The notes under the pieces were generated by a model. The model was not told where the DNA came from. It did no database searches and saw only the letters and a program-made list of their open reading frames with translations. Of a stretch of 35,886 nucleotides of DNA, positions 1-35,886 are shown in pieces (the stretch's first letter is position 1; the number at the start of each line of letters is the position of its first letter). The DNA is from Patescibacteria group bacterium. Its GTDB lineage: Bacteria; Patescibacteriota; UBA1384; UBA12157; JAENIV01. The position numbers were made by a program, and so were the translations under genes. The stretch spans positions 1 through 35,886 of the forward strand of contig JAMCZU010000011.1 of NCBI GenBank assembly GCA_023485405.1, read 5' to 3'.

Positions 1-516
1 GCAATGATTTCAAAAGCCGATTTAGGCATTCGTCATATTTTGCCGATTTTTCCGTTTCTCTTTGTTTTTATTGCTAAATCGATTAATTTAATTGATTTTA
101 GAAAAATTAAGTTAGCAACAATTGCCTTTTGTTTGCTGATTGTTTGGTATCTAGGTTCGGCTATAATTTCCTTTCCGAATTATCTGGCTTATTTCAATGA
201 ATTTGCCTTTGGTTCTAAAAATGGATATAAAATTCTAGCTGATTCTAATTTGGATTGGGGACAGGATATTTATCGAATTAAAAAATATCTTGATGATCAT
301 AACATTAAAAAAGTATATATTGTTTATCCTTGGGATGGTGATGTGGCTTTAAATTATTATGGTATTAACTTTGAACCATTAACTCCTGATATGAAGAATG
401 TAAAGGGTCCGGTGGTAATTTCAGTGACTTATCTTCAAACCGATGCTTACTTGTGGCTTAAAAAATATTCGTTCGAACAAATTACACCTGGAGTATTTCT
501 CTTTAATATACCTTGA
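1..516 (+). CDS. C-terminal part of a membrane glycosyltransferase (GT39/PMT-like)
   Basis: The reading frame is open at the window edge, so the gene starts upstream and the ATG at 4 is probably internal. The visible 170 residues begin with DLGIRHILPIFPF, a segment typical of the late membrane part of GT39-type polyprenyl-phosphate-sugar transferases. Two hydrophobic helices follow (about residues 12-25 and 37-55), then a soluble tail with ADSNLDWGQD and a mixed alpha/beta end. Proteins of this kind move a sugar from a lipid carrier to an acceptor outside the membrane. The stop codon lies inside the -35 box of the tRNA-Pro promoter. The family is read from motif resemblance only; the catalytic N-terminal loop is outside the window. 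Confidence 0.55.
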   Translation, partial: AMISKADLGIRHILPIFPFLFVFIAKSINLIDFRKIKLATIAFCLLIVWYLGSAIISFPNYLAYFNEFAFGSKNGYKILADSNLDWGQDIYRIKKYLDDHNIKKVYIVYPWDGDVALNYYGINFEPLTPDMKNVKGPVVISVTYLQTDAYLWLKKYSFEQITPGVFLFNIP

Positions 517-541
517 TTTTTGCTTAAGCGACAGGTATAAT
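513..541 (+). promoter_or_regulatory. Sigma70-like promoter of tRNA-Pro
   Basis: TTGATT (513-518), 17-bp spacer, TATAAT (536-541), about 18 bp before the tRNA. The -35 box overlaps the TGA stop of the preceding gene. Confidence 0.75.
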
Positions 542-558
542 GTATACTTAGAGAGTCT

Positions 559-649
<91 letters not shown>

Positions 650-653
<4 letters not shown>

Positions 654-689
654 AATCCAGGTCAGATATACTTTTAATCCAGGTCAGAT
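650..689 (+). repeat. Two 18-bp direct repeats
   Basis: TTTTAATCCAGGTCAGAT occurs at 650-667 and again at 672-689, a 22-bp period separated by ATAC. The first copy overlaps the T run of the preceding hairpin. No protein gene covers this stretch. Confidence 0.85.
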
Positions 690-711
690 GGTTATAGCGT
701 TTGACCGGTGA

Positions 712-728
712 GTCGCGTCTGACGCGAC
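712..728 (+). repeat. GC-rich perfect hairpin
   Basis: GTCGCGT-CTG-ACGCGAC, 7 bp. Just before it, GCGTTTGAC (about 698-706) is the reverse complement of GTCAAACGC in the 634-650 hairpin, so the 634-728 stretch could fold in more than one way. It stands out as GC-rich in an AT-rich neighbourhood. Confidence 0.7.
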
Positions 729-745
729 CGTTATGGTCATAAAAA

Positions 746-1021
746 ATGTATTATACCTATATTTTAATTAGTGAAAAAGATCACGGTTTGTATATTGGTT
801 TTACTAGTGATCTAGAAAAAAGAATTAAACGTCATCTCTCTGGTCAGGTGACTGCTACAAAAAATCGTTTACCTTTGAAATTAATTTTTTATGAAGGTTT
901 TTTAAATAAAAATGATGCCGAATCCAGAGAAAAATATTTAAAAAGTGGTTATGGCAGAAAGAACCTATATAAAATGCTTCAGAGAACATTAAAAAGATTT
1001 AAATTTGCGGGTATAGCATAG
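746..1021 (+). CDS. GIY-YIG domain endonuclease-like protein (UvrC N-terminal-like, YhbQ/URI type)
   Basis: A 91-residue single-domain protein. YYTYILISEKDHGLYIGFT is the GIY-YIG strand pair in its YTYIL/LYIG form. R26 and the ESREKYLKSGYGRKNL helix hold the conserved Arg and Glu of the active site. The family includes homing endonucleases and small nucleases acting on branched or damaged DNA; single-domain members are common in CPR genomes and their role is unknown. ATG 746 has no clear ribosome site. The last 15 bases, including the TAG stop, lie inside tRNA-Gly, so FAGIA is encoded by the tRNA acceptor and D-arm sequence. The domain call is firm; expression is uncertain. Confidence 0.8.
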   Translation: MYYTYILISEKDHGLYIGFTSDLEKRIKRHLSGQVTATKNRLPLKLIFYEGFLNKNDAESREKYLKSGYGRKNLYKMLQRTLKRFKFAGIA

Positions 1022-1080
1022 AGGCAATGCACTTGGTTTCCAACCAAGCTAGAGGGGTCCGATTCCCCTTACCCGCTCCA
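1007..1080 (+). tRNA. tRNA-Gly (anticodon TCC)
   Basis: The acceptor stem GCGGGTA pairs with TACCCGC (1070-1076). The anticodon stem CTTGG/CCAAG holds the loop TTTCCAA, giving TCC. Discriminator T1077 and encoded CCA 1078-1080. Its 5' 15 bases overlap the end of the GIY-YIG ORF. Confidence 0.95.
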
Positions 1081-1100
1081 AGATTATGGAAAGATGCATA

Positions 1101-1129
1101 TTTACAATTTACGAACTATAGAGCATAAT
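1101..1129 (+). promoter_or_regulatory. Probable promoter of the HTH/LAGLIDADG-like gene
   Basis: TTTACA (1101-1106), 17-bp spacer, CATAAT (1124-1129), each 5/6 to consensus, 26 bp before the ATG. Confidence 0.55.
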
Positions 1130-1155
1130 GTAAGTAAACTGACGATAGGAAAAAT

Positions 1156-1815
1156 ATGAGATTGCAAGATAAAATTAAAGCTATAGAATTGCGTAAACAG
1201 GGTTATAGTTATAACGAAATAAAGAAAATAGTTCCGAATCTTTCAAAAAGTACGCTTTCAAGTTGGGTCAAAAATGTCGAATTATCTTACTCTCAAAAGC
1301 AAAGGATATTAAGTCGAGTAAAAAATGGTTTGGCTAAAGCAAGGATAAAGGGTGCTTGGGCGAATAAAATAAAATCTAAAATAAGAATTAAAAACATCTC
1401 TCAAGAGGCTCAAAAAGAATTTGCAAAATTAGCTAAAAAATCATTATTTTTAATAGGAATGAGTCTTTATTGGGCAGAAGGTAGTAAGAAAAATAGAAGA
1501 TTTGAATTTATTAATTCTGATCCTGAAATGATTAGCCTTATGATGCGTTGGCTAAGAGAAATTTGCCAAATTCGTAACGATCAGATAATTATTCGTATTT
1601 ATATACACGAGTTTTATAAAAACGAAAATTGTGAAAAATTTTGGGCGGAAATAACTGGGTTATCTTTAGATAATTTTGCTTCAACCGTTTATAAGCCTAC
1701 ACCCCATTTAATAAAAAGAAATAAAGATTATAAAGGATGTTGCAGAATTGAAGTAAGAGGTAGTGAACTTTTTTGGAAAGTCATGGCTTGGCAAAAATTA
1801 ATCATAAATTTATAA
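1156..1815 (+). CDS. HTH plus LAGLIDADG-like hypothetical protein
   Basis: A 219-residue protein. Residues 1-45 read as a resolvase/transposase-type helix-turn-helix (AIELRKQGYSYNEIKKIV, then SKSTLSSWVKNV). A basic linker follows (about 55-90). Residues 95-210 carry LFLIGMSLYWAEGSK and INSDPEMISLMMRWLRE, which resemble a divergent single LAGLIDADG/WhiA-like fold with the acidic residue in WAEG. The architecture recurs as an unnamed CPR protein; it could be a DNA-binding regulator or a degenerate homing endonuclease. ATG 1156 has AGGA five bases upstream. It starts after tRNA-Gly and stops 3 bp before tRNA-Arg, so it is probably co-transcribed with that tRNA. The function is not known. Confidence 0.65.
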   Translation: MRLQDKIKAIELRKQGYSYNEIKKIVPNLSKSTLSSWVKNVELSYSQKQRILSRVKNGLAKARIKGAWANKIKSKIRIKNISQEAQKEFAKLAKKSLFLIGMSLYWAEGSKKNRRFEFINSDPEMISLMMRWLREICQIRNDQIIIRIYIHEFYKNENCEKFWAEITGLSLDNFASTVYKPTPHLIKRNKDYKGCCRIEVRGSELFWKVMAWQKLIINL

Positions 1816-1818
1816 ATT

Positions 1819-1893
1819 GCCCTCGTGGTGAAATGGATATCACGCTAGACTTCGGATCTAGCGTTAGGGGTTCGAATCCTCTCGAGGGCGCCA
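1819..1893 (+). tRNA. tRNA-Arg (anticodon TCG)
   Basis: The acceptor stem GCCCTCG pairs with CGAGGGC (1883-1889). The anticodon stem CTAGA/TCTAG carries the loop CTTCGGA, giving TCG. Discriminator G1890, encoded CCA 1891-1893. Confidence 0.95.
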
Positions 1894-1912
1894 AAATACT
1901 AAGTTGATAATT

Positions 1913-1933
1913 TCAGCAAAAAGCTGATTTTTT
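1913..1933 (+). terminator. Weak intrinsic terminator after tRNA-Arg
   Basis: TCAGC-AAAAA-GCTGA followed by TTTTTT. The stem is only 5 bp, so the call is tentative; it would separate the tRNA unit from pyruvate kinase. Confidence 0.45.
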
Positions 1934-1968
1934 AGTTGTTAATATTTAAAATGCTAGAGTGAGGTAAC

Positions 1969-2994
1969 TTGCAAGTCAAAATAATTTGTACCATTGGACC
2001 CAATTCCGAGTCTGAAGAAAAGATTAAAGATTTAGTTTCAGCTGGAATGAACATTGCCCGATTTAATTTTTCACATGATGGTCATGAAATTCAGGGTAAA
2101 AGAATTAATTTGGTGAAATTTTGGGCAAAAAAACTTAAAAAAGATGTTAAAATACTTTGCGATTTACAGGGTCCCAAAATTAGAATCGCGGATTTTAAAA
2201 ATTATCCTTTAAAAATTAAAGATGGCCAAAATATTATTTTAGTCACTAATGTTTGTAAAAATATTAAGCCTAATGAAATTGTGATTGTAGATCCTTATCT
2301 TCATGGTGATGTTAAGCCTCAAGATATCATTTTAATTGATGATGGTTCGATTGAACTTGTGGTTACAAAAGCTGTTAACCATCGAATATATTGTAAAGTG
2401 ATCCGTGGCGGAGACATTTATCCAAAAAAGGGAGTTAACCTTCCTTTGACTCAAACAACAACGGCCTCGATCACAAATAAAGATATTAAAGATTTAAAGT
2501 TTATTTTAACTAAAAATCCTGATTGGGTGGCGATCTCTTTTGTTCAAGATGAAAAAGACGTTCAGAAAGTCAAAAAAATTATTGGGCAAAAAGATATTAA
2601 AGTAATGTGTAAAATTGAACGGGCGATTGCTTTTAAAAATATTATGGCAATTATTCAAGCAGCTGATGGGGTAATGGTGGCAAGAGGTGATTTAGGGGTG
2701 GAAATGCCCATTGAAAAATTACCAATTATTCAAAAGCAAATTATTAAATTTGCAAATTTTGCCGGGAAACCAGTCGTCACAGCAACCCATATGCTTTCTT
2801 CAATGATTAATGCGACTTTCCCAACCAGAGCCGAAGTAACGGATATTGCTAATGCAATTTTTGATGGCGCCGACGCTGTAATGCTTTCTAATGAAACTAC
2901 GGTTGGGAAGTACCCCGTTGAGGCATTGAAAGTAATGAAAAAAGTAGTTCGGGCGACAGAAAATTATGCTTTTTATCGAGAAAATAAGCTCTAG
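1969..2994 (+). CDS. pyk: Pyruvate kinase, short form without the C-terminal domain
   Basis: Converts phosphoenolpyruvate and ADP to pyruvate and ATP. The N-terminus VKIICTIGPNSES is the classic PK start and NIARFNFSHDGH follows. The B domain spans about residues 70-165. VMCKIER holds the catalytic Lys and metal-binding Glu, MVARGDLGVEMP the metal-binding Asp, and TATHMLSSMI and DAVMLSNETTVGKYPVEA close the barrel. The protein stops at 341 residues, where ordinary enzymes (about 470) continue into the allosteric C-terminal domain. A promoter and tRNA-His follow directly, with no sign of a frameshifted remainder. The start is TTG 1969 behind GAGG; the nearby ATG 1951 meets a stop after three codons. 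Confidence 0.92.
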   Translation: MQVKIICTIGPNSESEEKIKDLVSAGMNIARFNFSHDGHEIQGKRINLVKFWAKKLKKDVKILCDLQGPKIRIADFKNYPLKIKDGQNIILVTNVCKNIKPNEIVIVDPYLHGDVKPQDIILIDDGSIELVVTKAVNHRIYCKVIRGGDIYPKKGVNLPLTQTTTASITNKDIKDLKFILTKNPDWVAISFVQDEKDVQKVKKIIGQKDIKVMCKIERAIAFKNIMAIIQAADGVMVARGDLGVEMPIEKLPIIQKQIIKFANFAGKPVVTATHMLSSMINATFPTRAEVTDIANAIFDGADAVMLSNETTVGKYPVEALKVMKKVVRATENYAFYRENKL

Positions 2995-3000
2995 ATTTTC

Positions 3001-3029
3001 TTGAGAAAAAACAATAGTTCTGTTAAAAT
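3001..3029 (+). promoter_or_regulatory. Promoter of tRNA-His (and probably the downstream ATPase)
   Basis: TTGAGA (3001-3006), 17-bp spacer, TAAAAT (3024-3029). The expected transcription start is a few bases before the tRNA. Confidence 0.75.
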
Positions 3030-3039
3030 AATATCAGAT

Positions 3040-3117
3040 GGTGGCTGTAGCTTAGCGGCTTAAAGCACTTGGATGTGGCCCAAGAGATCGTGGGTTCGAA
3101 TCCCATCAGCCACCCCA
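3040..3117 (+). tRNA. tRNA-His (anticodon GTG)
   Basis: G-1 at 3040 faces C73 at 3114, the hallmark of tRNA-His. The acceptor stem GTGGCTG pairs with CAGCCAC (3107-3113). The anticodon stem CTTGG/CCAAG holds the loop ATGTGGC, giving GTG. Encoded CCA at 3115-3117. Confidence 0.96.
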
Positions 3118-3143
3118 ATAAAATTTAGTCAAAGGAGGGTGAA

Positions 3144-3182
3144 ATGTTCTATATAATTATTAGTTATACTATCAAAGAGTAA
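3144..3182 (+). CDS. Putative 12-residue leader peptide before the P-type ATPase
   Basis: ATG 3144 follows AAAGGAGGG (3131-3139), one of the strongest ribosome sites in the window. It opens a 12-codon frame (MFYIIISYTIKE) ending in TAA at 3180-3182, two bases before the ATPase ATG. The ATPase has no comparable site of its own, so its translation probably depends on coupling to this mini-ORF. Whether the peptide itself matters cannot be told. No rare-codon run or attenuator hairpin is obvious. Confidence 0.5.
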   Translation: MFYIIISYTIKE

Positions 3183-3184
3183 AA

Positions 3185-5623
3185 ATGTCTAAGATAGTTG
3201 GTCTAAATGAAAATCAAGTTTTAGGACTACGCCTTCAATTTGGTGAAAATGTTCTTTTAGTAAAGAAAGAAATTTCTTGGACTACAATTCTTTGGGCTCA
3301 ATTTAAATCGCCGATCATTTATATTTTACTTGCTGTGGGGGGAATATCTTTTTTGATGGGAGAAAAAATTGATGGCAGTTTGACTTTAGCCGTACTGGTG
3401 GTCAATGTCCTGATGGGTTTTTATCAAGAATACAGTGCCCATAAAACTTTAGAAGCTTTAAGAAGATTAATTAAACCCAAAACGGTTGTTATTCGCGATG
3501 GCAAAAGAATTGAAATAGATGCCAAAGAATTAGTACCTGGTGACTATGTAGTTTTGAGTTCTGGAGATAAAGTTCCGGCCGATGGTAGCTTAATTGAAGC
3601 AAGCAAGATCTTGGTCAATGAGGCAATTTTAACCGGCGAAGAAGAGGCAATCCCCAAATTTGAAATTGGTAGTCCAAATTTATTTATGGGGACAATCATT
3701 GTTTCAGGTAAAGGTGTGATGAAAGTTGAAAAAATAGGTCGAGCGACAGAAATGGGTAAAATTGGCCAAAGTCTAGAAGAAATTACTGAAAAAGAAACCC
3801 CTTTGCAAATTCGAATCAATGCTTTTATAAAAAATTTAGCTTGGATTATTCTTACAATTTGTATTTTAATTTTTATTCTTGGTATTTGGCATGGCGAAAA
3901 TATCTGGGAAATGCTTAAACTTTCGATTATTCTATCAATCACCGCTCTACCAGAGGCTTTGCCAATTGCCTTAACGGTAATTTTAGCCTTGGGAATGAGA
4001 AAAATTTTAAAAAGAAATGGTTTGGTACGAAAGCTTTTATCGATTGAGGCTTTGGGTTCAACTTCGGTTATTTGTACCGACAAAACTGGGACTTTGACCG
4101 AAGGAAATATGAAAGTGGTAAAATTTGACGTGGCTGATAAAGAAAGAAGTTTGCAAGTGTTAGTACTAAATAACGAACAAAAATCAAGTTTGGAAATTGC
4201 TCTTTGGAATTATGCTGAAAAAGTTGATAAACAAAGTCCTCAGGAAATTTATGATCAATATGAAAAGATTGATGAAGAACCATTTGACAGTGAAAAAAAA
4301 TATTCAATGAGTATCAACCGTATTGATGGAGAAAATGTTGCTTTGTTAATGGGAGCGCCAGAAAAAATAATTTCTTTTTGCAATTTAAATGAAAAAAAGA
4401 AAAAAGACATTTTGGCAAAAATCGATCTATGGGCCAATGAAGGTTTGAGAATTTTAGGCTTGGCTTATAAAAAAGATGGTAATTTGGTGGGGGAAAAGAA
4501 AGATTTTCAATATTTAGGATTAGTTGGTCTGCAAGATCCGATTAGGGCAGAAGTAAAAGAAGTCATTGCTACTACTCAAAATGCGGGTATTAAAATAAAA
4601 ATTGTCACTGGTGATTATCGTAAAACTGCCGAGAGAGTGGCAGCCAGCCTTGGTTTTAAAATTGAGGCTGATAATGTGATTGAAGGTCAAGCACTAGAAG
4701 AAATGTCAGACGAGGAACTCAAATTATGCGTCGAAAAGACAATTCTTTTTACTCGAGTTTTACCGCATCAAAAACTTAAAATTGTCAAAGCTCTACAAGA
4801 AAATGGTGAAGTGGTGGCGATGACTGGTGACGGGGTAAATGACGCTCCGGCTTTAAAAAAATCTGACATTGGGATTGCTGTTGGTGGCGCCACTGACGTG
4901 GCTAAAGAAGCGAGTGATTTAATTTTACTTGATAGTAATTTTAAAACTATCGTGGCAGCTTGTGAGGAAGGAAGATTAATTTTATCAAACATTAAAAAGG
5001 TTGTTGGTTATGTCTTGTCAAATTCATTTGCCGGGATTATTTTAATTTTTGGCGCGATTATTTTAGATTTACCAGCACCATTAGTGGTAGTTCAAATTTT
5101 ATGGATCAATCTTATTTGTGATGGTCCACCGGACATCCTTTTAGGCTTTGAACCGAAAGAAAATGATTTAATGGAGCGAAGACCTAAAGGAATCCAAAAA
5201 GAAGGTTTGATTAATCGTCAGATGAAATTTTTGATTTTTATTACTAGTTCAACAATTGGCTTGTTGTCTTTATTGATTTTTTGGTACTATAAAAATGTAA
5301 CAAATGATTTGACTTTATCAAGGACAATTGTTTTTGCGGCACTGGCATTAGTAAGCTTAGTTTATGTTCTTTCGTTTAAGAATTTAAAAAAATCGATTTT
5401 TACAACTGAAAACTTTTTTGCCAATACTTATTTATTTTATGGTTTAATTTATGGATTTTTATTGATTTTAGTTGCAATTTATGTACCATTTTTTAATAAT
5501 TTATTAAAGACAACACCATTGCAATTTAGTCATTGGTTACCTGTTTTATCGGTGGCATTTATTACCACATTTTTTATAGAAATAGTAAAATATATTGGGA
5601 ATAAAAAATATGAATACCATTGA
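3185..5623 (+). CDS. P2-type cation-transporting ATPase (Ca2+/H+-ATPase-like)
   Basis: An 812-residue ion pump of the SERCA/PMR1-like group. M1-M2 lie at about residues 40-90. The A domain contains NEAILTGEEEAIPK, where the usual TGES is TGEE. M4 carries the ion-site motif PEALP. CTDKTGTLTEGN holds the phosphorylated Asp, GDGVNDAPALKKSDIG the hinge, and M6 reads WINLICDGPPD with the Asn and Asp that bind ions in Ca2+ pumps. The C-terminal membrane bundle is present. PEALP and the M6 residues fit Ca2+ or Mn2+, but H+ or Na+ cannot be excluded. Translation probably couples to the 3144 leader. The stop overlaps the ABC ATPase start by 14 bases, suggesting one operon through 7357. Several minus-strand ORFs here are shadows. 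Confidence 0.9.
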   Translation: MSKIVGLNENQVLGLRLQFGENVLLVKKEISWTTILWAQFKSPIIYILLAVGGISFLMGEKIDGSLTLAVLVVNVLMGFYQEYSAHKTLEALRRLIKPKTVVIRDGKRIEIDAKELVPGDYVVLSSGDKVPADGSLIEASKILVNEAILTGEEEAIPKFEIGSPNLFMGTIIVSGKGVMKVEKIGRATEMGKIGQSLEEITEKETPLQIRINAFIKNLAWIILTICILIFILGIWHGENIWEMLKLSIILSITALPEALPIALTVILALGMRKILKRNGLVRKLLSIEALGSTSVICTDKTGTLTEGNMKVVKFDVADKERSLQVLVLNNEQKSSLEIALWNYAEKVDKQSPQEIYDQYEKIDEEPFDSEKKYSMSINRIDGENVALLMGAPEKIISFCNLNEKKKKDILAKIDLWANEGLRILGLAYKKDGNLVGEKKDFQYLGLVGLQDPIRAEVKEVIATTQNAGIKIKIVTGDYRKTAERVAASLGFKIEADNVIEGQALEEMSDEELKLCVEKTILFTRVLPHQKLKIVKALQENGEVVAMTGDGVNDAPALKKSDIGIAVGGATDVAKEASDLILLDSNFKTIVAACEEGRLILSNIKKVVGYVLSNSFAGIILIFGAIILDLPAPLVVVQILWINLICDGPPDILLGFEPKENDLMERRPKGIQKEGLINRQMKFLIFITSSTIGLLSLLIFWYYKNVTNDLTLSRTIVFAALALVSLVYVLSFKNLKKSIFTTENFFANTYLFYGLIYGFLLILVAIYVPFFNNLLKTTPLQFSHWLPVLSVAFITTFFIEIVKYIGNKKYEYH

Positions 5624-6551
5624 AGTTAAAAATCTAAAAAAATATTTTGGTAAAACCAAAGCGGTTGATGATATTTCGTTTGAAGTTCGTAGAGGTGAAA
5701 TTTTCGGATTTCTAGGACCCAATGGAGCAGGTAAGACAACTACTATTCGTTGTCTTTTGGGTTTTATTCAACCAACCGAAGGTTCAATAAAGATTTTAGA
5801 TCATGATCTAACTCAAAAAAACTTTTTTATTAAAGAAAAAGTTGGTTATCTTTCTGGTGACGTTCGTCTTTATGATGGGTGGACGGGTGAAGATCACATT
5901 AAATTTTTAGAGTCTTTGCGCCGTGGACAGAAGTCTATTTCTCAAAAATTAGTTTCCGATCTTAATTTTAATCCAAAAATAAAATTTAAATCCCTCTCAT
6001 CTGGTAACAAGCAAAAACTTGGACTTATTTTGGCCTTGAGCTTCCAGCCAGAACTAATTATTATGGACGAACCAACGGTTGGTTTGGATCCACTTCTTCA
6101 AAATACTATTTATGAGATTTTGGAGGAATTCAAAAAACAAGGGACGACAATATTTATGTCTTCTCATAATTTAGCGGAGGTTGATCGTTTATGTAACCGG
6201 GTGGGTATTATTAAAGATGGTAAATTAATGACCATTGAAGGCATTCAAGAGTTAAAAGATAAAAGAATGCACGTGGTTAAAGTTTATCTTAATGGTCCAT
6301 TCAACCAGCAAGATTTTGTTTTTGACAGTATTGAAATTCAAAAAGAATTACCTGGAGGATTAGAATTAGGAGTCAGAGGTGATATTAATCCTTTAATTCA
6401 AAAGTTGGGAAGTTACAATGTTCGTGAATTAGAAATTACCCATGCCTCTTTAGAAGAAATCTTTTTGGAATTTTACGGTGCTTCAACTAATTATTTAGAA
6501 AACAAAAATCAAAACAAAAGTGATTTATTAGAAATTCCCAAAATGGAGTAA
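5610..6551 (+). CDS. ABC-2 type exporter, ATP-binding subunit
   Basis: The nucleotide-binding subunit of a two-gene exporter. Walker A is GPNGAGKTTT, the signature LSSGNKQKLGL, Walker B LIIMDEPTVGLDP and the H-loop MSSHNL. Residues from about 215 form the extra C-terminal domain common in CcmA/NatA-like subunits. ATG 5610 is preferred over the in-frame TTG 5595 because the protein then begins MNTIEVKNLKKYF, the normal family start. It overlaps the P-type ATPase by 14 bases and is followed after 2 bp by the permease. The substrate is unknown. Confidence 0.9.
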   Translation: MNTIEVKNLKKYFGKTKAVDDISFEVRRGEIFGFLGPNGAGKTTTIRCLLGFIQPTEGSIKILDHDLTQKNFFIKEKVGYLSGDVRLYDGWTGEDHIKFLESLRRGQKSISQKLVSDLNFNPKIKFKSLSSGNKQKLGLILALSFQPELIIMDEPTVGLDPLLQNTIYEILEEFKKQGTTIFMSSHNLAEVDRLCNRVGIIKDGKLMTIEGIQELKDKRMHVVKVYLNGPFNQQDFVFDSIEIQKELPGGLELGVRGDINPLIQKLGSYNVRELEITHASLEEIFLEFYGASTNYLENKNQNKSDLLEIPKME

Positions 6552-6553
6552 GA

Positions 6554-7357
6554 ATGTTTGCAATTTTTTCTCGAGCAATTAAAGACCGAAGGATAATCAT
6601 TTTAATTTATTGTTTGGCTGGTGTTGCTTTTCTTTGGATGTATATTGCTTTATTTCCGGCTTTTAAAGACCAATCAGCAAGTATGGAACAATTATTGAAA
6701 AATTATCCCGAATCATTTCTAAAAGCGTTCAATGTTGACATTAAATCTTTTACTACTTTAGAGGGGTATTTAGCGACCGAACAGTTTTCTTTTATGTGGC
6801 CACTTTTGGCTATTTTTATGACTGTTGGTTTTGCGGCGGCCAGTTTTGCCGGTGAAATTGAAAGTGGTACGATTGAAATTTTGCTGGCGCAACCCCTCTC
6901 CAGGGCTCGGTTATTTATTGGTCGTTATTTAGCAGGCTTGGCAATGTTTATTGTTTTTGTTTTCTTTTCTATTTTTGCTGCTTTGCCTATTAGTGCGATT
7001 TATCATATAAATTTTAAAGCTGAAAATTTTGTTATGGTAGCTATTTTAGCTTTTTTATTTGGCTTGGCAATTTATAGTATTGCGATGTTTTTGTCGGCTC
7101 TTTTTTCTGATAAAGGAAAAGTTTTTTTCATTACAGGCGGTCTTTTAGTGGTGATGTATGTTCTAAATATTTTATCGGCGCTAAAAGAAAATTTAGCAGA
7201 CTTAAAGTATTTGTCGTTTTTTTATTATTTTAATCCTAACAAAGCCTTAATCTACAAAGAGATTGATAGTTGGTCTTATGTTGTTTTTTTGGGTCTCGCT
7301 TTTATTTTTACAATTTTAGGACTAATCATTTTTAGAAAAAGAGATATTACGACTTAA
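6554..7357 (+). CDS. ABC-2 type exporter, permease subunit
   Basis: A 267-residue membrane protein with about six hydrophobic helices (about residues 15-35, 75-95, 118-140, 150-175, 185-210 and 240-260). EIESGTIEILLAQPLSRARLFIGRY is the conserved ABC-2 cytosolic segment after the second helix. GGAG sits just upstream of ATG 6554. It partners the preceding ATPase. Its last 4 bases overlap the tail of the convergent deacetylase gene. The substrate cannot be inferred. Confidence 0.85.
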   Translation: MFAIFSRAIKDRRIIILIYCLAGVAFLWMYIALFPAFKDQSASMEQLLKNYPESFLKAFNVDIKSFTTLEGYLATEQFSFMWPLLAIFMTVGFAAASFAGEIESGTIEILLAQPLSRARLFIGRYLAGLAMFIVFVFFSIFAALPISAIYHINFKAENFVMVAILAFLFGLAIYSIAMFLSALFSDKGKVFFITGGLLVVMYVLNILSALKENLADLKYLSFFYYFNPNKALIYKEIDSWSYVVFLGLAFIFTILGLIIFRKRDITT

Positions 7358-8190
7358 TAAAGATTTTTGCCTTGAACCCAATCAATAAAGGTGGGCATTT
7401 CGTCGTCAATATGAACTCGTGGTAAAGTATAGATTGAATTACCATCTTTAATTTCTTGATCTACTTTATGTCGGGTAGTCACTGCCGCCAAATAACCGGC
7501 ATTTTTGACTGCCAAAATTGTATTAGCAGAATATGCTCCGCCAGGATAACAAAAATATTTAATTTCAGTACCAAGATTTTGTTCTAAAAGACGTTTACTT
7601 TCTTCTGATTCGTATTTAAGTTGGTTTTCTGGCATTTTGGACATATCGTCATGGTTGACACTATGAGAACCAATGATATTGCCGGCTTTTTGCAATTCTT
7701 TAAGTTGGTCCCAAGTCATACCGCCTTTGTTTAAATTATTCATTTTAATGAAAAAGGTAGCAGTAAAGCCATATTTTTTTAAAATAGGGAAAGCGTTTTT
7801 AAATTGATCTTCGAGGCCGTCATCAAAAGTAATGATAATGGGTTTTTTGGGAATTTTTTCTTTACCTAAAGCCGCAGCGTAAAATTGATCAAAAGAAATA
7901 ATATGATAACCATTATCTTTTAGCCATTTCATTTGTTGGTCAAAGATTTCTGGTGAAACATAATAACTGTTTTGAGGTCTTTTAAGGGCAATATGGTGGT
8001 AAACAAGGATTGGGGCGTAAAATTTACCTTGAGGAGTTATACCTTCGTCTGATGAAACTATTGCTAATGGTTCAGTAGTGCTTGCGCCTTTGACTGTTTG
8101 GCGAGGTTTCTGATTAAAAAAACTATATTTGACCAAAATTCCTGTTACTAAAAGTACACCAATAACAATAAAAATTTTTTTATAAGGCAT
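7354..8190 (-). CDS. Membrane-anchored polysaccharide deacetylase (NodB domain)
   Basis: Removes acetyl groups from amino-sugar polymers such as peptidoglycan or surface glycan. One N-terminal membrane helix (about residues 5-24) anchors it. LVYHHI opens the domain and IITFDDGLEDQ holds the catalytic Asp and first metal Asp. SHSVNHDDM supplies the two metal-binding His, and FCYPGGAYS and LPRVHID are later conserved motifs. Length 278 fits a single-domain CE4 enzyme. ATG 8190 has only AT-rich sequence before it and no clear ribosome site. It is convergent with the ABC permease, sharing 4 bases. Confidence 0.9.
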   Translation of the reverse strand: MPYKKIFIVIGVLLVTGILVKYSFFNQKPRQTVKGASTTEPLAIVSSDEGITPQGKFYAPILVYHHIALKRPQNSYYVSPEIFDQQMKWLKDNGYHIISFDQFYAAALGKEKIPKKPIIITFDDGLEDQFKNAFPILKKYGFTATFFIKMNNLNKGGMTWDQLKELQKAGNIIGSHSVNHDDMSKMPENQLKYESEESKRLLEQNLGTEIKYFCYPGGAYSANTILAVKNAGYLAAVTTRHKVDQEIKDGNSIYTLPRVHIDDEMPTFIDWVQGKNLY

Positions 8191-8237
8191 TATATTTTTA
8201 TTTTATCATAAATTCAGAATTTGTCGCTATTTAACTC

Positions 8238-8266
8238 TTTAAAGTTCTGTTTAAATCTGTTATACT
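8238..8266 (+). promoter_or_regulatory. Probable promoter of the tRNA-Arg/tRNA-Lys pair
   Basis: TATACT (8261-8266) with TTTAAA 17 bp upstream (8238-8243). The -35 match is poor (4/6); the position, 14 bp before the tRNA, is right. Confidence 0.5.
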
Positions 8267-8279
8267 TAAACTAGCTTTT

Positions 8280-8355
8280 GCGCCCGTAGCTCAGTGGATA
8301 GAGCGAATGTTTTCTAAACATTAGGTCGCAGGTTCGAGTCCTGCTGGGCGCACCA
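8280..8355 (+). tRNA. tRNA-Arg (anticodon TCT)
   Basis: The acceptor stem GCGCCCG pairs with TGGGCGC (8345-8351, one G-U). The anticodon stem AATGT/ACATT holds the loop TTTCTAA, giving TCT, which reads the AGA codon frequent in these genes. Discriminator A8352, encoded CCA 8353-8355. Confidence 0.95.
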
Positions 8356-8362
8356 AAAATTT

Positions 8363-8437
8363 GGGTCCGTAACTCAGTGGTAGAGTAGCTGGCTCTTAAC
8401 CAGTTTGTCGTGGGTTCGAATCCCACCGGACCCTCCA
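8363..8437 (+). tRNA. tRNA-Lys (anticodon CTT)
   Basis: The acceptor stem GGGTCCG pairs with CGGACCC (8427-8433). The anticodon stem GCTGG/CCAGT holds the loop CTCTTAA, giving CTT. Discriminator T8434, encoded CCA 8435-8437. It lies 7 bp after tRNA-Arg. Its 3' end is one arm of a 12-bp inverted repeat at the border of the cassette. Confidence 0.95.
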
Positions 8438-8467
8438 CTTAGATTATGGAACTTCCTAAGTGGAGGG
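8431..8467. repeat. 12-bp perfect inverted repeat overlapping the tRNA-Lys 3' end
   Basis: CCCTCCACTTAG (8431-8442) and CTAAGTGGAGGG (8456-8467) around a 13-base loop. The left arm contains the tRNA acceptor 3' strand and CCA. Neither strand has a T run behind it, so it is not a typical intrinsic terminator. In addition, ATTATGGAAC occurs in the loop (8443-8452) and again at 8499-8508 over the ATPase stop codon. The rest of 8438-8499 shows nothing else. Confidence 0.85.
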
Positions 8468-8499
8468 AACTCATATATTATAAATTTGATCTTTAATAA

Positions 8500-10389
8500 T
8501 TATGGAACCCTGTTGATATTGGAAAAATTTAACAGCCTAAGACTATTGAGAATAACAATGACCGATATTCCTACATCGGCGAAAATAGCAAAAGCTAGAT
8601 TACTCATACCGACGATTGCCAAAATTATAAACACCAATTTTGTTAGCACCGCAAGCGTAACATTGAATTTCACTGTTTTGTTTACATTTCGACCCAAACC
8701 GATCAAATATGGGATTTTGCCAATCTTATCATCCATAATAGCAATATCGGCGTTCTCAATTGCCGCGTCAGACCCGACAGACCCCATTGCTATCCCAACG
8801 GTAGCACCAGCTAATGCTGGAGCATCATTGACACCATCGCCAACCATTGCTACCAGCCCAAATTCTTTCTTTAGGTACTCGATTTTACCAGCCTTATCTT
8901 CGGGCAATAGAGCCGCCTCGACTTTTTCAATTCCTAACTTTTCCCCAACATAACCGGCAGTGGACTTGTTGTCTCCGGTTAAAATGACTGGGATTATATT
9001 TATTCTCTTTAGATAATCGATCAGAGATTTACTCTCGCTTCTAATTTCATCTTCAATTGATATAATACCTTCAATATGATCTTTATTACCCAAGATTAGA
9101 GCCGTTTTACCCTGTTTTTCCAATCTTTCCACCGCTTCTCTTATTTTATTTTCTATAGCATGTTCTTTTGATACAAATTGAACATTTCCAAGACAAGTTT
9201 CCTTACTGCAAATCGTGCAAAACCCAGTTACTCCGCTTCCCGCCACCGCTTTAAAGCTCGAAGCATTTTTGAATTTTACATTCAATTCCTCGGCCTTTTT
9301 CATTATTCCTTTGGCCAGAGGATGCTCTGAAAATGATTCGAGACCAGCAGCACAAGCTAAAACCTCTTCTTTCGTGTATCCGTTAAAGGGTATGATTTCA
9401 GAGACGACAACCTCTCCCTTTGTTAAAGTTCTGGTCTTATCAAAAGCAATCGCCTTAATTTTCCCTAATTCTTCTAAAAACTTACCGCCTTTTATAAGAA
9501 CACCTTGTTTGTTGGCATTTCCAACAGCCGAAAAAATAGCGATAGGTGTTGAAATAACTAGCGCACAAGGACAAGCAATCACCAACAGAGTTAATGCCTG
9601 AGCAAACCAATGTGCAAATGGCTGATTAAAAAATAAAACCGGAATTACGACTACTAAAAAAGCGATTATTATAACCAGCGGAGTGTATTTACTGGCAAAC
9701 TTTTCGATAAATTGTTGTGAATTTGATTTATGTTGAGCAGCTTTTGCCGTCAATTCGATAATTTTCGAAATCGTTGTGTCTTTTGTTAGCTTGGTAACTC
9801 TTGCTTCCAAGTATCCGTCCATATTTTGAGTACCGGCATAGACTAGATCGCTGATTTGTTTTGTTTTGGGAATCGGTTCCCCGGTTATGGTCGCTTCATC
9901 GACCATCGAACCCCCGGACACAATTTCTCCGTCCAGCGGAATAATATCACCCGGTCTGATTTCCATAATATCACCAATATTCACTTTCTCTATAGGTGTT
10001 TTTTCCTTCATACCTTTAAGTAGTACCGTTTTTGGCGTCTTGCTAACAAGTTCTTCAAGGGCCTTTTTGCTTTTAGAGATACCAAATTCTTCCAGAGCTT
10101 CCGCCAATGCAAAAAGAACAACAATTACCACTGCTTCCTCGAACTGACGAAGATAAAGAGCGCCAAGGACGGCAATAGTCATCAGGAGGTTTATGTTGGA
10201 AAAATTTAGTTTAAATAAACTCTTAATGCCATTCTTAAAAACTTCCCACCCAAAAATAAAAAGCAAAACAGCAGTTATCGGTGCCTCTATCCATAAAGAA
10301 AGATGGATAGAAAACAGCGACAACACTTCGAGAGGTATGATTATTGCCAAAGAAACCGCTAATAATATAAATTTTTTATTTTTAAACAT
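8500..10389 (-). CDS. P1B-type heavy-metal ATPase (Zn/Cd/Pb type)
   Basis: A 629-residue metal efflux pump. It starts directly with membrane helices, with no N-terminal HMA (GMxCxxC) domain. The A domain has ATITGEPIPK. VIACPCALVISTP is the CPC metal site, and SEHPLAKGI is the HP motif of this class. GDGVNDAPALAGATVGIAMG closes the P domain. ADVGISVIVILNSLRLL in the last helix, with its Asp, fits the Zn2+/Cd2+/Pb2+ subgroup. Two oddities: the phosphorylation motif at D317 is DKTRTLT instead of DKTGTLT (AGA codon at 320), and the nucleotide-binding domain carries CTICSKETC (C391, C394, C399). CAGGA precedes ATG 10389. Last gene of the five-gene cassette, 14 bp after the previous gene. Confidence 0.9.
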   Translation of the reverse strand: MFKNKKFILLAVSLAIIIPLEVLSLFSIHLSLWIEAPITAVLLFIFGWEVFKNGIKSLFKLNFSNINLLMTIAVLGALYLRQFEEAVVIVVLFALAEALEEFGISKSKKALEELVSKTPKTVLLKGMKEKTPIEKVNIGDIMEIRPGDIIPLDGEIVSGGSMVDEATITGEPIPKTKQISDLVYAGTQNMDGYLEARVTKLTKDTTISKIIELTAKAAQHKSNSQQFIEKFASKYTPLVIIIAFLVVVIPVLFFNQPFAHWFAQALTLLVIACPCALVISTPIAIFSAVGNANKQGVLIKGGKFLEELGKIKAIAFDKTRTLTKGEVVVSEIIPFNGYTKEEVLACAAGLESFSEHPLAKGIMKKAEELNVKFKNASSFKAVAGSGVTGFCTICSKETCLGNVQFVSKEHAIENKIREAVERLEKQGKTALILGNKDHIEGIISIEDEIRSESKSLIDYLKRINIIPVILTGDNKSTAGYVGEKLGIEKVEAALLPEDKAGKIEYLKKEFGLVAMVGDGVNDAPALAGATVGIAMGSVGSDAAIENADIAIMDDKIGKIPYLIGLGRNVNKTVKFNVTLAVLTKLVFIILAIVGMSNLAFAIFADVGISVIVILNSLRLLNFSNINRVP

Positions 10390-10403
10390 ATTAATTCCTG
10401 TTT

Positions 10404-11324
10404 CTATCTTAACATTAGTTTATAAACTCTGTAAGGCTTTGGCCCAACTATCGACCTTCCATTGATAAAAACCGTCGGCGTGCCGTATATATGGGTTTTT
10501 CTTATCTCTTCAATCTGTTTTTGAACGGCCTGCTTGGTAGTTTCCTTTTGCGCTTCGTCTTTTATAACTTGTAAGTCATATCCTACTTTAATAACCATTT
10601 TGTCTATCTTTTCTTGACTCTGTAAATCTTCTTTGCTTGCCTCGAAAAATAAATCGTTTAGACGCCAATATTTTTCTTGATCAATCTTCGACGCAGCGTA
10701 GACATACAATGGAAAATTTTCATTCTCATTCTTAACCGAGAAGTGAATAAAAGTATAATTGATATTCTCTTTTTCCAATAATTTTTTAACAACAGGATAT
10801 GCTTTTCTTGTATAGTCGCAGCTATAGCATCCGACGAACACAAGGTCGTTTTTCGAATCCGCCTTTTTCGATTGGAATAACTCTAAATCGACGGCAGACA
10901 AAGTCAGGTCTTTAGTAGTCGGCTGTTTGATTGGACAAGAGCCATCAGCAACACTGCTTGTCGCATTATTTTTTCCCGTAGGATCGAAGGCGCAAAAACC
11001 TCCCTGGTTTAGTCCGTTACAGCTTCCATATCGGTAAAAATTGTAACCGCCCTTAATAGTATAGCCGGTGCTTGCAACGGTTAGTAAAAAGAATATCCAG
11101 GCGAATACTTCAAAGTATTTATTTGAAAATTTTGCAAGTGCTACCGAACGCTTAAGTAATTTACCGATAATCCGACCGCGTATCTTTTCTTTAAAACCAG
11201 TATTACATGGTCTGAATGTTACTCTTCTAAATACACAATCAAATGCTTCCCTTGCCAATTGCCTGTGAGTCGCACTGAACAAACCCATGATTGAGAAAAC
11301 TATTAATGCTATTATGCAAGCCAT
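10404..11324 (-). CDS. Membrane thioredoxin-fold protein with CxxC (DsbA/glutaredoxin-like)
   Basis: A 306-residue protein. A first hydrophobic helix (2-16) is followed by a conserved-looking cytosolic segment, HRQLAREAFDCVFRRVTFRP, with C30 and C40. A second helix (about 72-90) leads to a Cys-containing segment (C102, C111, C130). From about 158 a thioredoxin-like domain begins: FVGCYSCDYTRKAYP holds C166-Y-S-C169, and YGTPTVFINGRSIVG has the cis-Pro loop. The order suggests a thiol oxidoreductase passing electrons between the N-terminal cysteines and an external CxxC; this is inference. I remember similar N-terminal segments from unnamed archaeal and CPR proteins but cannot verify that here. 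Its ATG overlaps the desulfurase stop (TAATG), so translation is probably coupled. Confidence 0.7.
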   Translation of the reverse strand: MACIIALIVFSIMGLFSATHRQLAREAFDCVFRRVTFRPCNTGFKEKIRGRIIGKLLKRSVALAKFSNKYFEVFAWIFFLLTVASTGYTIKGGYNFYRYGSCNGLNQGGFCAFDPTGKNNATSSVADGSCPIKQPTTKDLTLSAVDLELFQSKKADSKNDLVFVGCYSCDYTRKAYPVVKKLLEKENINYTFIHFSVKNENENFPLYVYAASKIDQEKYWRLNDLFFEASKEDLQSQEKIDKMVIKVGYDLQVIKDEAQKETTKQAVQKQIEEIRKTHIYGTPTVFINGRSIVGPKPYRVYKLMLR

Positions 11325-12538
11325 TAAACCGCCTTTAATATATTACTAAGCGTTTTTGTGAAATACTCCGCTTCCTCGAGAGTATTATAGAAATACGCCG
11401 AAACCCTTATCGCACCTTGGATATCTTTATCACTAAACCAGGAATGAACGCATAATTGCCCTGAACGAACCATAATATTTGCTTCGTCCAACATGAGAGC
11501 GATCATATGAGAGTCAGCTCCATCAACATAGAACGAAATTATCCCTCCTCTTTTTTCCGGTTCATTCGCCCCTATAATATGCACTCTTTCGATTGAGCAT
11601 AGATAGTCGGTAATATACTTGTTTAACTCTAAATCCCTTCTTGCTATTTCTTTATATCCAACTTTTTGAATAAATTTAACTGCCTCACCTAAACCGATTA
11701 TACCAGCGTAATCCTGCAGACCAGCCTCGAACCTTTCGGGAATATTTTCTAAACAATAACTATTATAAGTTGACTTCACGACCGTTCCACCGCCAATCAT
11801 AAAAGGTTCAAATTCTTCTAGAAGCTTCTTTTTTCCATACAACACACCTGTCCCAGAAGGACCTAGCATTTTATGACCGGAAAAAGCCAGGAAATCGACA
11901 TCAAATTTCTTAACACTCACCGATTGATGAGGTAAGCCCTGTGCGGCATCAACCAAGATAAGTGCTCCATATCTATGCCCCAGCCTGGCGATTTCCAATA
12001 CAGGATTAGTTATACCATCTAGATTTGACGACAAGGTAACTGCTACCAACTTAACTTTACCGTTATATTTCTCTAGCAATTCTTTTAAATACAAAAGATC
12101 AATACTTCCATTCGAGTCGGATTTTACTACTGCGTGTACAGTCCCTAGTTTTGCCGATAATCTTATCCACGGCAATAAATTAGAGTTATGTTCCTTGTCA
12201 GAAGTTAAAACTACATCACCTTTTTTCCAATCGATAGAATAAGCGACGAAATTAATTGATTCAGTTGTGTTTCTGGTAAAAACTATTTCTTCTTTTCGCG
12301 CATCTATCAGTCGGGCAACAAGAGACCTTGTTTCATGTACTTTATCCGATACCATTTTTCCTAGCTTGTGCAATGACCGTTCGCCGCACACGGAGTATTC
12401 TTCGTAATATTTATTCATTGCATTGATTACGGATTTAGGTCTTAGGGTTGTGCAAGCATTGTCAAAATAGACGAACTCTTCAATACTCTTTCTCTTATTG
12501 AGGGTAGGAAAATTCGATTGTATCGAGGAATCATTCAT
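11324..12538 (-). CDS. Cysteine desulfurase, class V aminotransferase, SufS-like group II
   Basis: A PLP enzyme that takes sulfur from cysteine as an enzyme persulfide, leaving alanine. The 404 residues match the family length. VYFDNACTTLRP is the N-terminal motif, HNSNLLPW carries the cofactor-stacking His, LVDAAQGLPH the PLP-pyridine Asp, and FSGHKMLGPSG the PLP Lys (K223). MVRSGQLCVHSWF places the active-site Cys at C363 in the RxGxxC arrangement of group II enzymes. No SufE, SufU, IscU or tRNA-thiolation gene is next to it; its neighbours are thiol-redox proteins and a metal pump. A role in persulfide or sulfide supply for metal detoxification is possible but unproven. AAGGA precedes ATG 12538, which abuts the stop of the DsbA-like gene. 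Confidence 0.88.
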   Translation of the reverse strand: MNDSSIQSNFPTLNKRKSIEEFVYFDNACTTLRPKSVINAMNKYYEEYSVCGERSLHKLGKMVSDKVHETRSLVARLIDARKEEIVFTRNTTESINFVAYSIDWKKGDVVLTSDKEHNSNLLPWIRLSAKLGTVHAVVKSDSNGSIDLLYLKELLEKYNGKVKLVAVTLSSNLDGITNPVLEIARLGHRYGALILVDAAQGLPHQSVSVKKFDVDFLAFSGHKMLGPSGTGVLYGKKKLLEEFEPFMIGGGTVVKSTYNSYCLENIPERFEAGLQDYAGIIGLGEAVKFIQKVGYKEIARRDLELNKYITDYLCSIERVHIIGANEPEKRGGIISFYVDGADSHMIALMLDEANIMVRSGQLCVHSWFSDKDIQGAIRVSAYFYNTLEEAEYFTKTLSNILKAV

Positions 12539-13210
12539 TTATTCCTTACTTGCCGCTTCGATTTTTGCAATTATTGATGCTTCATCCAGATTCTCTAACT
12601 TCTCAACTTTTCCATTTTTGTCGATCATATAAAGCGATGGGGTACCTTGAACACCAGCGGATATTCCGGAGTTATAGTCAGCCTCAACTTTTTCTTTATA
12701 CTTTCCTTGGTTTATGGCATTATTGAACTTTGCTATATCCAAACCAAGCTCCTCGGCATATTTTTCAAGATCTACTTTATTTAGACCAGTACCGTCTTGC
12801 TGAGAATTCTGAGCAATTTTTGCGCTAAATTCCCAAAACTTTCCCTGCTCGCCGGCTGCTTCTGCCGCTTCGGCTGCTATCTTGGCGTTTTTATGGAAAT
12901 TAAGAGGAAAATGCCGATAAACCCATCTTGCCTTGCCCGAGTATTTATCGATTACTTTTTCCATAACGGGATGAAACCGTACGCAATACGGACATTGAAA
13001 ATCTGAATATTCTATAAAGGTTATCAGCGCGTCTTTACTTCCTTTTATCTGATCATCAGACTTTATTTCTGCGAAGTTAGTATTGGGTTCAACTTTTTTA
13101 TTGCTTTGCGATGTAACTATAGCCCAAGCTATAAGCGAGATAACACCGATGGCAATGACTACCCCGATTATATTGCCGCTATTGCTTCTTCCTTTTTTAT
13201 TTTTTGACAT
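12539..13210 (-). CDS. Membrane-anchored DsbA-family thiol oxidoreductase
   Basis: A 223-residue protein. A basic N-terminus and one membrane helix (about 14-33) tether it outside the membrane. FIEYSDFQCPYCVRFHPV gives the DsbA-type CPYC site (C73, C76). The helical insertion (about 95-165) and GVQGTPSLYMID with the cis-Pro complete the fold. RHFPLNFHKNAKIAAEAAEA is typical of the DsbA_4/BdbD-like group. Such proteins make or repair disulfides in exported proteins. AAAGGA precedes the start. ATG 13210 overlaps the previous stop by one base (TAATG). Confidence 0.9.
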   Translation of the reverse strand: MSKNKKGRSNSGNIIGVVIAIGVISLIAWAIVTSQSNKKVEPNTNFAEIKSDDQIKGSKDALITFIEYSDFQCPYCVRFHPVMEKVIDKYSGKARWVYRHFPLNFHKNAKIAAEAAEAAGEQGKFWEFSAKIAQNSQQDGTGLNKVDLEKYAEELGLDIAKFNNAINQGKYKEKVEADYNSGISAGVQGTPSLYMIDKNGKVEKLENLDEASIIAKIEAASKE

Positions 13211-13665
13211 TAAAAATCCTTTCTCAAATTAATATTTATTAAAATTAACGAATATTGATGAGAAGGATAAATTTGAGGACACAATCTTCCGTTAGATAAC
13301 GCGTCAAGGAGTGGATCGAAAATTTTTAACTCGAGAAATTTTATAAAGTTTTTACCAAAATACGATTTGTCAGGAGGGTGTATCGCTAATAATCTAAAAT
13401 AATTTGAATAAAATGCCAAAAAAATTACCATCAACAAAGCAAGAATCGAAATGGCCGGCAATGCTGAGAATAAATTTACTCGCTCCTGAATATGGTCGAA
13501 TATACTTTCGCCAACGCACGAATCCGTACCGCATATTTGCCGAGGATTGTAGGTGCAGCCATCGGGAATACAAAAATTCGATATTAATACGGATATTAAT
13601 ATCGTTGCTAAAATTATCGGAAGAAATATGATTTTGTACCTTAATTTCTCAAATATTTCAATCAT
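13210..13665 (-). CDS. Small Cys-rich membrane protein, first gene of the cassette
   Basis: A 151-residue protein from ATG 13665; the ORF track's TTG 13707 lies in the promoter -35 box and is rejected. Two hydrophobic helices (about 12-30 and 68-87) flank a loop with four cysteines in 19 residues, CIPDGCTYNPRQICGTDSC (C32, C37, C45, C50). A moderately basic C-terminal half follows (FDPLLDALSNGRLCPQIY). The loop could carry disulfides or bind metal and, given the DsbA-like gene next door, might be its partner. No family recognised. The predicted transcription start is only about 7 bases before the ATG, and upstream AAGACAG is a poor ribosome site. Confidence 0.6.
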   Translation of the reverse strand: MIEIFEKLRYKIIFLPIILATILISVLISNFCIPDGCTYNPRQICGTDSCVGESIFDHIQERVNLFSALPAISILALLMVIFLAFYSNYFRLLAIHPPDKSYFGKNFIKFLELKIFDPLLDALSNGRLCPQIYPSHQYSLILININLRKDF

Positions 13666-13678
13666 CTGTCTTTTTAAA

Positions 13679-13707
13679 ATTGTATAGTAAAGCGGATCAA
13701 TAATCAA
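13679..13707 (-). promoter_or_regulatory. Promoter of the thiol/metal cassette operon
   Basis: On the minus strand TTGATT (13707-13702), 17-bp spacer, TACAAT (13684-13679). It implies a 5' leader of about 7 bases before ATG 13665, so the first gene may be translated as a nearly leaderless message. Confidence 0.7.
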
Positions 13708-14082
13708 ACAAGCATCATATCGTATTTTGTACCAAATATCGATATTACATCCTTGTGAGGAAGCTTGAAGTCTACGTTCGCAATGAACTGTATAAACTTA
13801 CGGGTCAAAAAGACCAAATGCAGATTGAGGAAATTAACATCCAAGAAAATCATGCCCACCTAATTTTAGCAATACCGCCGAAGTACTCTTTTTCTGAAAC
13901 GATGGGTTGACTCAAGGGTGAATTAGCAATCAAGATGTATCAAGAACAAAAAGAGTTTACAAAAAAAACACTGGGGATGCCATATCTGGGCCAGGGGATA
14001 TTGTGTCTCCACAGTTGGGCTAAACGAGAACCAGATAAAGAAATACGTCAAATGGTCGCAGGAAAAAGAACAGTGTGGTTAA
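13707..14082 (+). pseudogene. tnpA: Decayed IS200/IS605 TnpA (Y1 HUH transposase) remnant
   Basis: Frame one from about 13707 reads NKHHIVFCTKYR, later IQENHAHLILAIPPKYSFSETMG, then TGA at 13908, then LKGELAIKMYQ. After an A8 tract (13961-13968) the frame changes and reads HWGCHIWARGYCVSTVGL to TAA at 14080-14082. These are the TnpA landmarks: the KYR start, the HxH metal motif (normally HVH, here HAH), PPKYS, and the catalytic Tyr in ARGY. The N-terminus before HHIVF is missing, cut off by a TAA (13701-13703) and the cassette promoter. With an internal stop, a frameshift and a lost start it cannot make an active protein. It marks the right border of the cassette. Confidence 0.85.
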
Positions 14083-14091
14083 ATAATTAAT

Positions 14092-14200
14092 GCCTTTCAG
14101 GCTGTTGTCAAGCTACCATCTTTGGTGGTGGTTGACTTATTTATTAGAGAACCACACAAATAGTGGCTTCGGAAATTTAGTTGCCGTCTTACTATTTGTG
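14092..14200. repeat. Hairpins after the tnpA remnant (possible IS right end)
   Basis: Three inverted repeats: GCCT-TTC-AGGC (14092-14102), CTACCA-TCTT-TGGTGG (14113-14128, one G-T), and CACAAATAGT (14155-14164) with ACTATTTGTG (14191-14200), a perfect 10-bp pair over 26 bases. IS200/IS605 elements end in subterminal hairpins rather than terminal inverted repeats, so the first two could be the old right end. The third lies just after the gadB stop (minus) but has no T run, so terminator function is doubtful. Confidence 0.5.
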
Positions 14201-14222
14201 AGGGGAGCTTTTGATATAGTGC

Positions 14223-15575
14223 TTAATTTTTATTTTTGAGGTCATTGTAAGCTTCAACAATATCTTCGTAAAGAATATCGCACATATCACGACTAAAATT
14301 TTCGCGAACAACAATTCTCATGATCACAATTTCTTCCGCATTAGCGGGCAGTGAATAGGCGGGCATAATCCAGCCTTTTTCACGTAATTTATCAGTTAGT
14401 TCGTAAAGAGTAAAATTCTCATTATTTTTTAATTTTACGGCTACGACTGGTAAAAGTTGGGTTGGATTAAGTGATTCAAAATATTCAGTTTTAAGCAGTT
14501 TCTCGGCTAAATATTTAGCATTTTCGGTGATGTTACTCATAATTCTGGTGTAACCCGCTTTGCCAAGACGGAGGAAATTGTAATATTGACCAATAACAGT
14601 GGCTCCACCACGAGAAAAATTCAAAGTATAAGTTGGCATTTTACCACCTAAATAATTAACCGTAAAAACAATATCCTTAGGTACATCTTTTTCATCGCGA
14701 AAAATAAGCCAGCCAAGGCCAGGATAAACAAGACCGTATTTATGACCAGAAACATTAATTGATCTAACTTGCTCGAGGCGAAAATCCCATTTTAAATCTG
14801 GATAAATAAAAGGAGCAATAAATCCACCGCTAGCTGCATCAACATGAATCGGAATATCCCAACCTTTTTCTTGTTTAATTTTTAAAAGTAAATCGTTTAT
14901 TTCCTCGATTGGATCGTGTTGACCGGTAAAAGTTGTCCCTAAAATAGTTCCCACGCAAATCGTATTTTCATCAACTCTTTTTTCGACTTCGGAGACAGAA
15001 AGAATAAAACGGTCTTTTTCCATTGGCACAATTCTTGGTTCAACATCGAAATAACGAGCAAATTTATCCCAGCAGATATGAACATCGTTACCAAAAACAA
15101 TATTTGGCTTGTCGTAGGGTTTGTTTTCAGTTTTACGTTTATTTTTCCAAGTCCATTTATGAGCTAAAAGTCCAAGCATAATTGCTTCTGAAGAACCAAT
15201 GGTAGCGGTACCGACAGAATCGCAATCGTCAGGGGCGTTGAAGAGGCGGGCCATCATATTAACTAACCGTTCGTGAATAATTTCTGTTTGCGGATATTCA
15301 TCATGATCAATAAAATTTTTATTATTATTCTCGGCAATTAGTTTTTCTGCTTCCGGTTCCATCCAAGTAGTGCAAAAACTAGCAAGGTTTAGAGCAGGAT
15401 TACCATCCATATTAAGTTCGTCGTGAACTAATTGGTAAGCAGCATTGGCGGGCATTTCATTTTCTGGGATTTCATATTTCGGGATTGGTTTACTAAAATA
15501 TCTTGTGCTATAAGTACTCGAATGTCCTTTTTGAGCATCTTCCAATTCGCTGATTTTTTTCTTTTTATGAAGCAT
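14223..15575 (-). CDS. gadB: Glutamate decarboxylase
   Basis: A PLP enzyme converting glutamate to GABA and CO2 while using up a proton, which relieves acid stress in the cytosol. The 450 residues contain the family landmarks: [42 protein letters not shown] with the PLP Asp, and [15 protein letters not shown] with the PLP Lys, then [15 protein letters not shown]. The E. coli enzyme has a C-terminal His465 used in pH-dependent self-inhibition; this one ends in NDLKNKN, with no such His. AAGGAGG precedes ATG 15575. The gadC-like antiporter lies 18 bp upstream, so the two form an operon. Confidence 0.95.
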
Positions 15576-15593
15576 ATTTTCCTCCTTAGTAAA

Positions 15594-16997
15594 TTACTTG
15601 GTTTCAATTTTCTTTTTCCAGGATGGTTTTCGAAAAGCAAAAATAATAAAAGGAATAATCATAAATATAATCACTCCAATTAGTAAGGAAAATTCGTAGC
15701 GGAACAGTCTAATTTGCAGTTGAGCTGGTGGAAAAAATCCTAAAGCAATAGCCGAGATACAAGCGATAATGCCCAGCACCACAAAAAACCAAAGGCCAAA
15801 AGTACCGCCAGGAACTTTATAAGGCCGAGGCGTATTTGGCTGAGTTTTTCTGAGTTTAATGACCGTCAAGAACATAATAATATAAACTGTTAAATAAAGG
15901 ACGGCGGCTAAATCTGTTAAGATCCAGAAAGAATTGTTAACAGTCGGAGCAAATAAAAAGGCTAGAGAAATAATAGAAACAATCACTCCTTGTACGAACA
16001 TAATATTGACTGGCATATCATTTTTATTCATTTTTTGGAAAAAAGGAGGCAGGCTACCATCTTCAGCGGTGGCTAAAAGACCTCGACTGGGACCAGCAAT
16101 CCAAGAACTGACTTGAACAATCATTCCTGGCGCGGTCAAAATAACAATAATCGGAATGGCCCAACCAAGATTAAATTGATCAAAAACCGTTTTAAAAGTT
16201 TGCATGATGCCGGCAGTCAAGCTGATCTCATTTTTTGGTAAAATAGTGGCGATAGCCAAAGAACCAAGTAAAAAAATCACCGTTACAATTAAAGCGGCGA
16301 AAAAAATTGCTTTGGGGTAATCTTTCTGAGGATTTTTTACTTCTAAAGCGTGAACACCGGAAACCTCAATTCCGGCAAAAAATAAAAAAATACCGGTTAA
16401 GAAAACAATATTTTTAATATTACTTAAATCAGGCAAAAAACCGCTAGAAGAAAGAGAGATTTGTGAGGTTCCGCCAGATAAAATCCATGCTAATCCCAGC
16501 AAAACCAAAATTGCGCCAGGCAGAATTATTCCCAACAGCGTTCCAACACTAGAAACTAGACCTGAAAATTTCATCCCCCGAAAGTTAATCAAAATTGCTC
16601 CCCAGTAAACAACAATAATCACTCCCAGAGTAAAAATTTTATTATTGGCTAATTCCGGATTAATTAAATAGGCGATGACGGCCGCGGTGGCAGCTAACGC
16701 GGTCGGGTAGAAAACCAGATTTTGCAACCATTCAAGGCAAATGGTAATAAAACCCCATTTTTCACCAAAAGCCTCCTTGACCCAAGAGTAAATTCCTCCT
16801 TTTTTTGGCCAGCCAGTGGCTAGTTCTGCTGAAACCAGTGAGACTGGTATTAAGAACAAAATCACTGCCACCAAAAGGAAAAAGACGATCGAATAACCAT
16901 ATTCGGCCATCATTGGTAGGCCTCTTAAGCTGCAGATTAAAGCAACGTTGATCATTGCCAAAGAAAAAACGCCGAGAACTTTTTTGTTTGAATTCAA
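15594..16997 (-). CDS. gadC: Glutamate:GABA antiporter (GadC-like APC transporter)
   Basis: A 467-residue APC-family transporter expected to bring in glutamate in exchange for GABA. About 12 membrane helices are visible. INVALICSLRGLPMMAEYG is the characteristic TM1 region of GadC proteins, and ELATGWPKKGGIYSWVKEAFG the TM2 region. E. coli GadC (511 residues) has a C-terminal plug (about 471-511) that closes the pore at neutral pH; this protein ends right after the last helix with RKPSWKKKIETK, so the plug is absent. The start is TTG 16997 behind a strong AAGGAGGG at 5-base spacing. It is the first gene of the pair with gadB and shares a palindromic control region with the divergent gene at 17131. 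Confidence 0.88.
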   Translation of the reverse strand: MNSNKKVLGVFSLAMINVALICSLRGLPMMAEYGYSIVFFLLVAVILFLIPVSLVSAELATGWPKKGGIYSWVKEAFGEKWGFITICLEWLQNLVFYPTALAATAAVIAYLINPELANNKIFTLGVIIVVYWGAILINFRGMKFSGLVSSVGTLLGIILPGAILVLLGLAWILSGGTSQISLSSSGFLPDLSNIKNIVFLTGIFLFFAGIEVSGVHALEVKNPQKDYPKAIFFAALIVTVIFLLGSLAIATILPKNEISLTAGIMQTFKTVFDQFNLGWAIPIIVILTAPGMIVQVSSWIAGPSRGLLATAEDGSLPPFFQKMNKNDMPVNIMFVQGVIVSIISLAFLFAPTVNNSFWILTDLAAVLYLTVYIIMFLTVIKLRKTQPNTPRPYKVPGGTFGLWFFVVLGIIACISAIALGFFPPAQLQIRLFRYEFSLLIGVIIFMIIPFIIFAFRKPSWKKKIETK

Positions 16998-17038
16998 TTT
17001 ACCCTCCTTGTTTTTAAAAAATAAAAACTACTAACTTT

Positions 17039-17107
17039 AATATATCACATTTTTTCTGATATAATTAATTCAACAGAATTAATTTCCGCGTAGATTGGCT
17101 AATCTAC
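17039..17107. promoter_or_regulatory. Divergent promoter region with two palindromes between gadC and the amidotransferase-like gene
   Basis: Plus strand: TATAAT at 17060-17065 (poor -35). Minus strand: TATATT at 17044-17039 with a weak -35 near 17063-17068. A perfect 9-bp palindrome AATTAATTC-AACA-GAATTAATT (17063-17084) overlaps the plus -10 and the minus -35, the position of an operator. A second palindrome GTAGATT-GGCT-AATCTAC (17090-17107) falls in the plus-strand leader, before GGAGGG (17121-17126). No regulator gene is nearby. Confidence 0.5.
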
Positions 17108-17130
17108 CATAATCAAAGACGGAGGGAATT

Positions 17131-18654
17131 TTGATTATTCTATATATTTTAATTATCATTATTTTATCTTTATTGGTTCTCTATTTGGTTTATTTACACT
17201 ATAAAAATAAAATTCAGCACGAACTTGTGCCGCCAAAATTAACTAATAATCCGAGCTTCGACGTAATTTTAACAGAAACGACACCTTTGCTATCTTTTTT
17301 TAATGCCAAAGGGGGAACAAAAATTCGTCGTTATGAAGTGCAACTTGATAAATCAAAGAATTTTGACACTTCTGATTTAATGGTTTTTGAAAATTTACCG
17401 GAAAATGGGGAATTTGTGACCGATTTAAAAATAAAAGAAGATCAAGCATTAACTGACAAAAGTCAGTATTATTGGCGAGTCAGGACTATTAGCCCTTTTG
17501 GTATAAAAAGCAAATGGGAAGTTTCCCGATTTTTTGTGGATACAACCTCTGACGACCAATTTATGAATCTTACCCGTGCAAAAATAGAAAAAATTGAAGC
17601 CTCCGCCGGCTATAATGCCAAAAATATTATTGATTTAGATGACCCAGGTCTAGTCACTTTCTGGCAAAGTCCGCCGCCAGGTCAAAGTCAACATTGGTTA
17701 AAATTTGATCTTGGCAGTGTCCAAGAAATTTCTCGTATTTGGATTTTATCAAATCCTAATGAACCCGATGGTTGGCTCAAAAGTTTTGTTTTGCAATCAA
17801 GTATTAATGGTCAAGTTTGGGACGATATTACTGAAACAAAAATCGTAAATAATGATACTTTTAGGAATATAATTGATTTTAAGAAAGTTACGGCTAGATT
17901 TTTTCGACTGCTAATTAAAGAATTCGTCGGTTATGCTGCTCAAATAAACGAAATTATTTTATATAGCCCTGGTCAACCACCAATACCTCATATTCCTGAA
18001 AGCGATTATATCTTAATTGTTGGCAACGAACATAACGGCTTTACTTTTACCGATTTAGCTAAACATATTGAAAGTTTAAGTTTGGGCTTAAAGACGGTGA
18101 CGATTCCGTACTTTGAAGCCTCCATGGAAGTTCTGGAGAGACTGCCGAAGAAGCCGGTAGCAATTGTGCTTAGTGGTAACAATGCCGATTATCCCAATTT
18201 GCCAATGTTTGAACACAATGGCGAATTTGAAATTATTCGTCAGTCGAACATTCCAATTTTAGGTATTTGCGCTGGACATCAATTTTTAGCGATGGCTTAC
18301 GGTTACTCGCGAGGGAGAAGTATGGGTTGGTCTGATATCTCGGCAATGGAGCCACAAACAAGGAGAGCTAAAATTAAAATCTTAGAACAAGATCCGATTT
18401 TTGAAGGAGTTAAAAATGATTTTATTGCGCCCGAAATTCACAGTTGGGCGGTAGTGGAACCCTCTGAAGAATTTAAAATCATTGCCAAATCCACCTATGT
18501 TCAGGCTCAAAAAAGCACTCAACGATTCATTTATGGTGTTCAGTTCCATGGTGAAATTAATGTGTCTTATAATGAAGGAAAGTTAGTGATTGAAAATTTT
18601 TTAAAAATGGCCAAGCATTTTAGTAAGAGGGATAAAGATGTCACGGACAGTTAA
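17131..18654 (+). CDS. Membrane-anchored fusion: Fn3-like, F5/8C (discoidin) and class I glutamine amidotransferase domains
   Basis: A 507-residue protein. Residues 2-25 form one membrane helix. About 45-145 read as an Fn3-like module (YYWRVRTISPFGIKSKW). About 150-285 read as an F5/8 type C domain (WLKFDLGSVQEISRIWILS, FFRLLIKEFVGYAAQINEI), usually a sugar-binding module. About 295-500 is a class I amidotransferase domain: ILGICAGHQFLAMAYG with nucleophile C380, and YGVQFHGEI with H473 and E475 completing a Cys-His-Glu triad. This domain normally frees ammonia from glutamine inside the cell; joining it to binding modules and an anchor is odd. Basic residues after the helix (YKNK) leave the side of the membrane unclear. 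TTG 17131 follows GGAGGG. It ends 17 bases inside the next, broken gene. Confidence 0.75.
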   Translation: MIILYILIIIILSLLVLYLVYLHYKNKIQHELVPPKLTNNPSFDVILTETTPLLSFFNAKGGTKIRRYEVQLDKSKNFDTSDLMVFENLPENGEFVTDLKIKEDQALTDKSQYYWRVRTISPFGIKSKWEVSRFFVDTTSDDQFMNLTRAKIEKIEASAGYNAKNIIDLDDPGLVTFWQSPPPGQSQHWLKFDLGSVQEISRIWILSNPNEPDGWLKSFVLQSSINGQVWDDITETKIVNNDTFRNIIDFKKVTARFFRLLIKEFVGYAAQINEIILYSPGQPPIPHIPESDYILIVGNEHNGFTFTDLAKHIESLSLGLKTVTIPYFEASMEVLERLPKKPVAIVLSGNNADYPNLPMFEHNGEFEIIRQSNIPILGICAGHQFLAMAYGYSRGRSMGWSDISAMEPQTRRAKIKILEQDPIFEGVKNDFIAPEIHSWAVVEPSEEFKIIAKSTYVQAQKSTQRFIYGVQFHGEINVSYNEGKLVIENFLKMAKHFSKRDKDVTDS

Positions 18655-19237
18655 AATTGTATTAATTATTGCTCTTGTTGTTTTGCTTGGAGGAGGACTA
18701 GCTTTTTGGAAATTTTGGCCAAAAAACCTTTATATTTGACGGAATTTGGTATTTATGCCGGCACGCCTTCGTCATCGGTCCCAATGGCCGCGCCGCCGGC
18801 TGGGCCTGGTCCTGATAAAACACAAACCAACCTACCAAACGTCAGTGAAGATACTCAAGCGGCTTTGTATTTTAAAGACTCCATTCTTGCTTTTGCCAAT
18901 GGCGCTAATTTAGTATTTATTGATTTGATTGGTCCCGACGGCGGTCTTATTGGTTCTTCAATGGTATTTAACACCGATGGCCAACCGCGGCTTTTTCTTA
19001 CTACTTTAAAGATGATTGAGAGTAAAATTGGTGGCTTTTCCAAAGTAGAAAAAATGGCCGACGGGCAATATAAATTTACCGTCAATAATAAAACCATTTA
19101 TGCTTTATGGTCTGGGACACTGCCGAGTGAAATTTCGGGTCAAGTCAAAGTCACCCGACATTAAAGGACAAGAACAAACAATAGAGGCAGGTACAATAAA
19201 ATTAACTACCGATCAGCCAATTTTGGTTAAATTGTAG
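18638..19237 (+). pseudogene. Broken glycoside hydrolase gene (internal deletion plus frameshift)
   Basis: ATG 18638, behind AGAGGG, starts MSRTVKIVLIIALVVLLGGG, a membrane anchor, but meets TGA at 18737-18739 after 33 codons. In another frame, from 18706, the sequence reads LAKKPLYLTEFGIYAG, which resembles the strand of a TIM-barrel hydrolase carrying the nucleophile Glu, and goes on with YFKDSILAFANGANLVFIDL and SGQVKVT, a typical hydrolase tail. The whole middle of the catalytic domain is missing. TTTTGG occurs twice at the junction (TTTTGGAAATTTTGG), suggesting a deletion between short repeats. A second slip near 19155 (ACCCGAC) sends the frame to TAA at 19164; one base fewer gives DIKGQEQTIEAGTIKL to TAG at 19235-19237. 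The exact GH family is unknown. Confidence 0.75.
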
Positions 19238-19262
19238 TAAATTGTTTTCTTCGTCAACGAAT

Positions 19263-19290
19263 TTGACAATGATTTGGCTTAGTCTATAAT
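19263..19290 (+). promoter_or_regulatory. Consensus sigma70-like promoter
   Basis: TTGACA (19263-19268), 16-bp spacer, TATAAT (19285-19290), both boxes perfect. AGGAGGG and ATG 19307 follow within 17 bases. Confidence 0.85.
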
Positions 19291-19306
19291 ATTAATAGGA
19301 GGGAAA

Positions 19307-19732
19307 ATGAAATTTAAATGGTTTTTTATCAGTATAATAGTTTTGATGTTATCAGCTGGAACTACTTTAGTAGTTAGTGCTCAAACACCTGCAGCTACGG
19401 ATTTAACGAATCCGACGACGGATTTTGGTCGAGATGTTAAAAATGGTATCGAATCTACTAAAAATGATTCCGTAGCCATAAAACAACAAAAAGATGCCAA
19501 AGACAATGAATTAGAAGATGGGAATGAGGATAATAAAAAAGTTGAAGTAGAAGACGCAACAGAGACACTGGATACACAAGAAACACCAGACGTATCGGAA
19601 ACACCAGATGTTAAAAATAGTTCCGGAGAGATAAAAAACGGGACAGAGAGTAGTAGTCCCAGCGGTGATAGTGAAAAAAATACATCCACTCCTTCTGCGG
19701 AAACAACAGGAGGTAGCAATGGAGAACAGTAA
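19307..19732 (+). CDS. Secreted low-complexity acidic protein
   Basis: A 141-residue protein. An N-terminal signal peptide (about 1-25, MKFKWFFISIIVLMLSAGTT, likely cleavage after VSA) is followed by a chain rich in Asp, Glu, Ser, Thr, Asn and Gly with no apparent globular domain; TPDVSETPDV and related segments repeat loosely. There is no lipobox or second helix, so it is probably secreted or held by partners. It has its own perfect promoter and a strong AGGAGGG, implying high expression. It overlaps the next gene by 14 bases. No family recognised. Confidence 0.65.
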   Translation: MKFKWFFISIIVLMLSAGTTLVVSAQTPAATDLTNPTTDFGRDVKNGIESTKNDSVAIKQQKDAKDNELEDGNEDNKKVEVEDATETLDTQETPDVSETPDVKNSSGEIKNGTESSSPSGDSEKNTSTPSAETTGGSNGEQ

Positions 19733-20246
19733 TTTGGATAAAAAACCACCTTTTACTAGTATTACTTTGTTATTAATTGTCGGTTTAATTGGTTTAGGTT
19801 TAGGTATTGGTGGTACCATTGCTTATAATTATTTTAAGGCGAAATCAACCACAGCATCAACTTCTACCCCAACCAAAACTTCAACGCCTGCCTCGACGAC
19901 TACTGTCAAGGCGCAGATAAAAGAGGCAATGGCGGCTACCAGTATAGATAAAGATGGCAAAGCTGTAAACCCCAATAATAGTTTTGATTCCAAGACAGAT
20001 AAGTCTATTTATGTTGTCGGAACACTTAAAAACGTGTCCAAAGGCGCAAAAATTGAATATGTTCGTTATTTAAACGGCAAATATCTTGATTCAAAAATCG
20101 CTACAATTACTAATAATAATCTAAAATATTATAGTTTTATTTGGACGTCTAAAACCGCTCAAAATGAGCATCCAACAGGGGTTTATATGGTAAAACTTTA
20201 TTTAAACGGTGATGTGAACGAGGCGATAACTTATACTGTAAAATAA
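19719..20246 (+). CDS. Membrane-anchored surface protein of unknown function
   Basis: A 175-residue protein starting at ATG 19719, where AGGAGG lies just upstream inside the preceding gene; the ORF-track start at 19665 is less likely because it lacks both the ribosome site and a signal-like start. One membrane helix (about 15-37) is followed by a Thr/Ser/Pro spacer (STTASTSTPTKTSTPASTTT) and a small C-terminal domain (about 75-175) with beta-strand-like segments (SIYVVGTLKNVSKG, PTGVYMVKLYLNGD), probably an Ig-like sandwich. It is co-transcribed with the acidic secreted protein. No family recognised. Confidence 0.65.
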   Translation: MENSNLDKKPPFTSITLLLIVGLIGLGLGIGGTIAYNYFKAKSTTASTSTPTKTSTPASTTTVKAQIKEAMAATSIDKDGKAVNPNNSFDSKTDKSIYVVGTLKNVSKGAKIEYVRYLNGKYLDSKIATITNNNLKYYSFIWTSKTAQNEHPTGVYMVKLYLNGDVNEAITYTVK

Positions 20247-20261
20247 AACTAAGTTCTAAGT

Positions 20262-20304
20262 TTGTTCTAACTTCGAAATCTTGATAAAATTAGATTAAAT
20301 CTAA
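20262..20304 (+). promoter_or_regulatory. Probable promoter with palindrome before the metalloprotease gene
   Basis: TTGTTC (20262-20267), 17-bp spacer, TAAAAT (20285-20290). The palindrome TTAGATT-A-AATCTAA (20290-20304) directly follows the -10 box, a possible operator. Its core TAGATT/AATCTA resembles the palindrome at 17090-17107 with a different spacer. Confidence 0.5.
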
Positions 20305-20318
20305 AAGGAGAATTTTTG

Positions 20319-21041
20319 ATGAAAAAAATTTCAGGGATTATTCTAGGATTTTTGGTTTTTTGTGGCTTTATCTTTTTTCCGTTTCAAATCAGTGCTAAAC
20401 AAGCTAAGGTTGAAGATAAAGATAATTTGCGCATTTTGGTTCATTATCAAGCAATCCCCAAAAAATGCAATATTACTCGTAACGATCAGGTTTCGAATTT
20501 TGGTTGGGGTGGTTGGAAATTACAAAGCGGCATTACTAATTATCGTATTAACTACAGCAGTAAGCCGTCATCACTTTCTAATAGTAAGGTTAAAACAGCG
20601 ATTGAAAAAGGATTTGTCGCTTTGCAAGGCGCCGGTGGCGGCATTTTGTTTCATTATGCGGGCGATTCTAGTAAAACTAATGCTAGTAATGATGGTGAAA
20701 ACACTATTTTATGGCGAACCCTACCCTCAGGAATTGTGGGCTTAACTTATATTTGGACTGACGGCAACGGACGCTTAGCTGACGCAGACACAGTTTTTAA
20801 TAAAAGATATTCTTGGAATTATACTTCTTATAATGGGAGTAATGATTGTGGTGGAGCAGCTTCTAGTTTTGACTTGCAAGATATTGCGACTCATGAATTT
20901 GGTCATTGGATGGGCTTAGGTGACTTATATGATGCTAATTCCAAAGACTTAACAATGTATGGTTATGCCGCGCGAGGAGAACTTAAAAAAGACACTTTAG
21001 GCTTAGGCGATATTAATGGTATTCGAGCGGTTTGGCCATAG
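20319..21041 (+). CDS. Secreted metzincin-type zinc metalloprotease (matrixin/snapalysin-like)
   Basis: A 240-residue secreted protease. A signal peptide (about 1-26) precedes a domain with ATHEFGHWMGLGDLYD near residue 192. This is HExxHxxGxxD: two zinc His, the catalytic Glu, and Asp as third ligand, as in snapalysins, rather than the more common His. LTMYGYAARGE supplies the Met-turn. The C-terminus LGLGDINGIRAVWP matches the final helix of matrixins. Two cysteines (KKCN and NDCGG) could form a disulfide. ATG 20319 is preferred over TTG 20316 because AAAAGGAG is then 8 bases upstream. The substrate is unknown; surface protein processing is plausible. Confidence 0.82.
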   Translation: MKKISGIILGFLVFCGFIFFPFQISAKQAKVEDKDNLRILVHYQAIPKKCNITRNDQVSNFGWGGWKLQSGITNYRINYSSKPSSLSNSKVKTAIEKGFVALQGAGGGILFHYAGDSSKTNASNDGENTILWRTLPSGIVGLTYIWTDGNGRLADADTVFNKRYSWNYTSYNGSNDCGGAASSFDLQDIATHEFGHWMGLGDLYDANSKDLTMYGYAARGELKKDTLGLGDINGIRAVWP

Positions 21042-21043
21042 GG

Positions 21044-21072
21044 TTGACATTTGTCTTAAAAAGGAGTAAACT
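21044..21072 (+). promoter_or_regulatory. Promoter of typA
   Basis: TTGACA (21044-21049), 17-bp spacer, TAAACT (21067-21072), beginning right after the protease stop. Confidence 0.75.
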
Positions 21073-21110
21073 TAATAAGTTAGACTATTAAAATCTATTA
21101 AAATTTAATT

Positions 21111-22928
21111 ATGAACTTAAGAAATATTGCCATCATCGCCCATGTCGATCACGGTAAAACTACTTTAGTTGATGGCCTTTTAAAACAATCGAAGACCTTT
21201 AGAGAAAATGAAGCGGCTATGTCGCAAATTTTAATTATGGACTCAAATGCTCAAGAGCGTGAGCGGGGCATTACGATTTTGGCGAAAAATACCGCGGTCA
21301 ATTATCAAAGTAAGGATGGTCAAGATGTGAAAATAAATATTATTGATACACCTGGTCACGCGGATTTTGGTGGCGAAGTGGAAAGAACTTTAAATATGGC
21401 TGACGGCGCTTTGCTTTTAATTGATGCCCAAGAAGGGCCAATGCCGCAGACCAAATTTGTTCTAAAAAAAGCTTTAGAGATTGGTTTAAAACCAATTGTG
21501 GTGATTAATAAAATTGATAAAAAAGATGCGCGGGTAAAAGAGACGATTCATAAAACTTACGATTTATTTTTGGATTTAGCGACCGACGATTCTCATCTTG
21601 ATTTTCCGATTTTTTACTGTATTAGCCGCGAAGGAAAAGCTTGGTCTGAATTACCAGACGATGTTTCTTTGCCAGCTGATCTAATACCAATTTTCGAAGC
21701 AATTGTAAAATATATTCCAGCACCTTGTGCGGAAATAGACAAACCTTTTCAAATGCAAGTTAGTGCCTTGGACTTCGATAGTTTTAAAGGACAATATGTG
21801 ATTGGTCGGATTAAAAAAGGCATTGCCAAAGTTGGCTTAAATATTGTCGTGATAAATGAAGATGGCATTAAAGAAACTGGCCAAATTGAAAATATTTATA
21901 CTAATCAAGGTTTGAAAAAAATTGAAAATTTTGAAGCTCAAGCCGGTGATATTGTTTCAATTACCGGTACAAGCCATGCTGGTATTGGTGACACTATTAG
22001 TGATGCTCAAAATCCGGAGGCTCTTCCTTCAATTGAAATTGAAGAACCGACTTTGAAAATTGCGGTTTCGGCTAATACCTCGCCGTTTGCGGGTAAAGAA
22101 GGTAAATTTGTGACCAGCCGACAAATTTTAGAAAGAATTAAAAGAGAGCTCCAAACAAATGTTTCATTAAAGCTTGAAGAGCAGAATACAGAGTTTATTT
22201 TATCTGGTCGAGGTGAACTTCATCTTTCCGTTTTGATCGAAACTTTAAGACGAGAAGGTTATGAGTTGCAAGTTGGTAAGCCCCAAGTTATTACCAAAGA
22301 AATTGATGGCGTTCTTTCGGAACCAGTCGAAGAGTTAACGGTAGATGTTGATAATGATAAAACTGGTGCTGTTAATGCTGAGGTTGGTCGTCGTAAAGGA
22401 ATTTTAATTTCACAAGAAGAAAGTAATGGTACGACCAGACTTATTTTTGAAATAACCACTCGTGGTCTTTTGGGTCTTAGAAATCAATTACTAACTCTTT
22501 CTTGCGGTACGGCCGTGATGAACTCTATTTTTCTGCGTTATGAACCAGTTGGTAGTTCGATTCCAAAACTTCGTAACGGTGTTTTAATTGCCTCTGAAAA
22601 TGGTAAAGCTTTAACTTATGGGTTAAATATTGCTCAAGGTCGAGGTGCTACTTTTATTCCACCTCAAACCGAAGTGTACAAGGGAATGATTATCGGTCTT
22701 AATAATCGTCAAGAAGATATTGAAATTAACGTGACTAAAGAAAAAAAGCAAACAAATGTTCGAGCTTCAAATTCTGATTTTTCGGTTATTCTGACGCCTC
22801 CGACTATTTTTAGTTTAGAGCAATGTTTAGATTTTCTGGAAGACGATGAACTTTTAGAACTAACGCCAAAAAATTTACGACTGCGAAAAAAGATTTTAGA
22901 TCCAACCTTGCGTGCAAGATCAAAATAG
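21111..22928 (+). CDS. typA: Ribosome-associated GTPase TypA/BipA
   Basis: A translational GTPase of the EF-G family linked to ribosome assembly and stress or cold growth. The 605 residues fit the family. [20 protein letters not shown] is the P-loop, [12 protein letters not shown] switch [15 protein letters not shown] switch II and VINKIDK the G4 motif. Domain II, then [20 protein letters not shown] (domain III) and the BipA-specific C-terminus ([19 protein letters not shown]) follow. The leader is AT-only around the start (AATTTAATTATG) with no purine-rich ribosome site, unlike most genes here. A cyclophilin lipoprotein gene lies 16 bp downstream. Confidence 0.96.
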
Positions 22929-22944
22929 TGATATATTTTAGAAA

Positions 22945-23535
22945 ATGAAAAAGAGTCTTGTTTTATTAACTTTAATATTAATAACAGTTGTTTTTTCTGG
23001 ATGCACGGCTCAAAATTCTAAGCCAAGTTCAGAACAAACGCCAAAGAAGGAGATTAAATCAATGAGTACTTTTAAATTTCCTGGTGTTTTGCCAGATGAA
23101 AAAATTAAAAATAAAAAAGCGATTGTAAAAACAAGCAAAGGCACCATTGAACTCGAGCTTTATGCCGATAAAGCACCAAAGACAGTGAGTAATTTCGTTT
23201 ATTTAGCTGAAAATAAATTTTATGACAGTCTTACTTTTCATCGAGTCGTACCAGGTTTTGTGATTCAAGGTGGTGATCCAAATGGCACTGGTACTGGTGG
23301 ACCGGGTTATCAATTTGAAGATGAAAAAGTAATTGGTGATTATAAGGCAGGAACAGTGGCGATGGCTAATTCCGGGTCAAATACTAATGGTTCACAGTTT
23401 TTTATTTGTATTGAAGATCAACCAAGTTTGCCCAAACTTTATAATCTTTTTGGCCAAGTACTAAGTGGCATGGATGTAGTGGGAAAAATCCAAGTGGGTG
23501 ATAAGATTGAATCGGTGACGATCGAAAATCGGTAA
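22945..23535 (+). CDS. Cyclophilin-type peptidyl-prolyl isomerase, lipoprotein
   Basis: Speeds cis-trans isomerisation of Xaa-Pro bonds, here outside the membrane. VVFSGCTAQ is a lipobox with the lipidated Cys near residue 20. After a spacer, the domain (about 50-196) shows YADKAPKTVSNFVYL, FHRVVPGFVIQGGDPNGTG with the active-site Arg, and NTNGSQFFI. The C-terminus IESVTIENR is the normal family end. It follows typA after 16 bp and probably shares its transcript. It would help fold the many exported proteins encoded nearby. Confidence 0.93.
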   Translation: MKKSLVLLTLILITVVFSGCTAQNSKPSSEQTPKKEIKSMSTFKFPGVLPDEKIKNKKAIVKTSKGTIELELYADKAPKTVSNFVYLAENKFYDSLTFHRVVPGFVIQGGDPNGTGTGGPGYQFEDEKVIGDYKAGTVAMANSGSNTNGSQFFICIEDQPSLPKLYNLFGQVLSGMDVVGKIQVGDKIESVTIENR

Positions 23536-23540
23536 AAGTA

Positions 23541-23569
23541 TTGACAGGTTCTATAATTTAGGTTAAAAT
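23541..23569 (+). promoter_or_regulatory. Strong promoter of the secreted two-gene unit
   Basis: TTGACA (23541-23546), 17-bp spacer, TAAAAT (23564-23569), directly after the cyclophilin stop. It leaves a leader of about 115 bases before ATG 23694. Confidence 0.8.
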
Positions 23570-23593
23570 AACAGCAACAAATTGATAAATGAT

Positions 23594-23617
23594 CCAAAGC
23601 TCCAACTTTGGTTTTTA
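23594..23617 (+). terminator. Terminator-like hairpin inside the leader (possible attenuator)
   Basis: CCAAAG-CTCCAA-CTTTGG followed by TTTTTA. It stands about 20 bases after the predicted transcription start and 77 bases before the gene. It may end typA/cyclophilin transcription, attenuate the new unit, or both. The loop CTCCAA is the exact complement of TTGGAG (23678-23683), which overlaps the GGAGG ribosome site of the gene. Confidence 0.65.
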
Positions 23618-23693
23618 TCAGTTTGGTTATATAGCGATCGTAAGAAATTGCGGAGTACTTTGACATCTCACAAAAAATTGGAGGTTTACGGCA

Positions 23694-24185
23694 ATGAGAA
23701 AGGTACTTGTAATATTGTATGCCATTTTGTCGGTGATGATATTCGTAACGGCTGTAACCGGCAAAGAACCTGAAGCAAAGAAGGAAGTCTGTAGTATGAC
23801 AGCAGGTTTTTACCTTGAAGGTAGAGCGGAATTTGGTAAGTTGGTTTTGAAAACATTTGGCCAACATCCAAAAAATCTGGTTGCTGATCAAAAACACCAG
23901 ATTGTCGAGAGTAATCCAGAAAGTGCGGCTCTTTTGAGTGGCGATCTTGATACGAAGCTTACGCAAGGAGAGATTACCTCGACACAGAAATCAATAGTTG
24001 TACTTCATTTCACTGGTAAAGCCAAGAAGCTAATCGTTTCGGCCAATGGTTGGAATGGTACCCCTTGGGAAAAAACGCAAACTTTGCGTCTTACTTCTGA
24101 AGAAGCTAAATCAGGCAGGCTGGTATTTAGAATTGATCCGGTCACAGGCTCAATAGCTAAATCTAAGGAGGTGAAGAAGAAATGA
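23694..24185 (+). CDS. Secreted protein of unknown function, first gene of a two-gene unit
   Basis: A 163-residue protein. A hydrophobic start (about 4-22, VLVILYAILSVMIFVTAVTG) acts as signal peptide or anchor. The rest is soluble, with one Cys near residue 33 and a beta-rich C-terminal half (KSIVVLHFTGKAKKLIVSAN, GRLVFRIDPVTG). GGAGG lies 9 bases before ATG 23694. Its stop overlaps the next start (ATGA), so the two proteins are probably made together and may work together. Its base use seems less AT-rich than that of the flanking typA region, by eye. No family recognised. Confidence 0.7.
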   Translation: MRKVLVILYAILSVMIFVTAVTGKEPEAKKEVCSMTAGFYLEGRAEFGKLVLKTFGQHPKNLVADQKHQIVESNPESAALLSGDLDTKLTQGEITSTQKSIVVLHFTGKAKKLIVSANGWNGTPWEKTQTLRLTSEEAKSGRLVFRIDPVTGSIAKSKEVKKK

Positions 24186-26302
24186 AAACACTAGTTCTGG
24201 TATTTCTTTTTTTTGTCACCTCTCTCCCGGTATTCGCTGCCGACATGACTTGGAACATACCACCTGTTGACAGGGTGGTTATAACCAAAAATCCGGAAGG
24301 AACATGGCCTTCCGGTGGCACAATTAATATCGCTTTGCCAAAAGGGATGTTTGCTCTTGGTTGGCTTAATGGTGGAGCTCCATTTAATGATGGGCGTTTC
24401 CATATAAGTTCGTTAACTCTGGAGCCAGATATTACTTATCAGCCCGATACTCATAACCAAATAAGCGAGAATAAGTATGAGAGTTTTACGTGTTATGATA
24501 TTGGCTGCAAACTAGAGTTATGGCCAAGTGCGTATGAGTTTTCGGTGACTGGTACTTACGGAGAACCAAAGAAAAATTGGTATCCGTCTGGACCAGGTGC
24601 TGTTTATGAATTAGGTAACTCCATTGGTGGTGCCCCTCTTTTTGGCTTGGCACAAATCACTCAGGTGGGAGATCAAACATTGTTGCCTGGTGGCAAGACT
24701 GTTTCGGCCATCGGTTGTCCAACGTGTTCTTTAGCGGCTATCGCTGGATACAACAATGTTGGTGATGCCTTGACTTTACTTAAGAAAAACCACTGCTACA
24801 GTGGCAATAATATCATTTGGGCTAAAGCAGCTCGAACCCTTGGAATGGTGCTTCTTGGTACTAAATCTTGGAGCCAAGATGTAGCCAACAAGGAGACTGC
24901 TAGAGGTAATGATATTGTTATCAAAGTAAAGTCTCCTCATCGCAATAAGAAAAGAGGATTTTACTGGGGAGAACATTGGGTGGCAAAAGGGCCAGGCATC
25001 TTCATTGGTCAAAATGGTCTTGATAGTGGCATCATGGATTCGGCTTGCCGCTTTAACTATGTTGGTACATCAAAATATGTGCCACAATTGATGAAGGTGC
25101 TGACGAGCATTCACCATTTTATCGTCATGCATGATCGTTGGTGGGAGAAAAAAGCTAACTTGTATGCAATGTTTTACGGTGGTTGGTACACTGTTAGTGT
25201 TGCAAGCAATACTGTTTTTGCCACAACGACATCAGTTGCGTCGCCAATAATTTCATTAGAGAATAAGCCGACTCTATCTCAGTTAAGAGTTTTATTGGCT
25301 CCCAAAGTAGTGGCACAATCGGCCTCTGTGAAATTATCCTCACTTACTACGGTGCAAGATGTTTTACCGGCATCTTTAGTTGATCCGGGAGCAATCCTTT
25401 CTGGAGTATCAATCTGTTCGCAAAGATGCTTCATTGAACGAATTGACTCCATGGCTATCACTTTGACCAGAAATAGCGCTTTTGGGGATTCAAGCCTCGA
25501 AGATGCCGTTTCTATTGACAATAGTGACGATGAGGATGAGTTTTATGACGGTGATATGACCGGCGTGCCGGATCAGATACCGGATCACAGTCAAGCTCAG
25601 CTCTGGGGAGTTCCGCGTGGATCGATTCGTATAGTTCTTTTCGGACAACCAAACGCGGTATGGACCATTAACATTGGGCATTTTGACCCAATGGGAAACA
25701 ACAGCGATGAGGTGTTGACTGGCCAATTAAATGAAAACGGTGAAGGCAGTGTGACGTTTTCTCATACCTATACCGAGGCCATTGACAACAATACTAATGT
25801 AAAACAATTGCCGATAGGCACGAAGTTTTACGTTGATTCTTTAGAGGTGATTGACGAAGATGCGGCTAACGGCCAATTCTTTGTAGAGAATACCAGCCGA
25901 ACTTGGGGAATGCGGGTAATAAATAATGATCCGCAAAAACTCTATCCGGGCCGCACCCATTTGGCCGGTTTTTCCGGAAAACTGGTGTCGGTTTCGCCGG
26001 AAATAGTAGTGGAGGCTGATCTGGTAAATGGAAGTTTTGATCCAGTCGCTCAGCCGATCCAACCTCTTGGGATGCCTGGTAAGTGGCCAGAAATGGCTAA
26101 CAACCTGCTTGGCCGAATCTGGGGCAAGGTTACCAATGTTGATGGCACAACTGTGACCATCATTCAAGGAAATGAGCCCTTAACTGTTAGTGGTGTTGAT
26201 ATTCCAGTCAAGACTGACGACATTCTGACTGTCAACGCCGTACTGCGGCCAGATCGCATTTTGAAAGCGATCCCGGGTTCTGCAGTTGTTGCCAATAACT
26301 AA
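24182..26302 (+). CDS. Large secreted protein with a possible C39-like cysteine peptidase region
   Basis: A 706-residue protein with a clear signal peptide (LVFLFFVTSLPVFA, cleavage about residue 20). Residues 20-160 look beta-rich and hold a CYDIGC pair. At about 175-285, IGCPTCSLAAIAGYN and later GEHWVAKGPGIFIGQNG resemble the Cys and His motifs of C39-type papain-fold peptidases; this match is weak and by eye. Residues 300-400 are Ser/Thr/Ala-rich. Asp/Glu-rich DNSDDEDEFYDGD leads to a beta domain near 470-600, and the C-terminus (GRIWGKVTNVDGTTVTIIQG) resembles a small OB-like barrel. There is no C-terminal anchor, so it is likely released or tethered by its partner. The function is not known. 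Confidence 0.65.
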   Translation: MKTLVLVFLFFVTSLPVFAADMTWNIPPVDRVVITKNPEGTWPSGGTINIALPKGMFALGWLNGGAPFNDGRFHISSLTLEPDITYQPDTHNQISENKYESFTCYDIGCKLELWPSAYEFSVTGTYGEPKKNWYPSGPGAVYELGNSIGGAPLFGLAQITQVGDQTLLPGGKTVSAIGCPTCSLAAIAGYNNVGDALTLLKKNHCYSGNNIIWAKAARTLGMVLLGTKSWSQDVANKETARGNDIVIKVKSPHRNKKRGFYWGEHWVAKGPGIFIGQNGLDSGIMDSACRFNYVGTSKYVPQLMKVLTSIHHFIVMHDRWWEKKANLYAMFYGGWYTVSVASNTVFATTTSVASPIISLENKPTLSQLRVLLAPKVVAQSASVKLSSLTTVQDVLPASLVDPGAILSGVSICSQRCFIERIDSMAITLTRNSAFGDSSLEDAVSIDNSDDEDEFYDGDMTGVPDQIPDHSQAQLWGVPRGSIRIVLFGQPNAVWTINIGHFDPMGNNSDEVLTGQLNENGEGSVTFSHTYTEAIDNNTNVKQLPIGTKFYVDSLEVIDEDAANGQFFVENTSRTWGMRVINNDPQKLYPGRTHLAGFSGKLVSVSPEIVVEADLVNGSFDPVAQPIQPLGMPGKWPEMANNLLGRIWGKVTNVDGTTVTIIQGNEPLTVSGVDIPVKTDDILTVNAVLRPDRILKAIPGSAVVANN

Positions 26303-26336
26303 GAATTACAGCTTTAACAGCTGCAATAGCGAGTCT

Positions 26337-26371
26337 ACCCCGACGTTAAATTTAGCGCCGGGGTCTTTTTT
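26337..26371 (+). terminator. Intrinsic terminator of the two-gene unit
   Basis: ACCCCG (26337-26342) pairs with CGGGGT (26359-26364), with partial pairing inside the loop, followed by C and TTTTTT (26366-26371). It is oriented for the plus-strand unit; the convergent gene ends at 26370. Confidence 0.85.
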
Positions 26372-29273
26372 ATGGTTTTTTATTTCGAAGAACAAAAAAT
26401 ATAATTAGCTCGGCGGCGAAAAGCAAGGCAATAATAATAGTTACAATTGTTTTCCAATTAAGGCCATGACTTTCCTGAACATTAGTTGGATTGGTTGATA
26501 CAGCTGTGTTTGGTTCGTTACTGATTGTTTCCGATGGTGTAGTAAAAGGGGTGGTAGTAGTGGATACAGAAGGGACGGTTGAAGAAGAACTGGGAGTAGA
26601 GTTAGGAGAAAAAATTTCTGGTATAGGTGTTTTGAAATCTGTGGATTCTAAAGATGGGTTAGTCGTTGTCTCGTCAGTGGCAGTAGTAGTTCCAGTTGGG
26701 GTAGGGGTGGGAGTAGTAGTGCTAACAGCGCCGGGTGTATTTAACTTTGGATTAGAAGAAGGATTATTTTTTGTATCTGGAATGCCTTTTGTTGAAGAAG
26801 TATTAAATAAAATCCGACCGGTGTGAGGCAGAAGCGTTAAAGTTCCCGGGTTAATGGTAGTTCCTGTTTTATCAAGCATACTGTTGGTAAGAATAAAATT
26901 TCTGGGCTGATCAGGTGAACCGTTGGTTATAACTAACCCGTTGATAAATTTGCGTGATTGCAGAGATTTATCGGGATAATTTGAATCAACGATTCGATTT
27001 TCTAAAGGTGCTCCGAGTTTTTTAGTATCGGAAAAATCTATGCCAAGATTATAATCACCATCACCCACTCCTTTTTTCGCCGGATTGCCATTTTCAATAC
27101 TAAGCGAGCTAAATTCACTTTCTCCTAATAAGTATGTAGTTAATGCAAAATTAATCGTACCATTTTCACCATTAGCTGGGGCATTAAGGTCTGGTCTATC
27201 ATAATAAATCACATTTTGCATTAATTTCTTTTGATCCTGCTTTAAAACACCTTGGTTCCAAGATATTACTTGATCCATATCATCCAAAGAATTAAGCCAC
27301 GATGGCATATTAAATGTATTGCTGTCTTTCCAATTAAGACCAATAAATGCTGCTTCATTAAAAAAAGTATCAGGAGTGATTCCACGGTTTAACTTTTGAT
27401 AAAGATTTCTGTTGAAATCCGACCACACTCCATCTACTCCAGCAGTGGCGGTGGCAGGATCCCAGGTTGGGTTTAAATATGACTCGCCGGGCCAAGTATT
27501 TAAATGACGTTCGGAACCATTGATAATATAGCCAATTCCATTTTTTCTAAATTCAGAAGCAATATATGTGCTAAAAAATTGAGCAACGTTCGGTGACCGG
27601 CTAAAAGCCATCATGTTATTGCTTTTACCGGTTGAAGGGTCAGTATATATCCCGTCAAAATTCATTTCCGGGGCCTCATCAACAAAAACTCCATCTACTT
27701 TATATTTTTGAATACGAGAAATTACATTACTGGCCCAGGTTTCTTTGTAAGTCGGTGCGTCCAAATTTGTCATATATTCAGTGGGGTAATCAGGATGAAA
27801 GACATAATTTAATTTATTTGAAAGATCTGGTGGACCCAAGTTGTTATATTTTAATTCTTCCTTTCGACCATCTTTTAACGGTACTGTGTTGGCCGGAAAT
27901 GTCTTAAACCAATCAGGATGATTATCTAGGGCATCAACAAAATCAATTGGACTATTTTTGAAAAATGAATGATCCTCATACCGATTAGTGGTTCTATCAG
28001 AGAAAAAAACTCTTTCATCCGTGATGTTAGCAGACTCATAAATATAAAATTTCATATTCGGATTGACTAATTTCATTGCTGGTATAAAGTTGTAGTCATA
28101 ATCAGATATTGACAAATAATCATTTTGTTCGGCTGCCCAATAAAAATCATTTTTCATACAACCAAAGCAGTAATAATTAGCATGAGTTAAGATGTCTCTA
28201 TTTCTTGGCGCCGGAATTTGCCAAGTGATTGGATTATCAGAAGAATTCGTTAGATAAAGATGTGCATTATCAATTTGAAATCCCGGTTCATAACCAGTTA
28301 AATTACCATTTACTGTAATTTTAAGGCTAAAACTGAAAGCAAAATTACTCACAAAATTACTAGGTATGACAATTTCCTGTCGAAGGGGGGAACTTAGTGG
28401 CACATAATTCCAAATTTTTTGGTTGTTGCTAGATGAATCAAGGGCTGTTAATTGGTAATACATATCATAAGAGACACTTGTTCCCAAGGGAAGATTATTG
28501 TTATTTATAAAGTTTAACTGGTCTATTGTAAGGATTAATTTATTTCCGGAAGTCAAAAGAGCCGGATTGCTGCCAATCGGAAGATTCTTTCCGATTTGAG
28601 CGTAAGCTGCTGTTCCATTGTAATCTTTAATACCAAAATACTGAGCGTTAGAGCCATCAACCCCGCCGCCTTTAATATTTTTAGCTATAATATTTTTAGA
28701 AAGATCAATTTTAGGATCATAGATACCTGTCCAGCCAGACGCAACCTCATTGTTTGGGCTTGCCCAACTGTATATGCTTTTGCCTATTCCAGACTCAAGA
28801 GTTAGCCAGGAGGAAGCAACAGGATTTTCGAAATTTCCCTGGCCCATTAAAAAATCAACCGGCTCGTCTCTGGTCGGGCTATTAGTATTAGAATAATCTG
28901 AACCACCTAAAGCATTGAACGCCCGTATTCGATAATAATAACGTTTTCCTACTCCAATGCTGTCAGTGTAGGTTGTGGTATTAGGATTTAATGTGACAAT
29001 TTCTTGAAAATCATGTTCAAAATCTGGGGTTCTTTCTACTTTAAATCCAGTTTCGTCGCTGGCATTATCAACCCATCGGAGAAATATTTGAGTTTTATCA
29101 CTATTGTCAGTGGCCACTAAATTGGTGGGTGCAGTCGGAGTAAATTGGCCTTCACCGTGAAAAACGAATGTTCTTAAAACTAAAATTATAGCTACTACAA
29201 AAATTAGTGTTATAGCAATCGAAACACGCTGCTTTTGAGTTAGCTTAGCTAGCCTTTTAATTATTTTCTTCAT
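26370..29273 (-). CDS. Giant surface glycoside-hydrolase-like protein with Fn3 module and two membrane anchors
   Basis: A 967-residue protein. An N-terminal membrane helix (about 15-35) is followed by a fibronectin type III module (about 43-130; APTNLVATDNSDKTQIFLRW, RYYYRIRAFN). A beta-rich region (about 140-345) could bind carbohydrate. About 355-830 looks like a TIM-barrel hydrolase of the hypothetical GHL15 kind: KVDGVFVDEAPEMNFDGIY, NGIGYIINGSERHLN and GVDGVWSDFNRNL place acidic residues at strand ends. A Thr/Pro/Ser linker (TPTPTPTGTTTATDE) follows, then a C-terminal helix and KNKKP. Anchoring at both ends suggests a domain held close to the cell surface. The substrate is unknown. It lies 35 bp downstream of the other hydrolase gene. 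Confidence 0.72.
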   Translation of the reverse strand: MKKIIKRLAKLTQKQRVSIAITLIFVVAIILVLRTFVFHGEGQFTPTAPTNLVATDNSDKTQIFLRWVDNASDETGFKVERTPDFEHDFQEIVTLNPNTTTYTDSIGVGKRYYYRIRAFNALGGSDYSNTNSPTRDEPVDFLMGQGNFENPVASSWLTLESGIGKSIYSWASPNNEVASGWTGIYDPKIDLSKNIIAKNIKGGGVDGSNAQYFGIKDYNGTAAYAQIGKNLPIGSNPALLTSGNKLILTIDQLNFINNNNLPLGTSVSYDMYYQLTALDSSSNNQKIWNYVPLSSPLRQEIVIPSNFVSNFAFSFSLKITVNGNLTGYEPGFQIDNAHLYLTNSSDNPITWQIPAPRNRDILTHANYYCFGCMKNDFYWAAEQNDYLSISDYDYNFIPAMKLVNPNMKFYIYESANITDERVFFSDRTTNRYEDHSFFKNSPIDFVDALDNHPDWFKTFPANTVPLKDGRKEELKYNNLGPPDLSNKLNYVFHPDYPTEYMTNLDAPTYKETWASNVISRIQKYKVDGVFVDEAPEMNFDGIYTDPSTGKSNNMMAFSRSPNVAQFFSTYIASEFRKNGIGYIINGSERHLNTWPGESYLNPTWDPATATAGVDGVWSDFNRNLYQKLNRGITPDTFFNEAAFIGLNWKDSNTFNMPSWLNSLDDMDQVISWNQGVLKQDQKKLMQNVIYYDRPDLNAPANGENGTINFALTTYLLGESEFSSLSIENGNPAKKGVGDGDYNLGIDFSDTKKLGAPLENRIVDSNYPDKSLQSRKFINGLVITNGSPDQPRNFILTNSMLDKTGTTINPGTLTLLPHTGRILFNTSSTKGIPDTKNNPSSNPKLNTPGAVSTTTPTPTPTGTTTATDETTTNPSLESTDFKTPIPEIFSPNSTPSSSSTVPSVSTTTTPFTTPSETISNEPNTAVSTNPTNVQESHGLNWKTIVTIIIALLFAAELIIFFVLRNKKP

Positions 29274-29308
29274 TTTCGTTGTTTTTTTTCATCAAGATAC
29301 TTGTGAGG

Positions 29309-32300
29309 CTATTTTAGGTTTTGATTTTGGTTTTTCTTTTGAAAGATTAGTTTTAATTTATCAATTACTTGCTTGACTTTTACCTTAGTTTTTTTGACGG
29401 CTAGTTTAGTCTTGTCAACAACCTTTTTAGTTGCCAATTTAGTTTTGTTAACAATTTTTTTGATAACTTTGCTGGCCGTGCCTTTAACGCTTTTAATGAC
29501 AGAACTTGTGCCAGAGCTAGTAACGGTGGTTGCTGATGGGACTGGGGTTGACGAAGAAACAGCGCTTGGTGTTGGCGAAGTTGGTGTAGAAGTAGAAGCA
29601 GTAGGAGTAGGGGTGAGTGGCGCAGTTGTGGTGGGAGTAGGAGTAATTAAGGGAGATGGCGTAGGAGTGGATGGTATTTCGACGACAGAAATTTTTACTG
29701 CTGTGTCTGAGGCGAGATTGGCTACTTGGAAAGTAAGATTACCTTGACTATCTGAAGCGGCTTGAGTTGTGCCAGTGATTTGTTTGGTTGGGTCTGATTC
29801 AGCCGTGTTCCACCACTCTAAATTAAAATTTTTACTAGATTGCATATCGGGGATGGTAATTGTGCCAGAGATGGGCGAAGGAACGTTGTTATTGATCAAA
29901 CTTTTCCAACTATATGGTTTATTGTCAATCCAAAGATGAGCACGATCTGATTTGCCATTGGTAATTTCTTTTTGACCCCAAGCGCGAAGATCAAAACTGG
30001 AAGTTTGGGCGGCGCTATCTTGGTATTTGCCATTATTTAGCGGGATGTCTTTCATAAAGTTTAGATAGGCTTGACCAAGAGGCAAAGCAGTGTTAACGAT
30101 TGAAGCTTGATTTTTTATTCCTGAAAAATCATACCAAAAAGCAATTAAGCCATAATGGTTAACTTGTCCCCATAAAAACTTTTTATACCATGAATAAGTT
30201 GGGTCAAGATTATTATTAATTTCTGCATTTTCTCCCACATTCTGATCATAAAAATTCAAATTTGAATTTACTACTGGTGCGTGGACAACTCTTTGAGCTG
30301 GCTCGCCCCTCATATATCCTTCGTAATAACTAGTCATGGCTGTATCTTCTTCCATAACACTTTCCTCAAAGTTGCCATTTAAAAGTATAACTGGTTTTTG
30401 AGCGGTTTCATCGTAAAGAGTGAAATCGTCAAAATACATATTTCCCGAAAAATTGGAAAGATTAATAGAAAGATCTTCGTATGGCATGTCTGGAAGAGAA
30501 GGAGTGTTACCGGCAAATTCTCTATTAATATTCGGATAAGTAGCAGCATAAGTAGGAAAATTTGGAACAATAAACTGCAAACCTCGTTGCTGCCAACTGT
30601 CAGGTGGAGTTGAACTTGCTATATCATTGCCAGAAAGTGGGCCGTCAGTAGAAGTGGTGAGCTGATTGGAGGTGATGGCATTTCGGATATCATAGACTAG
30701 AGGAATTGTTTTTATAGTTACAGGCCAACGCATATCACGGGTATAGCTGGCATTGGCTAAAACAGATATTGTTGAGGAAAGGTTAGCGCCTGATTGTTTG
30801 TTCCACCAGCGCAAGGTATAAATGTGATCTGGGATCCCAGTAAAGGTAGACATTCTCAGAGATGTATTGCCAGCTGTTGCTTTGTTAGTGTGTAAACATT
30901 TACTGTTATTTCTCCCACAGCCAGAATCAACTGTCCATGGGGAACTGGGATCATTTTGTATATCCCAGCCAGGAGTGTTACTCACGCCTGACATTGTTCC
31001 CATTGCTTCATGAAAGTTGGCGTAAGCAACATCGGGATAAAGTCCGTTTGGTTTGTTGATTTCTGACCAAGCGATACCCTGGCCGTTAATCATGTCGTGA
31101 TGATCAAAGTTTACTGTTACCATATGCTGATTAGGGTCATTTTGTTTAAACTGCACAGCCATATCGTTGGTTTGTTCCATCGCTCCTGTTGAAACATAGC
31201 TTTCATTACAAAGTTCAAATGAATGAATACTGGTAGAGTATCCCCAGCGGGCAGCGGTATAACGCCAAAAATAATTTAAATAAGTACGGTTAGCCCCATA
31301 AGATTTACCGAAAGGATTACCGTTAAATCGCATTGGTACAGCTGATCCATCATCATTTATTGAATTCCAAAGTCCATCTTCCTTGGCATTTAAGGCAATA
31401 TCTAAATAAACGCCATTAACTCGGGCTGCTTCAACTTGAGCATCAGCAACAGCCGAGGTGTATTGATTATAATAATTGTAAAGATTGGGATTAGAAATTG
31501 GCATTAATTCTGGGCCAAGAGTGCCGTCACCGTTTACTTCTTTAACTGAAATGTCGTTAAATAAAAGTGTTCCACCTGTAACACCATCGTGTCCAACGGT
31601 AAGCCATGGTAAACTGTCCGTACCAGCAGTAGCGGTGAAAGTGCCTTTGACTTGAGTCCAATTATATGTGCCGTTATTTTGAGTTAAATCAAGACTAGTA
31701 CCAGCATAAGTTGCGCTGGCTTGAACATCATTAGCGCCGGGATCAATATACAATTTACCGCATTTATTCCCACTGCAATTTGGGTCAAGAGTAATATTGG
31801 CAGTTTTAAACCAAACACTGATTTGGTATTTTACACTTGGTTTGATCGGTAGTTTTTGATTAAAATATGTGGTATTCGTGTCAAAAGCAGGTTTAAAGAC
31901 AAATAAATCTTTATTCCATGAAGGAGGCATATTTGGGTCTATATAGTCCTTAAGAGGCGTAATAGTATCACTGTGGTTACTCCAATAGACATCATTATGA
32001 CCATTATTGTTGGACATCCCAAAAACGGCTAACCAACCATTTGCTCCACTCCACCAGGTGCGTTGAATATTCATTTTATCTTTTAGATTAGCATAATATG
32101 AATTAGCACTATTAATAGTAGCATTACTCAAAAGTTTACCACTTTGGTTATCGTAAACATTTAAGTTTTCTGTCCCGACCAAAGGCAAATATTTGCCATC
32201 GGAAGTTTCAAAATAACGCGAATCATTTTTGGCGACTTGGGCGAAGCCATGATTTTGCGAAGAAGTAGAGATAAGTGAGGTCGCAGGATAGTAAATAGTT

Positions 32301-33430
32301 TGACCAGTGACATCAACAACTTTTAAGCGGTAATACCAAGCACCTTCTTTAGTCGGGGCAAAACGAACTTTCCATTGATCAGATACTGGTACAATATGAT
32401 CACCCCAATCGCCAACATTATTTGGTTTAAACTGTTGATAATTTTTGTAGTAAAATCCGGGTTGATTAAGGTATTGACCAGATTGAATATTGGCAGAAGA
32501 AGAAGCCTTGGTGGCACTGCTCCAATTCGGAGTTTGTGAACCATCTGTAAGATAAAGAAATTGACCGTCTACAGAAACGCCCACGCCTTTTTCTGGGACT
32601 GGGTCAGCGGGGTTAGTTAACCAATACTCACTGGCATGACTACCATTTGGAGCTGTGTCAGCTGCAGTATAGCCCAAATCTCTCCACCAAGGATCAGGAC
32701 TGTTCACACCATGACTATCACTGTCGGGGCCACCGTCCCCATTTGCTCCGCTTGAAATAATGCATTCATAAACTTCTTTACGGGGATCATTATCAAGATA
32801 AACTACTGGACCAAGACCAGACGTTGCGGCCCAATATGTATCAGTTGTTTTGGATACATCTGCTTTGCTTGTAAAAGAGACTGGCGAATTATGAATAGCT
32901 TTATAAGTAGTGCCGTTGTAAGTGACACGCTGACTTGTGTTGTAAGATACACTGCTATTCCAAGGTGAAGTTTGGTCGGCAATTGGATTTGGGTCGTATG
33001 GCCAGTAAGGATTAATGTAACTGCGGCCAGAATCAGTCCAAAGGGTGGTAGCTGTGTCAGGTGAGGTAGTATTATTTTCTTTGGTAATATCCTGGGTAGC
33101 AATGTAAATTTTATTATTGTACTTAACGTTAATATTAGCTTTGTAGGCTATATCTTTTGTCCATTCATCGGCTAAAGCATCGTATTTAGCATTTTGATTA
33201 GTAAAATCTCGATTTTTATACCAATTAAGATCAAAAGTGAGCTCAAATTTATCATATTTAGGTATCTGAGTACCATTATTGGTTAAATTAGCAACTTGGG
33301 CTTCGCCATTATTTAGTTCTTCGGCTTTGAAGATATATTTTGAATAATTTAAAAATAAAAAAAGACCAGCAACTAGTAGAGCTGAAGCAATAACTATTTT
33401 TTGGATACGTTTTCTCTTATTTACAATCAA
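29309..33430 (-). CDS. Giant surface glycoside hydrolase with DUF5060-like, CBM5/12-like and inserted CBM modules and a Lys-rich tail
   Basis: A 1373-residue protein. N-terminal membrane helix (about 10-28). From 60, KFELTFDLNWYKNRD reads as the start of a DUF5060-like sandwich, ending near WKVRFAPTKEGAWYYRLKV. Between lie two CBM5/12-like modules (WTKDIAYKANINVKYNNKIY, about 90-131; WNSSVSYNTSQRVTYNGTTY, about 157-202). A TIM-barrel region follows (GFAQVAKNDSRYFETSDGKY). A beta-sandwich CBM appears inserted (YQISVWFKTANITL to LLFNDISVKE), then HSFELCNESY with a likely acid/base Glu. After a TPTP linker, the last 75 residues are Lys-rich (VVDKTKLAVKKTKVKVKQVI). Start is TTG 33430 behind GGAGGGG. 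It probably cleaves a chitin- or cellulose-like polymer; the substrate is a guess. Confidence 0.75.
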   Translation of the reverse strand: MIVNKRKRIQKIVIASALLVAGLFLFLNYSKYIFKAEELNNGEAQVANLTNNGTQIPKYDKFELTFDLNWYKNRDFTNQNAKYDALADEWTKDIAYKANINVKYNNKIYIATQDITKENNTTSPDTATTLWTDSGRSYINPYWPYDPNPIADQTSPWNSSVSYNTSQRVTYNGTTYKAIHNSPVSFTSKADVSKTTDTYWAATSGLGPVVYLDNDPRKEVYECIISSGANGDGGPDSDSHGVNSPDPWWRDLGYTAADTAPNGSHASEYWLTNPADPVPEKGVGVSVDGQFLYLTDGSQTPNWSSATKASSSANIQSGQYLNQPGFYYKNYQQFKPNNVGDWGDHIVPVSDQWKVRFAPTKEGAWYYRLKVVDVTGQTIYYPATSLISTSSQNHGFAQVAKNDSRYFETSDGKYLPLVGTENLNVYDNQSGKLLSNATINSANSYYANLKDKMNIQRTWWSGANGWLAVFGMSNNNGHNDVYWSNHSDTITPLKDYIDPNMPPSWNKDLFVFKPAFDTNTTYFNQKLPIKPSVKYQISVWFKTANITLDPNCSGNKCGKLYIDPGANDVQASATYAGTSLDLTQNNGTYNWTQVKGTFTATAGTDSLPWLTVGHDGVTGGTLLFNDISVKEVNGDGTLGPELMPISNPNLYNYYNQYTSAVADAQVEAARVNGVYLDIALNAKEDGLWNSINDDGSAVPMRFNGNPFGKSYGANRTYLNYFWRYTAARWGYSTSIHSFELCNESYVSTGAMEQTNDMAVQFKQNDPNQHMVTVNFDHHDMINGQGIAWSEINKPNGLYPDVAYANFHEAMGTMSGVSNTPGWDIQNDPSSPWTVDSGCGRNNSKCLHTNKATAGNTSLRMSTFTGIPDHIYTLRWWNKQSGANLSSTISVLANASYTRDMRWPVTIKTIPLVYDIRNAITSNQLTTSTDGPLSGNDIASSTPPDSWQQRGLQFIVPNFPTYAATYPNINREFAGNTPSLPDMPYEDLSINLSNFSGNMYFDDFTLYDETAQKPVILLNGNFEESVMEEDTAMTSYYEGYMRGEPAQRVVHAPVVNSNLNFYDQNVGENAEINNNLDPTYSWYKKFLWGQVNHYGLIAFWYDFSGIKNQASIVNTALPLGQAYLNFMKDIPLNNGKYQDSAAQTSSFDLRAWGQKEITNGKSDRAHLWIDNKPYSWKSLINNNVPSPISGTITIPDMQSSKNFNLEWWNTAESDPTKQITGTTQAASDSQGNLTFQVANLASDTAVKISVVEIPSTPTPSPLITPTPTTTAPLTPTPTASTSTPTSPTPSAVSSSTPVPSATTVTSSGTSSVIKSVKGTASKVIKKIVNKTKLATKKVVDKTKLAVKKTKVKVKQVIDKLKLIFQKKNQNQNLK

Positions 33431-33480
33431 ACAACCCCTCCAAAATTCATGAACTTAATTTAAATATACATTAATATATC

Positions 33481-34212
33481 TTAACTTGCTAGGCGAATGG
33501 CTAAATAAATCACCGTCATACCAAAAACGGTCATTACTGTTGTCCAGATAGTCGGATGGTGATGATGACTTTCGGGAATTAAGTCGCTGGCGCCAAGGTA
33601 GAAAAATAATCCCGTGAAAATAGCTAAAATTAAACCCAAAGAAGGCTCTGAAACAGTAAAAAATAAAGTTGATAAAACACCTAAAGCCGGTGCTAAGGCA
33701 TCAATAATTAACCACTTGAAGGCTTGTTTTTGATTGCCTTGATTTTTCAGAATCATATTAACGGTATTAATGCCGTCAGAAAAGTCATGAGTTAAAACGG
33801 CGGCGGCGACAGCCCAACCGATAGCTGGTGAAACTTTGAAAGCCAGCCCGATGCCGAAACCATCTAAGAAACTATGAAAAGAAAGAGTAAAAGCACCTAA
33901 TTTACCGCGATGGTTTGGATTTTCACAGTGATCTTCTGTTTCTGATTGATGATGTCCATGGAGTGAAAAAAGACGATCAACTAGTAAATAGATAATAAAA
34001 CCAATGGCAATAAAAAGAACAATTGACTTAATATCGTAACTTTCTTTTGCTAGTTCGATTGATTCGGGTAAAAGATCAAAAAATGCGACACCAATCACGG
34101 CACCAGCACTAAAACCTAAAATAAGATGGAGTTTATCTTTAAAACGAATGGCAAAAAATCCACCCAAAAAAGTGCTGATAATAGTAGCTAAGGCCACAAT
34201 TAAAACCATCAT
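33481..34212 (-). CDS. ZIP-family metal transporter (ZupT-like)
   Basis: A 243-residue membrane protein expected to move Zn2+ or similar divalent metals into the cytosol. Eight hydrophobic helices are visible. HSFLDGFGIGLAF (TM4) and LTHDFSDGINTVN (TM5) carry the metal-site His and Asp of the family. His-rich loops (HGHHQSETEDHCENPNH between TM3 and TM4; ESHHHHP near TM7) are typical metal sensors. Two ATGs in a row (34212 and 34209) follow AAGGG; spacing favours the second. It is divided from the upstream ABC genes by its own promoter. Confidence 0.9.
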   Translation of the reverse strand: MMVLIVALATIISTFLGGFFAIRFKDKLHLILGFSAGAVIGVAFFDLLPESIELAKESYDIKSIVLFIAIGFIIYLLVDRLFSLHGHHQSETEDHCENPNHRGKLGAFTLSFHSFLDGFGIGLAFKVSPAIGWAVAAAVLTHDFSDGINTVNMILKNQGNQKQAFKWLIIDALAPALGVLSTLFFTVSEPSLGLILAIFTGLFFYLGASDLIPESHHHHPTIWTTVMTVFGMTVIYLAIRLAS

Positions 34213-34228
34213 TTTCCCTTACGTTTTA

Positions 34229-34257
34229 ATTATATCTCATCTTGCTTACTTTGTAAT
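34229..34257 (-). promoter_or_regulatory. Promoter of the ZIP transporter gene
   Basis: On the minus strand ATTACA (34257-34252), 17-bp spacer, TATAAT (34234-34229), 17 bases before the first ATG. The -35 lies in the end of the ABC permease gene. Confidence 0.6.
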
Positions 34258-35421
34258 GACTCGTTTAAAAATTGGCACAGAAATAGCCAAAGTAACCACG
34301 CCGAAAATAGCTAAAATAAGCATTTCGGATTTGACCTCGCCCACACCGGCGCCCAAAACCATTACTTTTCGCAGTGCCGTAATGGCGTAAGTTAAAGGAA
34401 TAACGTGAGCAATCTTTTGCATAAAATTAGGCATCAACGCAATAGGGAAGAAAACGCCGGAAAGAAAAAGCATTGGAAATTGAAACATAAATAAAAGTTG
34501 AGTGGCGGTTTCTTGTTCGGAAGCAATAGCCGAAACTAAAATTCCCAAACCAACAAAAGAGAAAATGCCAAGCAGCAATAACAAAATAATCAAGAGCAAA
34601 TTACCGTGAATAGTGACACCAAAAAGTAAAAATGCTAAAAGTAAAACAATCGCGCCTTGAATTAGACCTCTAATTGCCTGGGCGGTGGCTTTACCTAAAA
34701 CAATCGCTAGGCGATTAATCGGCGAAATTAAAATTCCGTCCAAAGTTCCTTGTTCTTTTTCTCGAGAAATTGAAGCTGCCAGTCCCGTCAGGACTGCCGT
34801 CATGACAATCATCGCCATAATGCCAGGGGCGACAAATTCAAAATAATTGGGGTTGCCGGGGATGATTCCCTCGATTTTTGAAGTAATGGGAGCCATAATA
34901 GACTTCGCCGAAATCTTTGAATTTAATTGATTTATTTTTTGAATGCCAACTTGCGAGCCAAAGCCTGAAACAACTTGCGAAAGAATTTGATCAATCATTT
35001 GGGAAATTTGAGGGTTGGATTGATCCTGTACAATAGTGACTTCGGCTTGTTCATTAGCAGCAATTTTAGCCGAAAAATCACTCGGTATGAACAGACCACC
35101 GCTGATTTGTTGAGACTTAATTCCATTTTTAATCTCGTCAATATTGTTGTAGTTAGTAATTTTGAAAGCTAAATCGGGTTTGTCAGGCGAAAGTTTTAAA
35201 TTAGTAATGGTGTTAACTAACGTTACACCAGCTTGTCCGGTGTTTTGGTTAGCAATACCAATAGGAGTATTTTTAAGACTGTTTTGACTGGGGAAAATAA
35301 AGCCCACCATAATCATCATAAACATTGGCATAATAAAAAATGTGACTAAACGTAATCGGTCGCGTGTAAATTCTAATAAATCTTTTTTGGCAATTTGCCA
35401 AAGGTCTAAAATAGTTTTCAT
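34246..35421 (-). CDS. ABC-2 type exporter permease
   Basis: A 391-residue permease of the ABC-2 membrane_3 type. A first helix (about 25-45) is followed by a large external domain (about 50-190) with alternating polar strands and helices (NIDEIKNGIKSQQISGGLFI). Five helices then fill 200-385. ASISREKEQGTLDGILISPI is the coupling segment contacting the ATPase. AAGGAGA precedes the start, and ATGA overlaps the stop of the ATPase gene. Such pairs export drugs, lipids or surface polymers; the substrate is not inferable. Confidence 0.9.
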   Translation of the reverse strand: MKTILDLWQIAKKDLLEFTRDRLRLVTFFIMPMFMMIMVGFIFPSQNSLKNTPIGIANQNTGQAGVTLVNTITNLKLSPDKPDLAFKITNYNNIDEIKNGIKSQQISGGLFIPSDFSAKIAANEQAEVTIVQDQSNPQISQMIDQILSQVVSGFGSQVGIQKINQLNSKISAKSIMAPITSKIEGIIPGNPNYFEFVAPGIMAMIVMTAVLTGLAASISREKEQGTLDGILISPINRLAIVLGKATAQAIRGLIQGAIVLLLAFLLFGVTIHGNLLLIILLLLLGIFSFVGLGILVSAIASEQETATQLLFMFQFPMLFLSGVFFPIALMPNFMQKIAHVIPLTYAITALRKVMVLGAGVGEVKSEMLILAIFGVVTLAISVPIFKRVITK

Positions 35422-35886
35422 CTTATTCTCCTTGTCGGTGCCCCGCCGAAACGATGCCCAGCGTCACTTGGTGATGCTTTAGCGGCCGCATCACGAATTT
35501 CTTTTCCGGTCAACTCCAAAAAAACATCTTCCATTGTCGGATTAATTTTCCCTAAAACTTGCTTTTTGAGATTTTCAACTGAATCTTGCGCGGCGATTTT
35601 GCCATGATCAATGATTGCAATTCGCTTGCAAAGTTCTTCGGCTTCGAGCATGTCATGGGTAGTTAGAAGTACGGTCACGCCTTGAGAATTTAATTCTTGA
35701 ATGAAATTTCTAATTAGATGTGTAGTCTGAGGATCTAATCCTAGAGTTGGTTCATCCAAAAACAAAACATCCGGCTCAGTCAAAAGCGCTCTGACAATAT
35801 TAATTCTTTGTTTCATACCAGTTGAAAAAGCACCGACTTGAGTGTCCATCCATTCGGTCATATGCAGTCTTTCAATCCATTTTTGT
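35418..35886 (-). CDS. ABC exporter ATP-binding subunit, partial (N-terminus beyond window)
   Basis: The frame runs off the window end, so Walker A is not seen; ATG 35861 is internal (WIERLHMTEWMDT continues upstream). The signature FSTGMKQRINI, Walker B VLFLDEPTLGLDPQ and H-loop LLTTHDM are present. INPTMEDVFLELTGKEI is the normal C-terminal end of this subfamily. It is followed by an extra GC-rich-encoded tail, DAAAKASPSDAGHRFGGAPT, not expected for the family. It pairs with the permease through a 4-base overlap. Confidence 0.9.
   Translation of the reverse strand, partial: QKWIERLHMTEWMDTQVGAFSTGMKQRINIVRALLTEPDVLFLDEPTLGLDPQTTHLIRNFIQELNSQGVTVLLTTHDMLEAEELCKRIAIIDHGKIAAQDSVENLKKQVLGKINPTMEDVFLELTGKEIRDAAAKASPSDAGHRFGGAPTRRIR
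35461..35494. repeat. GC-rich nested palindromes at the end of the ABC ATPase gene
   Basis: GCGTCAC-TTG-GTGATGC (35461-35477, one G-T) and GTGATGC (35471-35477) with GCATCAC (35488-35494) over 10 bases share an arm, so two folds compete. The stretch contains GCGGCCGC and is far more GC-rich than the rest of the gene. It encodes the unusual C-terminal tail. Confidence 0.75.

Follow-up and report, generated by a model that had tools for sequence, protein, structure and literature searches.

A discoidin–glutamine amidotransferase fusion linked to gadC and gadB in Patescibacteria, a candidate glutaminase

Results and Discussion

The stretch of DNA analyzed here (the window, 35,886 nucleotides from a Patescibacteria group bacterium) contains a gene in which an F5/8 type C (F5/8C, discoidin) domain is joined to a class I glutamine amidotransferase (GATase) domain, and this gene is found together with those for the antiporter GadC and the glutamate decarboxylase GadB. 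The link between the fusion and gadBC is strong and well supported. From sequence and genome context we infer the substrate, activity and physiological role of the protein, as well as the role of its F5/8C domain, and we lean slightly toward a cytoplasm-facing glutaminase that would feed GadB and GadC and replace the glutaminase missing from these genomes. If true, a non-orthologous enzyme would have replaced glutaminase in the best-known bacterial acid-resistance circuit, a class I amidotransferase would be working with no synthase at its side, and an F5/8C domain would have a function inside the cell. The hosts have small genomes and are hard to culture, and little is known of how they handle pH and manage their amino acids.

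Domain structure of the fusion protein

The features of the fusion gene and its neighbors are collected in Table 1. Both claimed domains are borne out: the match to PF00754 reaches 59.4 bits (curated Pfam cut-off 28.2) and that to PF00117 70.4 bits (cut-off 22.8; orthologues 64–73 bits), and both families are also above cut-off in the two other full-length orthologues. Of the modules named in the original prediction, the F5/8C domain stands at this level and the Fn3-like stretch stays below threshold. No solved structure spanning F5/8C and GATase together was matched by sequence, and no published account of such a fusion was found in the openly licensed literature. The leader of the divergent gadC gene, GGAGGGTAAA-TTG, has the same GGAGGG, 4 nt and TTG arrangement as that of the fusion gene, and these matching leaders support both TTG start codons.

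Table 1. Coordinates of the fusion gene, its domains and its neighbors in the window
Feature	Position	Strand	Basis
Discoidin-GATase fusion gene, 507 aa, TTG start	17131..18654	+	ORF; Pfam F5_F8_type_C and GATase above cut-off; orthologues
Shine-Dalgarno GGAGGG, TTG start 4 nt downstream	17121..17126	+	sequence
Predicted N-terminal transmembrane helix, ~residues 2-23; predicted N-out/C-in	17134..17199	+	hydropathy; alignment: unconserved in orthologues
Ig/Fn3-like stretch, residues 48-132, sub-threshold	17272..17526	+	PF25788 E 0.011; 6.5e-5 in G136 orthologue
F5/8 type C domain (discoidin, CBM32-like), residues 155-264	17593..17922	+	PF00754 E 4.9e-16
Class I glutamine amidotransferase domain, residues 317-491	18079..18603	+	PF00117 E 2.1e-19; model and PDB fold match
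Nucleophile Cys380 codon (GICAGHQ)	18268..18270	+	sequence; Cys invariant
His473-Gly-Glu475 of catalytic triad	18547..18555	+	sequence; His and Glu invariant
gadC-type glutamate(glutamine)/GABA antiporter, 467 aa	15594..16997	-	TIGR03813 E 5.7e-156, below curated cut-off; tail comparison
gadB, glutamate decarboxylase	14223..15575	-	TIGR01788 662.9 bits vs cut-off 380.4
Divergent fusion/gadC spacer, 133 bp	16998..17130	.	sequence; L003 spacer similar, 142 bp, divergent

A pattern scan of genome contigs identified a close relative (L003), 67% identical to the window copy. Among 380 genomes of the phylum (small genomes, 0.5–1.4 Mb), full-length orthologues were found in G163, whose sequence is that of L003 (L003/L007), and in G136 (L008/L022); G163 and G136 are 58% identical to each other and the window copy is 54% identical to G136. 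All three full-length proteins share the Ig/Fn3-like stretch, the F5/8C and GATase domains and the catalytic triad. G176 contains only an 80-aa C-terminal fragment of the fusion, at a contig end. At this end of contig C173 (L009/L024) the fusion C-terminus runs into a fragment resembling tryptophanyl-tRNA synthetase, a junction that may be an assembly chimera. Matches in G115, G128 and G141 were discarded, their neighbors identifying them as TrpG/PabA-type amidotransferases of the chorismate pathway unrelated to the fusion. No relatives were found in the viral contigs searched, and the plasmids gave GATase-only matches with coverage of at most 42%.

The fusion occurs with gadC and gadB

Counting the G176 fragment, the fusion is present in 4 of the 380 genomes. 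Genes similar to gadC (E ≤ 1e-80) appear in exactly these four and gadB (above its cut-off) in five, the four carriers and G257, which strengthens the gad linkage claimed originally. Under random placement such coincidences have probabilities of 1.2e-9 (fusion and gadC) and 5.8e-9 (fusion and gadB), values that ignore relatedness. In the class of the window the fusion is restricted to one of 55 genomes. The other carriers, G136, G163 and G176, come from a single different class sampled by seven genomes, the remaining four being devoid of it, and here the presence of the fusion and of the gad genes matches in 3/3 carriers vs 0/4 of the others. The independent origins of the pairing are thus few, perhaps two. 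No published work on gadBC in this bacterial group was found in the openly licensed literature.

Each of the three full-length loci has a gadC-type gene next to the fusion. The two genes are divergent in the window and in G163 (L003), and in G136 the fusion gene comes last in a row after three tandem gadC-type genes, with a gap of 5 nt. These three paralogues (L022:2652-6998) have diverged to 45–59% identity. Since gadB lies beside the pair only in the window (it is on other contigs in G136 and G163), the conserved physical partner of the fusion is gadC. In G176 gadC is found apart from the fusion fragment. The antiporters have TIGR03813 (glutamine/GABA antiporter GadC) as their best match (E 1.5e-154 to 9.1e-162); at 510–540 bits they fall short of its strict equivalog threshold of 650 bits. 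Compared with E. coli GadC, those of the window, L003, L022 and L055 stop about 40 aa short and have no C-terminal plug, and therefore their pH gating may differ.

Within the spacer between gadC and the fusion, a promoter-like TTAATA-17-TATAAT for the fusion gene is located at 17037-17065. Alignment of the window and L003 spacers revealed no convincing shared regulatory motif, and a 20-nt inverted repeat in the spacer turned out to be merely the two mirrored leaders.

The linkage might instead represent one recent mobile gene cassette, with a role of the fusion unrelated to GadB and GadC. The small number of independent lineages would fit this, as would the window copy being closer to G163 than G163 is to G136. 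However, the gadC partner is constant while the gene orders differ, the link has been kept over a long divergence (54–67% identity), and in G136 gadB still co-occurs from a different contig; we consider this the least probable of the readings. The window copy may have been acquired laterally; gadB, gadC and the fusion have GC and GC3 values within the range of the window and show no compositional sign of recent transfer.

Catalytic triad, pocket and fold

The triad C380, H473 and E475 had been placed exactly and is complete. It is invariant across the three full-length orthologues and the paralogous GuaA, TrpG, HisH and CarA domains, and the domain order of the three copies is preserved as well. 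In contrast, two motifs of the pocket depart from those of synthase-bound GATases: the usual GGP (GGPxS in these enzymes) is SGNNAD (GNNAD) in the fusion, and the GEYG-type motif is replaced by SMGWSDIS. Because of these alterations the fusion may have a substrate other than plain glutamine, possibly another gamma-glutamyl compound.

A model of the GATase domain, built from eleven GATase sequences (GuaA and TrpG among them), reached a pLDDT of 80 and a pTM of 0.85. Its best PDB matches were the GATase subunits of GMP synthases (E 3e-16), followed by the glutaminase subunits of aminodeoxychorismate and anthranilate synthases, with PuuD lower in the list, a ranking that depends on the choice of input alignment since GuaA and TrpG were included. 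Phmmer and hmmsearch agree on the GMP-synthase-type ranking without this alignment. The full-length model from three sequences (pLDDT 52) was too poor for use. The domain thus shares the triad with the GATase of GuaA, its best sequence-profile and fold match, and differs from it in the altered GGP and GEYG motifs and the additional Ig/Fn3-like and F5/8C modules. GMP synthase itself can be discarded, given an equivalog score of 86.8 bits against a cut-off of 198 and the missing ATP pyrophosphatase domain, which is neither fused to the protein nor encoded next to it.

The departures from glutamine-specific GATases in the pocket would also fit a gamma-glutamyl hydrolase like PuuD, splitting gamma-glutamyl-GABA or other gamma-glutamyl compounds to supply GABA or glutamate to GadB and GadC. 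PuuD (Peptidase C26) shares with the fusion its fold, the logic of a stand-alone hydrolase and a GABA-related context; the Peptidase_C26 family scores 35.5 (cut-off 20.5) and the fold search also returned PuuD 6vtv (TMq 0.75). This match is the weaker one, though, the PF00117 score being twice as high and the GMP synthase subunits ranking best by both sequence and fold. Moreover, a glutamine-synthetase-type ligase (PuuA fold) was not found in three of the four genomes, and we regard a PuuD-like function as unlikely.

Membrane helix and topology

The window copy does carry the membrane helix predicted originally (hydropathy over 19 residues as high as 3.3), but the other two full-length orthologues do not, and the alignment revealed neither helix nor signal peptide in them. 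Both begin just past the helix position, with MPRHEITPPNL and MSMIDITPPSL, and in L003 a TAA stop in the same frame, 12 nt before the ATG, rules out a longer form. In the window copy K25, K27 and H30 follow the helix and no charged residue precedes it, which by the positive-inside rule predicts an N-out/C-in orientation. Most likely, then, the catalytic part of all three proteins would be cytoplasmic.

An ammonia-releasing enzyme outside the cell, membrane-anchored or secreted, had been an attractive idea, since F5/8C and Ig/Fn3 modules are frequent in exported proteins and the window copy carries a helix. Such a surface enzyme does not agree with orthologues that start directly at the Ig/Fn3-like stretch (two of the three full-length proteins), with the stop upstream of L003 or with the charges flanking the helix, and we have dropped it as very unlikely. 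A clear PF00754 domain is shared with CBM32/F5/8 type C proteins (NagJ, NagH modules, neuropilin), but here it sits on a predicted cytoplasmic protein and is joined to an amidotransferase.

A candidate glutaminase for the GadC/GadB cycle

E. coli, Brucella and Lactobacillus reuteri each pair GadC with a glutaminase that belongs to PF04960. This canonical family was detected in none of the 380 genomes, while control genomes were positive. The comparison with YbaS/GlsA made originally gains indirect support from this absence, and it is the absence, together with the strong gadBC link, that suggests the role of replacement glutaminase. A glutaminase partner of GadC is documented in those three organisms (PMC5695133, PMC6250119).

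The other glutamine enzymes of the carriers are few. Besides the fusion, the class I GATases of the window's genome (G000) are an ORF of 554 aa, PyrG-like by its size, and a HisH-type protein beside hisF, so the fusion seems not to fill a biosynthetic slot. Glutamine synthetase-type proteins (PF00120) were not found in G000, G163 and G176 (the latter two incomplete) and among the four carriers are present in G136 only. Since none was found in G000, glutamine probably comes from outside.

Class I GATase subunits are often active only with their synthase partner, and no acceptor synthase domain, fused or adjacent, is present in any of the three full-length loci, which weakens the glutaminase reading. 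An alternative is a subunit that hands ammonia to an acceptor enzyme, or that becomes active only when this partner docks on the F5/8C domain. The nearest relatives are indeed subunits of GMP, anthranilate and aminodeoxychorismate synthases. Nevertheless, the constant neighbor at these synthase-free loci is an antiporter and the GuaA score is far from its cut-off (86.8 vs 198); this alternative appears to us quite unlikely.

As a glutaminase, the protein would work as follows. Glutamine would enter through GadC and be split by the Cys-His-Glu domain (Cys380) into glutamate and ammonia, the latter taking up a proton. GadB would decarboxylate the glutamate to GABA, consuming a second proton, and GadC would export GABA (or glutamate) in exchange for the next glutamine. 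The fusion would stand in for the serine-type glutaminase (YbaS/GlsA). Its Ig/Fn3-like and F5/8C domains would probably serve as a scaffold or a docking/regulatory module; the helix of the window copy would hold the enzyme at the cytoplasmic face of the membrane, close to GadC. We can go further and imagine, much more tentatively, that a GMP-synthase-like GATase was recruited in a lineage without canonical glutaminase, made independent of its synthase by being fused to F5/8C, and docked to GadC by this domain or (in one lineage) by the helix, physically coupling import, deamidation and decarboxylation in an acid or energy cycle; we find this detailed scenario rather doubtful.

The closest known system is AR2_Q (GadC and YbaS/GlsA/Gls3, with GadB), in which gadB, the antiporter and a glutamine-hydrolysing enzyme are likewise encoded together (cf. 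the Brucella operon, PMC5695133). Like it, the system described here has gadC nearby (adjacent in 3/3 loci) and a glutamate decarboxylase (in 4/4 genomes). Unlike it, the system has as its putative glutaminase a class I amidotransferase with a Cys-His-Glu triad and a fused F5/8C domain, in place of a serine-type PF04960 enzyme; GadC lacks the E. coli plug, and any acid phenotype would be a prediction from the genes. In the best reading, what is new with respect to the known cycle is a non-orthologous glutaminase in a glutaminase-dependent GadC/GadB cycle.

Acid and pH context

HdeD is a member of the acid fitness island of E. coli. Genes for a DUF308 (HdeD-type) protein and TMEM175 are paired near gadB in G163 (L025:1356-2601) and G176 (L028:945-2280), which points to acid or pH handling, and inspection of G257 revealed a DUF308-like ORF near its gadB. 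The acid-resistance operon of Brucella is gadB-gadC-glsA-hdeA (PMC5695133).

In G176 a gadC-type gene is directly followed by a heliorhodopsin gene (L055:1968-4227; PF18761, E 5e-103). A heliorhodopsin has been reported to bind glutamine synthetase (PMC9529153), and a tie to glutamine/GABA exchange may exist.

Other genes of the window

Directly downstream of the fusion, an ATG at 18638 overlaps its end and opens a gene that extends to 19164 on the + strand. This reading frame encodes a signal/TM segment (MSRTVKIVLIIALVVLLGGG...) and then meets a stop; the -1 frame resumes at KKPLYLTEFGIYAG and continues to 19164. The junction of the frames, CCAAAAAAC, contains a slippery-like A AAA AAC. The gene (no Pfam match) could be either a decayed glycosidase-like gene, the result of an assembly indel or a case of -1 frameshifting. 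On the - strand, 26370-33430 contains a pair of unusually long ORFs, of 967 and 1373 aa, with weak glycoside-hydrolase (GHL15) and CBM5/12 matches. Finally, a Matrixin-like M10 metallopeptidase (20316-21041, + strand, E 2.1e-6) has the zinc site HEFGHWMGLGD and an N-terminal hydrophobic segment.
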